Positions 1 through 56,163 of a stretch of 56,163 nucleotides of DNA are shown here, one piece after another (positions within the stretch are counted from its first letter, which is position 1; every line of letters begins with the position of its first letter). Made by a program: the position numbers and the translations under genes. This DNA comes from Paracoccaceae bacterium. GTDB lineage: Bacteria > Pseudomonadota > Alphaproteobacteria > Rhodobacterales > Rhodobacteraceae. The notes under the pieces are model-generated. The model had not been told where the DNA came from. It ran no database searches and saw nothing but the letters and a program-made list of their open reading frames with translations. Where the stretch lies: positions 1 to 56,163 of the forward strand of contig JAGWVA010000022.1 of the NCBI GenBank assembly GCA_028875855.1. The letters run 5' to 3'.

Positions 1-112
1 TTGGCGGCGCATCGCCACGCGCTATGACAGGTGCCCGAAGGTATTCCTCTCCGCCGTCGCTCTCGCCGCGACCGTCATGTTCTGGCTATGACGCGAGAAC
101 GAGTCCTGACCC
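1..112 (+). mobile_element. 3' end of an IS5-family insertion sequence
   Basis: The window opens inside an insertion sequence. It contains the last 29 codons of a transposase (2-91) followed by a short tail ending GAGTCCTGACCC at 101-112, which I take as the terminal inverted repeat. The other end lies outside the window, so repeat and target duplication cannot be compared. The boundary at about 112 is inferred; it coincides with the point where the next reading frame changes from low-complexity Ser/Pro/Arg sequence to ordinary protein. Confidence 0.6.
2..91 (+). CDS. IS5-family transposase, C-terminal fragment (cut by window edge)
   Basis: Frame 2 is open from the first base to the TGA at 89-91. 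It encodes a 29-residue tail beginning WRRIATRYDRCPKVF and ending VMFWL, the usual C-terminus of IS5-family (IS427-like) DDE transposases. The catalytic residues and start lie upstream of the window, so integrity cannot be judged. Confidence 0.7.
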   Translation, partial: WRRIATRYDRCPKVFLSAVALAATVMFWL

Positions 113-1169
113 TAAGAGGCGACGATACATTGTTACTCTTGGGCGCCGTCGTGGCGGATATAAAGACTACGCGCCATCTGTTGGAACTCCGATTTTGGAA
201 GCTCCTCGGGTTCTAAGTTTCTCTCGCAACCCCAAGGGCACAATCCAATTCTTCAACGACTTTAGAAAACTAGCGTTAAATAGCCGGCGTATTCGAGTGC
301 GTGGCAAATGGGTTTGGCCCCCTTTATTTGTCGATTTGGCTTCCATAGACATCTTATCCATCCCAGTTGCCGTTGTGCTTTCGGCAGAATTCGAGCGGTG
401 GAAGCGTTACAAGGGAATTGCCCTACGTGCTCGACGTTCGAGTCGATGGAATCACCGGGTAAAGCGCCTGCTATGTGATCTTGGAACCTTCGATCTGTTA
501 AATATCAAAGCGCCTACAGCCGAAGAGAACTTGGGAACGCAGCTCGTATTACTTCCGCTTGCTTCAGGCGAGAAGACCAACCAAGAGGCGATTGATAAGC
601 TCCAAAACGACCTACACCACGTAGGACTGCTCCTTGAGGAAAAGCCATACCTGTTCGACGGCTTGACCGAGGCCGTTGTAAACTCGATAGATCATGCGTA
701 CATGCCCATCCCGGATCGAAACCTTGAGTTTCCGAGTGCTGGGGATCGATGGTGGGCCACAAGCTGTTACGACCCCGAGAGCGACAGTCTCCGGTTTTTC
801 GTGTTTGATCAAGGTCATGGCATCCCTCGCACGTTGGGGGCGCAGGGCGATTGGCGCGCGAAGTTAAAAAGTGTGATGGATCGGCTTGGTTTGGCAACCA
901 CCGATGCCAACATGATTGAAGCGGCATTCGAGGTCGGGCGTACCCGGACTGGTCTCGATGAACGTGGGAAAGGTCTTGATAGCATGCACAAGGTCATTGA
1001 CCTCGCGGGCGCAGGATACCTACGTATCGTCAGCGGGTCAGGGGATGTGAAGCTGTTCGCGGATGGTCGTACGACCAAGGAAGCGTATGGTTCTCACATT
1101 GGCGGTACCTTGGTAGAGTGGAACTTGCCTAAGGCAGTGTTTACGTCCGTTGGAGGGGAACATGAGTGA
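24..1169 (+). CDS. GHKL (histidine-kinase-like) ATPase, 5' end probably disrupted by IS5
   Basis: This is a predicted ATP-binding protein of the GHKL superfamily. The C-terminal half has an N-box (LTEAVVNSIDHAY, about residues 213-225), a G1 box (VFDQGHGIP, about 260) and a glycine-rich G2 box (GLDERGKGLDSM, about 310). No phosphoacceptor histidine domain or membrane segment is evident, so it is not a standard sensor kinase. Residues 1-30 of the frame are encoded by the IS5 tail; native-looking sequence starts at KRRRYIVTLG (nt 114). The original start and promoter have therefore probably been lost or replaced, and the true translated start is unknown. It is followed at once by a STAS-like gene, a pairing reminiscent of ATPase/STAS partner-switch pairs. 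The ATPase fold is fairly sure; its role is inferred. Confidence 0.65.
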   Translation: MTGARRYSSPPSLSPRPSCSGYDARTSPDPKRRRYIVTLGRRRGGYKDYAPSVGTPILEAPRVLSFSRNPKGTIQFFNDFRKLALNSRRIRVRGKWVWPPLFVDLASIDILSIPVAVVLSAEFERWKRYKGIALRARRSSRWNHRVKRLLCDLGTFDLLNIKAPTAEENLGTQLVLLPLASGEKTNQEAIDKLQNDLHHVGLLLEEKPYLFDGLTEAVVNSIDHAYMPIPDRNLEFPSAGDRWWATSCYDPESDSLRFFVFDQGHGIPRTLGAQGDWRAKLKSVMDRLGLATTDANMIEAAFEVGRTRTGLDERGKGLDSMHKVIDLAGAGYLRIVSGSGDVKLFADGRTTKEAYGSHIGGTLVEWNLPKAVFTSVGGEHE

Positions 1170-1500
1170 GATTGACATTGCTCGCGACTTCAGCCGGCTG
1201 CCGGGTGGGCGATATCGTCGCCATGGCAAGTGGAGCGGCGAAGCCTTCCGCGAAGACCTGTTGTCGCCAGCGCTTACCAAAGGTCAGGAAGTACACGTGA
1301 TCTTTGATGGCCCGCCGGGATATCCGCCGTCCTTTATCGAGGAAGCCTTCGGCGGTCTCCTACGAGCTGGCTTCCGGGAGGCCGACCTTAAAGCCAAGCT
1401 CAGGCTGGAAGCGCGGGCTGCTCGGTACGCCACCTATGTGGAACAGGCATGGAAGTACATCCATGAAGAAGCTGGTCGCCAAGCCAGCCGCTCGCATTGA
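1162..1500 (+). CDS. STAS-like domain protein (DUF4325 type)
   Basis: The protein is 112 residues. The central stretch, VHVIFDGPPGYPPSFIEEAF followed by GGLLRAGF, fits the DUF4325 STAS-like pattern: a hydrophobic strand ending in D, then a helix with sFxxEaFG. The ATG at 1162 is preceded by GGAGGGG at good spacing and overlaps the end of the ATPase gene, implying translational coupling. STAS domains usually bind a partner protein, here plausibly the upstream GHKL ATPase. The conserved serine at the helix start could be a phosphorylation site by analogy with anti-sigma-factor antagonists, but this is inference. The C-terminus is helical and charged. It belongs to a three-gene unit with its neighbours. 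Confidence 0.55.
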   Translation: MSEIDIARDFSRLPGGRYRRHGKWSGEAFREDLLSPALTKGQEVHVIFDGPPGYPPSFIEEAFGGLLRAGFREADLKAKLRLEARAARYATYVEQAWKYIHEEAGRQASRSH

Positions 1501-1973
1501 CTCTTTCTTGGGGAGCGTTCCTGGGGGCATTGGGCGGCGCATTTCTGGCGCCCTTTGCCAAGGCGGTCGTCGAAGGCAAGTTCGACGGCCTGCGCCGCGT
1601 TGAGCGGCATCGTGACGAGCTTGTGGATCGGATTTGTGTCGTCATCCGTAATGTGTCCGATGACTCCACTCTTTATTGGGCCCAATCCGCTGCCGATTTG
1701 GGGCCGCAAGATGAGCTTATTGCTGCCCGCTTGGGTGCTGCGCTGTACAACCTCAACGGGCTAATCTGTGATCTGTTTTCTGATGATCAGCAGCTTCTGG
1801 AACTTACTAGAGACGACTATCTTGATGCCGCCGATTGGGTCGGGTGTGAGTTTGGAAATGCTGACCGTTCGGCCGAAACGAGTAGACTGACTGCGATTTA
1901 TACCAGTCTATACACGCTTGAGCGTCAGGTTAGGGCGCGGCGCATGCAGCTCAAACGTAGCATGGTGATCTAG
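1497..1973 (+). CDS. small membrane-anchored protein of unknown function
   Basis: The protein is 158 residues and starts at a TTG whose last two bases overlap the stop of the STAS-like gene (TTGA), so it is probably translated by coupling. The N-terminus (WGAFLGALGGAFLAPFAKAV) is one hydrophobic segment. The remainder is soluble, acidic and mostly helical. I recognise no family. Its position suggests it is the membrane-attached or effector part of the ATPase/STAS unit. Signal-peptide cleavage looks unlikely, so the anchor is probably retained. Confidence 0.55.
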   Translation: MTLSWGAFLGALGGAFLAPFAKAVVEGKFDGLRRVERHRDELVDRICVVIRNVSDDSTLYWAQSAADLGPQDELIAARLGAALYNLNGLICDLFSDDQQLLELTRDDYLDAADWVGCEFGNADRSAETSRLTAIYTSLYTLERQVRARRMQLKRSMVI

Positions 1974-2266
1974 TACGTTGGCACGCCAGCGTCGTCGACC
2001 ACTGTCACAAAGCGCTCCCCATCACTAAGGATGGACCGGCGAACGCGACAAAAATATCTTTCTGTGAGCTGCGCCGCTCAATTTGATGCGCGACGCGTGG
2101 AGTTATGTGCTTCTCTACACTGGGGAGGGCGGCGCTCCCGCCCCCGGACTTGCGGAATGTCGGGGGCCAGCGGTTCATCGAGGCGAACGCCAAGTTTACA
2201 GTAGCTCGCAGCAGGGCCTCCGGCTATGAAAGTTGCGGGAGCTGTATAATTCGTGAGAACAACCTT

Positions 2267-4813
2267 TTGGCGACCAAAGAGGCGACAGCTCGGATCAAAA
2301 TAAATCGGCTACTCGACGAGGCGGGCTGGCGGTTCTTCGACGACGCGACGGGCAAGGCCAACGTTGTGTTGGAGCCTAACGTCAAGCTAAAGGAGGCCGA
2401 TCTCACCGCTCTGGGCGACGATTTGGAAAAGTCGGCCAACGGCTTCATTGATTTCCTGTTGCTCGACGAGGTCGGCAAGCCCCTCATCGTTCTCGAAGCC
2501 AAGTCCGAGAGCAAGAACCCGCTTTCTGCCAAGGAGCAGGCCCGGAAATACGCTAGGTCGCAGAACGCGCGCTTCGTCATTCTGAGTAACGGTAACATCC
2601 ATTACCTGTGGGATTTGGAGCAAGGCAATCCGACCGTCATCGCCAAGTTCCCCGGACCCGATGAGATCGGGAACCACTACGCCTTTGCTCCCGATCCTGA
2701 TCGGCTTGCGAACGAGCAAGTTGGGCTTGACTATATCGCTCTCACGCAAATGCCGAGTTATGCCCAAGAGGCGGGCTGGAAGGTCGAGGCTGAGAGGCCC
2801 GCCTTCGTTGAGAAGGCCAAGCTGCGCTTTCTGCGTCGCTATCAGCAACGCGCCATCGAGCGGGTTCAGGAAGATGCCAAGAAGGGCGCAACGCGTTTTC
2901 TGTTCGAGATGGCTACCGGAACAGGAAAGACCCTGACATCTGCCGCCATCATCAAGCTCTTCCTCAAGACGGGGAACGCTCGGCGTGTGCTGTTCCTCGT
3001 GGACCGCCTCGAACTCGAAGTGCAGGCGGACAAGGCCTTCAAGGCCTACCTACGGAACGACTTCACGTCGGTGATCTACAAGGAACAGCGCGACGACTGG
3101 CGCAAGGCTGACATCGTTGTGACGACAGTCCAGTCGCTGCTTTTCAATGACAAATACCGGCGCCTCTTTGCCCCCACCGACTTCGATCTCGTCATCTCCG
3201 ACGAAGCCCACCGGTCCATCGGTGGCAATGCTCGTGCCGTCTTCGAATACTTCATCGGCTACAAGCTTGGCCTCACCGCCACCCCGAAGGACTACCTCAA
3301 GCAATCCGGTAGCACCGGTAAGCGCGACCCGCGCGAAACCGAGCGCCGCACCATGCTCGATACATATCGCACGTTCGGGTGCGAGAGCGGCGAGCCCACC
3401 TTCCGCTATTCGTTGATCGACGGGGTGGAGGACGGGTTCCTCATCAACCCTTATGTGATCGACGCCCGGACAGGGGTCACGACCCAGCTTCTTTCTGACC
3501 AAGGCTTCGTGGTCACGACGACCGACGAAGATGGCAACGAGTTGGAGGAGGCCTTTGCGGGCCGCGACTTCGAGAAGAAGTTCTTTGCCGAACCAACGAA
3601 CCGCGCATTCTGCAAGACGCTACTACAACACGGGCTGCGCGACGCAATTTCGGGCGAGTTTGGGAAGACCATCGCATTTGCTGTCAGCCAAAACCATGCG
3701 GCGAAGATTGTCCAAATCTTGAACGAAATGGCCGATCAACTCTGGCCGGGGCGCTACACGTCCGATTTCGCCATGCAGGTGACGAGCCACGTCGCCGACG
3801 CCCAGCGGATGACCGTCAACTTCGCCAACAACAACCTCGGCGGACACAGCGACTTTTCCGAGAACTACCGCACCAGTCGCGCCCGTGTCTGCGTGACCGT
3901 CGGCATGATGACCACGGGCTACGACTGCCCCGACCTTCTGAACATCGCCCTCATGCGCCCGGTATTCTCGCCATCCGATTTCGTCCAGATCAAAGGCCGG
4001 GGCACCCGCAAGCACAACTTCACCGAGGAGATGTTCGATCCTGCTCGGAAGTTAGTACTTGGGGTGGTCGAGAAGACGACTTTCCGGCTCTTCGACTTCT
4101 TCGCCAACTGCGAATACTTCGAAGAGCGGTTCAACTACGACGAGGAGCTGGCCCTGCCCACGCCTTCCGCCATGCCGCTATCGACTAGCGGCGACGGAAG
4201 TGACAGCCAAGCGACCACTGTTGGCGGTATCGGCTCCTATGAGCACTTCGATCCAGACGAGGTAGTCAGCCAAGTTGAAACGCAGATCGGCAAGGACGGG
4301 ATGCGCGTCGACCGTGAGCTTTTCGGCAGGTTCGAGAATGCTGCGCGGTCCGACACCATGCTTACAGAGCTTGTGGCACAACAGAACTGGGAAGCCGCGA
4401 CCCGACACGTGATCGAGGAAATGTTCAACAAGCCGACCGAGTTCTACACGCTCGAAAAGCTGCGCAACGCTGCAGGCGTCGACCGCCGCATCACTGTGCG
4501 CGAGCTGATCGAAAAGGCCTTCGGCTTCATCTCCGGCTTCAAGAGCAAGGCAGAATTGATCGAAGACGAGTTCCAGAAGTTCCTCGCTGATCAGAAACCG
4601 GAAGAGGCCGACCGCATTCGCGAAATGCGCTATTTCTTTGAGGCTTACATCCGCGACGCCCACGTCCGCGCCAAGATCGACGCTGGCCACTTCGCCGATC
4701 TGAACGTAAACCCCACCTTCACCACCCGCGACCTCAAAGAGGTTCCCGCGCCATGGCGCAAGCGCATCCCCGAATACATCAAGGACTACGTGTCTTTGAA
4801 CCCGTTCCTCTGA
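2267..4813 (+). CDS. hsdR: type I restriction enzyme, R subunit (HsdR)
   Basis: This is the motor and nuclease subunit of a type I restriction-modification system; it translocates and cuts unmethylated DNA. In order it shows: a PD-(D/E)XK nuclease region (FIDFLLLD...VLEAKSES); Walker A (MATGTGKT); a DEAH box (VISDEAHRS); motif III (GLTATPK); motif VI (QIKGRGTRKHN); and a helical C-terminus. The frame is open from an ATG at 2105, but the first ~54 residues do not resemble HsdR. The TTG at 2267, just before ATKEATARIKINRLLDEAG, gives a normal N-terminus and a length of 848 residues. It lies 9 bases from the methylase-specificity gene, so the two form an operon. The 293-base gap before it (1974-2266) holds no clear gene. 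Confidence 0.9.
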   Translation: MATKEATARIKINRLLDEAGWRFFDDATGKANVVLEPNVKLKEADLTALGDDLEKSANGFIDFLLLDEVGKPLIVLEAKSESKNPLSAKEQARKYARSQNARFVILSNGNIHYLWDLEQGNPTVIAKFPGPDEIGNHYAFAPDPDRLANEQVGLDYIALTQMPSYAQEAGWKVEAERPAFVEKAKLRFLRRYQQRAIERVQEDAKKGATRFLFEMATGTGKTLTSAAIIKLFLKTGNARRVLFLVDRLELEVQADKAFKAYLRNDFTSVIYKEQRDDWRKADIVVTTVQSLLFNDKYRRLFAPTDFDLVISDEAHRSIGGNARAVFEYFIGYKLGLTATPKDYLKQSGSTGKRDPRETERRTMLDTYRTFGCESGEPTFRYSLIDGVEDGFLINPYVIDARTGVTTQLLSDQGFVVTTTDEDGNELEEAFAGRDFEKKFFAEPTNRAFCKTLLQHGLRDAISGEFGKTIAFAVSQNHAAKIVQILNEMADQLWPGRYTSDFAMQVTSHVADAQRMTVNFANNNLGGHSDFSENYRTSRARVCVTVGMMTTGYDCPDLLNIALMRPVFSPSDFVQIKGRGTRKHNFTEEMFDPARKLVLGVVEKTTFRLFDFFANCEYFEERFNYDEELALPTPSAMPLSTSGDGSDSQATTVGGIGSYEHFDPDEVVSQVETQIGKDGMRVDRELFGRFENAARSDTMLTELVAQQNWEAATRHVIEEMFNKPTEFYTLEKLRNAAGVDRRITVRELIEKAFGFISGFKSKAELIEDEFQKFLADQKPEEADRIREMRYFFEAYIRDAHVRAKIDAGHFADLNVNPTFTTRDLKEVPAPWRKRIPEYIKDYVSLNPFL

Positions 4814-4822
4814 AAGACCTCC

Positions 4823-7402
4823 ATGCTCGACACTGACACCAAGCGCCGCATCGACACCTGCCGGGACATCCTCGTGGGCAAGGTTCCCGACCCGAAAAGT
4901 CAGGTCGAACAGATCACCATCGCGCTGATCTACAAGTTCATGGACGACATGGACGCAGAAACTATCGAGTTAGATGGCACTCCGACTTTCTTCACCAAGG
5001 ATTACGAGCGGTATCGCTGGGCCAAGCTGGTCGCCCCCGGCGTGTCCGGGCAAGACATGCTAAACATGTATTCCGAGGCACTGACCAGGATGGTCGAGAA
5101 CGAGGGGCTGCCCAAGCTCTTCCGCGACATCTTCCGCAACGCCTATCTGCCCTACCGCGACCCCGAAACGCTCCGCGCCTTCCTGCGCGAGATCAACAGC
5201 TTCACCTACGACCACAGCGAACGTCTGGGCGATGCCTTCGAATACCTTCTCTCTGTGCTGGGCAGCCAAGGCGACGCAGGCCAGTTCCGCACGCCGCGTC
5301 ACATAATCGACTTCATGGTCGACATCATCAACCCGCAGAAGGCCGAGACGATCCTCGACCCGGCCTGTGGCACGGCAGGCTTCCTGATCTCGGCCTACAA
5401 GCACATCCTTAAACAGAACTCTGCGGCCCCCGTGGGCGGCAACGGTAACGGGGCCGAAACCGATGCTGCCGAGCAGGCGCTAGAAAGCCCGATGCGCTGG
5501 CCCGGCGACCTTCTGCGACCCGAAGACCGCGCCCGCCTTGCCCGCAACATCCGGGGCTACGACATTTCGCCCGACATGGTGCGCCTCTCGCTCGTCAACC
5601 TCTACCTGCACGGCTTTGCCGACCCGAAGGTCGAGGAATACGACACGCTGACGAGCGAGGACAAATGGACCGAAATGGCAGATGTCATCTTCGCCAACCC
5701 GCCCTTCATGTCGCCGAAAGGCGGGATCAAGCCGCACACCCGCTTTCAGGTGCAGTCGAAGCGCAGCGAAGTGCTGTTTGTCGATTACATCGCCGAGCAC
5801 CTGACGCCGAACGGGCGCGCGGCCATCGTCGTGCCCGAGGGGATCATCTTTCAAAGCCAGAGCGCCTATGTGGCCCTGCGCAAGATGCTGGTGGAAAACC
5901 ACCTTGCCGCCGTCATCTCGCTGCCCGCAGGTGTGTTCAACCCCTATTCGGGCGTGAAGACCTCGATCTTGATCCTTGACCGGGCGGTGGCCAAGGCGAG
6001 CGCTCACGTCGCATTTTTCAAGATCGAGAACGACGGCTTCGCCCTCGGCGCACAGCGCAGGGCGGTTAAAGGATCACAACTGGCACAGGTAAAGGCCGAG
6101 CTTGGGGCTTGGTTACAGGCCGCGCGGGCTGGCGGTGGAGAGGACATAGAAAGCGACATAGCTAGCTCTGTTGTGCGCACGAAGCTGGCCGCAGATGGCG
6201 ATTACAATCTGAGTGTTGAACGATACCAAGAAAAATCAGTGGTTCGTCGCGCATGGCCGATGGTTGCGCTGGGCGAGCTGACAAAGCGCCTTAGCGGTGG
6301 CACCCCATCCAAGGCCAAGGAAGAATTTTGGACCGGGGACATCCCTTGGGTTTCGCCGAAGGATATGAAGGTCGACCTAATTTCCGACACTGAGGACCAT
6401 GTTTCGAACGAGGCAATCGAGAACAGCGCAACGTCACTTGTTCCAGCCGGGACAATTCTTTGCGTCGTTCGCTCGGGCATTTTGCAGCACACTTTTCCCG
6501 TGGCGCTTACCTCTCGGGACATGTGCTTCAACCAAGACTTGATCGCTTTAGTTGCCGACGACGAAAAGCTATCGAACAAGTTCCTGTTCTGGAACCTCAA
6601 AGCACGCGGCAACGAAATTTTGGCCGAAGGGATCAAGCCCGGTGTCACTGTCCAGAGCTTCCACTCAGGCTTCTTCCAGAAGTTTCAAATCCCCCTCCCT
6701 CCGCTTGAGGTGCAGCGCGAGATTGTGGCCGAGGTCGAGGGCTATCAGCGTGTCATCGACGGAGCCCGCGCCGTCCTCGACAACTACCGCCCCCACATCC
6801 CGGTTGATCCTGAATGGCCGGTGGTCGAAATGGGCGGGATTGCCGAGTTCAAGAATGGATTGAACTTCACGCGAAGCGAGGATGGTGAACCCTTGCGCAT
6901 CGTGGGCGTAAGCGATTTTCAATCAAATTGGCTGGTTCCCAGTGACAGCCTGTCATCGGTCCAACTCGACGCTCCGGTCGGGCCTGATTACCTTTTGCGA
7001 CCGGGGGACGTGGTATTCGTTCGTTCAAACGGAAACCCTGATCTGGTTGGTAGGTCCATGCTTGTGCCCGACAACATTGGGCGGGCGTCATTCTCGGGCT
7101 TCACGATCCGCGCCCGGTTCGACACGACACAAGCAAACCCGAGCTACCTTGCCCATTTCTTCAAGACCCCGGTTTTCGCAGACCACATGAAGACAACCGG
7201 GCAGGGCGCAAACATTCGGAACCTGTCACAAGGCATTCTTGCCGAGTTGAGGGTTCCGCTGCCCGATCTCGAAACCCAAGCCGCTATCGTTGCCGAAATC
7301 GAAGCCGAGCAAGCCCTCGTCAACGGCAACCGCGACCTGATCGCCCGCTTCGAGAAAAAGATCGACGCCGCCATCGCCCGCGTCTGGGGCGAGGCCAATT
7401 GA
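4823..7402 (+). CDS. hsdM: type I restriction-modification fused methylase-specificity subunit (HsdM-HsdS)
   Basis: One 859-residue polypeptide joins the two subunits that are normally separate. Residues 1 to about 470 are an N6-adenine methyltransferase: helical N-terminal domain, SAM motif I (ILDPACGTAGFL), catalytic motif IV (NPPF), and the conserved IVVPEGIIF segment. From about 475 on are two target-recognition half-repeats, each opening with a W-P-x-V start (WPMVALGELTKR; WPVVEMGGIAEF) and closing with a 'PLPxLE.Q..IVAE' conserved helix. The fusion gives fixed M:S stoichiometry, possibly working as a dimer with HsdR. The two recognition domains differ, so a bipartite asymmetric target is expected. 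Frame and motifs look intact, so methylation should be active. Confidence 0.9.
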   Translation: MLDTDTKRRIDTCRDILVGKVPDPKSQVEQITIALIYKFMDDMDAETIELDGTPTFFTKDYERYRWAKLVAPGVSGQDMLNMYSEALTRMVENEGLPKLFRDIFRNAYLPYRDPETLRAFLREINSFTYDHSERLGDAFEYLLSVLGSQGDAGQFRTPRHIIDFMVDIINPQKAETILDPACGTAGFLISAYKHILKQNSAAPVGGNGNGAETDAAEQALESPMRWPGDLLRPEDRARLARNIRGYDISPDMVRLSLVNLYLHGFADPKVEEYDTLTSEDKWTEMADVIFANPPFMSPKGGIKPHTRFQVQSKRSEVLFVDYIAEHLTPNGRAAIVVPEGIIFQSQSAYVALRKMLVENHLAAVISLPAGVFNPYSGVKTSILILDRAVAKASAHVAFFKIENDGFALGAQRRAVKGSQLAQVKAELGAWLQAARAGGGEDIESDIASSVVRTKLAADGDYNLSVERYQEKSVVRRAWPMVALGELTKRLSGGTPSKAKEEFWTGDIPWVSPKDMKVDLISDTEDHVSNEAIENSATSLVPAGTILCVVRSGILQHTFPVALTSRDMCFNQDLIALVADDEKLSNKFLFWNLKARGNEILAEGIKPGVTVQSFHSGFFQKFQIPLPPLEVQREIVAEVEGYQRVIDGARAVLDNYRPHIPVDPEWPVVEMGGIAEFKNGLNFTRSEDGEPLRIVGVSDFQSNWLVPSDSLSSVQLDAPVGPDYLLRPGDVVFVRSNGNPDLVGRSMLVPDNIGRASFSGFTIRARFDTTQANPSYLAHFFKTPVFADHMKTTGQGANIRNLSQGILAELRVPLPDLETQAAIVAEIEAEQALVNGNRDLIARFEKKIDAAIARVWGEAN

Positions 7403-7416
7403 GAGGAGGCACTCGC

Positions 7417-7482
7417 ATGATACCGTCCCGCTTTGAAACCCAGTACGCCGAACGGTGTCTTCATCTGCTCGACATCTTCTAA
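7417..7482 (+). pseudogene. 21-codon remnant of a gene downstream of hsdMS
   Basis: An ATG at 7417, 15 bases after the hsdMS stop and preceded by a strong GAGGAGG ribosome site, opens a frame MIPSRFETQYAERCLHLLDIF that stops at 7480-7482. The peptide looks like the N-terminus of a longer protein sometimes encoded after type I restriction genes, here cut short with foreign sequence following. I read it as the 5' scar left when the junction between the restriction island and the conjugation operon formed. A functional 21-residue peptide is the alternative. Confidence 0.4.
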
Positions 7483-7591
7483 GGCCTGGCCAGTGCCGAA
7501 GACCTCTTTAGGACATTCTCTGTCATGCTAGCCTCCTCGATTGCCGTTTCTTGCAAGAAACTACCGGAATTCGAGGTTTGATTCGGATAAT

Positions 7592-7604
7592 TTACATTAT
7601 GTAA
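7592..7604. promoter_or_regulatory. 13-bp AT-rich palindrome between the hsd and tra modules
   Basis: TTACAT-T-ATGTAA is a perfect inverted repeat in the short interval (7483-7663) where the convergent hsd and conjugation modules meet. No gene is visible in that interval. The site may be an operator or just part of an AT-rich junction; nothing assigns a binding protein. Confidence 0.2.
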
Positions 7605-7663
7605 TATAGGTCACACTTGCTGACCCAATGCTACTCAGCGAGCGAGGAAAATCAAGCCGGGCA

Positions 7664-8773
7664 CTAGCGGTTTCGCGCGGCGATTACATCGACCCCTGCG
7701 GCTTGCTCTGCGGCCGCCCGGATCTTCCGAGCCGCCACTGGATAACGTGAGCCTCTCGACCATCTGTCGTTCGCGATCACGACAATAGCCTGGGGGTCCG
7801 CGATAATGGTTTCCGCCCATGGCAACGCCAAGTAGCCTTCGTAGCAGATAAGAAATCCAAGGCGCTCGCGCCGACCTTTCCCAATGTCAACACTTGCAAC
7901 GCCGTTGCCGAAGGCGGCCTCAACCTCGCCCCGTGCGTTCCATGGGTGCCAATCGACGCCGAGAATGGGCTGCCGCTGTCGGTACACAGTCACCACCTTG
8001 GGATCTGTGTTGGAGACCCACCGGATCACTTGTCCCCGAGGTGTGGATTCCCCGACAAGCAGATCGTGTCCTGTAAGCTGAGCTACCTCTCGAAAGTAAA
8101 CCTCACCGCGCCCCCAATCCCCCTCGATCGTGCTCTCTGGCAGCGCGATCGCGAACTTCCCCGTAGCGGAGACACGTTCGACTTGGCCCGCGACCTCGGA
8201 CCAATCTGTTGCTGGCAGGAAGGATCGCGACGTGAAAGCTGTATCGACGCCGATCACCGTCGGCGACCGAGCGGGCGCTGACACAACTACCGTCAGCAGT
8301 GCGCAGGCAGCGTACACTCCGAGACCCGCGAGCTGCGTTCTTCGGACGCAGATCAGCGCCAAGACAACACCGCCAAATACAACAGCCGCGTGACCGTGCA
8401 CCGGCGACACGCCCCAGAGGGCAAAGATGGGATGTCCCCAGAAGACGGGGCTGAAGAAGAGCACGGCCATCGCCAGAAGAACGGGCAGGCCGGACATCAC
8501 TACCGCTTGGAGAATAACAACCGCTGCGATGGCAAAGACTACCGGCCCGGCTGAAAACCCATAGCCGACCAGCACCGGGATAAGTTGCCAAGACATCGCT
8601 GCGCCAAAGCATATCCCAATGAGCAGCTTGCGCCCCCACGACCCTGCCCTTTCCAAGGCGACGGGCAGGAGCAGCAAGCCCGTCAGCGGCGTGTGCGGTG
8701 CAAAAGCACTGGCGCTCGCACCCACACCCACAACCGCCGCCCAGAAAAGCGGTGCGTCAAGTCTTAACGCCAT
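7664..8773 (-). CDS. traB: TraB-like conjugal transfer protein (nitrilase / apolipoprotein N-acyltransferase relative)
   Basis: The protein is 369 residues. The N-terminal ~180 are a run of hydrophobic membrane segments. The C-terminal half is a carbon-nitrogen hydrolase domain with a catalytic-looking Glu (ALPESTIEGDWG) and Cys (LICYEGY); the lysine of the triad is not obvious. This is the layout of Lnt and of TraB of Agrobacterium Ti plasmids, where it stimulates conjugation by an unclear route. The ATG at 8773 (MALRLDAPLF) overlaps the end of virD4 by 17 bases, so it is the last gene of the transfer operon. Acylation of a T4SS lipoprotein is a plausible role but is inference. Confidence 0.7.
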   Translation of the reverse strand: MALRLDAPLFWAAVVGVGASASAFAPHTPLTGLLLLPVALERAGSWGRKLLIGICFGAAMSWQLIPVLVGYGFSAGPVVFAIAAVVILQAVVMSGLPVLLAMAVLFFSPVFWGHPIFALWGVSPVHGHAAVVFGGVVLALICVRRTQLAGLGVYAACALLTVVVSAPARSPTVIGVDTAFTSRSFLPATDWSEVAGQVERVSATGKFAIALPESTIEGDWGRGEVYFREVAQLTGHDLLVGESTPRGQVIRWVSNTDPKVVTVYRQRQPILGVDWHPWNARGEVEAAFGNGVASVDIGKGRRERLGFLICYEGYLALPWAETIIADPQAIVVIANDRWSRGSRYPVAARKIRAAAEQAAGVDVIAARNR

Positions 8774-10736
8774 CCGCCGAGCCCCATAGGTTTGCACCCT
8801 CAGGGGCCATCTTGACCCATTCGGGGCGACGCCACCAATACGCCTTGCCGATGATCAAGGGCCGTTGCCCCCGAAAAAAAACAATCTGCGCGTCCATCGG
8901 AAGTGCACGAAGCTCGTCGATGGGCATCAGCCGTGCCTTCTGCAAATTGTTGGATGTGCCCTTGTTGATATTCTGCGTGCCCCATCCACCGCTTTTCTCG
9001 GACGTAGACCGGTTGCTGCCTGCGACCTCGACCGTGAAATCCCCGATCAAGCTCGAAACACGATCCAAAGTCTCACCGTTCTCGATGGCCGAATACACTC
9101 GGACCCCTACCCCATCGAGCCAACTTTTCATCCCGCCCGCACCATAGTCATCCTGAAGCTGTCCCTCAGACTGGTACACAAGAGCCAGTCGAAGCCCGTC
9201 TTTACGCGCATAGTCGCGCGCATCTTCGAACGCCATCATGGCTCCGAGAACGTGTGCTTCATCAACCATCATCAGGCGCTCTACGCCAGCGGCACGCCGC
9301 ATGCCATGTGCTAGCGCGCCGTACAGCAACCGCATAAGGTTCGGCTTTGAACGCATCTGATCGAGAGGAATGGTAATAAAAATATCGGTTCCCGGAGCGA
9401 GCGGGTCCGGTTCGTTGGCAGGATCGACGGTCACCATGTCACGCAACTCAGGATAAGCGGCCCAATCCATCGCCTGTCGCACCGTCGTCTTGAAACCCGA
9501 GAACCACTTCTCCTCGACTTTTCTATAGCCCCCAAGAGTGAGCCCAATGGTGCTATCCGGGCCATAATCCTCAGCCAGCTCCTTGATCAAAATCTCAAAC
9601 TCACCCTGGACCTGGGTAAATACGCGCATCACGCTGAGAAACGGATTCGGATCGTTCACCGTCACGAAGTGCTCCAAAAGAGCTGCAACCACATTGATCC
9701 CCTCGTTCTTGAAGTATTCGCCGACCTCGGATTGATGGATCTTCTTGCCGTTAAAGAGCATGTTCGCCACAGTGACGAACATTTCACTGGACTCCTTGAG
9801 CCACGGTTCGAGAAAGCGGAGCAAATTAATACCGTGCCCAGGCCGGATTTCTCGGACTGTATGGCCCATGGCCTCCCGAGCGCGTTTGGTTATAGCTAGC
9901 GCAGTGCCACCCGGATCGCCCATGACAACGTTGGTCTTCGCTTCAAAGCAGGTCGGGATCGAATAGGCTGCCGTCTTTCCTGCACCCGAGCCTGCGAAGA
10001 TAAGCGCATGGCCCGATCCAAACTTCGCAGACATCTTGATAAGTTCCGACTTGCCGCCCTTCCACCAAGTGCTCGGATCATCGTGGTTGTAGACGAAAGG
10101 ATTTTCCCGCGGCTCGTAATCCTCTCCGACGAGGAAGCACTGCGGGTTGGACCCGGCAACGATTGCCCTGATGCTCTCCCACTTTATGAAATGTGCGTCC
10201 CCTAATACGCCTTCTTTTGACCTATACCGCTCCGCGCGCGAAGCGCCGGAGAAGGGCACGAGTTCCTTCCGCCAATCGCGCAATAAGCGCGCGGTCCAAC
10301 CCATGCCGCCCACGGCCAGCCCAAAGCCGGCGCCACTCAGCGCGACAAGGGATTTTCCCAGGGGCGAGAGGTAGCTCCAATGTCCGAGGATAACGGTCCA
10401 TCCGGCCTCCGTGCTCCACGGCGTGCCCGGCGGCAGCAGTGGCCAGCCACTTGAGCTGCCGGGACCGATCAGGAAGACACAGCCGAGAGCCGACATCCCG
10501 AGTGCTGGGGCCAGCCGCCAAACGCGCGAGCCAAGCGCGGGTTGCAACAGCACGGACCCCGATCCAATGAGCGCTGCACCGAGGCCAAGACCTGCCCAAT
10601 GGCCGATGCCAGCATAGCCCGGAAAGCGGGCGTCAAGAACCGCGCCGACACTCCAACCAGCCGTCCCCGCAGCCCCAAGTGCCAGTCCTGCCCCCCCTGC
10701 CAGAAGCAGTCGCGCACGATCCGCTACTTCAGACAT
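8757..10736 (-). CDS. traG: type IV coupling protein VirD4/TraG
   Basis: This is a 659-residue inner-membrane ATPase that brings the relaxase-DNA complex to the secretion channel. It has several N-terminal hydrophobic segments, then Walker A (FAGSGAGKTAAYS), Walker B (RLMMVDEAHVLGA), and a C-terminal region with the family's VSSLIGDFTVE segment. An ATG at 10736 (MSEVADRARLLL) fits the membrane anchor and overlaps the upstream gene by 8 bases; the frame extends further upstream to 10793 with no family resemblance. It lies downstream of the whole VirB set in one operon. No relaxase gene is found in the window, so its cargo is presumably encoded elsewhere. Confidence 0.9.
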   Translation of the reverse strand: MSEVADRARLLLAGGAGLALGAAGTAGWSVGAVLDARFPGYAGIGHWAGLGLGAALIGSGSVLLQPALGSRVWRLAPALGMSALGCVFLIGPGSSSGWPLLPPGTPWSTEAGWTVILGHWSYLSPLGKSLVALSGAGFGLAVGGMGWTARLLRDWRKELVPFSGASRAERYRSKEGVLGDAHFIKWESIRAIVAGSNPQCFLVGEDYEPRENPFVYNHDDPSTWWKGGKSELIKMSAKFGSGHALIFAGSGAGKTAAYSIPTCFEAKTNVVMGDPGGTALAITKRAREAMGHTVREIRPGHGINLLRFLEPWLKESSEMFVTVANMLFNGKKIHQSEVGEYFKNEGINVVAALLEHFVTVNDPNPFLSVMRVFTQVQGEFEILIKELAEDYGPDSTIGLTLGGYRKVEEKWFSGFKTTVRQAMDWAAYPELRDMVTVDPANEPDPLAPGTDIFITIPLDQMRSKPNLMRLLYGALAHGMRRAAGVERLMMVDEAHVLGAMMAFEDARDYARKDGLRLALVYQSEGQLQDDYGAGGMKSWLDGVGVRVYSAIENGETLDRVSSLIGDFTVEVAGSNRSTSEKSGGWGTQNINKGTSNNLQKARLMPIDELRALPMDAQIVFFRGQRPLIIGKAYWWRRPEWVKMAPEGANLWGSADGVKT

Positions 10737-11205
10737 CGCCCACCTGCCCTTCCAAAACATCCTCCAAGAGCGCCCGGTTCGCCGCCCTGACATGCGCGTC
10801 CTTGTGCAAGTTCAAGTAATCCGAGAGCTTCCCGCGCATCCTCTCCAAGAGATCGGGATCGTGTTGAAACTCGGAGATGAGGAAGCTACCCAACAGGATC
10901 TTCCGCCGCGCGTCGCGGGCGCGCTCTTCTTTCGATTGTCGTGCCTTTGCCATGAGTATCCTGTCGTTGATTTTGCCCAGCTTGTTCAAAGTGACCCTCG
11001 GGGGAAGGGACAGATCACGAGGCTGCCTGACCATGGCCGCGCTCAGGGCGCGCACCAGCTCCGCATTCGTCACAACGGCCTCGAAGAACCCGACCTGCCC
11101 CGCGATCCTGATAAGCCGCGCCTCTGCGGCGCGACGGAGTTCTGCCGCTTCCGCTTCCATTTGCGTGAGAGGCATCGCCTGCCGTGCCGCTTGCCGCCGC
11201 CCCAT
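10729..11205 (-). CDS. TraD-like conjugal transfer / relaxosome accessory protein
   Basis: The 158-residue soluble, strongly charged protein is predicted to be almost all helical. The middle (KARQSKEERARDARRKILLG) resembles the basic R/K-rich segment of the small TraC/TraD proteins that lie beside traG on Ti-like plasmids. The start ATG overlaps the lysozyme-gene stop (TGATG) and its 3' end overlaps virD4. Such proteins are thought to help assemble the relaxosome or dock it to the coupling protein. Family assignment is tentative, resting on composition and position. Confidence 0.45.
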   Translation of the reverse strand: MGRRQAARQAMPLTQMEAEAAELRRAAEARLIRIAGQVGFFEAVVTNAELVRALSAAMVRQPRDLSLPPRVTLNKLGKINDRILMAKARQSKEERARDARRKILLGSFLISEFQHDPDLLERMRGKLSDYLNLHKDAHVRAANRALLEDVLEGQVGDV

Positions 11206-11987
11206 CAGTTCACCGCGAAGGGGTCGTTCTTGAAGATGAGCACCTTGCTTGGAGCAAGCCGCCCGCCCTCGATGACGGACGCCCCAAAGGCGACCGGGCG
11301 CCCCATCTTCACGTAGGACGCCACCAGCTCGTAGCGCTGAGCGGCATGAGAATCATAAGAGCCCGATGCCGTGCTTTTCCCCGAAGCCTTGATCGCTGCG
11401 GCCACGACCTTCGGATCATCCGCTTTCGCCAGCACCTTGCGGAAGATCTTCGCCGAGGTGAGCGCGTGATTACCGGCAACCCCATCATAGACTGAGAGAC
11501 CTTCGGCGGGACCCCCGAGGATCGGAAGGGACGCCCACACAGCCGCGAGCGCAGTGCCAACAGCGTCCGTAGGCTTCGCCTTCGGGTCCCAGCCTGCATC
11601 CGTCATCAGACGGACCGCGAGCCGGTCTTGAGTCTGCCGGTCAAACAGTTCCTTGCCACTCAGACCCAATTCTTGCTTCAGCTTCTTCAGGGTGGCCCCG
11701 ATGATCTCGTATCGTCCGGCAGCACTCGATAGAGAGACGCGGCCGGCGCGCGATTGCCATGCAAGCACCTCGTCGATCGTCATCGCGGTTAGTGCCTTGG
11801 GTGGCGCGATAGCCACTCCGCGATAGTAATCGTCGTAGCCTCCGGGGGCTTCGAGAGCCCCGATGAATTGCATTACTCCCCGAGTGCGGGCGTCAGGGCC
11901 AGGCTCAGCCCCAGAAGGAGCCGCATGTGCGGACACGGCGATGCCAAGCCCCATAATCACTCCAAGCCACGCAGGCGCGCAGCGCAT
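11205..11987 (-). CDS. secreted lysozyme-like peptidoglycan hydrolase (VirB1 analogue)
   Basis: The 260-residue protein has a signal peptide (MRCAPAWLGVIMGLGIAVSA-HA). The mature part has a muramidase-type core: FIGALEAPGGYDDYYRG with the likely catalytic Glu, LTAMTIDEVLAWQ, and SAAGRYEIIGATLKKLK, as in GH24/G24-type lysozymes. This differs from the SLT-type VirB1 but fills the same niche: local opening of the cell wall for T4SS assembly. The ATG at 11987 has GAGGGG upstream; an ATG at 12005 is also possible. The C-terminal third is an extra domain of unknown fold. Confidence 0.7.
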   Translation of the reverse strand: MRCAPAWLGVIMGLGIAVSAHAAPSGAEPGPDARTRGVMQFIGALEAPGGYDDYYRGVAIAPPKALTAMTIDEVLAWQSRAGRVSLSSAAGRYEIIGATLKKLKQELGLSGKELFDRQTQDRLAVRLMTDAGWDPKAKPTDAVGTALAAVWASLPILGGPAEGLSVYDGVAGNHALTSAKIFRKVLAKADDPKVVAAAIKASGKSTASGSYDSHAAQRYELVASYVKMGRPVAFGASVIEGGRLAPSKVLIFKNDPFAVN

Positions 11988-11998
11988 GCCAAATCCCC

Positions 11999-12181
11999 TC
12001 AGCATCGGCGCATGCTGCCGTCGCTGTAGAGTTCATAGGACGGCGCGATCCAGCTACCCGGATGATACCGGTCGATCCGGATCACGCGGCCGAAGATGTC
12101 GAGGTGGATGAAGACGCGCTCGCTCGCCGCGCGTAACTCTTCAATGCGCGCCATATGCGCTGCCGAGAGGTGAATTCTCAC
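11999..12181 (-). CDS. 60-residue protein in the T4SS operon
   Basis: The gene starts at GTG 12181 in a GTGA overlap with the stop of virB10 and ends just before the lysozyme gene. The peptide begins VRIHLSAAHMARIEELRA and ends with two cysteine-free beta-like stretches and a final Cys (SMRRC). It has no signal peptide or membrane segment. Translational coupling and conserved-looking composition support it being real. I know no family. Confidence 0.5.
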   Translation of the reverse strand: MRIHLSAAHMARIEELRAASERVFIHLDIFGRVIRIDRYHPGSWIAPSYELYSDGSMRRC

Positions 12182-13404
12182 TGCACCCTCCACGGCTTGA
12201 GCACGATGTCTTTCGCCACGAGTACGTTGAAGCGATAGCCGGAGCGAATGATGAGGGTCGGCCCCACATTGGCATTCTGGTTGTTGAACACCCCTGCCGC
12301 CGAGGTTGCGGCATTGCCAGCCGCAATGCCTGCCGCGCCGGTCACAAGGTTGCCTAGGGCCGAAGTTGTAGAAGCAGAGTTGGAAATGGCGTTCTGTAGT
12401 TTCGCCTCGAAGGCTTGCTGCCCTGCCCCAATAATGGAGAACAGGAAGTTTGCGCCGAGGATGCGCAGGAAATTCCCGTGGCGGATGTCGTGGAAGCCAC
12501 TTTGCCCGGCTGCATCCGTGCCCACCTGATTTTCAAGGAGCAGGGTCGATCCATCAGGAAAAATGAGGTGTGACCACAGCACGACCGCCCGGTCCTGCCC
12601 GTATTTCACGTTCGCGCTGTAGGTTCCAAACAGGCGGCTTCCCGCAGGGATCAACAGCGTTCCGCCGGTCTCGGTATCATAGACGTTCTCGCTCACCTGC
12701 GCCGTCACATTGCCCGGCAGGTTGCTGTTGATCGCCGTTAGCAGGACGGCCGGGATGACAGACCCTTTCTTGATCTCGTTTGGTGACCGCGCGGCCACGG
12801 CGCCATACTGCAAGTATCCGACATCCGGTCCCACCGACCGGACGGCTGCGGCCACAGCGGTTCCGGTGGGCCCTGATGTATGCCGCGTCCCTTCAATAGA
12901 GGGGGATGCCCCTTGTACGCCCACCGAAGCGGCGCCGCTGGTGGCCAGTTGTGACGAGGACCCCGACACACCCTTGGGGCCGACATCAACCCGCGGGCTG
13001 TAGTTACCCTTCGCCAAGGGCGAGTCGTAAGCCAGCTCACGTTCCTGATCGGCCTTTGCCGCCGCCTGCAATTGCTCGTCGAGCCGCTGCTTTTCCATGG
13101 CTTGCGCATGTTGGAGATAGATGTCGGTCGGCTTGTTCTGATCGGTGCTCTTGTTTCCCGCCGCTGGCGGCCCTGCCGGTTGCTCAGGTGGCGTCCGCGT
13201 GTCCGCGACGACCCCATACGAAGCCGTACTCTCGAAAAGCGAACCTGTCGGAGCGGTCTGCCCCGCGTCTCCCTGACCGGACGGCGCAGACGCGGAAGCG
13301 GCCTGCGGAGGCTTGGAGCCGCCATGAAGGAATGCCAGCGCCAGCGCAAAGACGATCAGGGCCAGAAGCAGGACCGACAAAGCCGCGATCTGTACACGCT
13401 TCAT
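12178..13404 (-). CDS. trbI: VirB10/TrbI T4SS scaffold protein
   Basis: The 408-residue protein has one N-terminal membrane helix (VLLLALIVFALALAFLHGG), a long Pro/Gln/Ser-rich periplasmic linker (about residues 35-190), and a C-terminal beta-rich domain with the family pattern (IPAVLLTAINSNLPG, then LLIPAGSRLFGTY). It spans both membranes, senses ATP use by the inner-membrane ATPases and gates the outer-membrane ring. Start ATG 13404 overlaps the virB8 stop (ATGA). Length is usual for TrbI. The C-terminal antenna region between the IIGAGQQAFEAKL and LIIRSGYRFNVLV segments looks complete. Confidence 0.9.
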   Translation of the reverse strand: MKRVQIAALSVLLLALIVFALALAFLHGGSKPPQAASASAPSGQGDAGQTAPTGSLFESTASYGVVADTRTPPEQPAGPPAAGNKSTDQNKPTDIYLQHAQAMEKQRLDEQLQAAAKADQERELAYDSPLAKGNYSPRVDVGPKGVSGSSSQLATSGAASVGVQGASPSIEGTRHTSGPTGTAVAAAVRSVGPDVGYLQYGAVAARSPNEIKKGSVIPAVLLTAINSNLPGNVTAQVSENVYDTETGGTLLIPAGSRLFGTYSANVKYGQDRAVVLWSHLIFPDGSTLLLENQVGTDAAGQSGFHDIRHGNFLRILGANFLFSIIGAGQQAFEAKLQNAISNSASTTSALGNLVTGAAGIAAGNAATSAAGVFNNQNANVGPTLIIRSGYRFNVLVAKDIVLKPWRVQ

Positions 13405-14060
13405 ACGTGCACCTCTTGAATATCAATGTCGTCCACGAAGAGGCCCAGCGGATTGCTTTCAAGTTCGGAGGCGCTGTGCACCGGAGCCATGTGGACGATC
13501 ATCGTCGCCACATAGTCATGCTTGCCGATCAACTTGCCGTCCTGCCGCCCGTATGCTGTCTCGGTCCATTCAACCCGCCAGCTCGATCCTCCGATGTGGT
13601 TCACGCTCCCAACATCAACCGAGACCGTTTCCGTCTTTGCCTCTTCGACCGGCATATGACCGGCCGAGCGGAAGTAGTCGGAGATCTTCTGAAAAGCAGC
13701 GGAGTTTCTGTGCAGATGTGCCGCGGCTTCGCCCGCTTGGCGGCGCAAGACAGCGAGGTCTGGCGTGATGGTGCGCAGGTTGCGCACGAAGTTCGCCAAC
13801 TCCCGGCGAATGACGGCCGGGGGCCAGTTATCGACCGTCTCAGGGGAGGGAGCGACGACTGTCCGCCCGATCTTATCGACCGCGACGACATAGGGCACGA
13901 ACCGGCTGTTGATGCTGGCCCAAGCCCCATAGCACAGCCCAAGCCCGCCGATTGCAAGCGAGGCCGCCGACAGCGCGACGAGAAGGCGCACCGTTTTGCG
14001 CTGGCCGAGGAAGCGGTCTTCCCACTCCTGCCGAGCACGCATGTAATCATCGCCGCTCAC
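13401..14060 (-). CDS. trbF: VirB8/TrbF T4SS inner-membrane protein
   Basis: The 219-residue protein has a short cytoplasmic N-terminus, one membrane helix (VRLLVALSAASLAIGGLGLC) and a periplasmic NTF2-like domain. It includes the family segment SSWRVEWTETAY and the aromatic motif near the start (QEWEDRFLG). VirB8 proteins are assembly factors that dimerise in the periplasm. The frame opens at GTG 14060, three bases after virB6; ATG 14042 (MRARQEWEDRF) is an alternative start. Order virB6-virB8-virB10 follows the Trb arrangement except that virB9 has moved upstream. Confidence 0.85.
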   Translation of the reverse strand: MSGDDYMRARQEWEDRFLGQRKTVRLLVALSAASLAIGGLGLCYGAWASINSRFVPYVVAVDKIGRTVVAPSPETVDNWPPAVIRRELANFVRNLRTITPDLAVLRRQAGEAAAHLHRNSAAFQKISDYFRSAGHMPVEEAKTETVSVDVGSVNHIGGSSWRVEWTETAYGRQDGKLIGKHDYVATMIVHMAPVHSASELESNPLGLFVDDIDIQEVHV

Positions 14061-14062
14061 GT

Positions 14063-15187
14063 CTAGCCTCCATTCATCCCTGAGAGTTTTTCGTTCACGG
14101 CAGCCGCCGCCGCGCCGCGCTGTGCCCGCGACAGCGCACCGCCCCCACCGCCGCCCAAGCCACCCCCTTCAGCCGCCTTTTCACTGGTCTTGGTCAGTCT
14201 CGAGGCGGCCACGCCGCCGGCGAAGCTCGCCAAACCACTCATGGACGACTGGCCCCCCGGCCCTGACATCACCATGTGCTCAAGCGCAGCCGGGACAATT
14301 GCGATGATCATCGCCCCGACAACGAGCACCGCGAGCGTCAGAAGGGAGGCATTGATAGCTGCGCCCGTGCCGCATGTCGCGCAGGTCATTGTGTTCCCGA
14401 GCTTCTGAAGCACGTTCACCGTCACGGTGCCGACGAGCAACACACCGAAGAGCTTCAGAGATTTGCCGATCGCCGCGAACAGAAAGTTCCGGGCCAGTAC
14501 GCGGGTCTCGCCCCAGGGAGCGAACCCCAGAGAAATGATCCCGGCCGCAAACAGGATATGAACCTCAACGTACGCGAGGACCATGAAGCCCGCCACGACG
14601 GCACCGACAATGACATCCATCGCCAGAATGATCACAGCCGCGACCGCGTTGACCCAGGACGAGGATTTCACGAGTTGCAGTCCGGACGAAAACGCAATTT
14701 GCAATACCGAGCCGGGGTCGATCGGTCCGGTGTTTGCCCCTGAGGAGACTTCGTAGAGCCGTGACGCGAAGTCCGTCACGAAGCCGTTCATGCCCCCGTA
14801 TTGCGGCAAAACGTTTGTGAGCCAGACGAAGGCTCCCACGATCAAGATCCGAGTCATCAGCGCATAGAGAAGTTCCCCGAGATCAGCCCCGGACACGACG
14901 ATCTTGCCAAAGGTCCAGACGATCTCGACAAGAGCCAATGTCGCCATGAGGTTGCGCGCGTAGCTCGCCAGGTTCTTCCCGACATCCGCGACCGCAGTCC
15001 GATAGAGGTCCGGGATCTGGCTGAATGTCCCCGTTGCGCTGAAGCCCGATGCGGCCTCGGCCGGCGTCGCGCTCATCGCATAGCCGACGAGAAGACCAAG
15101 GCTCACTGCAAGCGGCAGCCAGCGCGAGGCTTTACCAAGCAGTCCCTCACGCAATGAGCCAACATCGGTGGATCGGAGCACACCCAT
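14063..15187 (-). CDS. trbL: VirB6/TrbL polytopic T4SS channel protein
   Basis: The 374-residue protein has an N-terminal hydrophobic segment ending at PAEAASG, then at least five further membrane segments between about residues 75 and 315, and a Gly/Ala-rich cytoplasmic tail (EGGGLGGGGGGAL). This is the layout of TrbL/VirB6, which forms part of the inner-membrane pore. The ATG at 15187 overlaps the stop of the preceding small gene (TGATG). A Cys pair (TCATCGTG) sits in the last periplasmic loop. Confidence 0.85.
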   Translation of the reverse strand: MGVLRSTDVGSLREGLLGKASRWLPLAVSLGLLVGYAMSATPAEAASGFSATGTFSQIPDLYRTAVADVGKNLASYARNLMATLALVEIVWTFGKIVVSGADLGELLYALMTRILIVGAFVWLTNVLPQYGGMNGFVTDFASRLYEVSSGANTGPIDPGSVLQIAFSSGLQLVKSSSWVNAVAAVIILAMDVIVGAVVAGFMVLAYVEVHILFAAGIISLGFAPWGETRVLARNFLFAAIGKSLKLFGVLLVGTVTVNVLQKLGNTMTCATCGTGAAINASLLTLAVLVVGAMIIAIVPAALEHMVMSGPGGQSSMSGLASFAGGVAASRLTKTSEKAAEGGGLGGGGGGALSRAQRGAAAAAVNEKLSGMNGG

Positions 15188-15423
15188 CAGTTGCCGCTCC
15201 GGTCGTTCTTGAGCGCTTGCTTGAGGTCCCAATGCCCGAAATCAATGGGCTTCGCGTCCTTGAAGAGGTCACTGCCGCTGGGCGGTGGAGCCGTCAGACC
15301 CATCAGCGAGCAATTCTGTCCGCCGCCGAACGCACTTGCCGATGCCGTCGCGATAGCGCCCCCGAACATGATGCCAAGAGCCAACAGGAGCACGCCTTTC
15401 TTCCTGATCGTCCGAGATTGCAT
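15187..15423 (-). CDS. 78-residue exported protein sharing its C-terminal tail with VirB5
   Basis: The gene lies between virB5 and virB6, where trbK/eex or virB7 normally sits. It has a basic N-terminus and a signal peptide (GVLLLALGIMFGGAIATASA), then a short mature part with a single Cys (GGGQNCSLMG) not placed as a normal lipobox. Its tail PIDFGHWDLKQALK nearly repeats the last residues of VirB5. It could be an entry-exclusion or VirB7-like protein; neither is proven. ATG 15423 is chosen because it starts the signal peptide. Confidence 0.6.
   Translation of the reverse strand: MQSRTIRKKGVLLLALGIMFGGAIATASASAFGGGQNCSLMGLTAPPPSGSDLFKDAKPIDFGHWDLKQALKNDRSGN
15212..15244 (-). repeat. 33-bp direct repeat, copy 1 (end of the 78-residue gene)
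   Basis: This stretch matches 15451-15483 with two mismatches and encodes DFGHWDLKQAL in the same frame. The two copies end neighbouring genes, which points to a tandem duplication of a gene 3' end. Confidence 0.75.
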
Positions 15424-15440
15424 GGATCGTTTCTCCCTGT

Positions 15441-16244
15441 TCAGTGCTTCAGCGCTTGCTTGAGGTCCCAATGGCCGAAGTCAGGCGGAGCGGTGTTTTG
15501 GATCTGTTCGTCCTGCACTTGTGCCGCGTCCTGCTTCGCGAGCCAGCGTGCCTGAAACACGGAGGTCTGCTCATTCTGGGCGGCCGTAAGCGCGCGCAAC
15601 GCCGCAAGCTGGCGGGCCGTCGATGCGGCCAGCTCATTGCCAACCTGGATCGCCTGCACTTGCCCCTCGACGCTCTGCCCCTGAGCCTGAATCGTCTTGA
15701 TCAAGGCGCTTTCGGTGCCCACGTCCTGCATGGTGGCCTTGTTGGCCGACAGAACGCCGGTCAGCGCATTCTGACTGTCCTTGGCCCATTGATCGTAACG
15801 CTGCGCGTAGTTCGCGGATGACAACGGGCTCGCCTGATAAAGCGGGTCACTTACGAGATTGCTCTTGAGCAGCGTGTCGAGCTGCGCCCCCTTCGCTGCG
15901 AGCGTGTTGGCGGTCTGGATCACGTTCCGGAGGCTGTCGAGGCTGTGAGTTACGTCGCCCCACACCGTCTTGGGCAGGTTGAGGGTGTTCAGAACCATAT
16001 TCTGATAGGCTTTCAACTGGCCGGCCACGAGATTGATCTGCTGTGTGAGTTGTTGCGCTTGCAGGGCGACTTGCCGTGCCGTGCTGCCCGCGACACTTAC
16101 CAACTCGGTGTTGTTCGCCATCTGGGTAAACTCGGTGGCGAAGCCGGCCGGATTTGGGGTGGCACCCGCGGGCATTGCGGCACCCACGCTCGTTGCCAGA
16201 AGAAGCGTCACGCCCCGTAGGACGGTTTTGCCCGTGTCAGTCAT
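15441..16244 (-). CDS. trbJ: VirB5/TrbJ minor pilus-associated protein
   Basis: The 267-residue secreted protein has a signal peptide (TVLRGVTLLLATSVGAAMPA-GATP) and a long helical coiled body (STARQVALQAQQLTQQINLV). This is typical of TrbJ/VirB5, which caps the T4SS pilus and contacts recipients. ATG 16244 overlaps virB4 by 8 bases. The C-terminus APPDFGHWDLKQALKH is shared with the next gene, which is unusual for the family. VirB4-VirB5 order matches trbE-trbJ. Confidence 0.85.
   Translation of the reverse strand: MTDTGKTVLRGVTLLLATSVGAAMPAGATPNPAGFATEFTQMANNTELVSVAGSTARQVALQAQQLTQQINLVAGQLKAYQNMVLNTLNLPKTVWGDVTHSLDSLRNVIQTANTLAAKGAQLDTLLKSNLVSDPLYQASPLSSANYAQRYDQWAKDSQNALTGVLSANKATMQDVGTESALIKTIQAQGQSVEGQVQAIQVGNELAASTARQLAALRALTAAQNEQTSVFQARWLAKQDAAQVQDEQIQNTAPPDFGHWDLKQALKH
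15451..15483 (-). repeat. 33-bp direct repeat, copy 2 (end of virB5)
   Basis: This is the partner of 15212-15244. It encodes DFGHWDLKQAL at the C-terminus of VirB5, followed by K-H and the stop. Confidence 0.75.
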
Positions 16245-18603
16245 GGGATTTTGTCCTCGCCTCGATGAAATCACGCCACCAATCGGCCTTGCCTGATTGG
16301 GCCATTTGCTCCGCCTGTGCCCCGTCTTCGGGATCGGTCGCACCCAGAAGCGCCAAGGCCCGAGGCTGGATCGCGAAGTCCACGATCCTGCGCCCCTCGG
16401 GCTTGACCACGTAATAATCGCGCTTTTCCTGCATGCCCGCGATCAGGTCGATTTGGGCTTCCGACAGACCGAGGGCTTGGTAATTGGCAGCGTGTTCGGC
16501 CGACTTGGCCCCTGCATCCGGAAGAAAGATCCGGGTCCGGCAGCTTTGCAAAAGCGGCCCGGAAATCTCGGACCCAACCGCATCACCGATGAATTGGGTA
16601 GCGATGACGACGCTCGCGTTGCGCTTGCGCAGCTCGCGCAACCATTGCTTGATCCGCGCCCGAAAAACATCCTGGGCGAGGTATGACCATGCCTCATCGA
16701 GCACGATCAAGGTCGGCCGCCCGTTCAGCCGTTTGTCGATCATCCGGAACAGATAGTCGATCGTCAGCAAGCCTACCGCATCGCTTACCTCGAATAACTT
16801 CTCAGTCTCGAAGACGGTGAAATCAGCAAGTCGGATGGAATCCTCCGGGGCATTCAAAAGCCCATCGTAGGCACCGCCGTCGAGATATGGCGCGACGGCC
16901 CCCTTCACGTCTTCGTCCTGCACCATCGCGGCGAAGGTGGCCATGCCATCGCCCTCGATGCCCGCGCAGGCCGCGACAGCGCTCGCAATCTCGCGCCTGC
17001 GCAGCGGGGTCAGATCGACGGCGCCAAGCTGCACAAGGCTCTGCATCCACTCTTCGGCCCAGGCTTGCCCGAGATCGCCGATGCGACGCATCGGTGCCAA
17101 CCCGGCACCCTCTTCTCCGAGAACATGGTGCGCGCCATCGACAGCGAGGCAGAGGGCCTGCATCGAGCGGCCCTTGTCGAAGACGAAGACTTGCGCGCCG
17201 TTGTATTTCAGGAAGTTCGAGGCGATCAGCCCCAGAAGCACCGACTTCCCTGCCCCGGTCGGCCCGAAGATCAGGCTGTGGCCGACATCGCGCGAGTGCA
17301 GGTTGAAGAAATACGGCTCGCCTGTGCGGGTCTTTGCCCGGATGAGTGCGGGGCTGTTGGCGGGAAACTTGTTGCAGGGATTACGTGTCTCCCCCGCCCA
17401 GACCGTCGCAATCGGGATCAGGTCGGCAAAGTTCTTGGCTGACAGGATGCCTCTGCGGACATTGGCTTTCCGGTGACCCGGCAACATCGACAGGAACGCC
17501 TCAAAGGCGTTGTAGGTCTCAAGTCGTGCACCGTAGCCCACTTCGCCAAGAGCCTCAATCACGGCATTTGCGCGAGCGCGCACAAACGTCTCCTCGTCAC
17601 CGAAGTTTCCGAAGATCGTAAGCAGCGTGTTGAAGAAGCCGTAGCGAAGATCCCCGCTATCCACGTCCGCCAGAGCTTCTTGCGCTTCGGCCTCCATCGA
17701 GGCGGTGAAGCTTGAGACAATACCTCCCCCATTCCGGCTGAGCTGCCCCTGTAGGCTGGTCTTCCCCTGTCCCCATGCGCGGACCTTCTTGCCGATCTCG
17801 TTGCGCACGCTGTTGCCCGAGAGCGGCATGAACCTGGTGGTCCACTGATATTCGAAGCCCAATTGTTCGAGCATCGAGAGCATTTCAGGGGAGCTTTCGG
17901 CCGGATAGCCATCTATCGCGATGAAGGCGACCGGCCGTCCACTTACGATGGGAAGGCGGCGCGGTACGGCATGTTCCCACTCCGGTGCTAAAATGACATC
18001 GAGATAGACCGGAATCTGTGGGACATTCACACGGCGGAACCGTCCCGTGATGCCCGATGATAGCCTGCCTACCAGCTCATCATATTGGAAATCGGAGCCG
18101 TGGTGATCGCGTTGCTCGCGGGTCAGCCTCATGCGACGGAGCTTGTAGAGACTGCCGAAGCGCCCCTCGACAGCGCGGCACCGGTCCGCGAAGCCGGCAA
18201 CTCCCTCGGCGAGGTCGGTCACCCCTGACGGCGGCTGCCATTGATAGACAAGCGTCAGCGCATTTGCGTAGTTCTCGTCGCCGCGCTGGCGGAAATATTG
18301 CGCACGCTCCCGCTCAAGATCCTGCAAGGCCGGTGGCGCGAAATCGCGCTCGCCCGTCTCATAGGTCCGCAAGGGCCGCCGGGCGAGATCAATCCAGAAC
18401 GCCTCGCCGCTGCGAAATTCTGCGACCGAGCGAGCCAGCGCAGCGGTGCGCCCCTCCACCTCTTCTTCGGGCAGCGACTCTGTGTCGATGCCGCGCAGGT
18501 TCCATCCGGCGAGAAACGAGCCATCCCGACAGAGCACAACGCCTTCGGCAACGAGCCCGAACCAGTTCAACTCCTCGGCAAGTGTCTTCTTGCTAGTCGT
18601 CAA
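16237..18603 (-). CDS. trbE: VirB4/TrbE T4SS ATPase
   Basis: The ~788-residue ATPase drives pilus and channel assembly. Visible motifs are Walker A (IFGPTGAGKSVLLGL), Walker B (LIVLDEAWSYLA), the RELRKRNASVVIATQ segment and a conserved C-terminal KPEGRRIVDFAIQP. The start is taken as TTG 18603, which has AAGGCGG about 9 bases upstream and overlaps the virB3 stop region; ATG 18627 is possible but lacks a ribosome site. The upstream part of the open frame (to 18846) is Ser/Arg-rich shadow of virB3. Confidence 0.9.
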   Translation of the reverse strand: MTTSKKTLAEELNWFGLVAEGVVLCRDGSFLAGWNLRGIDTESLPEEEVEGRTAALARSVAEFRSGEAFWIDLARRPLRTYETGERDFAPPALQDLERERAQYFRQRGDENYANALTLVYQWQPPSGVTDLAEGVAGFADRCRAVEGRFGSLYKLRRMRLTREQRDHHGSDFQYDELVGRLSSGITGRFRRVNVPQIPVYLDVILAPEWEHAVPRRLPIVSGRPVAFIAIDGYPAESSPEMLSMLEQLGFEYQWTTRFMPLSGNSVRNEIGKKVRAWGQGKTSLQGQLSRNGGGIVSSFTASMEAEAQEALADVDSGDLRYGFFNTLLTIFGNFGDEETFVRARANAVIEALGEVGYGARLETYNAFEAFLSMLPGHRKANVRRGILSAKNFADLIPIATVWAGETRNPCNKFPANSPALIRAKTRTGEPYFFNLHSRDVGHSLIFGPTGAGKSVLLGLIASNFLKYNGAQVFVFDKGRSMQALCLAVDGAHHVLGEEGAGLAPMRRIGDLGQAWAEEWMQSLVQLGAVDLTPLRRREIASAVAACAGIEGDGMATFAAMVQDEDVKGAVAPYLDGGAYDGLLNAPEDSIRLADFTVFETEKLFEVSDAVGLLTIDYLFRMIDKRLNGRPTLIVLDEAWSYLAQDVFRARIKQWLRELRKRNASVVIATQFIGDAVGSEISGPLLQSCRTRIFLPDAGAKSAEHAANYQALGLSEAQIDLIAGMQEKRDYYVVKPEGRRIVDFAIQPRALALLGATDPEDGAQAEQMAQSGKADWWRDFIEARTKSHD

Positions 18604-18874
18604 TGTTGCGCACCGCCTTGTAGACATCCGAGCGCCGGAAGAGCCAGCGCAGGACGATTTGGAAGAACATCGGTTCCCGTTCGGCCAGCACGCGCAGCGC
18701 CGACCAGCCCGCAAAGAAACCGCCGATGGCCAGCGCAACGAGCCAGATCGGACCGAGCATGACGGCTGCGAAACTGACTGTGAGGCAAACCATGACGAGC
18801 ACGATCCCCGGCACTCGCTCGACGCCAGCCCAAAGGACTGGCGCATGGAGGCTGCGTTTGATCGGCGCGCCCAT
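18593..18874 (-). CDS. trbD: VirB3/TrbD inner-membrane T4SS protein
   Basis: The 93-residue protein has two closely spaced membrane helices (GIVLVMVCLTVSFAAVMLG; WLVALAIGGFFAGWSAL) preceded by the family motif IKRSLHAPVLWAG and followed by a basic amphipathic tail (QIVLRWLFRRSDVY). It works next to VirB4, with which it overlaps. The ATG at 18874 overlaps the lipoprotein stop (TGATG). Confidence 0.85.
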   Translation of the reverse strand: MGAPIKRSLHAPVLWAGVERVPGIVLVMVCLTVSFAAVMLGPIWLVALAIGGFFAGWSALRVLAEREPMFFQIVLRWLFRRSDVYKAVRNIDD

Positions 18875-19323
18875 CACTGCACCGGCGTCTTGATGACCGA
18901 GGCCGGTGAGAGCGGATAGACACCCCCATTTCCGGGACGATAGGCTCGCGTCACTTTCAGGCTTGGCAGTTGGGCGGTTGCGACGAAGCCCTGACCACCA
19001 TCCAGCACATAGGTGCTCACCGTAAAGGCCTGCGTCCCGCCGGTGTCGGGCACGATGGAGTACCCGGCCAGCCTCAGATAGTGGATCGCATATTGACCGC
19101 AGGCCCCGAGATCCTTCGGCACATGCAGAGTGGTGCCGTCGATGCGAACCTGTTGGTAAATCTGCCGCGAGAGATCGTAACCGACCGCGCATTCCTGTGT
19201 TGCGGTGAGCTTTGCCGCTTCCTGGCCGGGGGCGTCGGCATTGGGCATGTCCGCGCAGCCGCCGAGGGTAATGAGGCCGACGAGCACGAAGCAGAGCGCG
19301 AGCGGGCGACGAGCGCGCACCAT
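18874..19323 (-). CDS. TrbH-like lipoprotein
   Basis: The 149-residue protein has a clear lipoprotein signal (ALCFVLVGLITLGG-CADM) and a periplasmic domain with one further Cys pair (ECAVGYDL; LGACGQYAI). In Trb systems the lipoprotein TrbH follows TrbG/VirB9; here too it follows virB9 by one base, so I take it as the VirB7-like partner that anchors the outer-membrane ring. Sequence identity to TrbH is not certain. Confidence 0.65.
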   Translation of the reverse strand: MVRARRPLALCFVLVGLITLGGCADMPNADAPGQEAAKLTATQECAVGYDLSRQIYQQVRIDGTTLHVPKDLGACGQYAIHYLRLAGYSIVPDTGGTQAFTVSTYVLDGGQGFVATAQLPSLKVTRAYRPGNGGVYPLSPASVIKTPVQ

Positions 19324-19324
19324 C

Positions 19325-20194
19325 TTATCGCCCTCCCCGTTCGAATTTTACGGTCTCGGCGCGGCCGCCTACCCCGACAGTCAGCTCACCCGAGTTGACC
19401 ACCTTGTCGATGATGTACCGCTGCCCGACGATCCGGTAATTGACGACCTCGCCCTTGGCGCTGCCCATGCTGGACAGTTCCAGGAACACCGGTAAATCGC
19501 CCGAATATCCGGGCGGCAAATCGACATAGGTCTTCCGTCCGTCATTGAAGACGCGCGCCGGTCGAAAGGCCGCGTCGCCTCGGACCGTATAGTTGAAGTC
19601 GAGGTTTGCCGCCGGAACTTCCCGACCCGCAACAACGAGGCTATGCGCAGTCTTGGCGAGCGCGCGCTCATGTGCCGCGACGGCCATGGCCTGAACGCGC
19701 GCACGGTTCTCAGCCGCAATGTCCCCCGGATAGCGAAAGGCCAGCAACGGAGTGTAGCCGCCGAAACTCGGCACCAGTTCGATGCTGTAGGCGCGTCGGT
19801 CGGTCACGAGAAACAGGCTCGTCCGTTCCGCGGTCGTGCCGGGCTTCGCCACGATGTAGACGGTCTGAAGTCCACCAACATCGCCCGCCCGGACCTGAAC
19901 ACTCCACCGCACCGCATCACCGACAGTTGGCGCTTCCGTCAGCCGCTCGCCCGGTTGCAGGCGAATGGCACAGATGTTCAGGGGTTTGCACTTCAGGACC
20001 GGCTGCGTCTCTCCGTACATCATGACGACCGATCCCGCGGGGCCATCGGCCGCCGCCCCATTGCCGTTTCGCCACTGCGCCGCCAGCTTGTCCACTTGCC
20101 GTTCGGTGTTGAGGCTGGCAGCCGATGTGAGGTGAGCCGATCCGCCAATGCAGGCAGCGAACAAGGCAAGGCGGGCGCAGTGGCGGATGATCAT
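19325..20194 (-). CDS. trbG: VirB9/TrbG outer-membrane core protein
   Basis: The 289-residue protein has a signal peptide (LALFAACIGGSAHLTSA-AS) and two beta-rich domains. The N-terminal domain carries the family stretch ICAIRLQPGERLTEAP; the C-terminal domain carries FRPARVFNDGRKTYVDLPPG. With VirB10 and the lipoprotein it forms the outer-membrane ring. ATG 20194 has GGAGAG at good spacing. Its position directly after virB2, rather than between virB8 and virB10, departs from the standard trb order. Confidence 0.9.
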   Translation of the reverse strand: MIIRHCARLALFAACIGGSAHLTSAASLNTERQVDKLAAQWRNGNGAAADGPAGSVVMMYGETQPVLKCKPLNICAIRLQPGERLTEAPTVGDAVRWSVQVRAGDVGGLQTVYIVAKPGTTAERTSLFLVTDRRAYSIELVPSFGGYTPLLAFRYPGDIAAENRARVQAMAVAAHERALAKTAHSLVVAGREVPAANLDFNYTVRGDAAFRPARVFNDGRKTYVDLPPGYSGDLPVFLELSSMGSAKGEVVNYRIVGQRYIIDKVVNSGELTVGVGGRAETVKFERGGR

Positions 20195-20203
20195 CGTTCT
20201 CTC

Positions 20204-20548
20204 CTACTGAACCGTCGCGCCGGTGAGACTGAAGAGGCTTGCGAGCACCCCGGTCGCCCCGCTCAGGAGCGCTACGCCGATAACGACAGTCATCAGCATT
20301 TTCGCGGCCGGCCCGAGTTCGCCTCCAAAGATCCAGCGCACACCCAAGGCGACGATTCCGAGGAACGCGAAGCCGAAGGCGACAGGACCTTTGATGCTGT
20401 TCACCAGCGTTTGGATCGGGCTGTCCCACGGCATGCCGGTGCCCGCCGTCGAGGCCGCCGCCGGCAGCACCGCGACCGCCCAAGCGGACACGACCCTTGC
20501 GGGCCAGTAAAGGCCGTCAGGCAACCAGTTCCGTTTCGAATTTGCCAT
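20204..20548 (-). CDS. trbC: VirB2/TrbC conjugative pilin
   Basis: The 114-residue prepilin has a long leader (hydrophobic, ending at AAASTAGTG) and two hydrophobic helices (GPVAFGFAFLGIVALGV; LMTVVIGVALLSGATGVLA) separated by a short basic-acidic loop, as in cyclic TrbC pilins. The start at ATG 20548 overlaps the 3' end of virB11 by 32 bases; ATG 20554 is also possible. Confidence 0.85.
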   Translation of the reverse strand: MANSKRNWLPDGLYWPARVVSAWAVAVLPAAASTAGTGMPWDSPIQTLVNSIKGPVAFGFAFLGIVALGVRWIFGGELGPAAKMLMTVVIGVALLSGATGVLASLFSLTGATVQ

Positions 20549-21440
20549 TCGCATATCCTTTCACTGCGATGATTTCGCGGAGCTGGCGGCCGGTCCGCGT
20601 CCTTTCCACGAAGACGACGAGATCGACCGCCGATCCGATAACTTCAGGGAGGGGCGCCGCAGACGCTTCACGCACCAGAAGATCCAGCCGCACCAGCGCA
20701 TCCCGCGCGCTGTTGGCATGCAGAGACGCAAGCCCGCCGGGATGCCCCGTATTCCACGCCTTCAGGAGCGCCAAAGCAGCCCCGTCGCGGACTTCGCCCA
20801 CGATGATGCGATCCGGCCTCAGCCGGAGAGTGCTGGCAAGCAACCGCGTCGCATCTGCGGCCCCGGTCGCCCGGAGGAACACGGTGTTGTCCTGCGAAGT
20901 TCTGAGTTCGGGCGTGTCCTCGATCACCACCAGGCGCTCGCTTGGCGCGAGGCTTCCGAGTTCTCGAAGCAGCGAATTTAGAAGCGTGGTCTTGCCGCTA
21001 CTCGTCCCGCCACTGACAATCACGTTGCGGCGTTCTTGCAGAGCTGCCCGCAAGACGTTCACCTGATCTTGGCGCATGGTGCCGCTCGCAACGTAGCTAT
21101 CGAGCGACCGCACCTCAGCGCCATGAAGACGGATCGAAAACGTCGCGACTTCCACCGCTGGTGGGATCAGCCCCTCAAAGCGGTATCCACAACCCGGCAT
21201 CCTCGCAGAGACAATCGGTGCCTCCGCCGTGGCGGGAACGCCGGACGCCGTGGCGCAGGTGCGGATAATTTGCTCTCGTGCCCGTGCCGACAGGTCGCCC
21301 GCATATGTGGGGGCACTTCCGGCGCGCTCTGCGAAGACGCGTCCGTCCGGATTGGCGGAAATTTCGACCATCGCCGGATCATCGAGAAGTGCTGAAAGCG
21401 AGCCGAAGCTCTGCCGAAGGATGCCAAGAAGATCAGGCAT
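20517..21440 (-). CDS. trbB: VirB11/TrbB T4SS ATPase
   Basis: The 307-residue hexameric traffic ATPase is the first gene of the transfer operon. It shows an N-terminal domain, Walker A (SGGTSSGKTTLL), Asp box (VVIEDTPELR), Walker B region (RIIVGEVRDGAALALLKAWN) and His box (LASLHANSARD). ATG 21440 has AAGAGGTG 7 bases upstream; GTG 21449 is an alternative. Being first in the operon suggests the promoter lies in the 21450-21600 interval. Confidence 0.92.
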   Translation of the reverse strand: MPDLLGILRQSFGSLSALLDDPAMVEISANPDGRVFAERAGSAPTYAGDLSARAREQIIRTCATASGVPATAEAPIVSARMPGCGYRFEGLIPPAVEVATFSIRLHGAEVRSLDSYVASGTMRQDQVNVLRAALQERRNVIVSGGTSSGKTTLLNSLLRELGSLAPSERLVVIEDTPELRTSQDNTVFLRATGAADATRLLASTLRLRPDRIIVGEVRDGAALALLKAWNTGHPGGLASLHANSARDALVRLDLLVREASAAPLPEVIGSAVDLVVFVERTRTGRQLREIIAVKGYANGKFETELVA

Positions 21441-21545
21441 GCTGGACACCTCTTGAGGTGACCTGACACTCCCTGACCAGACGCTTTAGACCAGTTGCCT
21501 GCGATCGGGTTGATCCAAGCGATACATTCCCATCTTCGCGTAAAT

Positions 21546-21560
21546 GGTGCACAGTACACC
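21546..21560. promoter_or_regulatory. candidate operator before the T4SS operon
   Basis: GGTGCAC-A-GTACACC is a 7+1+7 inverted repeat with one mismatch, about 105 bases upstream of virB11. Just beyond it on the minus strand is TTATAC, a reasonable -10 box, though I see no matching -35. It may be the binding site of one of the two nearby HTH proteins. Confidence 0.35.
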
Positions 21561-21975
21561 ACATGTCCGGGTATAACGTGTCTTTTTGATCAGATTCCCA
21601 CCCAAGCTCTCTTGTGACAGAATTACGATCTTGACCGACAACGCGCTCGTTGTTGCGCACTTGAGAAATGATCCTCGCGAGCGCGCAATACACCCGAGGG
21701 CTCCGCAGCAGGCCAAAGCGATGCTTATTGCCACCCCACCCAAATCCGCTCAAAGAACACAGCATCACGCCTGCGCTCCATCTTGCACGAGCGCCGTTTG
21801 TGACACATTCATGAACGCGCGTTTCACGGTACTAATCCTCCGGTCGGCGCCGCCACTGGCGACGCCGTTTCACCTTGATGCCAGCGCGTCGAAACGGGTC
21901 CGGGGCTTGGCTCTATCGAAGAAACTACAATTCGTGGTCGATAATGACCCAAAATACTGGTAGGTGCAATCAATA

Positions 21976-22227
21976 ATGTCAGAAATTCACCAGCGGTGGG
22001 ATAAGTTGCTAACACCTCTTCAAGCGCGTCTGGCCAGGGTGTCCCTCGGGTACAGTGTCACCGAGTTGGAGCAAGCCTGCGGTCTGCATCACAACACGAT
22101 ATTTCGCCTGGAACGCGGCAAAGCATCCAGTCAATCGTTGCGAACACTCCGCGCTTACTTTGAAGAGCGAGGGATCGAGTTCATTCAGGATGAGAACGGG
22201 AAGTCAGGGATCATCTACCCCGAGTGA
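21976..22227 (+). CDS. small HTH (XRE-like) regulator, divergent from the T4SS operon
   Basis: The 83-residue protein has a compact helix-turn-helix (LTPLQARLARVSLGYSVTEL, then CGLHHNTIFRLERGKASS) of the XRE/Cro type and a short tail ending KSGIIYPE. ATG 21976 is preceded by GGTG at 9 bases; GTG 21964 is an alternative. It is divergent from virB11 across about 530 bases and converges with the next regulator with no gap. A role as repressor of transfer is inferred from position. The 21561-21975 interval otherwise shows no credible gene. Confidence 0.65.
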   Translation: MSEIHQRWDKLLTPLQARLARVSLGYSVTELEQACGLHHNTIFRLERGKASSQSLRTLRAYFEERGIEFIQDENGKSGIIYPE

Positions 22228-22458
22228 TCATTCGCTGGGAGGGTCGAACAGTATTCGAACATCTACCCCCAGACCCACCGCGATCTTCACGAGCGTATCT
22301 AGGCGAATGTTTTGCCGGGCGTGCTCGACCGCCCAGACCTGCGACAGTGGTGTGCCGATGTCATCGGCAAGCTGACGCTGTGTCACACGCCTCAGTTCCC
22401 GAAGGCGACGAACGTTGTATGCCAACACGGCGCGATAGTGGGTAAGGTCTTCTTCCAT
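22228..22458 (-). CDS. XRE-family transcriptional regulator
   Basis: The 76-residue protein is almost entirely one HTH_XRE domain: LAYNVRRLRELRRVTQRQLA, then DDIGTPLSQVWAVEHARQ, and the closing LDTLVKIAVGLGVDVRILFD. Its stop abuts that of the convergent HTH gene. The start region faces the repC leader, so it may control replication, transfer or itself. A near-palindrome 48-62 bases upstream of its start is a possible autoregulatory site. Confidence 0.75.
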   Translation of the reverse strand: MEEDLTHYRAVLAYNVRRLRELRRVTQRQLADDIGTPLSQVWAVEHARQNIRLDTLVKIAVGLGVDVRILFDPPSE

Positions 22459-22505
22459 CGCGCCACAATACTCGCGGACCTCGCCTAAGCGTATTCAGTC
22501 CGATC

Positions 22506-22520
22506 GGGACAAATTGTTCC
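22506..22520. promoter_or_regulatory. candidate operator upstream of the XRE regulator
   Basis: GGGACAA-A-TTGTTCC is a 7+1+7 inverted repeat with one mismatch, placed where an autoregulatory site of the 22228-22458 gene would be. Assignment is positional only. Confidence 0.3.
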
Positions 22521-22867
22521 AAAACGACCACAAATACGGAAATAGCAATACAACGGCAAGTTTTGCTACCCGCGTCCAGTTGACACGCTGCCGCCCGAGA
22601 ACGGCTTGTGGTGCGACTTGGAAATTGAGCGTCAAGCATTGGCTGCAACGCAAGCTGACCATGCCAAGACTGAACGTGGAAAGGCTGCACGAGGATGCAG
22701 GTTTAAGCCAGCGCGCCTAGGTCAATCCTGCCTGCCCCAAGGCGCACTCGCTACTGTAGCAGACCGATGTTGCGTGGCACCACTATCGTGAGCCGGCTTC
22801 TAGCAGTAGTGTCCTGAACACGTCAGCTTACAATCTTCGGAGATTCGTCACGCACCCATCAAGCACT

Positions 22868-22900
22868 TAAAACACGAAACCCCCCAGGAGACCTGAGGGG
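22868..22900 (-). terminator. rho-independent terminator of antisense RNA copy 1
   Basis: Nine-bp stem (one G-T pair) with a TCT loop at 22880-22900, followed on the minus strand by TTTCGTGTTTT. Confidence 0.6.
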
Positions 22901-22977
22901 CACATGTTCCGGGTTGGGACCCGGCATCCAAAAACGGTGACAAGTTCTGGATGCCACATCTCCCCACCCAACGCAAG
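22870..22977. repeat. repC-leader repeat, copy 1
   Basis: This matches 23300-23408 almost base for base; differences are confined to a short spacer (AAAAACGGTGA versus ATAAAACTCTGA) and one indel. Weaker similarity continues about 25 bases beyond the right edge. Confidence 0.85.
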
Positions 22978-23297
22978 ATCGAACGCGCCTGCGCGAACAG
23001 ATCAATCTTGCCCAAAGATGCGAAATGCAGGTGCTTGTGTGAGGACCTCAAAGATCCTGCTGACCCCTGTTCCTGGCTAGAAAATCAACGATCAACTTGT
23101 CAGAGTTGTTGTCAAATCCATAAAAATGGTTGAAAAGTGACACAAGATACGGACTTATCCATACAAGCTGATGGCGACATCAACTTATCGGCAAGGCCAG
23201 CCACGGCCCGCACTATCATGACGCAATCGCTAGCGGTAGTATGGACGCTCGAAGTTGCCACAAATGAAGGAGAATCGGTCGAACAGTAGACAGGCCC

Positions 23298-23330
23298 ATA
23301 AACACGAAACCCCCCAGGAGACCTGAGGGG
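23298..23330 (-). terminator. rho-independent terminator of antisense RNA copy 2
   Basis: Same hairpin as at 22880-22900, here at 23310-23330, with a T-rich minus-strand tail. Confidence 0.6.
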
Positions 23331-23408
23331 CACATGTTCCGGGTTGGGACCCGGCATCCATAAAACTCTGACAAGTTCTGGATGCCACATCTCCCCACCC
23401 AACGCAAG
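23300..23408. repeat. repC-leader repeat, copy 2
   Basis: Second copy of the 108-bp element, ending 72 bases before the repC start. Its spacer contains AACTCTGACAAGTT, the partner of the complementary sequence at 23094-23107. Confidence 0.85.
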
Positions 23409-23479
23409 CAAAAAACGCCTTTGGGCGAACAGCGCAGTGCACCCTTTCGAGGTCTCCCAAGCCATTGAGGAGACAGGCA

Positions 23480-24757
23480 ATGATGACACTAGAAGGCACC
23501 CCGGCCCGCACGGCACGGCGGCAACCCCATGCAACCGCAGCCGCGCCCCAGACCAAGGCGCGTTACATCCAGACCGTTGTAGCTGCCCTGCGCCTCATGG
23601 GCGCAAATTCGACCCATATCGACGTTTACCGGACCATCACCGAACCGACCGACCACCGCGATTGGGAGGGTGAAGACCCTTGCCCCATCAATTACCGCCT
23701 TCAGGTCGATTTGGCGGAGCAGCACCACATGACGGAGCGACATTGGCGCCGAATAGAGCGTCAGCTTGCGAAGTGGGGTGTGATTGAACGCGCCACAGCC
23801 GACAACGGCTATCGAGGCCGCCATCGGGTTGGCGAGCGCGACATCCGCCTCGGCATCAGCTTGAAGCCGTCTATCGACAACATGCCCTACTTCGAGGGGC
23901 TACTCGCCCAAGATCGGTTCCATAAGGACGAGCGACGGGCGGCTATGTGGACCGCGCGAGCTACACGCAAGCGAGTTCTGAGCAAGATCGCAGAGCTTGA
24001 GCCTGATGTTGCCGCATCATTCCAGCGCCGGATGGACGAGATTGATACCATCTGTCCGCCAGGCAGCAAACGACAGGCCTCCATAGATGTCCTCACGGCT
24101 TTTCGCCTCGCCCTTTGTTCCCTCGAAGAAGCTGTGGATAGTGCGCTTGAACGTAGTGTCGTGACTGATGCTGTGTTCTATGAAATGTCCGCCGCACCGG
24201 ACTCCAATGTCCGGTCCTATATACAACCTACAACTCCACGAAAATCTGTAGACTGTAACGCGCAAGGCACGTTGGAAAGGACGCCCGGCAAGCCGGGCGA
24301 AGCCGGTATTACCGCGTCGCCGCCTAAAGGCGACGACGATTGCTTAGAAAACAAGCATGGCGGGGCAGGCGGCGAGCGCAAGTCCGATCTCCCACAGCAC
24401 CTCACGCTGGATCGCCTGAAATCGACGGCATCCGAGGACTTTGCGATGTACCTCGACGCCTACCCTCACCCAGAAGACGCAACGGCGGCCTATCTCAGGG
24501 AAATAGGCATCAACGTGCGGGCTTGGGAGGACGCGGTAGAGCAGATGGGATGGGCTGACGCCTTCATCAGCCTTGTCGTCATAGATCGGAACAGGTTCCA
24601 CCCGACCTCCCCGGTCATATCCCCCGGTGGCACCCTGCGGCGGTTCACAGAACTCCATCGCAAAGGTCGGCTGTCGCTCGTCCGGTCGCTCATAGGCATC
24701 TGGGAACGCGATCGCATGGGCACTCAGCCTCGCACCGCTGGCCTCAAGCCCAACTGA
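23480..24757 (+). CDS. repC: RepC-like plasmid replication initiator
   Basis: The 425-residue protein has a winged-helix N-terminal part (YRLQVDLAEQHHMTERHWRR, then LAKWGVIERATADNGYRGR) that resembles the DNA-binding region of RepC. The C-terminal domain contains SPGGTLRRFTELHRKGRLSL, like the 'SPGGYLR' block of RepC. A Pro/Gly-rich linker lies between. ATG 23480 follows GGAGACAGGCA. RepA and RepB partition genes are absent, so this is a stand-alone repC. RepC proteins often act at an origin inside their own gene; the AT-richer stretch around 24170-24260 would be the place to look. The family call is by pattern only. Confidence 0.65.
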   Translation: MMTLEGTPARTARRQPHATAAAPQTKARYIQTVVAALRLMGANSTHIDVYRTITEPTDHRDWEGEDPCPINYRLQVDLAEQHHMTERHWRRIERQLAKWGVIERATADNGYRGRHRVGERDIRLGISLKPSIDNMPYFEGLLAQDRFHKDERRAAMWTARATRKRVLSKIAELEPDVAASFQRRMDEIDTICPPGSKRQASIDVLTAFRLALCSLEEAVDSALERSVVTDAVFYEMSAAPDSNVRSYIQPTTPRKSVDCNAQGTLERTPGKPGEAGITASPPKGDDDCLENKHGGAGGERKSDLPQHLTLDRLKSTASEDFAMYLDAYPHPEDATAAYLREIGINVRAWEDAVEQMGWADAFISLVVIDRNRFHPTSPVISPGGTLRRFTELHRKGRLSLVRSLIGIWERDRMGTQPRTAGLKPN

Positions 24758-24825
24758 CCGCTTGTCCTGTTTCGTCGCTCGTAACCGGCTTGCCCGTCCG
24801 GGTGGTGAAAAAATGACAAATAGTA

Positions 24826-24854
24826 TTGTCGGGCCGGTCTTAATGGTGCATTAT
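24826..24854 (+). promoter_or_regulatory. candidate promoter of the pilus operon
   Basis: TTGTCG and CATTAT are separated by 17 bases in the AT-richer gap between repC and the first pilus gene, 74 bases before its start. No operator is apparent. Confidence 0.3.
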
Positions 24855-24927
24855 TGACCATGTTTCGGAGCCGCGCTGCGCTCGGATGCCGAGATCCGCA
24901 AAAGCTCATTCTGGTGAGGAGGCTCGC

Positions 24928-25734
24928 TTGGCTCGTATCTCGGCCACTCTTTGTTTGTCCACGGCGGCTGTCTTTTGCGCCGCCGCGACAATGGCTTCGG
25001 CGTCTGGCCTCATCCGTTGCCCCGACGCCGCCGCGATTGTTGCAAGCGAGACGGTGACGCAGCTCCGGGGGACAGCTCCGAAGGTGGCCTTTGCCACGCG
25101 CGTTTCCGAGCGAGTGGCAACTGTGCCAGGCGCGCAAGTGCAAACGTCATCGTTGGCGACACCCGCCGCTTGTGTCGTCCGCCGCGTCACGGTGAAGCCC
25201 GGCGATACAGCGTCCGGTCTGGCACAGACCTACATGGGCAACGGTGCGCTTTGGCCGCGGTTGGTCGCAGCCAATCCCGATCTGCATGGATCGACCCTGC
25301 TGATCAGTGGCAGCCAGGTCTCCATTCCTTGCACCGGCCCCGGTTACGCGGCGCCCGGCGGCAGCCAGATTGCCGCCGCAACCGTCGCCGCATTGCACTC
25401 GACGGCAGCCCCGAGCGGTGCGGCCAAAAAGCCGGTGACGACCCAACAAGCCGCCCCGGCAGCGCCGGCCAAGCCGGTACCGCCTCCGCTCCCCGTGTGG
25501 ACCGCCCGCAGCGGTCAGTTTCTCATCACTGTCGTGCGGCAATGGGCGCGCAAGGCCGGATACAGCGTCATCGTCGCGACGAACGACGACTGGAAGCTGG
25601 AAGTGCCGGTGTCCGTCCAGAGCACCTTCGATGATGCGCTGAAGACCCTCGTTGCCGGTTTCCAGATGAACGGCGCGCCTCCGTACATCCAGCTCTTCCC
25701 CAATCACGTCCTCAAGATCGGCGGTGGCATGTAA
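24928..25734 (+). CDS. LysM/TcpQ-domain secreted pilus protein (PilL-like)
   Basis: The 268-residue protein begins at TTG 24928, which has GAGGAGG upstream and starts a signal peptide (ARISATLCLSTAAVFCAAAT-MASA). A LysM-type domain follows (VTVKPGDTASGLAQTYMGNG, ALWPRLVAANPDL), then an Ala/Pro linker. The C-terminal domain (WARKAGYSVIVATNDDWKLE) resembles TcpQ of toxin-coregulated and IncI PilL proteins. Such proteins bind peptidoglycan and help the secretin. The stop overlaps the pilN start (TAATG). The upstream in-frame ATG at 24886 gives no signal peptide. Confidence 0.7.
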   Translation: MARISATLCLSTAAVFCAAATMASASGLIRCPDAAAIVASETVTQLRGTAPKVAFATRVSERVATVPGAQVQTSSLATPAACVVRRVTVKPGDTASGLAQTYMGNGALWPRLVAANPDLHGSTLLISGSQVSIPCTGPGYAAPGGSQIAAATVAALHSTAAPSGAAKKPVTTQQAAPAAPAKPVPPPLPVWTARSGQFLITVVRQWARKAGYSVIVATNDDWKLEVPVSVQSTFDDALKTLVAGFQMNGAPPYIQLFPNHVLKIGGGM

Positions 25735-27209
25735 TGCGTCGGAAATCTCTCTGCCAAGCTGTCTCGCTTCTGACCGTCGCCGCGATGCTCGCAGGCTGCG
25801 ACAACACCTTTGCGGCCAACGACAGTATCTCGAAGGTCAACGGGCTCACCGAAGCCCAGGCCGCGCGCATGGCCCAGATGCAGAAGGGCGGCGTCTTCGT
25901 CGAAAAGGCCCCTTACTACGGCAAGGAGGTCCGCGTGGCGCAGGGGCCGGTCCACGGCAAGCCCCTGCCCCGCCAATACCAAGGGGTGCACGGCTTCTCG
26001 GTAGCCTTCAGCGGCGCCGACATGGCCATGATCTCTTCGGAGATCACCAAGCAGACCGGCATCCCGGTCAATATTCGCACGCGCTACACCCTGCCCGATG
26101 GCAAGCTGGTGGAAATCCCCATCGGCAGCCGCCTCACGCTGAGCCACAGCGGCTCCCTCTCGCGGTTCCTCGATCTGGTGGCGGATCGGATGGACGTGGG
26201 CTGGACCTACGATGGCACGGCGATCACCTTCGATCGCATGGTCACCAAGACCTACGCGCTCCCCATCCCGACGACATCGAGCAAATTCACCACCTCGATC
26301 GCAGGCGTCACCGGGACGCAGAGCGGGGCGTCACGGTCCGCCTCCCTCACGACGCAATCGACTGAAGACCCGTGGGGCGAGTTGAAATCCGCCCTCGGCC
26401 CGGTCACGCCATCGCCCGCCTATGCCAATTTCCAGCCCGACATCGGTCGCGTCACGATCTTCGGGCCGCCCTCGGTCCAAGCGCAGGCGGCGAGTGTCAT
26501 CGACGATTTCAACGCTACGTTCTCCGCGCGCATCGGCCTTCAGATCGGCGTGTTCTGGGTCAAGGCGGATCGGTCGGCCGACTTCGAGGCGGCCCTCGGG
26601 GCGGCGGGCTCGCACTTCGCGCTGACCGGTCCGAGCGGCGCCCTGAGCGGCAACGGGGTCGCCACCATCACCAGCGGGATCGCAACGCTGAACCTACAGG
26701 CGCTCGCGCAAAATCAGGATGTCGTCGATTACCGCCTCGGCTCGACCATCGCCCAATCCGGCGTGGTCTCCCCGATCGTGCTCACGACCACCCAGAACTA
26801 TGTCTCGGGCACCAACGTGACCTCCGGGGTTGGCGGCACGACCTCGACCTCGATCACCACCTCGTCGGTCGATACCGGGCTCTCCATCCATGCCCTGCCC
26901 CGGCTGATCTCGTCGCACAAGATCCAGCTCGATCTGACTGTTCTGAACAACGACCTGACCGCGTTGCAGACCTTCAATGCCGGGACCAGCACCGTCCAGC
27001 TTCCGACTGTGGACCAGCGCGCTATTCACAATGACAGCGTGCTCCGACCGGGCGAGACGCTGATCCTGTCGGGCTACGAACAGGAAACCGCGACGCGCAC
27101 CAAGACCCGCAGCTTCGGCTTCCTCGGCGGGGGCAATAAGAGCGACCGCCAGAAGGTCCGCATGATCATCATCGTGCGGCCCACCATCATTCCCCTCAAC
27201 GGCGCTTGA
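25734..27209 (+). CDS. pilN: PilN type IVb pilus secretin (lipoprotein)
   Basis: The 491-residue protein has a lipoprotein signal (LLTVAAMLAG-CDNT), an N-terminal periplasmic domain with STN-like features (SLSRFLDLVADRMDVGWTYD), and a C-terminal secretin core (VVSPIVLTTTQNYVSG; LPTVDQRAIHNDSVLRPGET; LILSGYEQ). It forms the outer-membrane pore for the thin pilus. Length is usual for the BfpB/PilN group. The Ser/Thr-rich loop near residue 370 is the expected gate region. Confidence 0.9.
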   Translation: MRRKSLCQAVSLLTVAAMLAGCDNTFAANDSISKVNGLTEAQAARMAQMQKGGVFVEKAPYYGKEVRVAQGPVHGKPLPRQYQGVHGFSVAFSGADMAMISSEITKQTGIPVNIRTRYTLPDGKLVEIPIGSRLTLSHSGSLSRFLDLVADRMDVGWTYDGTAITFDRMVTKTYALPIPTTSSKFTTSIAGVTGTQSGASRSASLTTQSTEDPWGELKSALGPVTPSPAYANFQPDIGRVTIFGPPSVQAQAASVIDDFNATFSARIGLQIGVFWVKADRSADFEAALGAAGSHFALTGPSGALSGNGVATITSGIATLNLQALAQNQDVVDYRLGSTIAQSGVVSPIVLTTTQNYVSGTNVTSGVGGTTSTSITTSSVDTGLSIHALPRLISSHKIQLDLTVLNNDLTALQTFNAGTSTVQLPTVDQRAIHNDSVLRPGETLILSGYEQETATRTKTRSFGFLGGGNKSDRQKVRMIIIVRPTIIPLNGA

Positions 27210-27213
27210 GGCG

Positions 27214-28434
27214 ATGACGATGGAACAGGGGGCACAGCGGTTCGTCTACAACGGCACGGAATACGTGGCCGGCATCGAGTGGAAGCTGAAGAATGCTTCC
27301 TCGGCCGAGATGTCGTGGAAGGACTGGCTGAAGCAGCTCAAGCCTGAGAAGCAGGACGGCTATGCGCTCCATTGGGACACCCGCATTGCCACGACCAACG
27401 ACCGCACGCTCCTTGGCCTTGGGGCCATGGCCCAGGCCGTGTCCTTCGGGCTGACCGAAGAGCTTCGCGGTCTCAATGTGCTCGTCGCGCTGAGTGATGA
27501 CGCAGGCTCGATCCTCGCGGCCTTCGTGCTTGCGGCGGGCCGACCGGTGCTCGGCCGGGAAAGCCTCTTCGACACGCGACAGGCGCTTGTCACCCATTGT
27601 GTCAGCCTCCTCGAAGAGGGCGAGATTGACGTTCTCTACTGCCTTGAAGACCTGAAGCCCGACTTTCCCGACAGCGCCAATTGCGTCACCGTGCAGGCGG
27701 TCGAGGCGGATACGCGCAAGCTCAGCCCCTTCAAGAAGGCGCAGCTTGCCAACCCGGTGTTGGTCGCAGCCACGCTTGGGGCCGCCCTTCTCTTCGCGGG
27801 CTTCCAGTACGGCCCGTCCCTCATCGCCCTGGCCCCGTCCTCGCCGAAGACCGTGCCCATGGAGCGCGTGGTCCCTGACTGGACGCGCTTTGCGGCCGAA
27901 TGCAGCGATGCCCTGAATACGCGCTGGCCGTCGATCCCCGGCTGGACCGTGACGACCACCGGGTGCAGTCCGCCCACGCTCTTCGGCCAAGGCAAGGCCT
28001 ACAAGACCTTCACCATCGTCGCCGGGCACAACGAGACCATCGCGACCCGCATCGCGCAGGTGATCTATGCCCACTGGCCTCGGCCCGTGATCGTCAACGG
28101 CTCGACCATCACGATTGAAGAGCCCTTGGCGATGCACTGGCAGAAGTCCAAGGCGGTGGCGACGCCCGTGACCGCGCTCGACTTCCAGCACCGTGTGGCC
28201 CGCCGCTTTGTCGGCGTGCTGGCGAGCATCGCGACCACCCGCGAGGGCAATCGCAGCGTTGTGCGGATCACGACGCAGGCGGGCTATGCCGACGCCTTCC
28301 ACCGGTTCCTGGCCCTCGCGGATGCCGATCTCATCAGCATCACGCAGTCCAAGGGCAAGACGACCCTGTTGCTCGTCCCCGCCTCGCCGCGCGAGCGGCC
28401 CTTGCTGTCTCACATCCGTCCGGGAGCCGCCTGA
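27214..28434 (+). CDS. pilO2: PilO2 type IVb pilus assembly protein
   Basis: The 406-residue protein has a cytoplasmic actin-like N-terminal part, a single membrane segment (PVLVAATLGAALLFAGFQYG, about residue 190) and a periplasmic domain with paired cysteines (AAECSDAL; TTTGCSPP). This matches IncI PilO (PilO2), which links the inner-membrane platform to the secretin. It follows pilN by four bases. Confidence 0.8.
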   Translation: MTMEQGAQRFVYNGTEYVAGIEWKLKNASSAEMSWKDWLKQLKPEKQDGYALHWDTRIATTNDRTLLGLGAMAQAVSFGLTEELRGLNVLVALSDDAGSILAAFVLAAGRPVLGRESLFDTRQALVTHCVSLLEEGEIDVLYCLEDLKPDFPDSANCVTVQAVEADTRKLSPFKKAQLANPVLVAATLGAALLFAGFQYGPSLIALAPSSPKTVPMERVVPDWTRFAAECSDALNTRWPSIPGWTVTTTGCSPPTLFGQGKAYKTFTIVAGHNETIATRIAQVIYAHWPRPVIVNGSTITIEEPLAMHWQKSKAVATPVTALDFQHRVARRFVGVLASIATTREGNRSVVRITTQAGYADAFHRFLALADADLISITQSKGKTTLLLVPASPRERPLLSHIRPGAA

Positions 28435-28435
28435 C

Positions 28436-30277
28436 ATGCCGCAAAGTCGTCACCTGACCCGCGATGCCCTCCTCGGGCTTCTCCTCTGCACCAGCGTCTC
28501 CGCGCTCTGCCTCGTCCCCGCGATAGGCGGGGCGCAGACCATTGCACAGTCGTCCAGCGTGGCGGCCGACGATGCGATCGCGCGATTGAAGTATTCCACG
28601 ATCACCGACCAGTTCCTGATCGAGCTGCACCGCAACCTCGTGGCCGCGCTGCAAAAGCAGAGCGGCAGCGAGGATGGGAGCGGCAACTTCGTGGCCCCGC
28701 CGCTGGTGAGCTATCTCGCCAGCAATGTCTCGCTCTCGGACTTCACCGGCCAGCAGGCCGCATTGCTCGAATACAACGAGACCAACGCGGCTGATCGCGG
28801 CCTCTATCATCGGGTCTGCCCCGATCCGGCGATGCAGGGTCAGTACTACGTCCTGACCTACATGATCCCGCCGACCGGGTACAAATACGGGCTCGACGCC
28901 GCGCAGATGCAGGCGGCGGCCCCGCAGTACTTCTCCAAGCGCCAGCAGCAATTCCTCCCGGCCGTGAGCGGCGCGGGGCTGGTGACCGTCACCGGGACGA
29001 CGACCAAGACCGGCACGTATCAGGGCTGGGGGCAGGCACCGCAGGCATTGCCTGACTGCATCGTGAACGGGTCGGATTGGCCCGCTTTCGCGGATGGCAC
29101 CTATCTCGCGCAGTTCTCGACGATCTTCATCGCCGGGTCCGGCGTGAGGATCTGGAAGAGCTACGACCACAAGTGGGCCTCCTGCCCGGCCGGGTCCGAT
29201 CCGAACGCCACGATCGGCGTGGCCTTCATGACGCAGGAGACCGACACCGCGAAGAAGCTCGATGGCACCGTGGTGGGAAGCACCACCGGGCCGTGGACCT
29301 ATGAGAGCGGCTGCGCCGATCCGCGCACGCAGGTCCGCAACATCCTCCGGCGGTGCGACTATCCGTTCATGTCCACCACAGCCGTGGGCTTCCAGACCTA
29401 CAGCCAGATCTTCAAGCAGGTCGCCAATCCGAATGTTGCGCCCGACCCCAAGAACGCGGCAGCGCAATGGTCCTGGCAGCCTGACACCTCGAAGGCTCCG
29501 GTGCTTGTCAGCTCGTCCTGCCCCGGCACGGCGCCGGTGACGCCGTTCAGCGCGACAAACACCAGCGCGGCGTTCCAGACCCAGAACCTCTCGTGCCAGG
29601 CCGTCTATCCGAACCCGCAGCCCTATCCATGGATCGGCTACTCGGGGACCTATACGCAGAGGCGCACGGTATCGACGACGACTGAGACCCTGCCAGCAGG
29701 GTCAAACCCGTCCTCGATCTCGGCCACGAATTACAGCCCGTGGCAGACCATGACCGACACATGCAGCCGCGCCTACCAGACCAGCACGCAGGAGACGCGG
29801 ACGCTCACCTGTCCTTCGGGCTACACCGGTTCGGTCACCGAGGCGCGGACGGATACGACAACGACGACACAATACGCCTCCGGCTCGCCCGCTACGCAGT
29901 CTTCAACCAACTACGGCGGCTGGACCACAACCTCGAACACCTGCCAACAGGTCTATTGCGTGAGCGCGCAGGACTACGGCGGGCGCAACAACGACCGCTA
30001 CCTCGTCACTATGTCGAACGGGGCCAGCTACTTCACGATCAACCCGCCCAGCAGTTGCTTTTCTCATGTGTTTTCCGGCGGTGGGGACAGCGGCAACGGC
30101 GGCAACCCGAACAGCGGCAGCCCCGCCGCAGGCAACGATCCGGGATACGGCCTCGGCGGCTATGAGGGCGGCCTTGGCGGCTACTCAGGTGGTAGCGGTG
30201 GATACGACGGTGGTAGCGGCGGCGGTGGCCAAAGCAATGGTGCCGGTGGTTACGGCGACAACCCGAACGGATGGTAA
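28436..30277 (+). CDS. large secreted Cys/Thr-rich protein in the pilus operon, candidate adhesin
   Basis: The 613-residue protein starts at ATG 28436 right after pilO2 and has a signal peptide (LLGLLLCTSVSALCLVPAIG-GAQT). Residues about 25-330 form an unfamiliar domain with many Tyr and Cys. Residues about 395-520 contain two degenerate repeats built around NYSPWQTMTDTC and NYGGWTTTSNTC, with CPSGYTGSVTEARTD between them. The C-terminus is a Gly/Ser/Tyr-rich, low-complexity tail (GGYSGGSGGYDGGSGGGGQ). No R64 pil gene corresponds. The Thr-rich, Cys-paired repeats suggest a surface or tip protein. Confidence 0.7.
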   Translation: MPQSRHLTRDALLGLLLCTSVSALCLVPAIGGAQTIAQSSSVAADDAIARLKYSTITDQFLIELHRNLVAALQKQSGSEDGSGNFVAPPLVSYLASNVSLSDFTGQQAALLEYNETNAADRGLYHRVCPDPAMQGQYYVLTYMIPPTGYKYGLDAAQMQAAAPQYFSKRQQQFLPAVSGAGLVTVTGTTTKTGTYQGWGQAPQALPDCIVNGSDWPAFADGTYLAQFSTIFIAGSGVRIWKSYDHKWASCPAGSDPNATIGVAFMTQETDTAKKLDGTVVGSTTGPWTYESGCADPRTQVRNILRRCDYPFMSTTAVGFQTYSQIFKQVANPNVAPDPKNAAAQWSWQPDTSKAPVLVSSSCPGTAPVTPFSATNTSAAFQTQNLSCQAVYPNPQPYPWIGYSGTYTQRRTVSTTTETLPAGSNPSSISATNYSPWQTMTDTCSRAYQTSTQETRTLTCPSGYTGSVTEARTDTTTTTQYASGSPATQSSTNYGGWTTTSNTCQQVYCVSAQDYGGRNNDRYLVTMSNGASYFTINPPSSCFSHVFSGGGDSGNGGNPNSGSPAAGNDPGYGLGGYEGGLGGYSGGSGGYDGGSGGGGQSNGAGGYGDNPNGW

Positions 30278-30302
30278 CGGCCACGGACATCGGAGGGAAA
30301 CG

Positions 30303-30992
30303 ATGATCAATACTCGCAAGATGATGCTGACGGTTACGGCGCTGATGATCGGCGCTGTTGGGGCCACCCATGCGGCCACGGTGAACAAGGTCGGCTGGAT
30401 CGGCGCAGATAGTTACCTGCCGTTCAGCCTCTATTCCAACGTGACCACGAAAGACATGAAGAGCTTACTTTCGGGGCATGTCTTTGTCGCTGAATTCCGC
30501 GACGGCAGGACAACCAATGCACTCCGCATCGCCTATTTTGCGCCAAGCGGTGTTGAGTACCGGTGCGGGTCTGACGCCCGACCTGGCTTCCATCTCGGCA
30601 AGTATAACCCGACTTGGGCGGGGCACTGGGAAGCTTTCACCGTGTGGAGCGGAGATCACATAAAATATCCGGTTTTGAAGTTTATCTCTCCCCCGAAAAA
30701 TCTCAAAACGCGCATCAGCTTCAGCACGGTTCGCTATGATCCCAAAACGGCAGGAATGGCGGAATATGCATTCGTCGATGGCCGACTTCTAAGGGGCGAT
30801 ACCGGCCGCATTCAAAAGGAACTGCCCGCCGTCACTTGGAAGGTCTGCCCGGACTTCCCGTCGGCCGCGAGCCTCGGGGCCACGGTGGACCCACGCCAGA
30901 CTGCGACGACCTATGACGCGGTGATTGCACAAGGCGGCACGCCGATCCGGCGGCCCGACCTCGTGACGGCGCATACCGAGCAGAAATACTGA
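30303..30992 (+). CDS. secreted protein of unknown family, paralogue 1
   Basis: The 229-residue protein starts at ATG 30303 after GGAGGGAAACG. It has a signal peptide (MMLTVTALMIGAVGATHA-AT) and a mature domain opening KVGWIGADSYLPFSLYSNVT and ending GGTPIRRPDLVTAH. The next gene encodes a paralogue of the same layout. Conserved Cys residues (EYRCGSD; WKVCPDFPSA) probably form a disulfide. The function is unknown; surface exposure near the pilus is inferred from operon and signal peptide. Confidence 0.7.
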   Translation: MINTRKMMLTVTALMIGAVGATHAATVNKVGWIGADSYLPFSLYSNVTTKDMKSLLSGHVFVAEFRDGRTTNALRIAYFAPSGVEYRCGSDARPGFHLGKYNPTWAGHWEAFTVWSGDHIKYPVLKFISPPKNLKTRISFSTVRYDPKTAGMAEYAFVDGRLLRGDTGRIQKELPAVTWKVCPDFPSAASLGATVDPRQTATTYDAVIAQGGTPIRRPDLVTAHTEQKY

Positions 30993-31017
30993 CTAAAGCA
31001 ATGACGGAGCACTCCCA

Positions 31018-31752
31018 ATGTTGATCACCATCCGTTCCGTGCGAGCAGCGTCCGTCATGCTTGGCTTCTGCTGTCTCTCGCTGGCCGTGCCTTCGGAAGC
31101 CACACCGAAGGTAGGCTGGGTAGGCCATGACCGATATTTGTCGGACACCCTTTTCTCCAACGTTACCCGCAGTGATATGGCCAAGCTGCTTGCCGGAAAT
31201 ACCTTTGTAGGTATCTGGCAAGATGGCAAAAGCACGCCGTTCCTTCGCATCATTTACTTTGGCAATCAGCCGACCGCGGACAAAAACGGCGTTCCATATT
31301 CTGGCACTGCCTACGGCTGTGAAGCGAGCCTAAACTCCTCTCCGAGTAACCCAAAGTATTGGCCAACGTGGGATGCTGAATGGAAGCCGTTCACAGTGTG
31401 GGGCAAATATAAAGCGCCACAAATCAAATTCGAGAACTCTAAGCGGCAGGGGTTTTCTGCCGTAGGTTACGCTCTCGTCCGGTATGATGGCCATTCCGGA
31501 GGGCTAACATTCTACTATGGTGATCACAGTATCGGCCAGATGGTGCGCGGTGAAACGGGTCGATTGCAGAAAGAAATTCCGGGAGTAGTTTATCGCCTTT
31601 GCCATGACTTTCCGAGTGCGAAGTCGCTAGGGGCGAAGGTCGATTGGGATCAGAACTCCTACATCTACAATAAGATATTGAAACAGGGGGGAACGCCCGT
31701 AGTGCGTCCCGACCTTGTAACCGCCCATCCCGAACGACTGGCTAAATACTGA
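31018..31752 (+). CDS. secreted protein of unknown family, paralogue 2
   Basis: The 244-residue paralogue of the preceding protein shares KVGWVGHDRYLSDTLFSNVT, the pattern RGETGRLQKEIPGV, and GGTPVVRPDLVTAHPE. It has a signal peptide (VMLGFCCLSLAVPSEA-TP) and the matching cysteines. Codons are noticeably more AT-rich than in the flanking pil genes, so it may have diverged under different selection or arrived by transfer. It lies 25 bases after paralogue 1. Confidence 0.7.
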   Translation: MLITIRSVRAASVMLGFCCLSLAVPSEATPKVGWVGHDRYLSDTLFSNVTRSDMAKLLAGNTFVGIWQDGKSTPFLRIIYFGNQPTADKNGVPYSGTAYGCEASLNSSPSNPKYWPTWDAEWKPFTVWGKYKAPQIKFENSKRQGFSAVGYALVRYDGHSGGLTFYYGDHSIGQMVRGETGRLQKEIPGVVYRLCHDFPSAKSLGAKVDWDQNSYIYNKILKQGGTPVVRPDLVTAHPERLAKY

Positions 31753-31889
31753 ACATGCTGGCGGCTCATCCCTCGCAACCGAACAGCCAGCATACCCCGG
31801 CGGGTGTTTGCACCCTCCCGTCACTCGTCGGGGACTTCTTCCGGCGGCGCGCTCTGTCGCGCGGCCTCTCCGGGCGTGCGGGGAGGATC

Positions 31890-32453
31890 ATGCGCCGCAC
31901 GTCCATCGCGCTCCTCGCCATGGCCCTTCCCGGCGGCGCGCGTGCCGCTGGCACAGCCTCTCTGACGATCAGCTCGCTTCGGGCCTTTCCCACCTTTGCC
32001 GTCGCGCACTCGGGCCACGTCCTCACCAAGCCCGATGGCACCCGATGGGTGATCTACGCACCCGCCGGGCTGATCTGGCAGGTCGATGCGGCAGGCACCG
32101 TCCTTGACAGCGGTGACATCCGGCTCGACGCCAAGCCGCCGGTGATCCGTTGGACAGCTCAAGGCATCCATCCGCTCGATCTGCCTTGGACCTTCGTCTC
32201 TGCCGGTCCAACCCTTCCCCTCGCCGGGCTCTATGACGCCTTCCTCAAGCATCCGTTGCTCCGCGCGGTCGGTCCCCTGCCAGCGGGCAGCCAGCTCGAT
32301 TCCGACGAGACGGTTCACCTGCCCACCGAGGCGTCTTCCGGCAAGGCCGCCACCCTTTGGACCAGCCATGGACCGGTCCTTCTCATTACCACGGGACAGA
32401 CGCGCCACCTGATCTCGGTCACCAAACTCGCGGCAGCAGCGCGCGGATCGTGA
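31890..32453 (+). CDS. secreted protein of unknown function in the pilus operon
   Basis: The 187-residue protein starts at ATG 31890 with GGGAGG upstream; the frame is open back to 31755 but the earlier part is Arg-rich and signal-less. The signal peptide is RRTSIALLAMALPGGARA-AG. The mature part is beta-rich, with no Cys and no membrane segment. It sits directly before pilP, so a periplasmic pilus role is likely. I do not recognise the family. Confidence 0.6.
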   Translation: MRRTSIALLAMALPGGARAAGTASLTISSLRAFPTFAVAHSGHVLTKPDGTRWVIYAPAGLIWQVDAAGTVLDSGDIRLDAKPPVIRWTAQGIHPLDLPWTFVSAGPTLPLAGLYDAFLKHPLLRAVGPLPAGSQLDSDETVHLPTEASSGKAATLWTSHGPVLLITTGQTRHLISVTKLAAAARGS

Positions 32454-32503
32454 CGGCCCGCGATCCCGCCTGCCCCCGCCCTTTCGTTCCCCAAGAGGTT
32501 CCC

Positions 32504-33307
32504 ATGCGCCCATTCAGCTCCTCTCTCGCGATCCTCGCCGTGACCGCTACGGGCGCCCTCTTCGCCCCCTGCCTTGCCTTTGGCTACACGCTAGCCAGTC
32601 CAACCAAAGCCGCGCCGATCCCCAGCCTCGCTGCCATCGAAGCCTGTCCCTACGACAAGCTGAAGGCGGCCTACGACGCGGCCATGACAGGGGCCGATAC
32701 GCTCGATGTCTTCGCGATCGACAAGGAAATCCTCACCGTCTGCAACGAGCGTACGGCGCTGATCGTCAAATTGAAGAAGGGCGATGCAGAGCTGGCAAAG
32801 CTCCTCGCGCCGCCCAAACCAGTGGTCACCGCGAAGGCCGCGCCGAAGTCGAAAGCGGAGGCGCCTGTGAAAGTCGCGGCCGCCACGCCGGTTCCCGCGA
32901 CACCCATCATTGCGGCCACATCCGCGAGCAAGACACCGGTGCTTTCCGCGCCTGGCACCGCCAGTGGCCCGGCCGCACCCTCCTCTTCCGATGCAGCCCC
33001 CGTGGCCTGCACCGCCAAATACGCCATGATCTCGCTGGCCGCCGTGCCCGGCCAACGCGCCTACAGCATCGGCGGCGTCGTCGATCAGGCAAGCGGGGCC
33101 ACCTACACCGTCAAGGTCGGCGATACCCTGCCCGGCGGCTACAGGGTCGAGGCGGTGGATCAGCGCGGCATCACCCTGCGCCACGCCGGTTCGAGCGAGA
33201 TCCTCCCGCCGAACACCAAATCCTACCCGCAGCCCGCCGAGGGCTTTTACGGCCGACCAGTCCGGACCGACGCCGCGGGCTCGATCCCAACCCTGAAGCA
33301 CGGGTGA
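32504..33307 (+). CDS. pilP: PilP type IVb pilus protein
   Basis: The 267-residue protein has a signal peptide (AILAVTATGALFAPCLAFG-YT), a helical segment, a long Ala/Pro/Lys-rich linker, and a C-terminal HR-type beta domain (ATYTVKVGDTLPGGYRVEAV, then ITLRHAGSSEILP). This resembles PilP, which joins the inner-membrane complex to the secretin. It is longer than R64 PilP because of the linker. It is followed after 7 bases by pilQ. Confidence 0.7.
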   Translation: MRPFSSSLAILAVTATGALFAPCLAFGYTLASPTKAAPIPSLAAIEACPYDKLKAAYDAAMTGADTLDVFAIDKEILTVCNERTALIVKLKKGDAELAKLLAPPKPVVTAKAAPKSKAEAPVKVAAATPVPATPIIAATSASKTPVLSAPGTASGPAAPSSSDAAPVACTAKYAMISLAAVPGQRAYSIGGVVDQASGATYTVKVGDTLPGGYRVEAVDQRGITLRHAGSSEILPPNTKSYPQPAEGFYGRPVRTDAAGSIPTLKHG

Positions 33308-33314
33308 GGTGACC

Positions 33315-34961
33315 ATGCGTTTGCCCCGTCCCCTGAAACCCAAGACCGCCAGCGAGCCAAGCGGCGCACGCTTCGCGAACGCCTTGCCGAACGGCGTGCT
33401 GCCGGTCGGCAGTCCCACCTTCCGGCAACTCTGCGCCGTTACGGTCGAAGGCCATGCCTACATCGGTGATGGCTATCGCTTCAACGACGAGCTGGTGCAG
33501 GAGCTTTCCGCGCTTCAGAGCGCGGGCTCCATCCCGGCAATCGTGTCCCGCGAGACCGTGCAACTGAGCCGGATCGCCGAACTCTATGACCCGGATGGCA
33601 GCGGCACGGCCGACGCCCGCCGCGCCATTGTAAGCGAGAGCGATGCCGCCGCCCGCCTGACATGGGCCTTGACCGAGGCGGCCCGCGCGGGAGCGTCCGA
33701 TCTGAAGATCTATGAGCGCGACACCGAGACCAACATCCGGGTGAAGGTGGCCGGGCGCGAATACGACCTCGGCTCACCCTGGACGCCCAAAGAGGGCTGG
33801 GTCGCGATGAACTTCCTTTTCAACCAGCGCGACGATGGCGGACAGCACGTCTCCATGGCGGCGGGCAAATTCCAGTCCTTCTCGGTCAGCGCAGGCGGCA
33901 GCTATCCCCTGCCCCGCTCCGTGATCAAGCTGCGCGGCCAGAAGGGGTTCCACGAGACCGATCACGGCCTCGGCACCCATATGGTGCTGCGTCTGTTCTA
34001 CAACGATCAGGCCGCCGCCACCGGCAGCCTCGCCGATCTTGGCTTTGACGATGAAGTCTATGAGGCGTTGCAGCACGCCCGCGACCGCCTCTCGGGATGC
34101 GTGATCATCGGGGGCGCCACGGGTGACGGCAAATCTACCACCCTCATCCGAACCATGGACAAGCTCTACGAAGAGACGAAGGGCGCGATCTCGATCGTCA
34201 CCAACGAAGACCCGGTTGAGTATCGGGCGCGTGGCGCAGGGATCATTCAGATCCCGGTCGGCTCATCCGGTGACGCCGAAACGCGCAAGGCGAACTACCG
34301 CCAGGCCCTCATGCACTTCGTCCGCATCAACCCCGATGTCGGCGTGATCTCGGAAATCCGGGATGCCGATGGCGCGAAAGAGATCCTGCAATTCGTGGCC
34401 TCGGGCCATGCCTCCTACACCACGATCCACACCGAGAGCGCGAGCGAAATCCTGTTTCGCCTGATCGACATGGGCGTGGCCCCGGAGGAGCTGGCCAAGC
34501 CGGGCGGCATCCGCTTGCTGATGAAGCAGACGCTCGTGCCCCTTCTCTGCCCGCATTGCTCGAAGCCCGCGCGGGCCGACGACCTTCCCCGGCAGGCAAA
34601 ACACCTCGCCTTCCACCCGATCCGCATGCGGAACACGGAAGGATGCGAGCATTGCACGTCCGATCGCGGCAGCCTCGGCACCACCGCATGGGCCGGATAC
34701 CAGCGCCTCATTGCGGTCGGCGAAGTCATCGAGCCTACCGAGGAATGGTTCCGGTATGTGATTGCCCGTGACGCCTTTGGCGCGCGCAATCACTGGCTGC
34801 GCCCGAAGAGCGAGGGTGGCCTCGGGGGCACGTCCCTTGGACTGAAGGTCGCGCGGCATGTCGTGGCCGGGCGACTCGACGCCTTCGACGCGATCACGAA
34901 GGGCGCGGACTTCCACCACCCATCCCTGATCTCCGTGCGTGTCGTGGGGGCCGCGAAATGA
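33315..34961 (+). CDS. pilQ: PilQ type IVb pilus assembly ATPase
   Basis: The 548-residue member of the secretion ATPase superfamily has Walker A (IIGGATGDGKSTTL), Asp box (IVTNEDPVEYRARG), Walker B region (VISEIRDADGAKEI) and His box (YTTIHTESASEI). A zinc-finger-like CPHCSKPAR...CEHC follows, as in GspE-type enzymes. It powers pilus extension, and possibly retraction since no second ATPase is present. GTG 33309 precedes ATG 33315 in frame; GAGGTG favours the latter. Confidence 0.9.
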   Translation: MRLPRPLKPKTASEPSGARFANALPNGVLPVGSPTFRQLCAVTVEGHAYIGDGYRFNDELVQELSALQSAGSIPAIVSRETVQLSRIAELYDPDGSGTADARRAIVSESDAAARLTWALTEAARAGASDLKIYERDTETNIRVKVAGREYDLGSPWTPKEGWVAMNFLFNQRDDGGQHVSMAAGKFQSFSVSAGGSYPLPRSVIKLRGQKGFHETDHGLGTHMVLRLFYNDQAAATGSLADLGFDDEVYEALQHARDRLSGCVIIGGATGDGKSTTLIRTMDKLYEETKGAISIVTNEDPVEYRARGAGIIQIPVGSSGDAETRKANYRQALMHFVRINPDVGVISEIRDADGAKEILQFVASGHASYTTIHTESASEILFRLIDMGVAPEELAKPGGIRLLMKQTLVPLLCPHCSKPARADDLPRQAKHLAFHPIRMRNTEGCEHCTSDRGSLGTTAWAGYQRLIAVGEVIEPTEEWFRYVIARDAFGARNHWLRPKSEGGLGGTSLGLKVARHVVAGRLDAFDAITKGADFHHPSLISVRVVGAAK

Positions 34962-36004
34962 ACGCTTTCCTCGGTCGCATCCTTTCTGTCGTCGCTCCGC
35001 TCACCTTCCGCAACGGCGCCCGCGCCGAAGCCTGGCAACTGGTCGCTGACATGCTGGCAAGCCGGATGGACGCCGGGCGCGCCCTCGATCTCGTAGCCTC
35101 GATGTATCGGCGGCGCGGGAACATTCTCACCGCCCATGTGCTCCTCGATCTGCGCGCCTCGATCCCGCGCGGCGAGTTTGCTGCCACGGCAGCAAGGATC
35201 TCAAGCCCCGCCGAGACGCTTCTCTTCTCGCGCTATGGCACGGCCGATGCGGAGCGCATCTTTGCGGGCGCGGCCCGCATCGCGCGCACCCAGAAGAAGA
35301 TCTCCGACGCCATTCTCAATGCCATCGCGCAGCCCGCGTTCCTCGGGGTCCTCGTCGCGGTCCTCTTCTACATCCTCGGAACGCGGCTCTTTCCGACATT
35401 CGCGCAGCTCTCCCCGGAAACGAGCTGGCCCGCCCAAACCATCGCCATCGCGCATATCTCGGCCGCCGTGGTGCACTATCACTGGCTCGTCGCCGCCGGC
35501 TTCGTGGCGGCCTTCTTCGCGGTCAACGCCACGATGGACTATGACTGGCCTGGCCGCCCCGTGTTCGATCTTCTGCCGCCATGGTCGCTCTACAAGATCC
35601 GCGTCGGCGCCGCGTTCCTCTTCGCGGTCGTGGAAACCGCGCGCATGGGCCTCGACATCAAGTCCGCCACGCTCGCCGAAATGGCGCGCCTCACACCCGC
35701 CTACCCGCGCGTCCGCATCAATCGGATCGCCAAGGAAATGCAGCGCGCCAACATCGGGGACGCCGCCATCCGGGCCGGTGACAACTTTCCCTCTGCGGAC
35801 CTCAATACGGTGCTCTCGGCCATGGCGACGATGGACGGCTGGGTGGACCGTTTCGCCCTCTATCTCGACCGCTGGATGGAAAACATCGAGCAGTCGATCA
35901 AGCGCATAACGGCGGTTGTGAACATCGTCCTTCTGTCCGTTGTCACCGGCGTCATCGGCGCCTCTCTCTCCGCCATCTTCTCGATCCTCCAAACCATTCA
36001 CTAG
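34958..36004 (+). CDS. pilR: PilR inner-membrane platform protein (GspF/PilC family)
   Basis: The 348-residue protein has two T2SS-F-type helical domains and three membrane segments (FLGVLVAVLFYILGTRLF; WLVAAGFVAAFFAV; VVNIVLLSVVTGVIGASLSA). It forms the platform on which PilQ acts. The ATG overlaps the pilQ stop (ATGA). Length fits R64 PilR. Confidence 0.9.
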   Translation: MNAFLGRILSVVAPLTFRNGARAEAWQLVADMLASRMDAGRALDLVASMYRRRGNILTAHVLLDLRASIPRGEFAATAARISSPAETLLFSRYGTADAERIFAGAARIARTQKKISDAILNAIAQPAFLGVLVAVLFYILGTRLFPTFAQLSPETSWPAQTIAIAHISAAVVHYHWLVAAGFVAAFFAVNATMDYDWPGRPVFDLLPPWSLYKIRVGAAFLFAVVETARMGLDIKSATLAEMARLTPAYPRVRINRIAKEMQRANIGDAAIRAGDNFPSADLNTVLSAMATMDGWVDRFALYLDRWMENIEQSIKRITAVVNIVLLSVVTGVIGASLSAIFSILQTIH

Positions 36005-36015
36005 GGACGCCTTGC

Positions 36016-36609
36016 ATGAACCAAGCACTTCACAGCCTCACCCTCAGCCTGCGGCACCGCCTTGCGCCGGCTCAGACCGCCAAGCGCCGCTCCCTCCCGC
36101 GCCGCGCCCTTCGCGGCATCGGCGTCTTCTCGGTGATCCTCGGGATCATCCTCCTCGTGATCTTCCTGCTGTTCCTCGCCCGGATGTACAACTCGGCCAC
36201 GACCTCGGTCAGCAGCATGCAGATCCTCAACCAGATGCAGCGCATCACCGCCGCGGTGGACAGCGCCTACGCGAACTCGGGCGACTACGGGACCAGTGAT
36301 CTCCTGCCGGTGCTCTACTCCTCGGGCAGCTTCTCGAAGAAGACGATGCCCGACAACGCGACGATGTGGTCGCCTTATCACACCAAGGTCATCGTGACGG
36401 GCGCAACCGACAAGTACACCGTCGAATACACGCTTCCGCTCGCCGGCTGCACCGCGCTTCTCAACAGCTTCACTGGCGCGACCAGCACCAAACTTCTCTC
36501 CGTGACCGTGGGCGGTACGGCCGTCACCGTTCCCCCGACCCCGACCGACGTCGCCAAGGCATGCAGCGATGCAGCCGGGAACACCAACGATGTCGTTCTC
36601 ACGTTCTAA
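36016..36609 (+). CDS. pilS: PilS major type IVb pilin
   Basis: The 197-residue prepilin has a long basic leader and a hydrophobic helix starting after RALRG (IGVFSVILGIILLVIFLLFL). The globular head has two C-terminal cysteines (LAGCTALL; AKACSDAAG). This layout, with a ~35-residue leader and a disulfide loop near the end, is that of IncI PilS. The Glu usual at position +5 of mature type IVa pilins is missing. Prepilin peptidase 39151-39687 would process it. Confidence 0.85.
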   Translation: MNQALHSLTLSLRHRLAPAQTAKRRSLPRRALRGIGVFSVILGIILLVIFLLFLARMYNSATTSVSSMQILNQMQRITAAVDSAYANSGDYGTSDLLPVLYSSGSFSKKTMPDNATMWSPYHTKVIVTGATDKYTVEYTLPLAGCTALLNSFTGATSTKLLSVTVGGTAVTVPPTPTDVAKACSDAAGNTNDVVLTF

Positions 36610-37741
36610 GCGGAAGACAGGCGGCCCCTCGCGGGGCCGTCGCTCCCGGCGCGGCCTATCCATGGTCGGCGTCACCCTCGGCATGATCATTGCCGCCACG
36701 CTCCTTCAAAACGCGGTCGAATATGCCAACATCGCCATGCGCAATCGCATTGCCGCTGGCCGGGCGCAGGGCCTCATCCTGGCCGCCCACGACCTCGATG
36801 CCGACCTTGCGCGCCTCGTCCGCGACGGCCAGACCGGCTTTCTGACCACTATCCCGCTGAACACGGCGGCCAGCGTCAAGACGCTGCCCTCGACCGGGAT
36901 TGTCCTGCCCACGGACGCCGATGCACCCTTTGCGGCCACGCCTCAGACTTGGACCGTGCAGCGCTACGTGGCCGACCTGACCACAGCAGCCGGTCCCCTG
37001 CCCTATGGGCTTCTCTATATCAAACTTCCCCCGCAAGACGCCGCGATGATGCCCGCTCTGAAGACCGCGCTCTTCGCCCATGCATCCGCCAGCGCAGCGC
37101 TCGAAACCCAAGACCCAAGCCTTCTCGTCGCGGCCGCAATTGGCCATACCCTCGACCCCACGACAGAGCTTGCGATCTTCACCGCACCCTTTGCGGGCCT
37201 CGACCCTGCGGCGGTTCTCCGCGCGCCTCGGGCCGGATGGGCCTCCGCTCAGATGAGCGCGACCCTCGACATGGCAGGCCATGACATTGCCTCCGCGCAT
37301 GACCTCACCGCCCAATCGGCGAACACAACCGCCCTCGCCGCCTCTGACCTTGCCGCCAGCGTGGCCTCGATCGGCACCACGCTCGCGTCAACCTCTCTGG
37401 CTACGTCCGGACAGCTCTCGGCCGGCACGATGACGCTTGGCACCCTTGATGCGATCGAAGGTCAGATCGGCGGCCTTTCCGCATCGACCATGAGCGGGGA
37501 TGCCATTCTCGCCACTAACGCCACGGCCCCCACCTTTGCCGCCCCCGAGGCGGCGGTCACGGGAAGCCTGTCCTTGCCCAACCCGACCAGCGTTTCCACC
37601 GGAGCCGTGAACAACATCGCGTCTCCCGAGAGCGGCGGCGCCGGAACCCTCAGCGCCAACACCTTGCAGGCCAGTGGCACTTTTGCCGCGACCACGGCCA
37701 ACCTCAAACACATCACGGTACAGACATGCAGCGGCTGTTGA
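36590..37741 (+). CDS. pilV: PilV-like minor pilin / tip protein 1
   Basis: The 383-residue protein starts at ATG 36590, 20 bases inside the end of pilS. A basic leader (SRRGLSMVG) precedes one hydrophobic segment (VTLGMIIAATLLQNAVEYAN). The second half is made of Ala/Ser/Thr/Leu repeats of the form 'LxAxTLxxxG', suggesting a beta-helical stalk. It ends QTCSGC. In IncI plasmids PilV is the tip adhesin that selects recipients. No invertible segments or Rci recombinase are seen; a second complete pilV follows instead. Confidence 0.75.
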   Translation: MSFSRSKRKTGGPSRGRRSRRGLSMVGVTLGMIIAATLLQNAVEYANIAMRNRIAAGRAQGLILAAHDLDADLARLVRDGQTGFLTTIPLNTAASVKTLPSTGIVLPTDADAPFAATPQTWTVQRYVADLTTAAGPLPYGLLYIKLPPQDAAMMPALKTALFAHASASAALETQDPSLLVAAAIGHTLDPTTELAIFTAPFAGLDPAAVLRAPRAGWASAQMSATLDMAGHDIASAHDLTAQSANTTALAASDLAASVASIGTTLASTSLATSGQLSAGTMTLGTLDAIEGQIGGLSASTMSGDAILATNATAPTFAAPEAAVTGSLSLPNPTSVSTGAVNNIASPESGGAGTLSANTLQASGTFAATTANLKHITVQTCSGC

Positions 37742-38826
37742 TCCCGCGCCGATCCCGGCGCGCCCTCGGCATCATCGACGCCACGTTCGGGGTCATCTTG
37801 ATTGCGGTCGGACTGACATTCGGCGCCAACCTTGCCACCCGCTACCTCACCAGCCTTGAGGCCCGCACGGAGCTTCAGCAGCTCGACGCCGCCGCACAGG
37901 CGGCCGCAGGGTATGTCCAGCAGACCCTTCCGGCCCAGATCGCGGCCGACACGACCCCACAGCAGCTTGGCATTGCCGCCTTGGAGGCCGCAGGTTTCTG
38001 GAACCCGACCGTCGCCACGACGACGCGCCGCCACCGTGCCATTCAGCTTTGGGCCTATGCGCCGGATTCAAATGGCGTGATCGTCATGGCCGTCGCCGTT
38101 GGCTCCGTCAGTCCACCGACGATCCCGGCCGGAGATCCAACCACGGGACCGACCGCGTGGATCGCCCCCTACAATGCCACGAAGCTGACCGGACCAGGTG
38201 TTTCCTACAGTGCGGCCCCGCTGATCGCCGCCGCCCCGGCTGTCTTTGCCCCCGGCGCGGCCCTTGCGCTGCGCTATGTCTCGCTCTCGGCCGACGCTGA
38301 GCCCTACCTCTACCGCACCGCTGTCGCCGGGCATCCCGAGCTGAACCGGATGCAGACCACCCTCGATCTCGGCAACAACGATCTCGCCAACGTCGCCGGC
38401 CTGACCGCGCAAACCCTGACCGTCACCGGCCAGACCAACACCGCCACGCTCAAAAGCACCGGCGCCGCGCAGATCGACGGCGTGATCACTGCACAATCCG
38501 CCTCGATCAGCGGCACGCTGACCGCCCCCTCGGCCGAAATCTCGGGAACGCTCACCGCCGCCTCGGCAACCACCAGCACGCTTTCAACCACCTCCACCAC
38601 CGTGACCGGCACACTCTCGGCCAACACCCTGAACGTCTCGTCCCAAGCGGCACTGACCAATGCGAGCATTTCCTCGCTCAGCGCCTCGACCCTCACCGCC
38701 AACAACCTGCACTTCAACACGCTCGCCGTGACCAATCTTCTGGCGCAACAGGTCGCCTCCGCGACCGTCTCGGCCGACCGCGGCCTCATCACCTACCTGA
38801 CCACGCAAAGCTGCACCGGCTGCTAG
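37726..38826 (+). CDS. PilV-like minor pilin / tip protein 2
   Basis: The 366-residue paralogue overlaps the first by 16 bases. It has a basic leader (RRSRRALG), a hydrophobic helix (IDATFGVILIAVGLTFGAN), a globular domain, and a long stalk of Thr/Ser/Leu repeats (TSTLSTTSTTVTGTLSANTL) ending TQSCTGC. The shared C-x-G-C ending and stalk repeats show common ancestry with protein 1, while the globular parts differ. They may form a heteromeric tip or act as alternatives. Confidence 0.75.
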   Translation: MQRLLIPRRSRRALGIIDATFGVILIAVGLTFGANLATRYLTSLEARTELQQLDAAAQAAAGYVQQTLPAQIAADTTPQQLGIAALEAAGFWNPTVATTTRRHRAIQLWAYAPDSNGVIVMAVAVGSVSPPTIPAGDPTTGPTAWIAPYNATKLTGPGVSYSAAPLIAAAPAVFAPGAALALRYVSLSADAEPYLYRTAVAGHPELNRMQTTLDLGNNDLANVAGLTAQTLTVTGQTNTATLKSTGAAQIDGVITAQSASISGTLTAPSAEISGTLTAASATTSTLSTTSTTVTGTLSANTLNVSSQAALTNASISSLSASTLTANNLHFNTLAVTNLLAQQVASATVSADRGLITYLTTQSCTGC

Positions 38827-38837
38827 AGAGGATACTC

Positions 38838-39146
38838 ATGCGCTTGATCCCCCTGACCACCGCCGCCCTCGTCCTTGCGCTCGCCCAAGCGAGCACGGCA
38901 GCCCCTCAGGTCAATTCGAAGGAAGCCAAGGCGCGGGATGCGCTTCTTGCTTCTCTCTCGTCGCTGAAGGAGGACAATCTCTACCTGGCCGAACTCGCGG
39001 CCTATCAAGCCCAGCTCATCGTGTCGGCCAAGGCCGATCCCATCGCCGTCCGCGACACCGGGCGGCGTCCGATGGACGCCTGCCTCGCCACCCGCCTGAA
39101 AACCATCTGCCCGCTCTTCCAGAACACGTTCAGCACGGCGAACTGA
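38838..39146 (+). CDS. small secreted protein downstream of pilV
   Basis: The 102-residue protein has a signal peptide (TTAALVLALAQASTA-AP), a helical heptad-like stretch (ALLASLSSLKEDNLYLAELA) and two cysteines (MDACLATRLKTICPL). It may be a periplasmic chaperone or pilus subunit; the family is unknown. Confidence 0.6.
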   Translation: MRLIPLTTAALVLALAQASTAAPQVNSKEAKARDALLASLSSLKEDNLYLAELAAYQAQLIVSAKADPIAVRDTGRRPMDACLATRLKTICPLFQNTFSTAN

Positions 39147-39150
39147 TCCA

Positions 39151-39687
39151 ATGCCCGTCTTGCTCGCCACCCTCGCGTCCCTCGCCCTCTTGCGGCTCGC
39201 ATGGACCGACATGCGGCGCTTCGAGGTCGATCTCGCGGCCGCCGCCGTCGCCGCCGCCGCGCTGGCCGGCTTGCGGCATGCCGTGGCCGCGCCGGTTGCT
39301 CTGCCAGCTCTCGCCACGCTCACTCTGGCCCTTCTCATTGCCGCAACCGCCCACTTCCGGCCCGGTCAGGTCGGGATGGGCGACGCCTTGATCATGCCGC
39401 TCGTCGGTCTCGCCGCCCCGATCGACAAGCTCCTTCTGATCCTCTCGCTCTATGCACTCGCCACCCTTCTCATGGCGGTGCTCTACCAGATCGTACGCGG
39501 CAAACCCCTTTCGCGGTTGCGCCACTCCCGATCCCCCGCTGCCCCGGCCGCCGCGATCGCCGCCATGACCGGCACAGGCACTCTCGCCATACACTTCGCC
39601 GCTGCCCTGCCCGCGAGCTTCGCTCTGGCCACTATGGGCGTCCTCACTCTCTTTGCCTTCGCCGGAAGGAACGCCCATGCCCGCTAG
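39151..39687 (+). CDS. pilU: prepilin peptidase (A24 family), PilU-type
   Basis: The 178-residue polytopic aspartic protease has both catalytic Asp: D20 in RLAWTDMRRFEV and D78 in the GxGD motif (QVGMGDALIM). It lacks the N-terminal methylase domain of PilD, as do TadV and IncI PilU. It should cleave PilS and the PilV-like proteins. It starts five bases after the previous gene. Confidence 0.85.
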   Translation: MPVLLATLASLALLRLAWTDMRRFEVDLAAAAVAAAALAGLRHAVAAPVALPALATLTLALLIAATAHFRPGQVGMGDALIMPLVGLAAPIDKLLLILSLYALATLLMAVLYQIVRGKPLSRLRHSRSPAAPAAAIAAMTGTGTLAIHFAAALPASFALATMGVLTLFAFAGRNAHAR

Positions 39688-40456
39688 CCTCAGCGCTTTC
39701 CTGACCGCGCTCGTCCTGACGGGCGTCCTCGGCACTCTATCCTTCCACATGCCGGATGTCGTTTCCGTCATCGCAGTCTTCACTGCGATGGGCCTTGCCG
39801 CCTTGCCGCTCTTCTGGACCGCGCTGCCTCGGTCTGGCGACCCCATGAGGCAAAGCGTGACCACAGCCGCCCGGCTCTTTGGCTGGCTCGTTGCTCCCAT
39901 TCTCGATCCCTCCGGCCACTTGCTTGTGGCTTTTCCGGCGTCGGTGTTGTGGCCGCCACAGGTTGCCATAACCGCCCCCCTTTTCACCGCTGATATTTGG
40001 GTTTGGGCGGCGCGCTCCTTCGTCATCGCAGCGGCGCTTGAAGCCCTCAGATCGGTCGCCGCTTACTTGGCTACGCGCCCGAAGACCCCAGAACAGCGCC
40101 CGTCGCTTGCCCGCGCCGATGCCGCACCTGTACAGCGGGCCCCCGAGGGGCCTTCGCCCATCGACCGTGAAATTCTATCCCGCCTTGATGCGATCCAAAC
40201 CGCGCTCGCCGCTCTGGACCGAAGGGTTGTCGCGATCGACACCTGGGCGGCCGAGTTCGAGCGGCGCATGATGTCGATGCGAGCCACCGACCAAAACCAC
40301 CAACAAGGAGAACAACCCCAAGCGCTTTTGGAGACTGAGATCGAAAACCACCTCGAGGTGGAAGAGGAAGCGGTCGATCAAGTCGAAGACGAACCCGCCG
40401 TCGAGCCAACCTCTAACCTTCACACAATCAGCATTCTCGACAGTTTTCGGAGGTAG
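39677..40456 (+). CDS. membrane protein with C-terminal coiled coil
   Basis: The 259-residue protein begins at ATG 39677, inside the prepilin peptidase gene. It has several hydrophobic segments in the first ~130 residues (AFLTALVLTGVLGTLSF; VVSVIAVFTAMGLAALPLFW), then a short Pro-rich linker, a coiled-coil stretch (REILSRLDAIQTALAALDRR), and a very acidic tail. There is no recognised family. It is probably the last structural gene of the pilus operon or an anchor for another component. Confidence 0.55.
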   Translation: MPASLSAFLTALVLTGVLGTLSFHMPDVVSVIAVFTAMGLAALPLFWTALPRSGDPMRQSVTTAARLFGWLVAPILDPSGHLLVAFPASVLWPPQVAITAPLFTADIWVWAARSFVIAAALEALRSVAAYLATRPKTPEQRPSLARADAAPVQRAPEGPSPIDREILSRLDAIQTALAALDRRVVAIDTWAAEFERRMMSMRATDQNHQQGEQPQALLETEIENHLEVEEEAVDQVEDEPAVEPTSNLHTISILDSFRR

Positions 40457-40459
40457 GAC

Positions 40460-40936
40460 ATGTCTGGCCAGCCCGACACCACGTTCATCGTGGACTTGAC
40501 GGACGGTGTTGAACGGCGCCTTGCCTACGGCGTCGGCCCCTACGGGGCAGAGGCCGTTGCCGTCCTGTCGTCCGAATCCAACCTGAAGCTCGACGAGGGC
40601 GATCTCCGCTTTCTCTCGCGCGCTCTCGCGGCCGTGGAACTGCCTCAGCGCTATCCCGAGAATGTCCCCCCGTTCGAGATCGAAGATCCACCTGAAGCTG
40701 CGCCGACAGAGCGACCCGTCCAGACCACAGCCAAGGCCGATCGTCCCCCCCAAGCCGGTAAGCGGTGGACCGACGACGATTGCGCCGCGTTGCAAGCGCT
40801 CTACCGCGCCGGTCAGTCAACCGCCGCCATAGCGGCACGCCTTGGCCGTACCGAAACCGCCGTGATCGGGCGGCTCATCGCCACCGGCCTTGCCCAATTG
40901 CAGCCTATCCTTCCCGCTGAGGATTCCGCCCAATGA
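40460..40936 (+). CDS. protein with C-terminal SANT/GcrA-like helix-turn-helix
   Basis: The 158-residue protein has an N-terminal half with no known fold, a Pro-rich linker, and a three-helix DNA-binding-like end (KRWTDDDCAALQALYRAGQS, then TAAIAARLGRTETAVIGRLI). This resembles Myb/SANT or GcrA-type helices that read a single site. It may regulate the operon or bind plasmid DNA. Its stop overlaps the next gene's ATG. Confidence 0.55.
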   Translation: MSGQPDTTFIVDLTDGVERRLAYGVGPYGAEAVAVLSSESNLKLDEGDLRFLSRALAAVELPQRYPENVPPFEIEDPPEAAPTERPVQTTAKADRPPQAGKRWTDDDCAALQALYRAGQSTAAIAARLGRTETAVIGRLIATGLAQLQPILPAEDSAQ

Positions 40937-41484
40937 AACCCGCCCTTCTTGCCATCGCCCTTCTCTCGCCAATGCCGGCGCTGGCTTGGTCCTTGGGCGG
41001 CGTAGAGCATCCATCGGGCCGCTACTCAGCCCTTCTCCCTGCGACCGCAGCGCTGCCAAATCCCCGAATGACCCCCGGTGCGCGTGATCCCCGCGTCACC
41101 CAGGCCAACATTCACCAGACCATTTGTGTCCGGGGCTACACGCGCACCGTGCGCCCGCCCGAGGCCTATACCGAGGCCCTGAAACGCCACCAGATCGCGG
41201 AGTACGGCTACGCCGACCGGCGGCTTCGTGACTACGAAGAAGACCACCTCATCAGCCTTGAGCTTGGCGGTTCACCCACTAGCCCCCTGAACCTTTGGCC
41301 CGAGCCGCACCATGTCGCCGGCGGATGGGGCTCCTACGCGAAGGATCGGCTCGAAAACCGTCTCCATTCTCTCGTATGCCACCAGAAACTCTCGCTCGCA
41401 GTCGCGCAGCAGATGGAGGCCAGCGATTGGATTGATGCCTTCAAGCGATTTCTCGGCCCCGTCCCGACGGCAAAGCGTTACTAG
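40933..41484 (+). CDS. secreted HNH-like nuclease-fold protein
   Basis: The 183-residue protein has a signal peptide (MKPALLAIALLSPMPALA-WS). The mature part contains YEEDHLISLELGG (D104-H105) and LNLWPEPHH (N120, H126-H127), spaced like the DH...N...H of HNH endonucleases. The stretch resembles the 'DHLIPLELGG...NLWPEP' block of secreted HNH-type proteins. A periplasmic or released nuclease next to conjugation genes is unusual; it might process DNA or exclude competitors. Activity is not shown. Confidence 0.6.
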   Translation: MKPALLAIALLSPMPALAWSLGGVEHPSGRYSALLPATAALPNPRMTPGARDPRVTQANIHQTICVRGYTRTVRPPEAYTEALKRHQIAEYGYADRRLRDYEEDHLISLELGGSPTSPLNLWPEPHHVAGGWGSYAKDRLENRLHSLVCHQKLSLAVAQQMEASDWIDAFKRFLGPVPTAKRY

Positions 41485-41526
41485 CCGCCGCCCGCCTCGT
41501 GAACCCGAAACAAAAGGAGACCAGCC

Positions 41527-41745
41527 ATGACGACAGCGCGCCGCTACGAAGCCGGGATTCAGACCGTGCCCGGTGATGACGCCTCCTTGGAAGACTTGTG
41601 CAAGCCTCTCAGCGGTCGCGTCATGCCGCGGTCCGCATTGGTCGGAGCGTTTGGCGAACAGCTCGATGCGGGTCGCGTCATGGCCAAGGCGAGGGCGACC
41701 AGCACCCCCTCGCCGCGGAGCCAAGCCGCCGTGAAACACCGCTAG
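41527..41745 (+). CDS. 72-residue hypothetical protein
   Basis: ATG 41527 follows AAAGGAGACCAGCC, a good ribosome site. The product is soluble, slightly basic and ends in a Ser/Arg-rich tail; no motif is evident. It is the last plus-strand gene of the pilus block. Confidence 0.45.
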   Translation: MTTARRYEAGIQTVPGDDASLEDLCKPLSGRVMPRSALVGAFGEQLDAGRVMAKARATSTPSPRSQAAVKHR

Positions 41746-41801
41746 CCCCCCACGGGCACGCCTTGCCTCACGAACCAGAACCAGCAGAGGCTGGACTGTG
41801 G

Positions 41802-42278
41802 TTATCCAAAAAGGATGCCAATCCTTCCCAGATGATCCAGAGCAAATTGAACGCCCAGGGTCTCGTAATAATGCGCCAGCACCACAAGACTTTCGACCGC
41901 AAAGATCCCCTGCGCCAGCTTGTCCAGCGTTGTGCCGTCAATACCTGTCGCTTCCTGAATCGCAGCGTTGTCGAGACATAAGGCCACCTTCACCGAGTGA
42001 AGGTGCTTGGCAATCCGTCCCGGTTCCAGGCTTGGACTAAGCCCGCCCCTATCTTCAGACGTGTCCCCTGAAACAAAAAAACCGACACCGTTCTCGGCAA
42101 AATATCTGCGCAAGACATCCGTCACGCCAGATCCTGCCCCACCTTGTTCGACCTTCCTTAGCTCATCCAGATGCAGGCCGGTCACCTTCGCAATATCCTC
42201 GCTCCTAACCCCTAGAGCCGTCTTCGCCTTGTCGAACTGCGTGGCCGTAATCTCATGACCCACGAACTCTACCGTCAT
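41802..42278 (-). CDS. HTH-type regulator with two DNA-binding-like halves
   Basis: The 158-residue protein starts at ATG 42278 (MTVEFVGHEITATQFDKAKT). Residues about 10-60 (ALGVRSEDIAKVTGLHLDEL) read as an HTH of XRE-like type with a following 'RRYFAENGVGFF' segment. A second similar helix pair (VKVALCLDNAAIQEATGIDG) lies at about 95-125. It separates the pilus and leading-region blocks and is divergent from the latter, so it may repress one of them. Confidence 0.5.
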   Translation of the reverse strand: MTVEFVGHEITATQFDKAKTALGVRSEDIAKVTGLHLDELRKVEQGGAGSGVTDVLRRYFAENGVGFFVSGDTSEDRGGLSPSLEPGRIAKHLHSVKVALCLDNAAIQEATGIDGTTLDKLAQGIFAVESLVVLAHYYETLGVQFALDHLGRIGILFG

Positions 42279-42293
42279 CCCAAACCTACCCAA

Positions 42294-42640
42294 CGATTGC
42301 TCACTGTCGTTTAACCGCTGCTATCCACGCCCCCCCACCTGCATTCGGGCCACCAATCGAGACAACCAAAACTTGCAGACAGCGTAGAAATGCTCCTATC
42401 GGTTGCTCATTTGTTCATCTTCGATTCATGTTTTACAAGCCTGCACAGGCCCAGGAGTGAGAAAATTCTCACTCGGATGTTGGCTATGACGGAACGTCAC
42501 TGCTGCCTACACATCCAATGAACCCTACCGTGCGCGGTTGCCCACAGTCGTCTCGCTTTCCGTTGCTCTCTCGCTGAGCCGTTCAGCTCGACGCCTGCAA
42601 GGTGCCTGCGCTCGCGCCGGTACTGGACAACCTCAAGTGA
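42294..42640. other. intergenic region before repeat A1
   Basis: About 350 bases with no convincing gene. It contains the 20-bp inverted repeat at 42455-42474 and no recognisable oriT nick sequence. It separates the HTH gene from the leading-region block. Confidence 0.4.
42455..42474. promoter_or_regulatory. 20-bp perfect inverted repeat, candidate operator
   Basis: GAGTGAGAA-AA-TTCTCACTC has 9-bp perfect arms and lies in the gap between the HTH gene 41802-42278 and the leading-region repeat A1. It is the most symmetrical site in that interval and may bind the HTH protein. Confidence 0.4.
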
Positions 42641-43032
42641 AATGCGTCCCGCGCGAAGGGCGCGCGGAACCCGAGGGGATTTGTCGGCGCGCCGCCAAAC
42701 GCCCTCGATCGACATCGCCGGGCGAGCAGGCCCGCCCGACACCTATCCTGTCTTTTTCAATCCGCCTGGCACGGAACCTGTCGGCATCAATGGGCAAGCG
42801 CCGCCGCGATGCGTCGTCGTCGGGGGGCCGGCCCGTGTCCTCGCCCTGTGGGCTGCGGGCCGCGCCAGCCGTCCCCCCGACCCATTGACGCCGCCAGAAC
42901 CCGTCGCGGCGAGGGCTGTGCCCTCCCCGCTCTGCCGTTCCGAAATGCATGGAGCATTTCGACGGTCAGACCGTGGAGGCTCCGCCCACTGCGGATGCTG
43001 GCATCAAGACCAGACCGCGCGCCACGAAAGGA
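42641..43032 (+). repeat. leading-region repeat A, copy 1 (392 bp)
   Basis: This is about 93-95% identical by eye to 47161-47551 and, like it, ends immediately before a gene start. It is GC-rich and hairpin-rich; the first hairpin is CCGCGCG-aaggg-CGCGCGG at 42649-42667. A plus-strand frame is open through it, but it leads into a different frame from the gene in this copy, so the repeat itself is not coding. Confidence 0.85.
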
Positions 43033-43038
43033 CAAGCC

Positions 43039-43359
43039 GTGATCTACACGAGCCAATTGCACTCCGGGGACTACTACGTCCAGACCACCACCAACGCGCC
43101 GAACCGCGAAGTTTACGCCGTCGCCGCTTTGCCTGTGCACATGTTCGCCAATCTCGCAGACGCCAAGCAGGCCGCCCGGTTTGCCGCCGAATGGGCCGAG
43201 CGGAACCGCTGGACCATCACCGCCACCGACCGCGTGACCGGCGAGAGGGTTGCCCTGTTCACTTGGACCCAATGCCCCCGCGACGGCATGACCCGCGCCA
43301 TGATCGACGCCCGCGAGGCAGGCCGCGACCTTTACGACTACCGCGCAATTCCCGCCTGA
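43039..43359 (+). CDS. leading-region hypothetical protein
   Basis: The 106-residue protein begins at GTG 43039 (VIYTSQLHSGDYYVQTTT), 7 bases after repeat A1. It is soluble, mixed alpha/beta, with an acidic-basic centre (RFAAEWAERNRWTITATD). No family is recognised. The in-frame ATG at 42949 lies inside the repeat and is not conserved in frame with copy 2. It belongs to a run of closely spaced plus-strand genes. Confidence 0.55.
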   Translation: MIYTSQLHSGDYYVQTTTNAPNREVYAVAALPVHMFANLADAKQAARFAAEWAERNRWTITATDRVTGERVALFTWTQCPRDGMTRAMIDAREAGRDLYDYRAIPA

Positions 43360-43367
43360 CAGGAGCG

Positions 43368-43712
43368 ATGAAAATGCCCACCCCCATGACCCCGCGCAGC
43401 TTCACCGTTCCCGCCTACATGCCGCATTTGCCGCGAGAGGAAGTGCGCGGCTACGCCATCGGCCCCTTCGGTATCTACAAGTATGGCCGCCCCGGTCACG
43501 CCGTCTGGACCATCGTGCTCTTTTCAAGCGGCAACCACCTCTATCGCAAGCTCGATTGCCGGACGCGCGCCCAGGCCCGCGCCAAGGTGGAGCGGCTTAT
43601 CGCGCTTGGCGTGGACTGGACGAAAGACGACCTGTCCAAGATTGCCGGATCGACCGAGGCCGCCCTTACAAACCTACTGGCCGACATTCGCGCCATTGCG
43701 GAGGCGGAATGA
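43368..43712 (+). CDS. leading-region hypothetical protein
   Basis: The 114-residue protein has ATG 43368 just after AGGAGCG. It contains a small beta-rich domain (GYAIGPFGIYKYGRPGHAVW) and a helical C-terminus (AQARAKVERLIALGVDWT). The stop overlaps the next start (ATGA), so genes are coupled. No family is recognised. Confidence 0.55.
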   Translation: MKMPTPMTPRSFTVPAYMPHLPREEVRGYAIGPFGIYKYGRPGHAVWTIVLFSSGNHLYRKLDCRTRAQARAKVERLIALGVDWTKDDLSKIAGSTEAALTNLLADIRAIAEAE

Positions 43713-44218
43713 TGCACACGGCCCACCAGCTTCGCACCATGCCCCACGCCGACCTTTGCGCCCTTGCCAATCTGGCGAAAGGCCCCGTTGCCAGCGGACA
43801 CGCCACTTTCGACAAGGCCGCCAACCATCGGGTGCACGGATATGTCGGCACCGGCAATGTCGAGTCGAACGTCCAAGCCTCAGCCTTCATCCGGCCTTGG
43901 GCCGAAACCGAGTGCAACGGCCACAGCTTCCCGCCCGGCCACTTGCACGACACCGACATTGCCCGGTTTGCCCACCTCCTCAGCAGCGCCGACCGCGCCA
44001 AGATCGACGCCCTGACCCGCGACCGACCGGCCATCGCCTATGTGTTTTTCCACTACGTTGGACGCCGCCGCGTGACGCACGGCTGGATTGTTACCGACGC
44101 TTACTACCGCTTCATCGCCCACCGCGTCACCGGCCCGACCGTCAAGAGCCAAGCCGTGCTGGACGACATGCGCCGCCGCATATCGTGGACCGACACCGGC
44201 CCCCGGCTTCTCAACTGA
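43709..44218 (+). CDS. leading-region hypothetical protein
   Basis: The 169-residue soluble protein starts at MMHTAHQLRTMPHADLCALA. It is His-rich with a predicted alpha/beta fold; the conserved-looking core is RPAIAYVFFHYVGRRRVTHG. It has no known motif and no signal peptide. It is coupled to the preceding gene. Confidence 0.55.
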   Translation: MMHTAHQLRTMPHADLCALANLAKGPVASGHATFDKAANHRVHGYVGTGNVESNVQASAFIRPWAETECNGHSFPPGHLHDTDIARFAHLLSSADRAKIDALTRDRPAIAYVFFHYVGRRRVTHGWIVTDAYYRFIAHRVTGPTVKSQAVLDDMRRRISWTDTGPRLLN

Positions 44219-44270
44219 ACACCTCGGCCGGGTACGTCCCGGCCCCTCCCCCATGCCAAGGAGCGACGCC

Positions 44271-44666
44271 ATGTCCCCGACCCCCGAAGAAGCCCTTAAC
44301 TACCCGATCACCGAGCGCACCCGTTTTCGTGTGCGGCTTGATCTGTCCCACAGCCGCGTGCCGTTGCCCGTCGAGCTGACACCCGGCCCGTTCTGGCTCA
44401 GGCACTTTACAAGCTTTGAGGCCTGCCAACGCGCGTGGGTTGCCTTCCGCAGCCTTTACGATCTGGGGATGTCGCAATGCTGTGGCGGCGAGATCTTCGA
44501 CGAGCAAGGCCAGCACATCGCGCAAGTCAGCTACAACGGCCGACTGTGGCCGCCTGGCGAATGGCAGCCGAGCAAAACGCACGCCGCCGAAGCCCCCACC
44601 ATCAGCGAAGAGGATCTTCGCACCATTGCCGACATCACCGGCCAAACCCTTGTCGCGGAGCACTGA
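44271..44666 (+). CDS. leading-region hypothetical protein
   Basis: The 131-residue protein has ATG 44271 after AAGGAGCGACGCC; ATG 44253 is an alternative. It contains a Cys pair (SQCCGGEIFDE) and a hydrophobic core around FWLRHFTSFEACQRAWVAF. No family is recognised. It precedes the methyltransferase gene by one base. Confidence 0.5.
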   Translation: MSPTPEEALNYPITERTRFRVRLDLSHSRVPLPVELTPGPFWLRHFTSFEACQRAWVAFRSLYDLGMSQCCGGEIFDEQGQHIAQVSYNGRLWPPGEWQPSKTHAAEAPTISEEDLRTIADITGQTLVAEH

Positions 44667-44667
44667 T

Positions 44668-46113
44668 ATGTCGCGTGTCGAGACCTTCACCGCCAACACT
44701 TCGGCCTCGGCCCTTGTGCCCCAATTCGGCCTTCAGACGATCGCCGACGCCCGAGCCGCAGCCCTCGCGCGAATGACCGAGGCGGCCGCCGCGCTCGCGG
44801 GCGCTTTCTCCCTCACCCAAGCCGCGGCCAACATCGCCAAAACCGCCCACGGCGGCCATGCCGCCTATCGCGACAGCCGCCGTGAAACGACCCACATTGA
44901 GAACCTGTTCGGCGCCCACTTCGATGCCGACGCCTCGCTTGCCGCATGGCGCACCCAGCTTGATGCGGGCATCTGGACCCGCCTCTTGCACGAGACGCGC
45001 CTTCACTCCGTGATGGACCGCACCGAGCGCGATACCTTTGAGGCCGCTTTGCGCGGCGATGTCCCGGAGGCCACGCTTGAGAATATGGTAGCCACCCTCT
45101 CACGCTTGACCGGCGACGCCGACCTCATGTTCAAACGCGGCCTCGCCCGCTGCTTTTCCGATCTCGACCGACGGTTCAAAAGCCACGATGCCTTCAAGAT
45201 CGGCAGCCGGATCATCCTGACCCGCGTGTTCGATGAATGGGGCTACTGGCATTGTCGCTCCTATTCTTCGACCGTGGCCGACATCGAGCGCGTCTTTGCG
45301 ATCCTTGACGGCAAAGCCCCAAACCCCGGCGCTTTGGAAGCGGCTATCCGCCACGCCCGCGGCGGCGCCCATGGCGCGCGGCAAAGCGAGGTCGAAACCG
45401 AATATTTCACGGCGCGGGCGTTCAAAAATGGCAACCTTCACCTCTGGTTTTCCCGCCCTGAGCTTGTGACCAAGGCCAACCTCGTCCTTGCCGACTATTA
45501 CGGCGCCGCCGTCGCGGACGCCGCCACCGAGGACGACACCCCCGACATTATCCGCAAGCGGAGCCAGGTCCCGGCCAAGGATCTCGCCTTCTATCCGACG
45601 CCGGCCGCCGTGGTGGACGAGCTGCTGCGCAGCCTCCACCTGAAACCCGGCATGCGCGTCCTGGAGCCCTCAGCCGGCATCGGCAATATCGTCCGGCCTC
45701 TCCTCGCCAAAGGCTGTATCGTCGAGGCCATCGAAATCCACCCCGACCGTGCGCGGGCACTGGAAAGCATCGCGCATCCCAACTTGACGGTGCGGCTCGC
45801 CAACTTCCTGAAGGTCGAGGCGCATCCGGTCTTTGATGCCGTCCTTGCCAATCCGCCCTTTGCCGGCACCCACTGGATCGCGCACGTCGTCCATGCCTGG
45901 AACTTCGTGGCGCCCGGCGGAAAGCTCAGCGTGATCCTTCCGGCTTCGGCCGAGGTCAACGAAACCCCCCGGCACATCGAGTTTCGCCAATGGGCCGAAC
46001 GGGTCGATGCTGCCCGCTATGGCCGCCGCTGGACCGCGCTGCCGGCCGAGAGCTTCGCATCGGTCGGAACCAACATCCAAACCGTGATCCTGACCTTGCA
46101 CAAGGCCAGCTAG
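44668..46113 (+). CDS. N6-adenine DNA methyltransferase with DUF4942-type N-terminal domain
   Basis: The 481-residue protein has an N-terminal two-thirds matching the DUF4942 pattern (FTARAFKNGNLHLWFSRPEL near 250). A Rossmann methylase domain follows, with SAM motif I (VLEPSAGIGNIV, about 331) and catalytic NPPF (VLANPPFAGTHW, about 394). No restriction partner is adjacent, so it is probably an orphan methylase that protects incoming plasmid DNA from host restriction. It is followed by repeat B1 and a terminator. Confidence 0.75.
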   Translation: MSRVETFTANTSASALVPQFGLQTIADARAAALARMTEAAAALAGAFSLTQAAANIAKTAHGGHAAYRDSRRETTHIENLFGAHFDADASLAAWRTQLDAGIWTRLLHETRLHSVMDRTERDTFEAALRGDVPEATLENMVATLSRLTGDADLMFKRGLARCFSDLDRRFKSHDAFKIGSRIILTRVFDEWGYWHCRSYSSTVADIERVFAILDGKAPNPGALEAAIRHARGGAHGARQSEVETEYFTARAFKNGNLHLWFSRPELVTKANLVLADYYGAAVADAATEDDTPDIIRKRSQVPAKDLAFYPTPAAVVDELLRSLHLKPGMRVLEPSAGIGNIVRPLLAKGCIVEAIEIHPDRARALESIAHPNLTVRLANFLKVEAHPVFDAVLANPPFAGTHWIAHVVHAWNFVAPGGKLSVILPASAEVNETPRHIEFRQWAERVDAARYGRRWTALPAESFASVGTNIQTVILTLHKAS

Positions 46114-46120
46114 CTTAACC

Positions 46121-46264
46121 TTCGTGGCTGAAGGACCTGGCCCCGCTTCGGCGGGGTCTTCTTTTGTCGTGTTCCTTGGGGGCTGGCCCGCGTTTGTCCG
46201 GGACGCGCGGCGCAGCTCGCGCCGCACCCCGCCCCCCGGACCGGCGCTATCCGCGCAGGAGCCG
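46121..46264 (+). repeat. leading-region repeat B, copy 1
   Basis: This shares with 50161-50303 a start (TTCGTGGCTGAAGGA), a CCCCGCTTCGGCGGGG hairpin, a large hairpin, and a 23-base end beginning CGGCGCTATCC. The large hairpin here has outer arms GTCCGGG/CCCGGAC (46196-46202 with 46235-46241) and inner arms GCGGCGC/GCGCCGC (46207-46225). It lies right after the methyltransferase gene. Confidence 0.7.
46141..46165 (+). terminator. terminator after the methyltransferase gene
   Basis: CCCCGC-TTCG-GCGGGG followed by TCTTCTTTT: a textbook rho-independent hairpin with the stable TTCG loop. It is part of repeat B1. Confidence 0.8.
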
Positions 46265-46312
46265 CAAAAGCGGCAGCAGGAAATTGCGCCCGCCTGTTAA
46301 CCCGCCCCGCGC

Positions 46313-46813
46313 CTACCGGCGCGGAGCGCGGGCGGGCAAGCCGACACCCCGTTTCTTCCTGCGCTCGATCCCAGGCCCCGCGATCCGAAGAACCGGATAG
46401 CTCAGGATCTCGTCAAGCGCCTCCGGGATCGACAGATCAAACGTGTCGCGCACGTCCACCGGAATAGTCTCGTGGCACACGCCAGACGCCTCGATCAGGC
46501 CCATGAGATATTTCACAGCCTCGGCAGCCGTCCCCATCCCGTGATCCGCCAACAGAAGTCGATCGAGCAGCACGATCCGGTGCGACCAGCGCAGGTAGAA
46601 GCCTTGCGTCGTCGGCCAGACGTTATTGCCTCGCCCCGCCCGTTCGTTCCGGGTCCGAAACGTGATCACCTCGATGACTTCCGCCAGTCCATTCAAATGA
46701 AAGGCGGCTATCTCCTTCGATTTCTGAAGATCGTCGCAATAGGGACGCTCAACTCTTATGCCGAACCAATTCGCAGCCTGGTCCTCGGTGGTCGGGAGAA
46801 ATTTCGAGCCCAT
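46313..46813 (-). CDS. hypothetical protein on the opposite strand of the leading region
   Basis: The 166-residue soluble protein has ATG 46813 following GAGGACT. There is no signal peptide; it is mixed alpha/beta with a Leu-rich middle (HRIVLLDRLLLADHGMG) and a basic tail. It is the only minus-strand gene in this block, converging on the methyltransferase. No family is recognised. Confidence 0.5.
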   Translation of the reverse strand: MGSKFLPTTEDQAANWFGIRVERPYCDDLQKSKEIAAFHLNGLAEVIEVITFRTRNERAGRGNNVWPTTQGFYLRWSHRIVLLDRLLLADHGMGTAAEAVKYLMGLIEASGVCHETIPVDVRDTFDLSIPEALDEILSYPVLRIAGPGIERRKKRGVGLPARAPRR

Positions 46814-47160
46814 GACAAGTCCTCATACTACTGGCAATCGGTGATGTGGTCTTAGCTTTAGGCGGTGTCTCTGCAAGATCAGCATCGGTCAAGGCTGACG
46901 TGGAGGAACACGCCGGGCGACTGCCCCCCTCCGGGCGGCACCGCGCTCCGAGGCTAAGGCCCCGAGCTTCCGGCCCGCGCTCTCCCTGCCGCCAAAGAGC
47001 GCGCGCCATCGTCTCTTCCAGAGCCGCTGGCGCGCGCGGCGGCATGGTCAGCGCAAACCTCCATCTCGGCCCGTGCCGGGTCTGGATCGCTGTCGCAGCA
47101 AACGACCTCGGCCGAGATCAGGTCGGAACCGTCAATCAGGTGTTCGCGGTGGGATAGTCG
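46814..47160. other. intergenic region before repeat A2
   Basis: About 350 bases. It shares no evident similarity with the sequence before repeat A1. It is GC-rich with several short hairpins, and I see no gene or clear promoter. Confidence 0.35.
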
Positions 47161-47551
47161 AATGCGTCCCGCGCGAAGCGCGCGCGGAACCCGAGGGGAT
47201 TTGTCGGCACGCCGCCAAACGCCCTCGATCGACATCGCCGGTCGGGTTAGCCCGCCCGACACCTATCCTGTCTTTTTCAATCCGCCTGGCACGGAACCTG
47301 TCGGCATCAATGGGCAAGCGCCGCCGCGATGCGTCGTCGTCAGGGGACCGGCCCGTGTCCTCGCCTTTCAGGCTGCGGGCCGCGCCAGCCGGCCCCCTGA
47401 CCCATTGACGCCGCCAGAACCCGTCGCGGCGAGGGCTTTGCCCTCCCCGCTCTGCCCTTCCGAAATGCATGGGCATTTCGACGGTCAGACCGTGGAGGCT
47501 CAGCCCACTGCGGATGCTGGCATCAAGACCAGACCGCGCGCCACGAAAGGA
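47161..47551 (+). repeat. leading-region repeat A, copy 2 (391 bp)
   Basis: Partner of 42641-43032. It ends 6 bases before the DUF3768 gene. The first hairpin keeps its arms (CCGCGCG/CGCGCGG, 47169-47187) although the loop has changed. The second hairpin, near base 90 of the repeat, has different 5' arms in the two copies (GTCGGG here, CGGGCG in copy 1), yet both pair with the unchanged 3' side. Confidence 0.85.
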
Positions 47552-47557
47552 AAGACA

Positions 47558-47944
47558 ATGCTTGATACTCGTTTCCCCGATGAGCGGACCGGCAAGATCG
47601 CCGCCCAAAATGACGCCTTCCGCAAGGCGTTGAGCGTCACCGAATGCGACGGCCAGAAGATCGACGGCACCGCCGTCCTGACCCGGACCGTGATGGCGAT
47701 GGGTGCGCAGTTCATCGCAGACGTCACCCGCGCCGTGCGGGACTTCGCCACCTTCACCGACGACAACGATCCGCTCGCAGAACATGACTTCGGCGTGGTC
47801 GAGGTCTGCCACGCGGGCCTGCGTCAGCGCGCCTATTGGAAGATCGACCTTTACGACGAGGACTACGTGTTCGGGTCGCCCTGCCCCGAAGACCCGGCCC
47901 AGACCCGCCGCGTCCTCACGATCATGCTGCCCGAAGATTACTGA
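47558..47944 (+). CDS. DUF3768 family protein
   Basis: The 128-residue protein fits the DUF3768 pattern: KIAAQNDAFRKAL at the start, FATFTDDNDPLAEHDFGVVE in the middle, YWKIDLYDEDYVFGSPCPED and a terminal RVLTIMLPEDY. Such proteins are common on alphaproteobacterial plasmids; their function is unknown. ATG 47558 follows AAAGGAAAGACA. The frame is open through repeat A2, but the protein-like part starts here. Confidence 0.8.
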   Translation: MLDTRFPDERTGKIAAQNDAFRKALSVTECDGQKIDGTAVLTRTVMAMGAQFIADVTRAVRDFATFTDDNDPLAEHDFGVVEVCHAGLRQRAYWKIDLYDEDYVFGSPCPEDPAQTRRVLTIMLPEDY

Positions 47945-48007
47945 AATCGGCGGTCCCCAAAGGTGCCGTCCGATAGGCGCAACCGGCGCCGGAAAGGAGG
48001 TGAAACC

Positions 48008-48118
48008 ATGTCCAGAAGCTATCTCGACGCGCGCAAGGCCGAAGCCGCCGCGCTGATCAGGAAAGGCGGGCTGTCGGCCAAGATCGCCCTCGCCTTCCTG
48101 AAACAGCACTCCGCCTGA
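48008..48118 (+). CDS. 36-residue protein
   Basis: ATG 48008 is preceded by the strongest ribosome site in the block (AAAGGAGGTG). The peptide begins MSRSYLDARKAEAAALIRKG and is helical and basic; it has no signal peptide. It lies between the DUF3768 and ParB-like genes. Confidence 0.5.
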   Translation: MSRSYLDARKAEAAALIRKGGLSAKIALAFLKQHSA

Positions 48119-48209
48119 GCGGCGCGATAAGCCGGATCGGTCCCCACAGGGGCCGGTCCACAGGAGAACGATAACCGAACATTCAAATCCAGTTCAAGGA
48201 CTATCAGCC

Positions 48210-50087
48210 ATGACGAAGCACGAAACCCTGGCCTACGTGGCCGCCCCGACCGCCGAAGTGATCACCGCCCCGCTGGCCGATCTCTACCTCTCGCCCATCA
48301 ACCCCCGCCAAGAGGCCGACCCCGAAGGCATCGCCCTTCTGGTGCAAAGCATCCTTGCCTGTGGCCTGATCCAGAACCTTTCGGGCCTGCGGGACGAAGA
48401 CGGCAGGATTGCCATCGTCGCGGGCGGGCGGCGCTTGCGCGCCCTGACCCTCGCCGCCGAGCAGAACCCGGCCCTCTCCATGGTCCCCGTGCGCCTCGCC
48501 CCCGATGCGCTGACCGCCCAAGCATGGGCCAACGCCGAGAACAGCGCGCGCGAAGCGCTGGCCCCGGCGCAGGAAATCCGCGCCTACGGCAAGATGCGGG
48601 ACAGCGGCGCACCGGTCACCTCCATCGCCCGCGCCTTCGCCGTCACCGAAAAGCATGTCTATCGCCGTCTCGCGCTGGCGGACCTGCCCGCCCCGGTGAT
48701 CGACGCCCTCGCCGCTGGTCAAATCTCGCTTGGTCAAGCCGCTGCCTTCACCGTCGCGACCGACGAAGACCTTGCGCTGCAAGTGCTCGAAGCCGTGATC
48801 GGGCGCGACTATTCGGAAGCGTGGATCAAGGGCCAGTTGCAGCCGCAGGCCGTGCGCTCGACCGACCGGCGCGCCGTCTTCGTCGGGCTGGACACCTACA
48901 AGGCGGCTGGTGGCTCCATCAGCACCGACCTCTTTGCCGATGTCGCCTACCTGCAAAGCCCGGACCTTCTCGACCGGCTCTTTGCCGAGAAGTTGGAGGA
49001 TACCGCCGCCCAGATCGCAGCCGAACAGGGCTGGAAATGGGTGGACGCGCTCGAAGGCGAATATGTGCCGTGGGACTACACCGAGAGCCACAAGCTCGCT
49101 CGCCTCTACCCGGTATCCAACGACCTGACCGAGGAAGAAGCCCTCGAATGGGATGAACTCTCGGAATTGGAGGCCGAGGAAATGCTGGACGAGGCCGGGA
49201 TCGAGCGCCTTGCCGCCCTCGATGCCAAACAGGCGTCTTATTTCACCGAGGACCAAAAGGCGCTTTCCGGCTGCCTTCTGACCGTCGAGCGGAACGGCAC
49301 GATCCGCCTGACCGAAGGCATGGTGAAGCCCGAGGACGCCGCCGAAGCCGTCGCCGCTGGCCTGATGCAGGCCAACCGCCACGCAACCGGGGAAGCCGCT
49401 GGCAGCGGTGCGCCGAAGTCGCCCTATAGCCAAGCGCTGGTCACGGACATGAAGGCCCTGCGGCTCGCAGCCGTCCAAGGTGCCCTTCTTGCCAAGCCCG
49501 AATTGGTGCTCGACCTTCTGGCCTATGCGCTCTCCCCCGACAGCGGGCGCTACTGTGACGTCTTCGGCATCCGCACGGACCTGCCCAACATCACGCCCAC
49601 CGCCGAGGACGGTTGCGAGATTGATCCGCGCCTGACGGTGGAACCGAGCGGGTCCGACTTCACGATGCCGGAAGACACTGCCGCCAAGTTCCTCGCCTTC
49701 CAAGAGCAGGGCAAGAAGCACCGCAACGCCATGCTTACGGCCTCCATCGCCCGGCTCTTGAACTACGGCGGCAGCGCGAGCGGACGCACGACCAGCCTCT
49801 TTGACCACATCGAGGACGAGGCGAACGCCAACCTCCGCAAGGTCTGGACGCCCACGGCAAGCAACTTCTTCGGGCGCGTGAACGGGCCCTATCTGGACGC
49901 GCTCTTTGCCGACCTTCTCGGAGCCGACACAAGCGACGAGCGGGTGAAGACCTTCGCCAAGGCCAAGAAAAGCGAAAAGGTTGCCGTGATGGAACGTCTG
50001 TTCTCCGATCCGCAGACCCGCGCCCTCTATCAAGTGACGCCCGAGCAGGCCGAGCGGATCGCGGCTTGGCAGCCCGATTGCTTCTGA
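48210..50087 (+). CDS. ParB-like nuclease/DNA-binding domain protein
   Basis: The 625-residue protein has a ParB N-terminal domain (LADLYLSPINPRQEADPEGI; then IVAGGRRLRAL, about residues 23-85), a helix-turn-helix (SIARAFAVTEKHVYRRLALA), and a long acidic C-terminal region with no known fold (EEEALEWDELSELEAEEMLD). No ParA is nearby, so it is probably not a partition protein; related plasmid leading-region proteins are thought to aid establishment. ATG 48210 follows a CAAGGACT site. Confidence 0.75.
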   Translation: MTKHETLAYVAAPTAEVITAPLADLYLSPINPRQEADPEGIALLVQSILACGLIQNLSGLRDEDGRIAIVAGGRRLRALTLAAEQNPALSMVPVRLAPDALTAQAWANAENSAREALAPAQEIRAYGKMRDSGAPVTSIARAFAVTEKHVYRRLALADLPAPVIDALAAGQISLGQAAAFTVATDEDLALQVLEAVIGRDYSEAWIKGQLQPQAVRSTDRRAVFVGLDTYKAAGGSISTDLFADVAYLQSPDLLDRLFAEKLEDTAAQIAAEQGWKWVDALEGEYVPWDYTESHKLARLYPVSNDLTEEEALEWDELSELEAEEMLDEAGIERLAALDAKQASYFTEDQKALSGCLLTVERNGTIRLTEGMVKPEDAAEAVAAGLMQANRHATGEAAGSGAPKSPYSQALVTDMKALRLAAVQGALLAKPELVLDLLAYALSPDSGRYCDVFGIRTDLPNITPTAEDGCEIDPRLTVEPSGSDFTMPEDTAAKFLAFQEQGKKHRNAMLTASIARLLNYGGSASGRTTSLFDHIEDEANANLRKVWTPTASNFFGRVNGPYLDALFADLLGADTSDERVKTFAKAKKSEKVAVMERLFSDPQTRALYQVTPEQAERIAAWQPDCF

Positions 50088-50093
50088 AACCAC

Positions 50094-50119
50094 GGCGGGG
50101 CGGCTTGAGCCGCCCCGCC
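50094..50119 (+). terminator. hairpin after the ParB-like gene
   Basis: GGCGGGGCGGC-ttga-GCCGCCCCGCC, an 11-bp perfect stem directly after the stop codon. The T tract is poor, so termination may rely on the second hairpin at 50179. Confidence 0.55.
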
Positions 50120-50160
50120 CTTGCCGTTAGATGCGCCGTCCCCTGATTTTCTCCCTGACC

Positions 50161-50303
50161 TTCGTGGCTGAAGGAACCTGCCCCGCTTCGGCGGGGCCTT
50201 TTTTGTCAAGGGCAGCAGGAGGACCGGCAAGGATGCCCAGGTCGCGCGGAGCAGCCTGCGCCGCCCCGCGCGACCTGGCCCGGCGCTATCCGCGCAGGAG
50301 CCG
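50161..50303 (+). repeat. leading-region repeat B, copy 2
   Basis: Partner of 46121-46264, with the same start, terminator hairpin and 23-base end. The large hairpin has perfect 13-bp arms (CCAGGTCGCGCGG at 50237-50249 and its complement at 50266-50278), different in sequence from copy 1 but in the same place: structure kept, sequence changed. Confidence 0.7.
50179..50206 (+). terminator. terminator in repeat B2
   Basis: CCCCGC-TTCG-GCGGGG followed by CCTTTTTTG; same hairpin as at 46141. Confidence 0.8.
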
Positions 50304-50814
50304 TGTACACGGCATTCGGCGCGGGCCTGCGGCCCGCAAGGTCTTTCTTCCGTATCCCACCCAGCCCCGCGCATAGGGCCAGCTTTCGCCGCACCCATGC
50401 GTCACGGCACCGCCGCCGTCTTCGCCATCCGGGCTAGGGCCGAGCACCAAGCCGTTCCACGGCATCCAGCCCCACCGCCATTGCACCCTTCGCCAGACCA
50501 CCCGATCGCCCAGGGGCCGGTCGTGCCTTCGTTCAGCGCCACCCGTGTACCAAGCTGCCGCCATCCTAGCCTTTGACCTCATCAGATCTTGCGCCAGCGG
50601 TCGGCCATATCAGGCCCCCCTGTTTCCTCTCGATGCAACCTACGGGCGGGCGGGAACGGACCAGGCATCGCAGCCTCTCGGCAACGATGCCCTTCAAGCA
50701 GAATTTTCCCCTGCCCCGCCAAGGCGGGCCATTCCTCGCGCAGCAAAATTCCGCTTGATCCGCCCCCTTGTTCCCGCCCGTGGCCGGTCTGCATCGGAAA
50801 CAAGGAGACCTGAC
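50304..50814. other. non-coding interval after repeat B2
   Basis: About 510 bases between repeat B2 and the next gene. No frame looks like protein. It is GC-rich with many short inverted segments, ending in a CAAGGAG ribosome site before 50815. A promoter for the next gene should lie here but I cannot place it. Confidence 0.35.
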
Positions 50815-51048
50815 ATGGCTACCAACCGCTACTTCAACGTGATGAACCCGGTCAAAGGCAAGGACGGCAAAACCCGCTTCAACCGCATGGGTGTCGCCTT
50901 CCTGAACGAAGGCACGACCGACCCCGAAACCGGCGAGGTCACCGAGGCGAAGGCCTTCATGTCGCTGAAGCTGGATGCCTTCCCGCGGAACGGCGAGCTG
51001 GTGCTCTTCGCCCCCAAGCCCGGCGAAGACGACGGCAGCGCCGACTGA
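50815..51048 (+). CDS. small leading-region protein
   Basis: The 77-residue protein starts at ATG 50815 after CAAGGAGACCTGAC. The layout YFNVMNPVKGKDGKTRFNRM, then FMSLKLDAFPRNGELVLFAP resembles small beta-rich proteins often seen on mobile elements. It is acidic at the end. Function is unknown; single-strand or nucleoprotein binding would fit the size but is not shown. Confidence 0.6.
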   Translation: MATNRYFNVMNPVKGKDGKTRFNRMGVAFLNEGTTDPETGEVTEAKAFMSLKLDAFPRNGELVLFAPKPGEDDGSAD

Positions 51049-51059
51049 CACACCGGCTA

Positions 51060-51082
51060 GGGCGGCGAAAGCCGCCCTGGCC
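51060..51082 (+). terminator. hairpin terminator after the 77-residue gene
   Basis: GGGCGGC-gaaa-GCCGCCC just after the stop, followed by TGGCCTCTT; a GNRA-type loop with a moderate T tract. Confidence 0.5.
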
Positions 51083-51124
51083 TCTTGCCATGCTTCGCGC
51101 GCGGGGCTCTCCCACCCCCATCGT

Positions 51125-51144
51125 GATCCACGCGCGCGTGGATC
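51125..51144. repeat. 20-bp perfect palindrome
   Basis: GATCCACGCG and its complement form an uninterrupted self-complementary 20-mer within the structured gap before the DUF1640 gene. It may be an operator or a cruciform. Confidence 0.5.
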
Positions 51145-51302
51145 GAAGATCCTCAGCCCGCATCAGCCGATCCCTTGGATCGCCAGACGCGGGCGGTTCG
51201 AGACCGTTGCGCCAACAGACGTGCCAGCCTGTTAACCGCCGCGTTCTCCGTGCGGCGGGGCCGGCATGCCCACCCACACGGTCTTCGCATTGTCTCACAC
51301 CG

Positions 51303-51365
51303 GTCAAGGACGGCGCCGCGCGAAGGGCGCGGCTTGCAAGCCGGGCCGGTGGCCCGGTCCTTGAC
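51303..51365 (+). other. cloverleaf-like hairpin element before the DUF1640 gene
   Basis: An outer stem GTCAAGGAC/GTCCTTGAC (51303-51311 with 51357-51365) encloses two perfect 7-bp hairpins: GCCGCGC/GCGCGGC (51315-51333) and CCGGGCC/GGCCCGG (51341-51357). The first inner hairpin shares the 16-base core CCGCGCGAAGGGCGCG with repeat A1. It is not a tRNA (no anticodon arm or CCA). Confidence 0.55.
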
Positions 51366-51412
51366 TCGGCGTGCCCCATGCTCCCGACCGCGCGGGCGGG
51401 GCAATGATTGCC

Positions 51413-51441
51413 TTGGTCCGAAGGCGGTTGACCGCTATATT
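51413..51441 (+). promoter_or_regulatory. promoter of the DUF1640-like gene
   Basis: TTGGTC and TATATT are separated by 17 bases, 18 bases before the start codon; AAAGGAG serves as ribosome site. Confidence 0.5.
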
Positions 51442-51458
51442 GCTCAAAGGAGATCACC

Positions 51459-51713
51459 ATGAGCCAAGCCTTGCACATCGACACGCTCAAATTCGCGCGA
51501 AAGCTCGCAGCCGCAGGCGTTGATCCCAAGGCCGCTGACGCCATCGCCGAAGGTATTGGCGAGATCGACACAACCGAACTCGCAACCAAGTCCGATCTGG
51601 CGCACCTCGAGCAGAGCCTGACGATGAAGATGGATCGCCTGACGATGAGGATTGGCGGCATGATTGCCCTCGCCGTCATCGTTCTCGGTGCCGCCCGGCA
51701 CTACTTGCACTGA
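51459..51713 (+). CDS. DUF1640-like coiled-coil membrane protein
   Basis: The 84-residue protein has an N-terminal helix (FARKLAAAGVDPKAADAIAE), a coiled-coil stretch (SDLAHLEQSLTMKMDRLTMR), and a C-terminal membrane segment (IGGMIALAVIVLGAARHYL). This is the short DUF1640 (CCDC90-like) layout common on alphaproteobacterial plasmids. Function is unknown. A strong terminator follows. Confidence 0.7.
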   Translation: MSQALHIDTLKFARKLAAAGVDPKAADAIAEGIGEIDTTELATKSDLAHLEQSLTMKMDRLTMRIGGMIALAVIVLGAARHYLH

Positions 51714-51722
51714 CAGCAAGGA

Positions 51723-51747
51723 CAAGCGGCCCCTCGGGGCCGCTTTC
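51723..51747 (+). terminator. terminator after the DUF1640-like gene
   Basis: AAGCGGCCCC-tc-GGGGCCGCTT followed by TCTTC: a stable 10-bp stem. It closes the leading-region block. Confidence 0.75.
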
Positions 51748-51771
51748 TTCATGCCACCGCGTGCGACAGCC

Positions 51772-52188
51772 TTACGCCAAATCCGTCTCGCTGAAATCCT
51801 CGCCCTTGTAGAGCAAGCGAAGGCCGCTCGCCTTCGCCGCCGCGTAGCTCAAGCAATCGCCCATGTTGAGGTTTGCAGGATGTCCAGCGACCTTGCCATA
51901 GACGGCGGCCGCTTCTGTCGCCAGCCGGCCGATCTTTGTCGTCACCATGACTTCGCTGCACTCAAGGATCTTCAGAAGCGCTTCGAAGCGCTCTTCCGCA
52001 AGACGAAGATCTTCCGACCCGATCGCCCGGCCTTCGGCCCGGCTTCGGGCCAGCGACACCACAACCTCGTATCGCACCACAGGCGTCGTGATCGGCTTGC
52101 GCCCCTCGTCTGCCAACCGAAGGAGCAGATCGCCCGCATTAGGTTCATCGAGCAAGATCGCCATAAAGGCCGAACTGTCGATGAACAT
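51772..52188 (-). CDS. vapC: VapC-type PIN-domain toxin
   Basis: The 138-residue PIN-domain ribonuclease has the acidic residues in place: D4 (MFIDSSAF), E41 (VRYEVVVSLA) and D111 (NMGDCLSYAAA). Targets of this group are tRNA or rRNA; which one is unknown. Its start overlaps the antitoxin stop (TGATG). It probably stabilises the plasmid by killing plasmid-free cells. Confidence 0.85.
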   Translation of the reverse strand: MFIDSSAFMAILLDEPNAGDLLLRLADEGRKPITTPVVRYEVVVSLARSRAEGRAIGSEDLRLAEERFEALLKILECSEVMVTTKIGRLATEAAAVYGKVAGHPANLNMGDCLSYAAAKASGLRLLYKGEDFSETDLA

Positions 52189-52427
52189 CAGATGTCCCCC
52201 GACAAGTCGTCCATGAACGCCTTCTCGTCGGGCATCCGCTTGAAACCATCCGCCTTCACCTGCGCTTGGAGGCGCGCAATCTTGTCCGCCAGCGTCTCGC
52301 GTTGGCCAAGCGCCTCGATCTGCAATTCCAGCGCCCGACGAACGGCTTCTGTCTTGTCCACATGCAACTCACGTGCGACTCTTGCCGCAAGGTCTGCAAC
52401 TTCCTCGTTCTTGATGTAGAGTGGCAT
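52188..52427 (-). CDS. vapB: VapB-type antitoxin (PSK / Rv0623-like)
   Basis: The 79-residue antitoxin starts at ATG 52427 (MPLYIKNEEVADLAARVARE). It has the N-terminal ribbon-helix-like stretch of the PSK family and a C-terminal tail (GFKRMPDEKAFMDDLSGDI) that would wrap VapC. Longer frames to 52544 are not supported. It autoregulates with VapC at the inverted repeats just upstream. Confidence 0.8.
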   Translation of the reverse strand: MPLYIKNEEVADLAARVARELHVDKTEAVRRALELQIEALGQRETLADKIARLQAQVKADGFKRMPDEKAFMDDLSGDI

Positions 52428-52443
52428 GGGATATTCCCTCTTA

Positions 52444-52472
52444 GATATACCGGATATATTACGAGGTATATC
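52444..52472. promoter_or_regulatory. vapBC operator
   Basis: An outer inverted repeat GATATACC/GGTATATC (8 bp) encloses GGATATA; the whole AT-rich block lies 17-45 bases before vapB, as expected for a toxin-antitoxin autoregulatory operator overlapping the promoter. Confidence 0.55.
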
Positions 52473-52569
52473 CCTCTGCAAGACCATGCTTTCCCGCCTT
52501 GCCAGTAACCGGGGACCGCATCCGTGACAGTTCACAAAAGCCAAACACGAACCATCCTCGCCCGTAACG

Positions 52570-53386
52570 GGTTCCGTCGCAAACTTTGTGGAGTGGCGTG
52601 ATAGCCTGAGCTGAGGACAGAATTATGCCGCGAGCCCGGCGAAGATCTGGAAAGCCGACGCCCCATTGGCAGGGATCTGCCCTCTGCGGATCATGTGCGC
52701 TGCCTCGATCCCGGCGATGTGGGCGGCGCCGGAGTGAAAGGCATTGAAGCCCATCGTCGGAGCGGTGATCCGCTTGATGAAGCGGTGATCTTGTTCAAGT
52801 ATGTTATTCAAATACTTGACCTGCCTCATCTCGATCGTCCGCCCGTCGGCGGCGACTTTCAGGATCGTGTTCACCGCTTGCAGGCCGGCCAGATTGGCAC
52901 TGCTCTTGTCGATCACTACTCGATCCGGCACGCCGTTGGCGGCAATCGCTCGTTTGAAGAACCGCCGGGCAGCGGCCAGGTAACGGCGCTCCGAGAGCAT
53001 GAAGTCAAGGGTTTGGCCCTCCCGGTCCACGGCGCGGTAGAGGTAGGTCCAGCGACCCTTCACCTTGATATAAGTCTCGTCCATCCGCCAGGACGTGGCT
53101 GTCGGCCGCTTCTTGGCTTGCGCTCGGGCAGCGATCAGCGGCGCAAATTTCACCACCCAGCGGTTCAGCGTGGCGTGGTCGACCGCCACCCCGCGCTCGG
53201 CCAGAATCTCCTCCAGGTCGCGATAGGACACGGCGTAGAGCAGCTAGAAGAATACCGCGTGCAGGATCACCGACTTCGGATAGTGCACGCCCTTGAACTC
53301 GATCACGCCGCAAACCCCTAGCCAAGCATAGGACAATGTTCACATATCACTGACAGCCGCGAAACTGAAAAGTTTGCGAAACATTC
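52570..53386 (-). mobile_element. IS6-family insertion sequence (about 0.8 kb)
   Basis: The single transposase gene lies between inverted copies of TCGCAAACTTT (52577-52587 and its complement at 53369-53379). The outermost bases differ between ends, so the right end may be decayed and the limits are approximate. No target duplication could be confirmed. Confidence 0.6.
52623..53306 (-). pseudogene. IS6-family transposase with an in-frame stop
   Basis: A GTG at 53306 opens the frame VIEFKGVHYPKSVILHAVFF, which hits a TAG at 53246-53244 and then continues LLYAVSYRDLEEILAERGVA. The family normally has Tyr where the stop lies. Downstream the DDE catalytic domain is intact, with ATSWRMDETYIKVKGRW (first D) and RVVIDKSSANL (second D). 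The 202-residue part from 53231 lacks the N-terminal helix-turn-helix region. One point mutation from function; probably inactive. Confidence 0.75.
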
Positions 53387-53697
53387 GACGAAATCGATGC
53401 CAGCGACAATCAACTTGATAACGTCCAGGACGCTGCGACGTAGCATCTCATCCTGATTGTCGCCCGCGCCCCACCCAAATCGTCGCGCTGTAGGCGGGCA
53501 ATTTTTGACGAACCAAAAGAATGTGCCTTGTCGCCCCCAACAGCGTCTGTACAGTCTTAGATGCTTTATTCCAGGCTTGCCGCCGTCGGCTGGCAACCCA
53601 GAAGGTTTGGATTTTGCTTCAAATGCTACTGCGGCACTGCGTGACTTTTGGTTATTGAGGGACAACTGCACGACCGTCGAAGGTGCTACAGGAGTTA
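53387..53697. other. interval between IS6 and the winged-helix-like gene
   Basis: About 310 bases, lower in GC than the left half of the window. A minus-strand frame covers it (MLRRSVLDVIKLIVAGIDFV) but runs into the IS and is not supported by a ribosome site. It may be a remnant of a gene broken by the IS. Confidence 0.3.
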
Positions 53698-53901
53698 ATG
53701 CGGATGACTTTGTCGAAGAAGGCTGCGCTAGTTCAAGCAGCTGTGGAAAAGCTGAAGCGAGCAACCTACGAGCAGGTCTCGGCAGAAACCCAACTGAGCT
53801 ACGGTCAAGTCCAAGCTGCTGCCGTCTATCTTCGTGACCAAGCACGCATCGAGTATCACTGGAGCGGGCGGAAGATTATGCTAACCCCAAAATATTGCTG
53901 A
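53698..53901 (+). CDS. small winged-helix-like protein
   Basis: The 67-residue protein has ATG 53698 following AGGAGTTA. It looks like a single winged helix: KAALVQAAVEKLKRATYEQV, recognition-like QLSYGQVQAAAVYLRDQ, then a two-strand wing (RIEYHWSGRKIMLTPKYC). Regulator or recombination accessory; no family is recognised. Confidence 0.5.
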   Translation: MRMTLSKKAALVQAAVEKLKRATYEQVSAETQLSYGQVQAAAVYLRDQARIEYHWSGRKIMLTPKYC

Positions 53902-54316
53902 CAAAAGCAACCTAAGGGATGAGTTCTGTCAGAGTCGTTCACCTGACCCGTTGCCAAGTCGCGATCGTGCCGCAATTTGATCGCTATCGCAGCTGCAGAA
54001 CTGCACCAAACGCACGCTAAGTCAATTTTGCAAATGCTGTAGAGACCATACGCCGTATGGCTTCCGGCAAGTTAATGGGGAGGTCAAGTCCCTGCGGTAC
54101 AGGATCTTTGCCGGGTGCAAGCTATGCGGGGCGATCACGGAGATCTTCCGTTTCGGGTCATCGCTCGGGGGCGGAGACCGTCCAACGTCCTCCCGCTCGC
54201 GAGGCGAGCGCGATCCACCGCTTGTCGGGGCGCCACCCCCAACTGCAATGAGCGACGGACACGGGCTCTGCTGCCTGCCTCTGCGCCACTCGATCCGCCA
54301 TGTATCATCGATCCGT
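53902..54316. other. 415-base interval without a clear gene
   Basis: It contains the perfect palindrome CCATACG-C-CGTATGG at 54046-54060. Beyond it a plus-strand frame without a start is open (YGFRQVNGEVKSLRYRIFAG), possibly a gene remnant. Nothing else is recognised. Confidence 0.3.
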
Positions 54317-55741
54317 CTAAAGCGGCTGTCGGGGCATAACGGGCCCGTATTCCGAGGGGACGTGATGGCCCCGCCGGGCGAGCTTTTCCGTCATGATGGT
54401 ATTGGTCATTGTGAGCGCGGAGACGAGAAACGCGCTGGTGCAGCCAGCTAGGAGCGGCAGGAGGCAGTTGAACTGCCCGGTAACTTCCAAGGCAAAGACA
54501 ACAGAAGCAAAGAGCGCGCGGGACGCGCCCGCGAAACTTGCAGCCATGCCGATAAGAGCCGCCATACGCAGGTCGACGCCGGCGCTCGGCATCAATCGTT
54601 GCAGGATCTCTCCGGTTGCGACACCAAGGCCGCCGCCGATGGTGAAGATCGGTGCGAGAGTGCCGCCTGAGGTGCCACTGCCAAGCGCGATCGACCACGA
54701 GACGAATTTCAATAGGCAAAACACGACAACGGCGGTGCCGGTGAACTGTCCGCTTAGAATCCGATCGATGTTCTCGTAACCAACGCCCATGGTGTGCGGC
54801 GCCACGAGGCCAATCACGCCGACGACGAGCCCGCCCAACGCAGGCCACCACATCCAGTGGAACGGCAGTCGCTCGAACAGGTCTTCGATCAGATAGATTG
54901 AGCGCGACATCAGGATCGCCAGCAGACCCATTGCGGCACCTTCGAGCACATAGGCCCCAAGGGCTGCAGGCGGAGCCGGCGGCAGATGAGAGAGATGGAA
55001 CAGCGGCTCCGAACTGAACAGCGTCGGCCGAAGCGCAATTGCGGCCAAGGCCGCCGCAGCGACCGGAATGAAGGAGCGGGGCCGAAATTCGAAGACGAGA
55101 AGCTCGATGGTCAGCAGGATCGCGGAGAACGGGGTGCCAAAGATCGCCGTCATGCCCGCTGCGGCCCCAGCAGCCAGGAGGGTCTTGCGCTCATCGCCGG
55201 TCACGTGAACCAGCTGGCCAAGCAGCGAACCGAGAGCGCCCCCCGTGGCGATGATCGGTCCTTCTGCCCCGAAGGGGCCACCGGTGCCAATGGCGATTGC
55301 CGCTGACAGGGGCTTCAGAAAGGTCATGCGCATCGGGATCCGACTCTCGTTCGTCAGGATCTGCTCCATGGCTTCCGGGATGCCGTGACCGCGGATGGCC
55401 GCTGATCCGTAACGCGCCATCAGACCCACAATCACCGCCCCGGCAACCGGAATGCAGACCAACACCACTCCAATCTGCGCTCCGGCTGGCGAAACCAGCT
55501 CCCCGGAGAGGCGCCCGAAGAATGCAAGATTGGTGATGAAGCCGATCAGGAACACGAGAGACCGTGCGACCGGCACCGTGATCAATGCAATCACCATACT
55601 GAGCAGCACGATGAGCAGTGACCGCCGTGTCAGCGCCTTCTCGCGTCGTCCGATATCGGCGGCCACAAGTGTTGGTCCCAGACCGGGGGAAACCGGCAGA
55701 CCTGAGGTGGTCGAAGCATCCTCAACAGGTCTGCGGGTCAT
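54317..55741 (-). CDS. ClC-family chloride channel / transporter
   Basis: The 474-residue polytopic protein has the ClC selectivity motifs: GHGIPEAM (GxGIPE), GTGGPFGAEGP (GxEGP) and GTSGGTLAPIF (GxxxP). No CBS domains follow, as in prokaryotic short ClCs. It likely moves Cl- or F- with or without H+. The start overlaps the stop of the MarR gene upstream. It may be chromosomal or cargo, since it is unrelated to transfer. Confidence 0.88.
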   Translation of the reverse strand: MTRRPVEDASTTSGLPVSPGLGPTLVAADIGRREKALTRRSLLIVLLSMVIALITVPVARSLVFLIGFITNLAFFGRLSGELVSPAGAQIGVVLVCIPVAGAVIVGLMARYGSAAIRGHGIPEAMEQILTNESRIPMRMTFLKPLSAAIAIGTGGPFGAEGPIIATGGALGSLLGQLVHVTGDERKTLLAAGAAAGMTAIFGTPFSAILLTIELLVFEFRPRSFIPVAAAALAAIALRPTLFSSEPLFHLSHLPPAPPAALGAYVLEGAAMGLLAILMSRSIYLIEDLFERLPFHWMWWPALGGLVVGVIGLVAPHTMGVGYENIDRILSGQFTGTAVVVFCLLKFVSWSIALGSGTSGGTLAPIFTIGGGLGVATGEILQRLMPSAGVDLRMAALIGMAASFAGASRALFASVVFALEVTGQFNCLLPLLAGCTSAFLVSALTMTNTIMTEKLARRGHHVPSEYGPVMPRQPL

Positions 55742-56163
55742 TTCTTCGCCCCTTCAGATGCATCCGGCTCGAAGAACATGACTGCGGGCTCAACTCCGAG
55801 GCCTGCCTCGACGGTCCAGGCTTCAAGGCCGGTTGCGAGCTCCCTCAAAGTTGCAATTGGCAAGCGATTGAGGGCCTCCATCAGCCCCTCCTGCGCCGTT
55901 GGCTCCAAGTCGGCTTGGACAGCCCGTCCGGCGTCTGTCAGCTGCAATTCGACGCGACGGCCATCATCGGCGGCGCGACGACGGATCAAGAGCCCCGCAG
56001 CCTCAAGCCGTCCGACGACTTCGGAAACCGTGCTCTGATGCGTGAAGGTGAGGCCGGCAAGGTCGTTGACCGACAGTCCCTCGCGCGCGCCAACATGGCG
56101 CAAGACGAGCGCCTGTGCGCCTGTCATTGGCGAAATCTGTTCAGTTCGAACCGAAGATCGGCG
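55738..56163 (-). CDS. MarR-family regulator, N-terminus beyond the window
   Basis: The frame is open to the window edge (upstream residues RRSSVRTEQISPM), so the start is outside. The visible part has the MarR winged helix: TGAQALVLRHVGAREGLSVN, the recognition helix HQSTVSEVVGRLEAAGLLIR, and the wing RRAADDGRRVELQLTDAG. It overlaps the ClC gene by 4 bases and probably controls it. Confidence 0.85.
   Translation of the reverse strand, partial: RRSSVRTEQISPMTGAQALVLRHVGAREGLSVNDLAGLTFTHQSTVSEVVGRLEAAGLLIRRRAADDGRRVELQLTDAGRAVQADLEPTAQEGLMEALNRLPIATLRELATGLEAWTVEAGLGVEPAVMFFEPDASEGAKK

Follow-up and report, generated by a model that had tools for sequence, protein, structure and literature searches.

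A conserved structured unit in plasmids and integrative elements of Pseudomonadota, a candidate single-strand promoter and priming site

The window, a stretch of 56,163 nucleotides from a Paracoccaceae bacterium (contig JAGWVA010000022.1), carries two copies of a leader, repeat A, each of which contains a structured unit that we find across Pseudomonadota (alpha-, beta- and gammaproteobacteria) in Rhodobacterales plasmids, in small plasmids and in ICEs, which we take to be of the Tn4371 type. With slightly better than even confidence we read this unit as a single-strand promoter and priming site, comparable to Frpo and ssi and forming a new class. In the portions of the literature consulted, the single-stranded DNA promoters described are those of F, ColIb-P9 and their sequence relatives. 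With a searchable model for a second class unrelated to these, the genes first expressed in recipients could be predicted for Rhodobacterales plasmids, Tn4371-type ICEs and many Pseudomonas plasmids.

Repeat A and its conserved unit

The two copies of repeat A (42641–43032 and 47161–47551, + strand) are identical in 373 of 392 columns of a pairwise alignment, the 19 differences including one 1-nt gap. This 95% identity agrees with the likeness of about 94% given in the preliminary description, and the pair was also recovered independently by a repeat search. Identity falls to 38% in the 100 nt upstream and 32% in the 100 nt downstream, so the borders of the repeat are sharp. Both copies do end just before a start codon, as had been claimed, each 6 nt short of it (GTG at 43039, ATG at 47558). 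The first gene behind copy 1 (43039–43359, + strand) encodes 106 aa without a Pfam match and shares a cluster with a DUF4942/methyltransferase-like protein (44668–46113, + strand); the first behind copy 2 is a DUF3768 gene (47558–47944, + strand; Pfam E 4.4e-28), to whose cluster a ParB-like protein belongs (48210–50087, + strand). We rejected repeat A as coding sequence: the gene's own frame stays open across the entire repeat in copy 2 (47162–47944) and from 42949 only in copy 1, and the two copies are thrown out of frame with each other by the 1-nt gap. Comparison of 42730–42920 with phage sequences gave no match at E 1e-5.

What is conserved within repeat A is a near-invariant internal loop, CCGTGTCCTCG...CTGCGGGCCGC[AG]CCA, flanked by two stems that vary in sequence while keeping their pairing. 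The conserved unit measures 60–110 nt, and not the 392 bp originally put forward as its functional size. Covariance model R1 locates the core element at 42819–42881 (46.2 bits, E 2e-11) and 47339–47401 (53.1 bits, E 2e-13), both on the + strand. In copy 1 the 5′ arm (42819–42832) is followed by the core with its inner hairpin (42833–42863), GCCA and the 3′ arm (42868–42881); in copy 2 the arms (47339–47352 and 47388–47401) enclose a core at 47353–47383. A −35-like TTGAC begins 21 nt past the core in both, at 42885–42889, inside the outer stem, and at 47405–47409, and the start codon follows 175–176 nt past the core. The same word stands 20–23 nt past the core in 22 of 45 nonredundant copies, and inspection of the unit by eye recognised no −10 box. 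The outer stem of copy 1 (42771–42904) is formed by arms 42771–42794 and 42881–42904 (inverted repeat I1, 79% complementary). Inverted repeats and folds give three further hairpins upstream of it (42646–42670, 42672–42707 and 42719–42738), and two more lie between the core and the gene (42906–42930 and 42941–42961).

The preliminary description had also held that hairpins are kept while their bases change, and this is borne out by compensatory pairs in the window. The main-stem pair G42822/C42878 of copy 1 is A47342/T47398 in copy 2, with pairing kept, and the inner-hairpin pair C42846/G42850 is T47366/A47370; hairpin 42719–42738 carries five changes in its 5′ part. Covariation among the relatives is strong. 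In 75 distinct copies, taken without a pairing filter, 470 of 600 outer-stem cells are Watson-Crick, compared with a mean of 274 and a maximum of 305 in 1000 shuffles. The covariation score is 0.595 against 0.187 ± 0.016, a value reached by none of 500 shuffles, in an alignment (A3) that leans towards structure because its rows were required to form at least four of eight pairs. The scan of the collection preset most of the loop letters, so that loop invariance in the scanned copies, counted among the matches listed, is by choice; in seven clear copies found by homology (L142–L144 and L154–L157) the loop differs at one to three positions. Pairing within the loop, proposed by RNAalifold between columns 13–19 and 38–46, was discarded, being broken by A/G at column 14 in L142, L143, L144, L155 and L157.

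Arms that are free in sequence and still keep their complementarity are not expected if a protein reads the duplex, which argues against a double-stranded site, in which a regulator of plasmid or host would bind an operator or cruciform and TTGAC would be the −35 of an adjoining ordinary promoter. The fixed distance of TTGAC would suit such a site, as would the sharing of the unit by many genes in the manner of a regulon. It would not account for a plasmid (L010, below) whose unit has no annotated gene behind it, and we consider it improbable.

Folded as single-stranded DNA, both strands of both repeat A copies are better than all 100 shuffles, and in each copy the − strand folds better (z −5.72 and −6.53) than the + strand (z −3.59 and −3.62). 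The − strand is also the better one in 71 of 74 copies, which share their cores. In a control, the template strand of Frpo2 of F reached a z of −7.47, with the − strand again ahead. The count of G.T pairs (6 on + against 15 on −, p 0.08) is a weak guide to strand.

Gene placement and orientation

Homologues of the unit stand before diverse genes. Among copies flanked on either side by 700 nt, a same-direction gene start lies behind the unit in 59 of 82; counting against our reading, a divergent start lies upstream of 33 of 82 by the same rule. In nonredundant copies these figures are 23 and 7 of 32. The start codon is a median of 197 nt from the unit (10th–90th percentile 120–247), and the nearest start is 115–182 nt away in most annotated copies. 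In the large elements the unit mostly precedes DUF932, DUF3768, ArdC or ParB genes, which supplied 16, 8, 7 and 3 of the 49 first proteins scanned.

This fairly constant placement of the unit, in + sense before start codons, together with stems that covary, might also be expected of a structured 5′ leader RNA exerting riboswitch-like or translational control in each mRNA from an ordinary promoter; the relaxase genes of MobV plasmids that lie behind a unit also fit this view. Against it, pairs of G.U type are scarce on the + strand (6 of 787 stem cells; in a second count, 26 of 823 cells), whereas six tRNAs from these loci, a small sample, have 12 of 126, and the + strand is the weaker folder. 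The inverted pair of units in Rep3 plasmids also speaks against a leader RNA, as does L010, where the + ORF is antisense to rep. Nor did any of 4227 Rfam models match the element at gathering score in the window and 18 loci, or in E-value searches of part of the window and four small plasmids; the lines returned for SorX, radC, chrB-a, tRNA and anti-hemB were located away from it and were set aside. Taken together, we regard a leader RNA as unlikely, if the most serious of the alternatives.

A single-strand promoter makes a prediction on orientation. In the large elements most genes behind the unit are directed towards the side of the relaxase and oriT, so the strand arriving in the recipient would serve as their template. 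Assuming that transfer of the relaxase gene comes last, 13 of 15 copies in annotated stretches and 8 of 10 in further contigs, all from relatives with a relaxase nearby, are oriented as a leading-region single-strand promoter should be. The annotated stretches are parts of records (for L146 they cover four of five counted places), and the relaxase of L135 is a putative one, assigned from gene order and MOBP typing. For the further contigs, a PF03432 relaxase was also present on 11 contigs, drawn from 43 places; G331:C10 was dropped as ambiguous, and G257, G013 and G193, whose first proteins are nearly identical, are not independent. Four copies near relaxase genes have the opposite orientation and stand in front of a gene encoding some 50 aa (L138 at 9146, L146 at 22387, L168 and L169). 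The genome of the window yielded no relaxase of three Pfam families; a MobA/MobL relaxase is present, on a contig other than that of the window.

The proposal of a single-stranded DNA promoter or priming site thus stands in part. Gene placement, covariation and orientation speak for it, while the size of the unit, the lack of a recognised −10 box and the four reversed copies do not, L010 points to priming, and transcription is a prediction.

Small plasmids and the predicted mode of action

The unit is present in small plasmids with Rep_1, Rep3, RepL/MobV and RepA/MobV gene sets. In L010, a 1.9-kb rolling-circle plasmid of the Rep_1 type, annotation places no gene behind the unit; a priming site would fit this arrangement, which favours that half of the original proposal. 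The + ORF there is antisense to rep and has no Pfam match, and the rep-coding strand, the only one with CTTGATA, carries the − version of the unit. L142 is probably a second such case, as it has no annotated + gene and its + ORFs are short or end-open only. In the MobV plasmids L007 and L143 the unit lies upstream of the relaxase gene and points to it, the gene beginning about 340 nt or more behind the unit. L007 (2953 bp) encodes a RepA, which matches HTH families weakly, and carries an MliC-type gene as well as a MobV ORF that is absent from the annotation and spans the record start (open from 2744, last stop 858). In the Rep3 plasmids L008 and L009 the unit occurs as an inverted pair.

These occurrences might be taken to indicate a pure priming site (ssi/sso), at which a host primase or primosome starts the complementary strand and the single strand does not serve as template for the gene behind. 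The inverted Rep3 pairs resemble the one-per-strand ssiA/ssiB of RSF1010, as far as our sources describe them. Priming by itself leaves unexplained both the placement before same-direction starts and the −35-like box at fixed spacing, and we think it quite unlikely to be the whole function.

We infer instead that the unit acts as single-stranded DNA through one particular strand, on which a polymerase would make RNA. The − strand, the complement of the downstream genes, would be exposed as a single strand on conjugative entry, in rolling-circle replication or when the strands separate, and would then fold into a long hairpin that displays the near-invariant internal loop. Loop and stem would be read by a host factor, for which RNA polymerase holoenzyme is the likeliest candidate, with TTGAC some two helical turns from the loop, and a + sense RNA would be started at the unit. 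In large plasmids and ICEs this RNA may continue into the gene behind, so that establishment and anti-defence genes would be expressed ahead of the second strand. The same RNA may prime the second strand, perhaps as its sole role in some small plasmids. A more far-reaching version, which we put forward tentatively and at somewhat less than even confidence, is an undescribed class of single-strand start site whose loop-reading host factor is common to alpha-, beta- and gammaproteobacteria, serving as promoter in conjugative plasmids and ICEs and as priming site in small rolling-circle, theta and mobilisable plasmids. If this is true, the establishment of plasmids and their replication are linked by a single signal. 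The unit poses a biochemical question, that of the factor reading the loop.

Comparison with known systems

The closest parallels are with F. Frpo1 and Frpo2, like the repeats of the window, are non-coding direct repeats about 5 kb apart (5.39 kb in F, 4.52 kb in the window), end just short of the start codons of unrelated genes and form strong single-stranded DNA folds that are better on the template strand. As with the unit in large elements, the genes point to oriT and include DUF932 and ParB-like ones: behind Frpo1 come ygeA and, judged by position, a DUF932 gene, and behind Frpo2 come ssb and a ParB-like gene. Unlike Frpo, the unit has a G+C-rich internal loop in place of recognisable −35/−10 boxes and occurs in alpha-, beta- and gammaproteobacteria and in small plasmids. 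Kinship is not detectable with model R1, whose best score in the 19.5-kb F leading region was 8.1 bits (E 0.93), with 7.1 bits inside the two Frpo regions.

Like the unit, ssiA and ssiB of the IncQ plasmid RSF1010 are hairpins with conserved unpaired bases and, as in some of our plasmids, stand one per strand. RSF1010 employs its own primase RepB′, according to the parts of the sources consulted, whereas no RepB′ gene is annotated in L007 or L010, whose Rep proteins match HTH and Rep_1 families; in L010 the Rep_1 gene is the only one annotated. The known sso types are generally those of Gram-positive plasmids. Like an sso, the unit occurs once in L010 and is oriented as reading of the displaced strand would require, in this one Rep_1 plasmid; unlike an sso, the unit also heads genes in conjugative plasmids.

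Of the proteobacterial motifs in the consulted sections of Weinberg 2010 (PMC2864571), which include radC, STAXI adjoins SSB, antirestriction and related genes, and a role as single-stranded DNA was considered for it; neither motif's Rfam model matched the element. In the RP4 transcriptome, leading genes are induced early, and the sections consulted identify no single-stranded DNA promoters for them (PMC7314908). A survey of leading regions used five known Frpo/ssi sequences and −35/−10 consensus candidates as queries, and its accessible parts do not name the unit (PMC11541004). We found no description of the unit in the consulted portions of a mostly open-access literature, including PMC4434180, PMC9849209, PMC2864571 and PMC7314908. 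Among 182 papers that contain at least one word of its sequence, the 20 listed bear titles unrelated to it.

Repeat A also contains the word CACCTATCCTG at 42740–42750. We take this word to match the MOBP nic consensus, so that repeat A might be an origin of transfer with its nic site there. That reading we dismissed as very improbable: CACCTATCCTG is absent from seven aligned relatives, and as many as four units in direct orientation occur within one plasmid stretch, an arrangement that would be unstable if they were oriTs. A nic-like word is present in one of four mobC–virC gaps.

Repeat A and its conserved core

Repeat A, the ~392-bp non-coding leader, proved to be a genuine duplication: 19 of the 392 alignment columns separate its direct copies at 42641-43032 and 47161-47551, and the 100-nt flanks are dissimilar (38% and 32% identity). 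As the preliminary description had claimed, both copies stop just before a start codon, ending 6 nt short of GTG 43039 and ATG 47558, and the genes behind them are unrelated, the 43039 protein having no Pfam match and the 47558 protein being a DUF3768 protein. Structure is also kept between the copies, in that G42822/C42878 and C42846/G42850 of copy 1 are replaced in copy 2 by the compensated pairs A/T and T/A. An oriT-like word inside the repeat, CACCTATCCTG at 42740-42750, which we take to be a MOBP nic-like word, was discarded as a candidate when found to be absent from the relatives aligned.

Repeat A as such was less successful as the conserved leader. The repeat is real, but relatives often match only part of it: a BLAST search of plasmid records with copy 1 hit 80 of them, each over less than 80% of the query, and many matched only over ~70 nt around 42824-42895. 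Alignment of nine sequences yielded a core, CCGTGTCCTCG-(hairpin)-CTGCGGGCCGC[AG]CCA, between flanking arms of unrelated sequence, hereafter the unit. Scanned for the core pattern, species genomes of bacteria and archaea yielded at least 118 stretches, the matches listed including Rhodobacterales, Burkholderiales, Rhodocyclaceae, Pseudomonas, Pseudoxanthomonas and others. In a family-wide scan the pattern was present in 30 of 394 genomes and its reversed form in none of the matches listed, and a phylum-wide search with a covariance model placed the unit in 12 of 398 genomes. Among Pseudomonadota the unit has a wide distribution on mobile plasmids and ICEs. Loop invariance in pattern-found copies carries no evidential value, since the pattern fixed those letters; seven clear copies found by homology have one to three loop changes, with the fourth base altered (T to A or G) in five.

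Further leaders of this kind occur in the window's own genome on contigs C6 (L014) and C144 (L015), before an ArdC-like gene and a small ORF; each of these contigs ends within a leader, where the repeats probably interrupted assembly. Within the window, the ends of the two gene clusters share a second repeat pair with a terminator-like hairpin, at 46118-46275 and 50158-50314 (79-89% alike, 4.04 kb apart). Each cluster thus has leader A in front and a common trailer behind; the first trailer is overlapped at 46087-46164 by a weak SorX match, whose 21.7 bits fall short of the gathering score. Near-identical direct repeats at 22870-22977 and 23300-23408, ~430 bp apart and just before a RepC-like gene (23465-24757), may belong to the replication origin or help to control it. 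VirD4-type and other secretion genes lie on the - strand of 8757-38826, adjoined by a type IV pilus-like set matching TcpQ, secretin and T2SSE. PF03432, TrwC and TraI_2 relaxases were not found in the window's genome.

Pairing, folding and a -35-like box

Covariation was sought in the eight-pair outer stem of 75 copies with distinct 5' arms, a set chosen independently of pairing. Here 470 of 600 cells were Watson-Crick, compared to 274 on average and at most 305 when the 3' arms were re-dealt (1000 trials). Inner hairpins closed with at least two Watson-Crick pairs in 46 of 47 distinct cases, the first pair being fixed by the scan pattern. Among 83 distinct model-aligned rows, partly selected for pairing, the covariation score was 0.595 against 0.187 +/- 0.016 after shuffling and at most 0.205 with slid partners; 45 seed rows, similarly selected, gave 0.529 against 0.206. 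We are nearly certain that the unit is under selection as a structure and stands before leading-type genes.

Taking the + strand as the sense of the genes behind the unit, the window copies fold better on the - strand (z against shuffles -5.72 and -6.53) than on the + strand (-3.59 and -3.62), as does the control, Frpo2 of plasmid F (-7.47 and -6.03). Over 74 copies, which share cores and are not independent, the - strand was the better folded in 71 under DNA parameters and in 59 under RNA parameters. G.U pairs are scarce on the + strand (6 of 787 stem cells, and 26 of 823 in another alignment) compared to six tRNAs of the same loci (12 of 126); the strand imbalance of G.T pairs was not significant (p 0.08).

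Of 45 nonredundant copies, 22 have a TTGAC beginning 20-23 nt past the end of the core (25 if TTG[AC]C is allowed); the offset is 21 nt in both window copies, whereas on the opposite side of the core the word is scattered from 4 to 44 nt. No -10 box was seen by eye.

Genes behind the unit and their direction

An ATG with a Shine-Dalgarno-like word opens an ORF (at least 60 aa, or 20 aa where the end of the locus cuts it short) within 600 nt of 81 of 122 copies, at a median of 197 nt; the other 41 have no such start. Position before genes was upheld in the 82 copies that have 700 nt to either side, where 59 show a gene start within 400 nt downstream compared to 33 divergently by the same rule; in 32 nonredundant copies the figures were 23 and 7 (Fisher p 1.3e-4). 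The genes are diverse: 49 first proteins (47 from relatives, two from the window) included DUF932 (16), DUF3768 (8), ArdC (7) and ParB (3). Three large Enterobacteriaceae and Pseudomonas plasmid records have the unit before DUF932 inside an ICE, which by gene order we take to be Tn4371-type. Three Rhodobacterales copies with no gene behind them (L017, L028, L099) have a tRNA gene some hundreds of nt away (tRNA-Arg ~300 nt on in L017 by ARAGORN, the others by eye) and may mark the ends of integrated elements.

In the Rhodobacterales plasmids read, relaxase and mobC genes point away from a gap. After the gap come parA/virC genes, and farther on ArdC, DUF4942, DUF3560, DUF932, ParB and SSB genes mostly point back towards the gap. 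In studied plasmids the relaxase gene is transferred last; if so here, the incoming strand would be the template of the back-pointing genes. This orientation fits 13 of 15 copies in annotated stretches, the ICE family counted once (L135 2/2, L136 2/2, L137 4/4, L138 1/2, L146 3/4), and 8 of 10 on further contigs also holding a PF03432 relaxase, where three of the eight share nearly the same first protein and are thus not independent. The L136 gap has TATATCCTGCC, presumably akin to the MOBP nic consensus, on the strand leading into the back-pointing genes; the gaps of L135, L137 and L138 lack a nic-like word. Four misfits (L138 9146, L146 22387, L168 1379, L169 4268) face away from the relaxase, each before a ~50-aa gene near relaxase or virC genes; one thought is that they are a site for the other strand. 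In three of the four that gene has a VGWLY.W-like stretch. On contig C6 of the window's genome, two more copies are directed at a MobA/MobL relaxase.

Small plasmids, plasmid F and a candidate role

The unit also occurs in plasmids of 1.9-5.4 kb: with RepL and MobV (L143), with two unknown genes (L142), as an inverted pair in Rep3 plasmids of MOBQ typing (L008, L009), and in a 2953-bp Pseudomonas plasmid (L007) with RepA, an MliC-type gene and an unannotated MobV ORF. The gene table used lacks this relaxase ORF (2744-2953 + 1-858), which crosses the record start. In L007 and L143 the MobV gene lies downstream of the unit in the same direction, the topology of the large plasmids. L010 has only a Rep_1 gene annotated and no annotated gene behind the unit; the + ORF at that place runs antisense to rep, with 0 Pfam matches. 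Its rep-coding strand bears the - version of the unit and also the plasmid's only CTTGATA, a word that resembles the pC194-type nick word. In rolling-circle plasmids this is the displaced strand. Together with the conjugative topology, this makes it likely that the - version is the single strand in both settings.

The proposal of a single-stranded DNA promoter or priming site gains from gene placement, covariation and most orientations, but is weakened by the four reversed copies and the missing -10 box and, slightly, by the MobV gene of L007. From these sequence features we lean slightly towards the unit being a new class of candidate single-strand promoter and priming site, on which RNA would be made from the single strand.

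Frpo positions and function in F follow PMC9849209. Both Frpo regions, in direct orientation 5.39 kb apart and with pieces 77-95% alike, end 20-21 nt before a gene, one before ssb and the other before what its position suggests is ygeA; behind ssb lies a ParB-like gene, behind ygeA a DUF932 gene. Repeat A resembles them in layout, orientation, folding and part of the cargo, whereas the covariance model of the unit did not rise above noise in F. For this reason we say, by analogy, that the unit works like Frpo and do not claim membership of that family.
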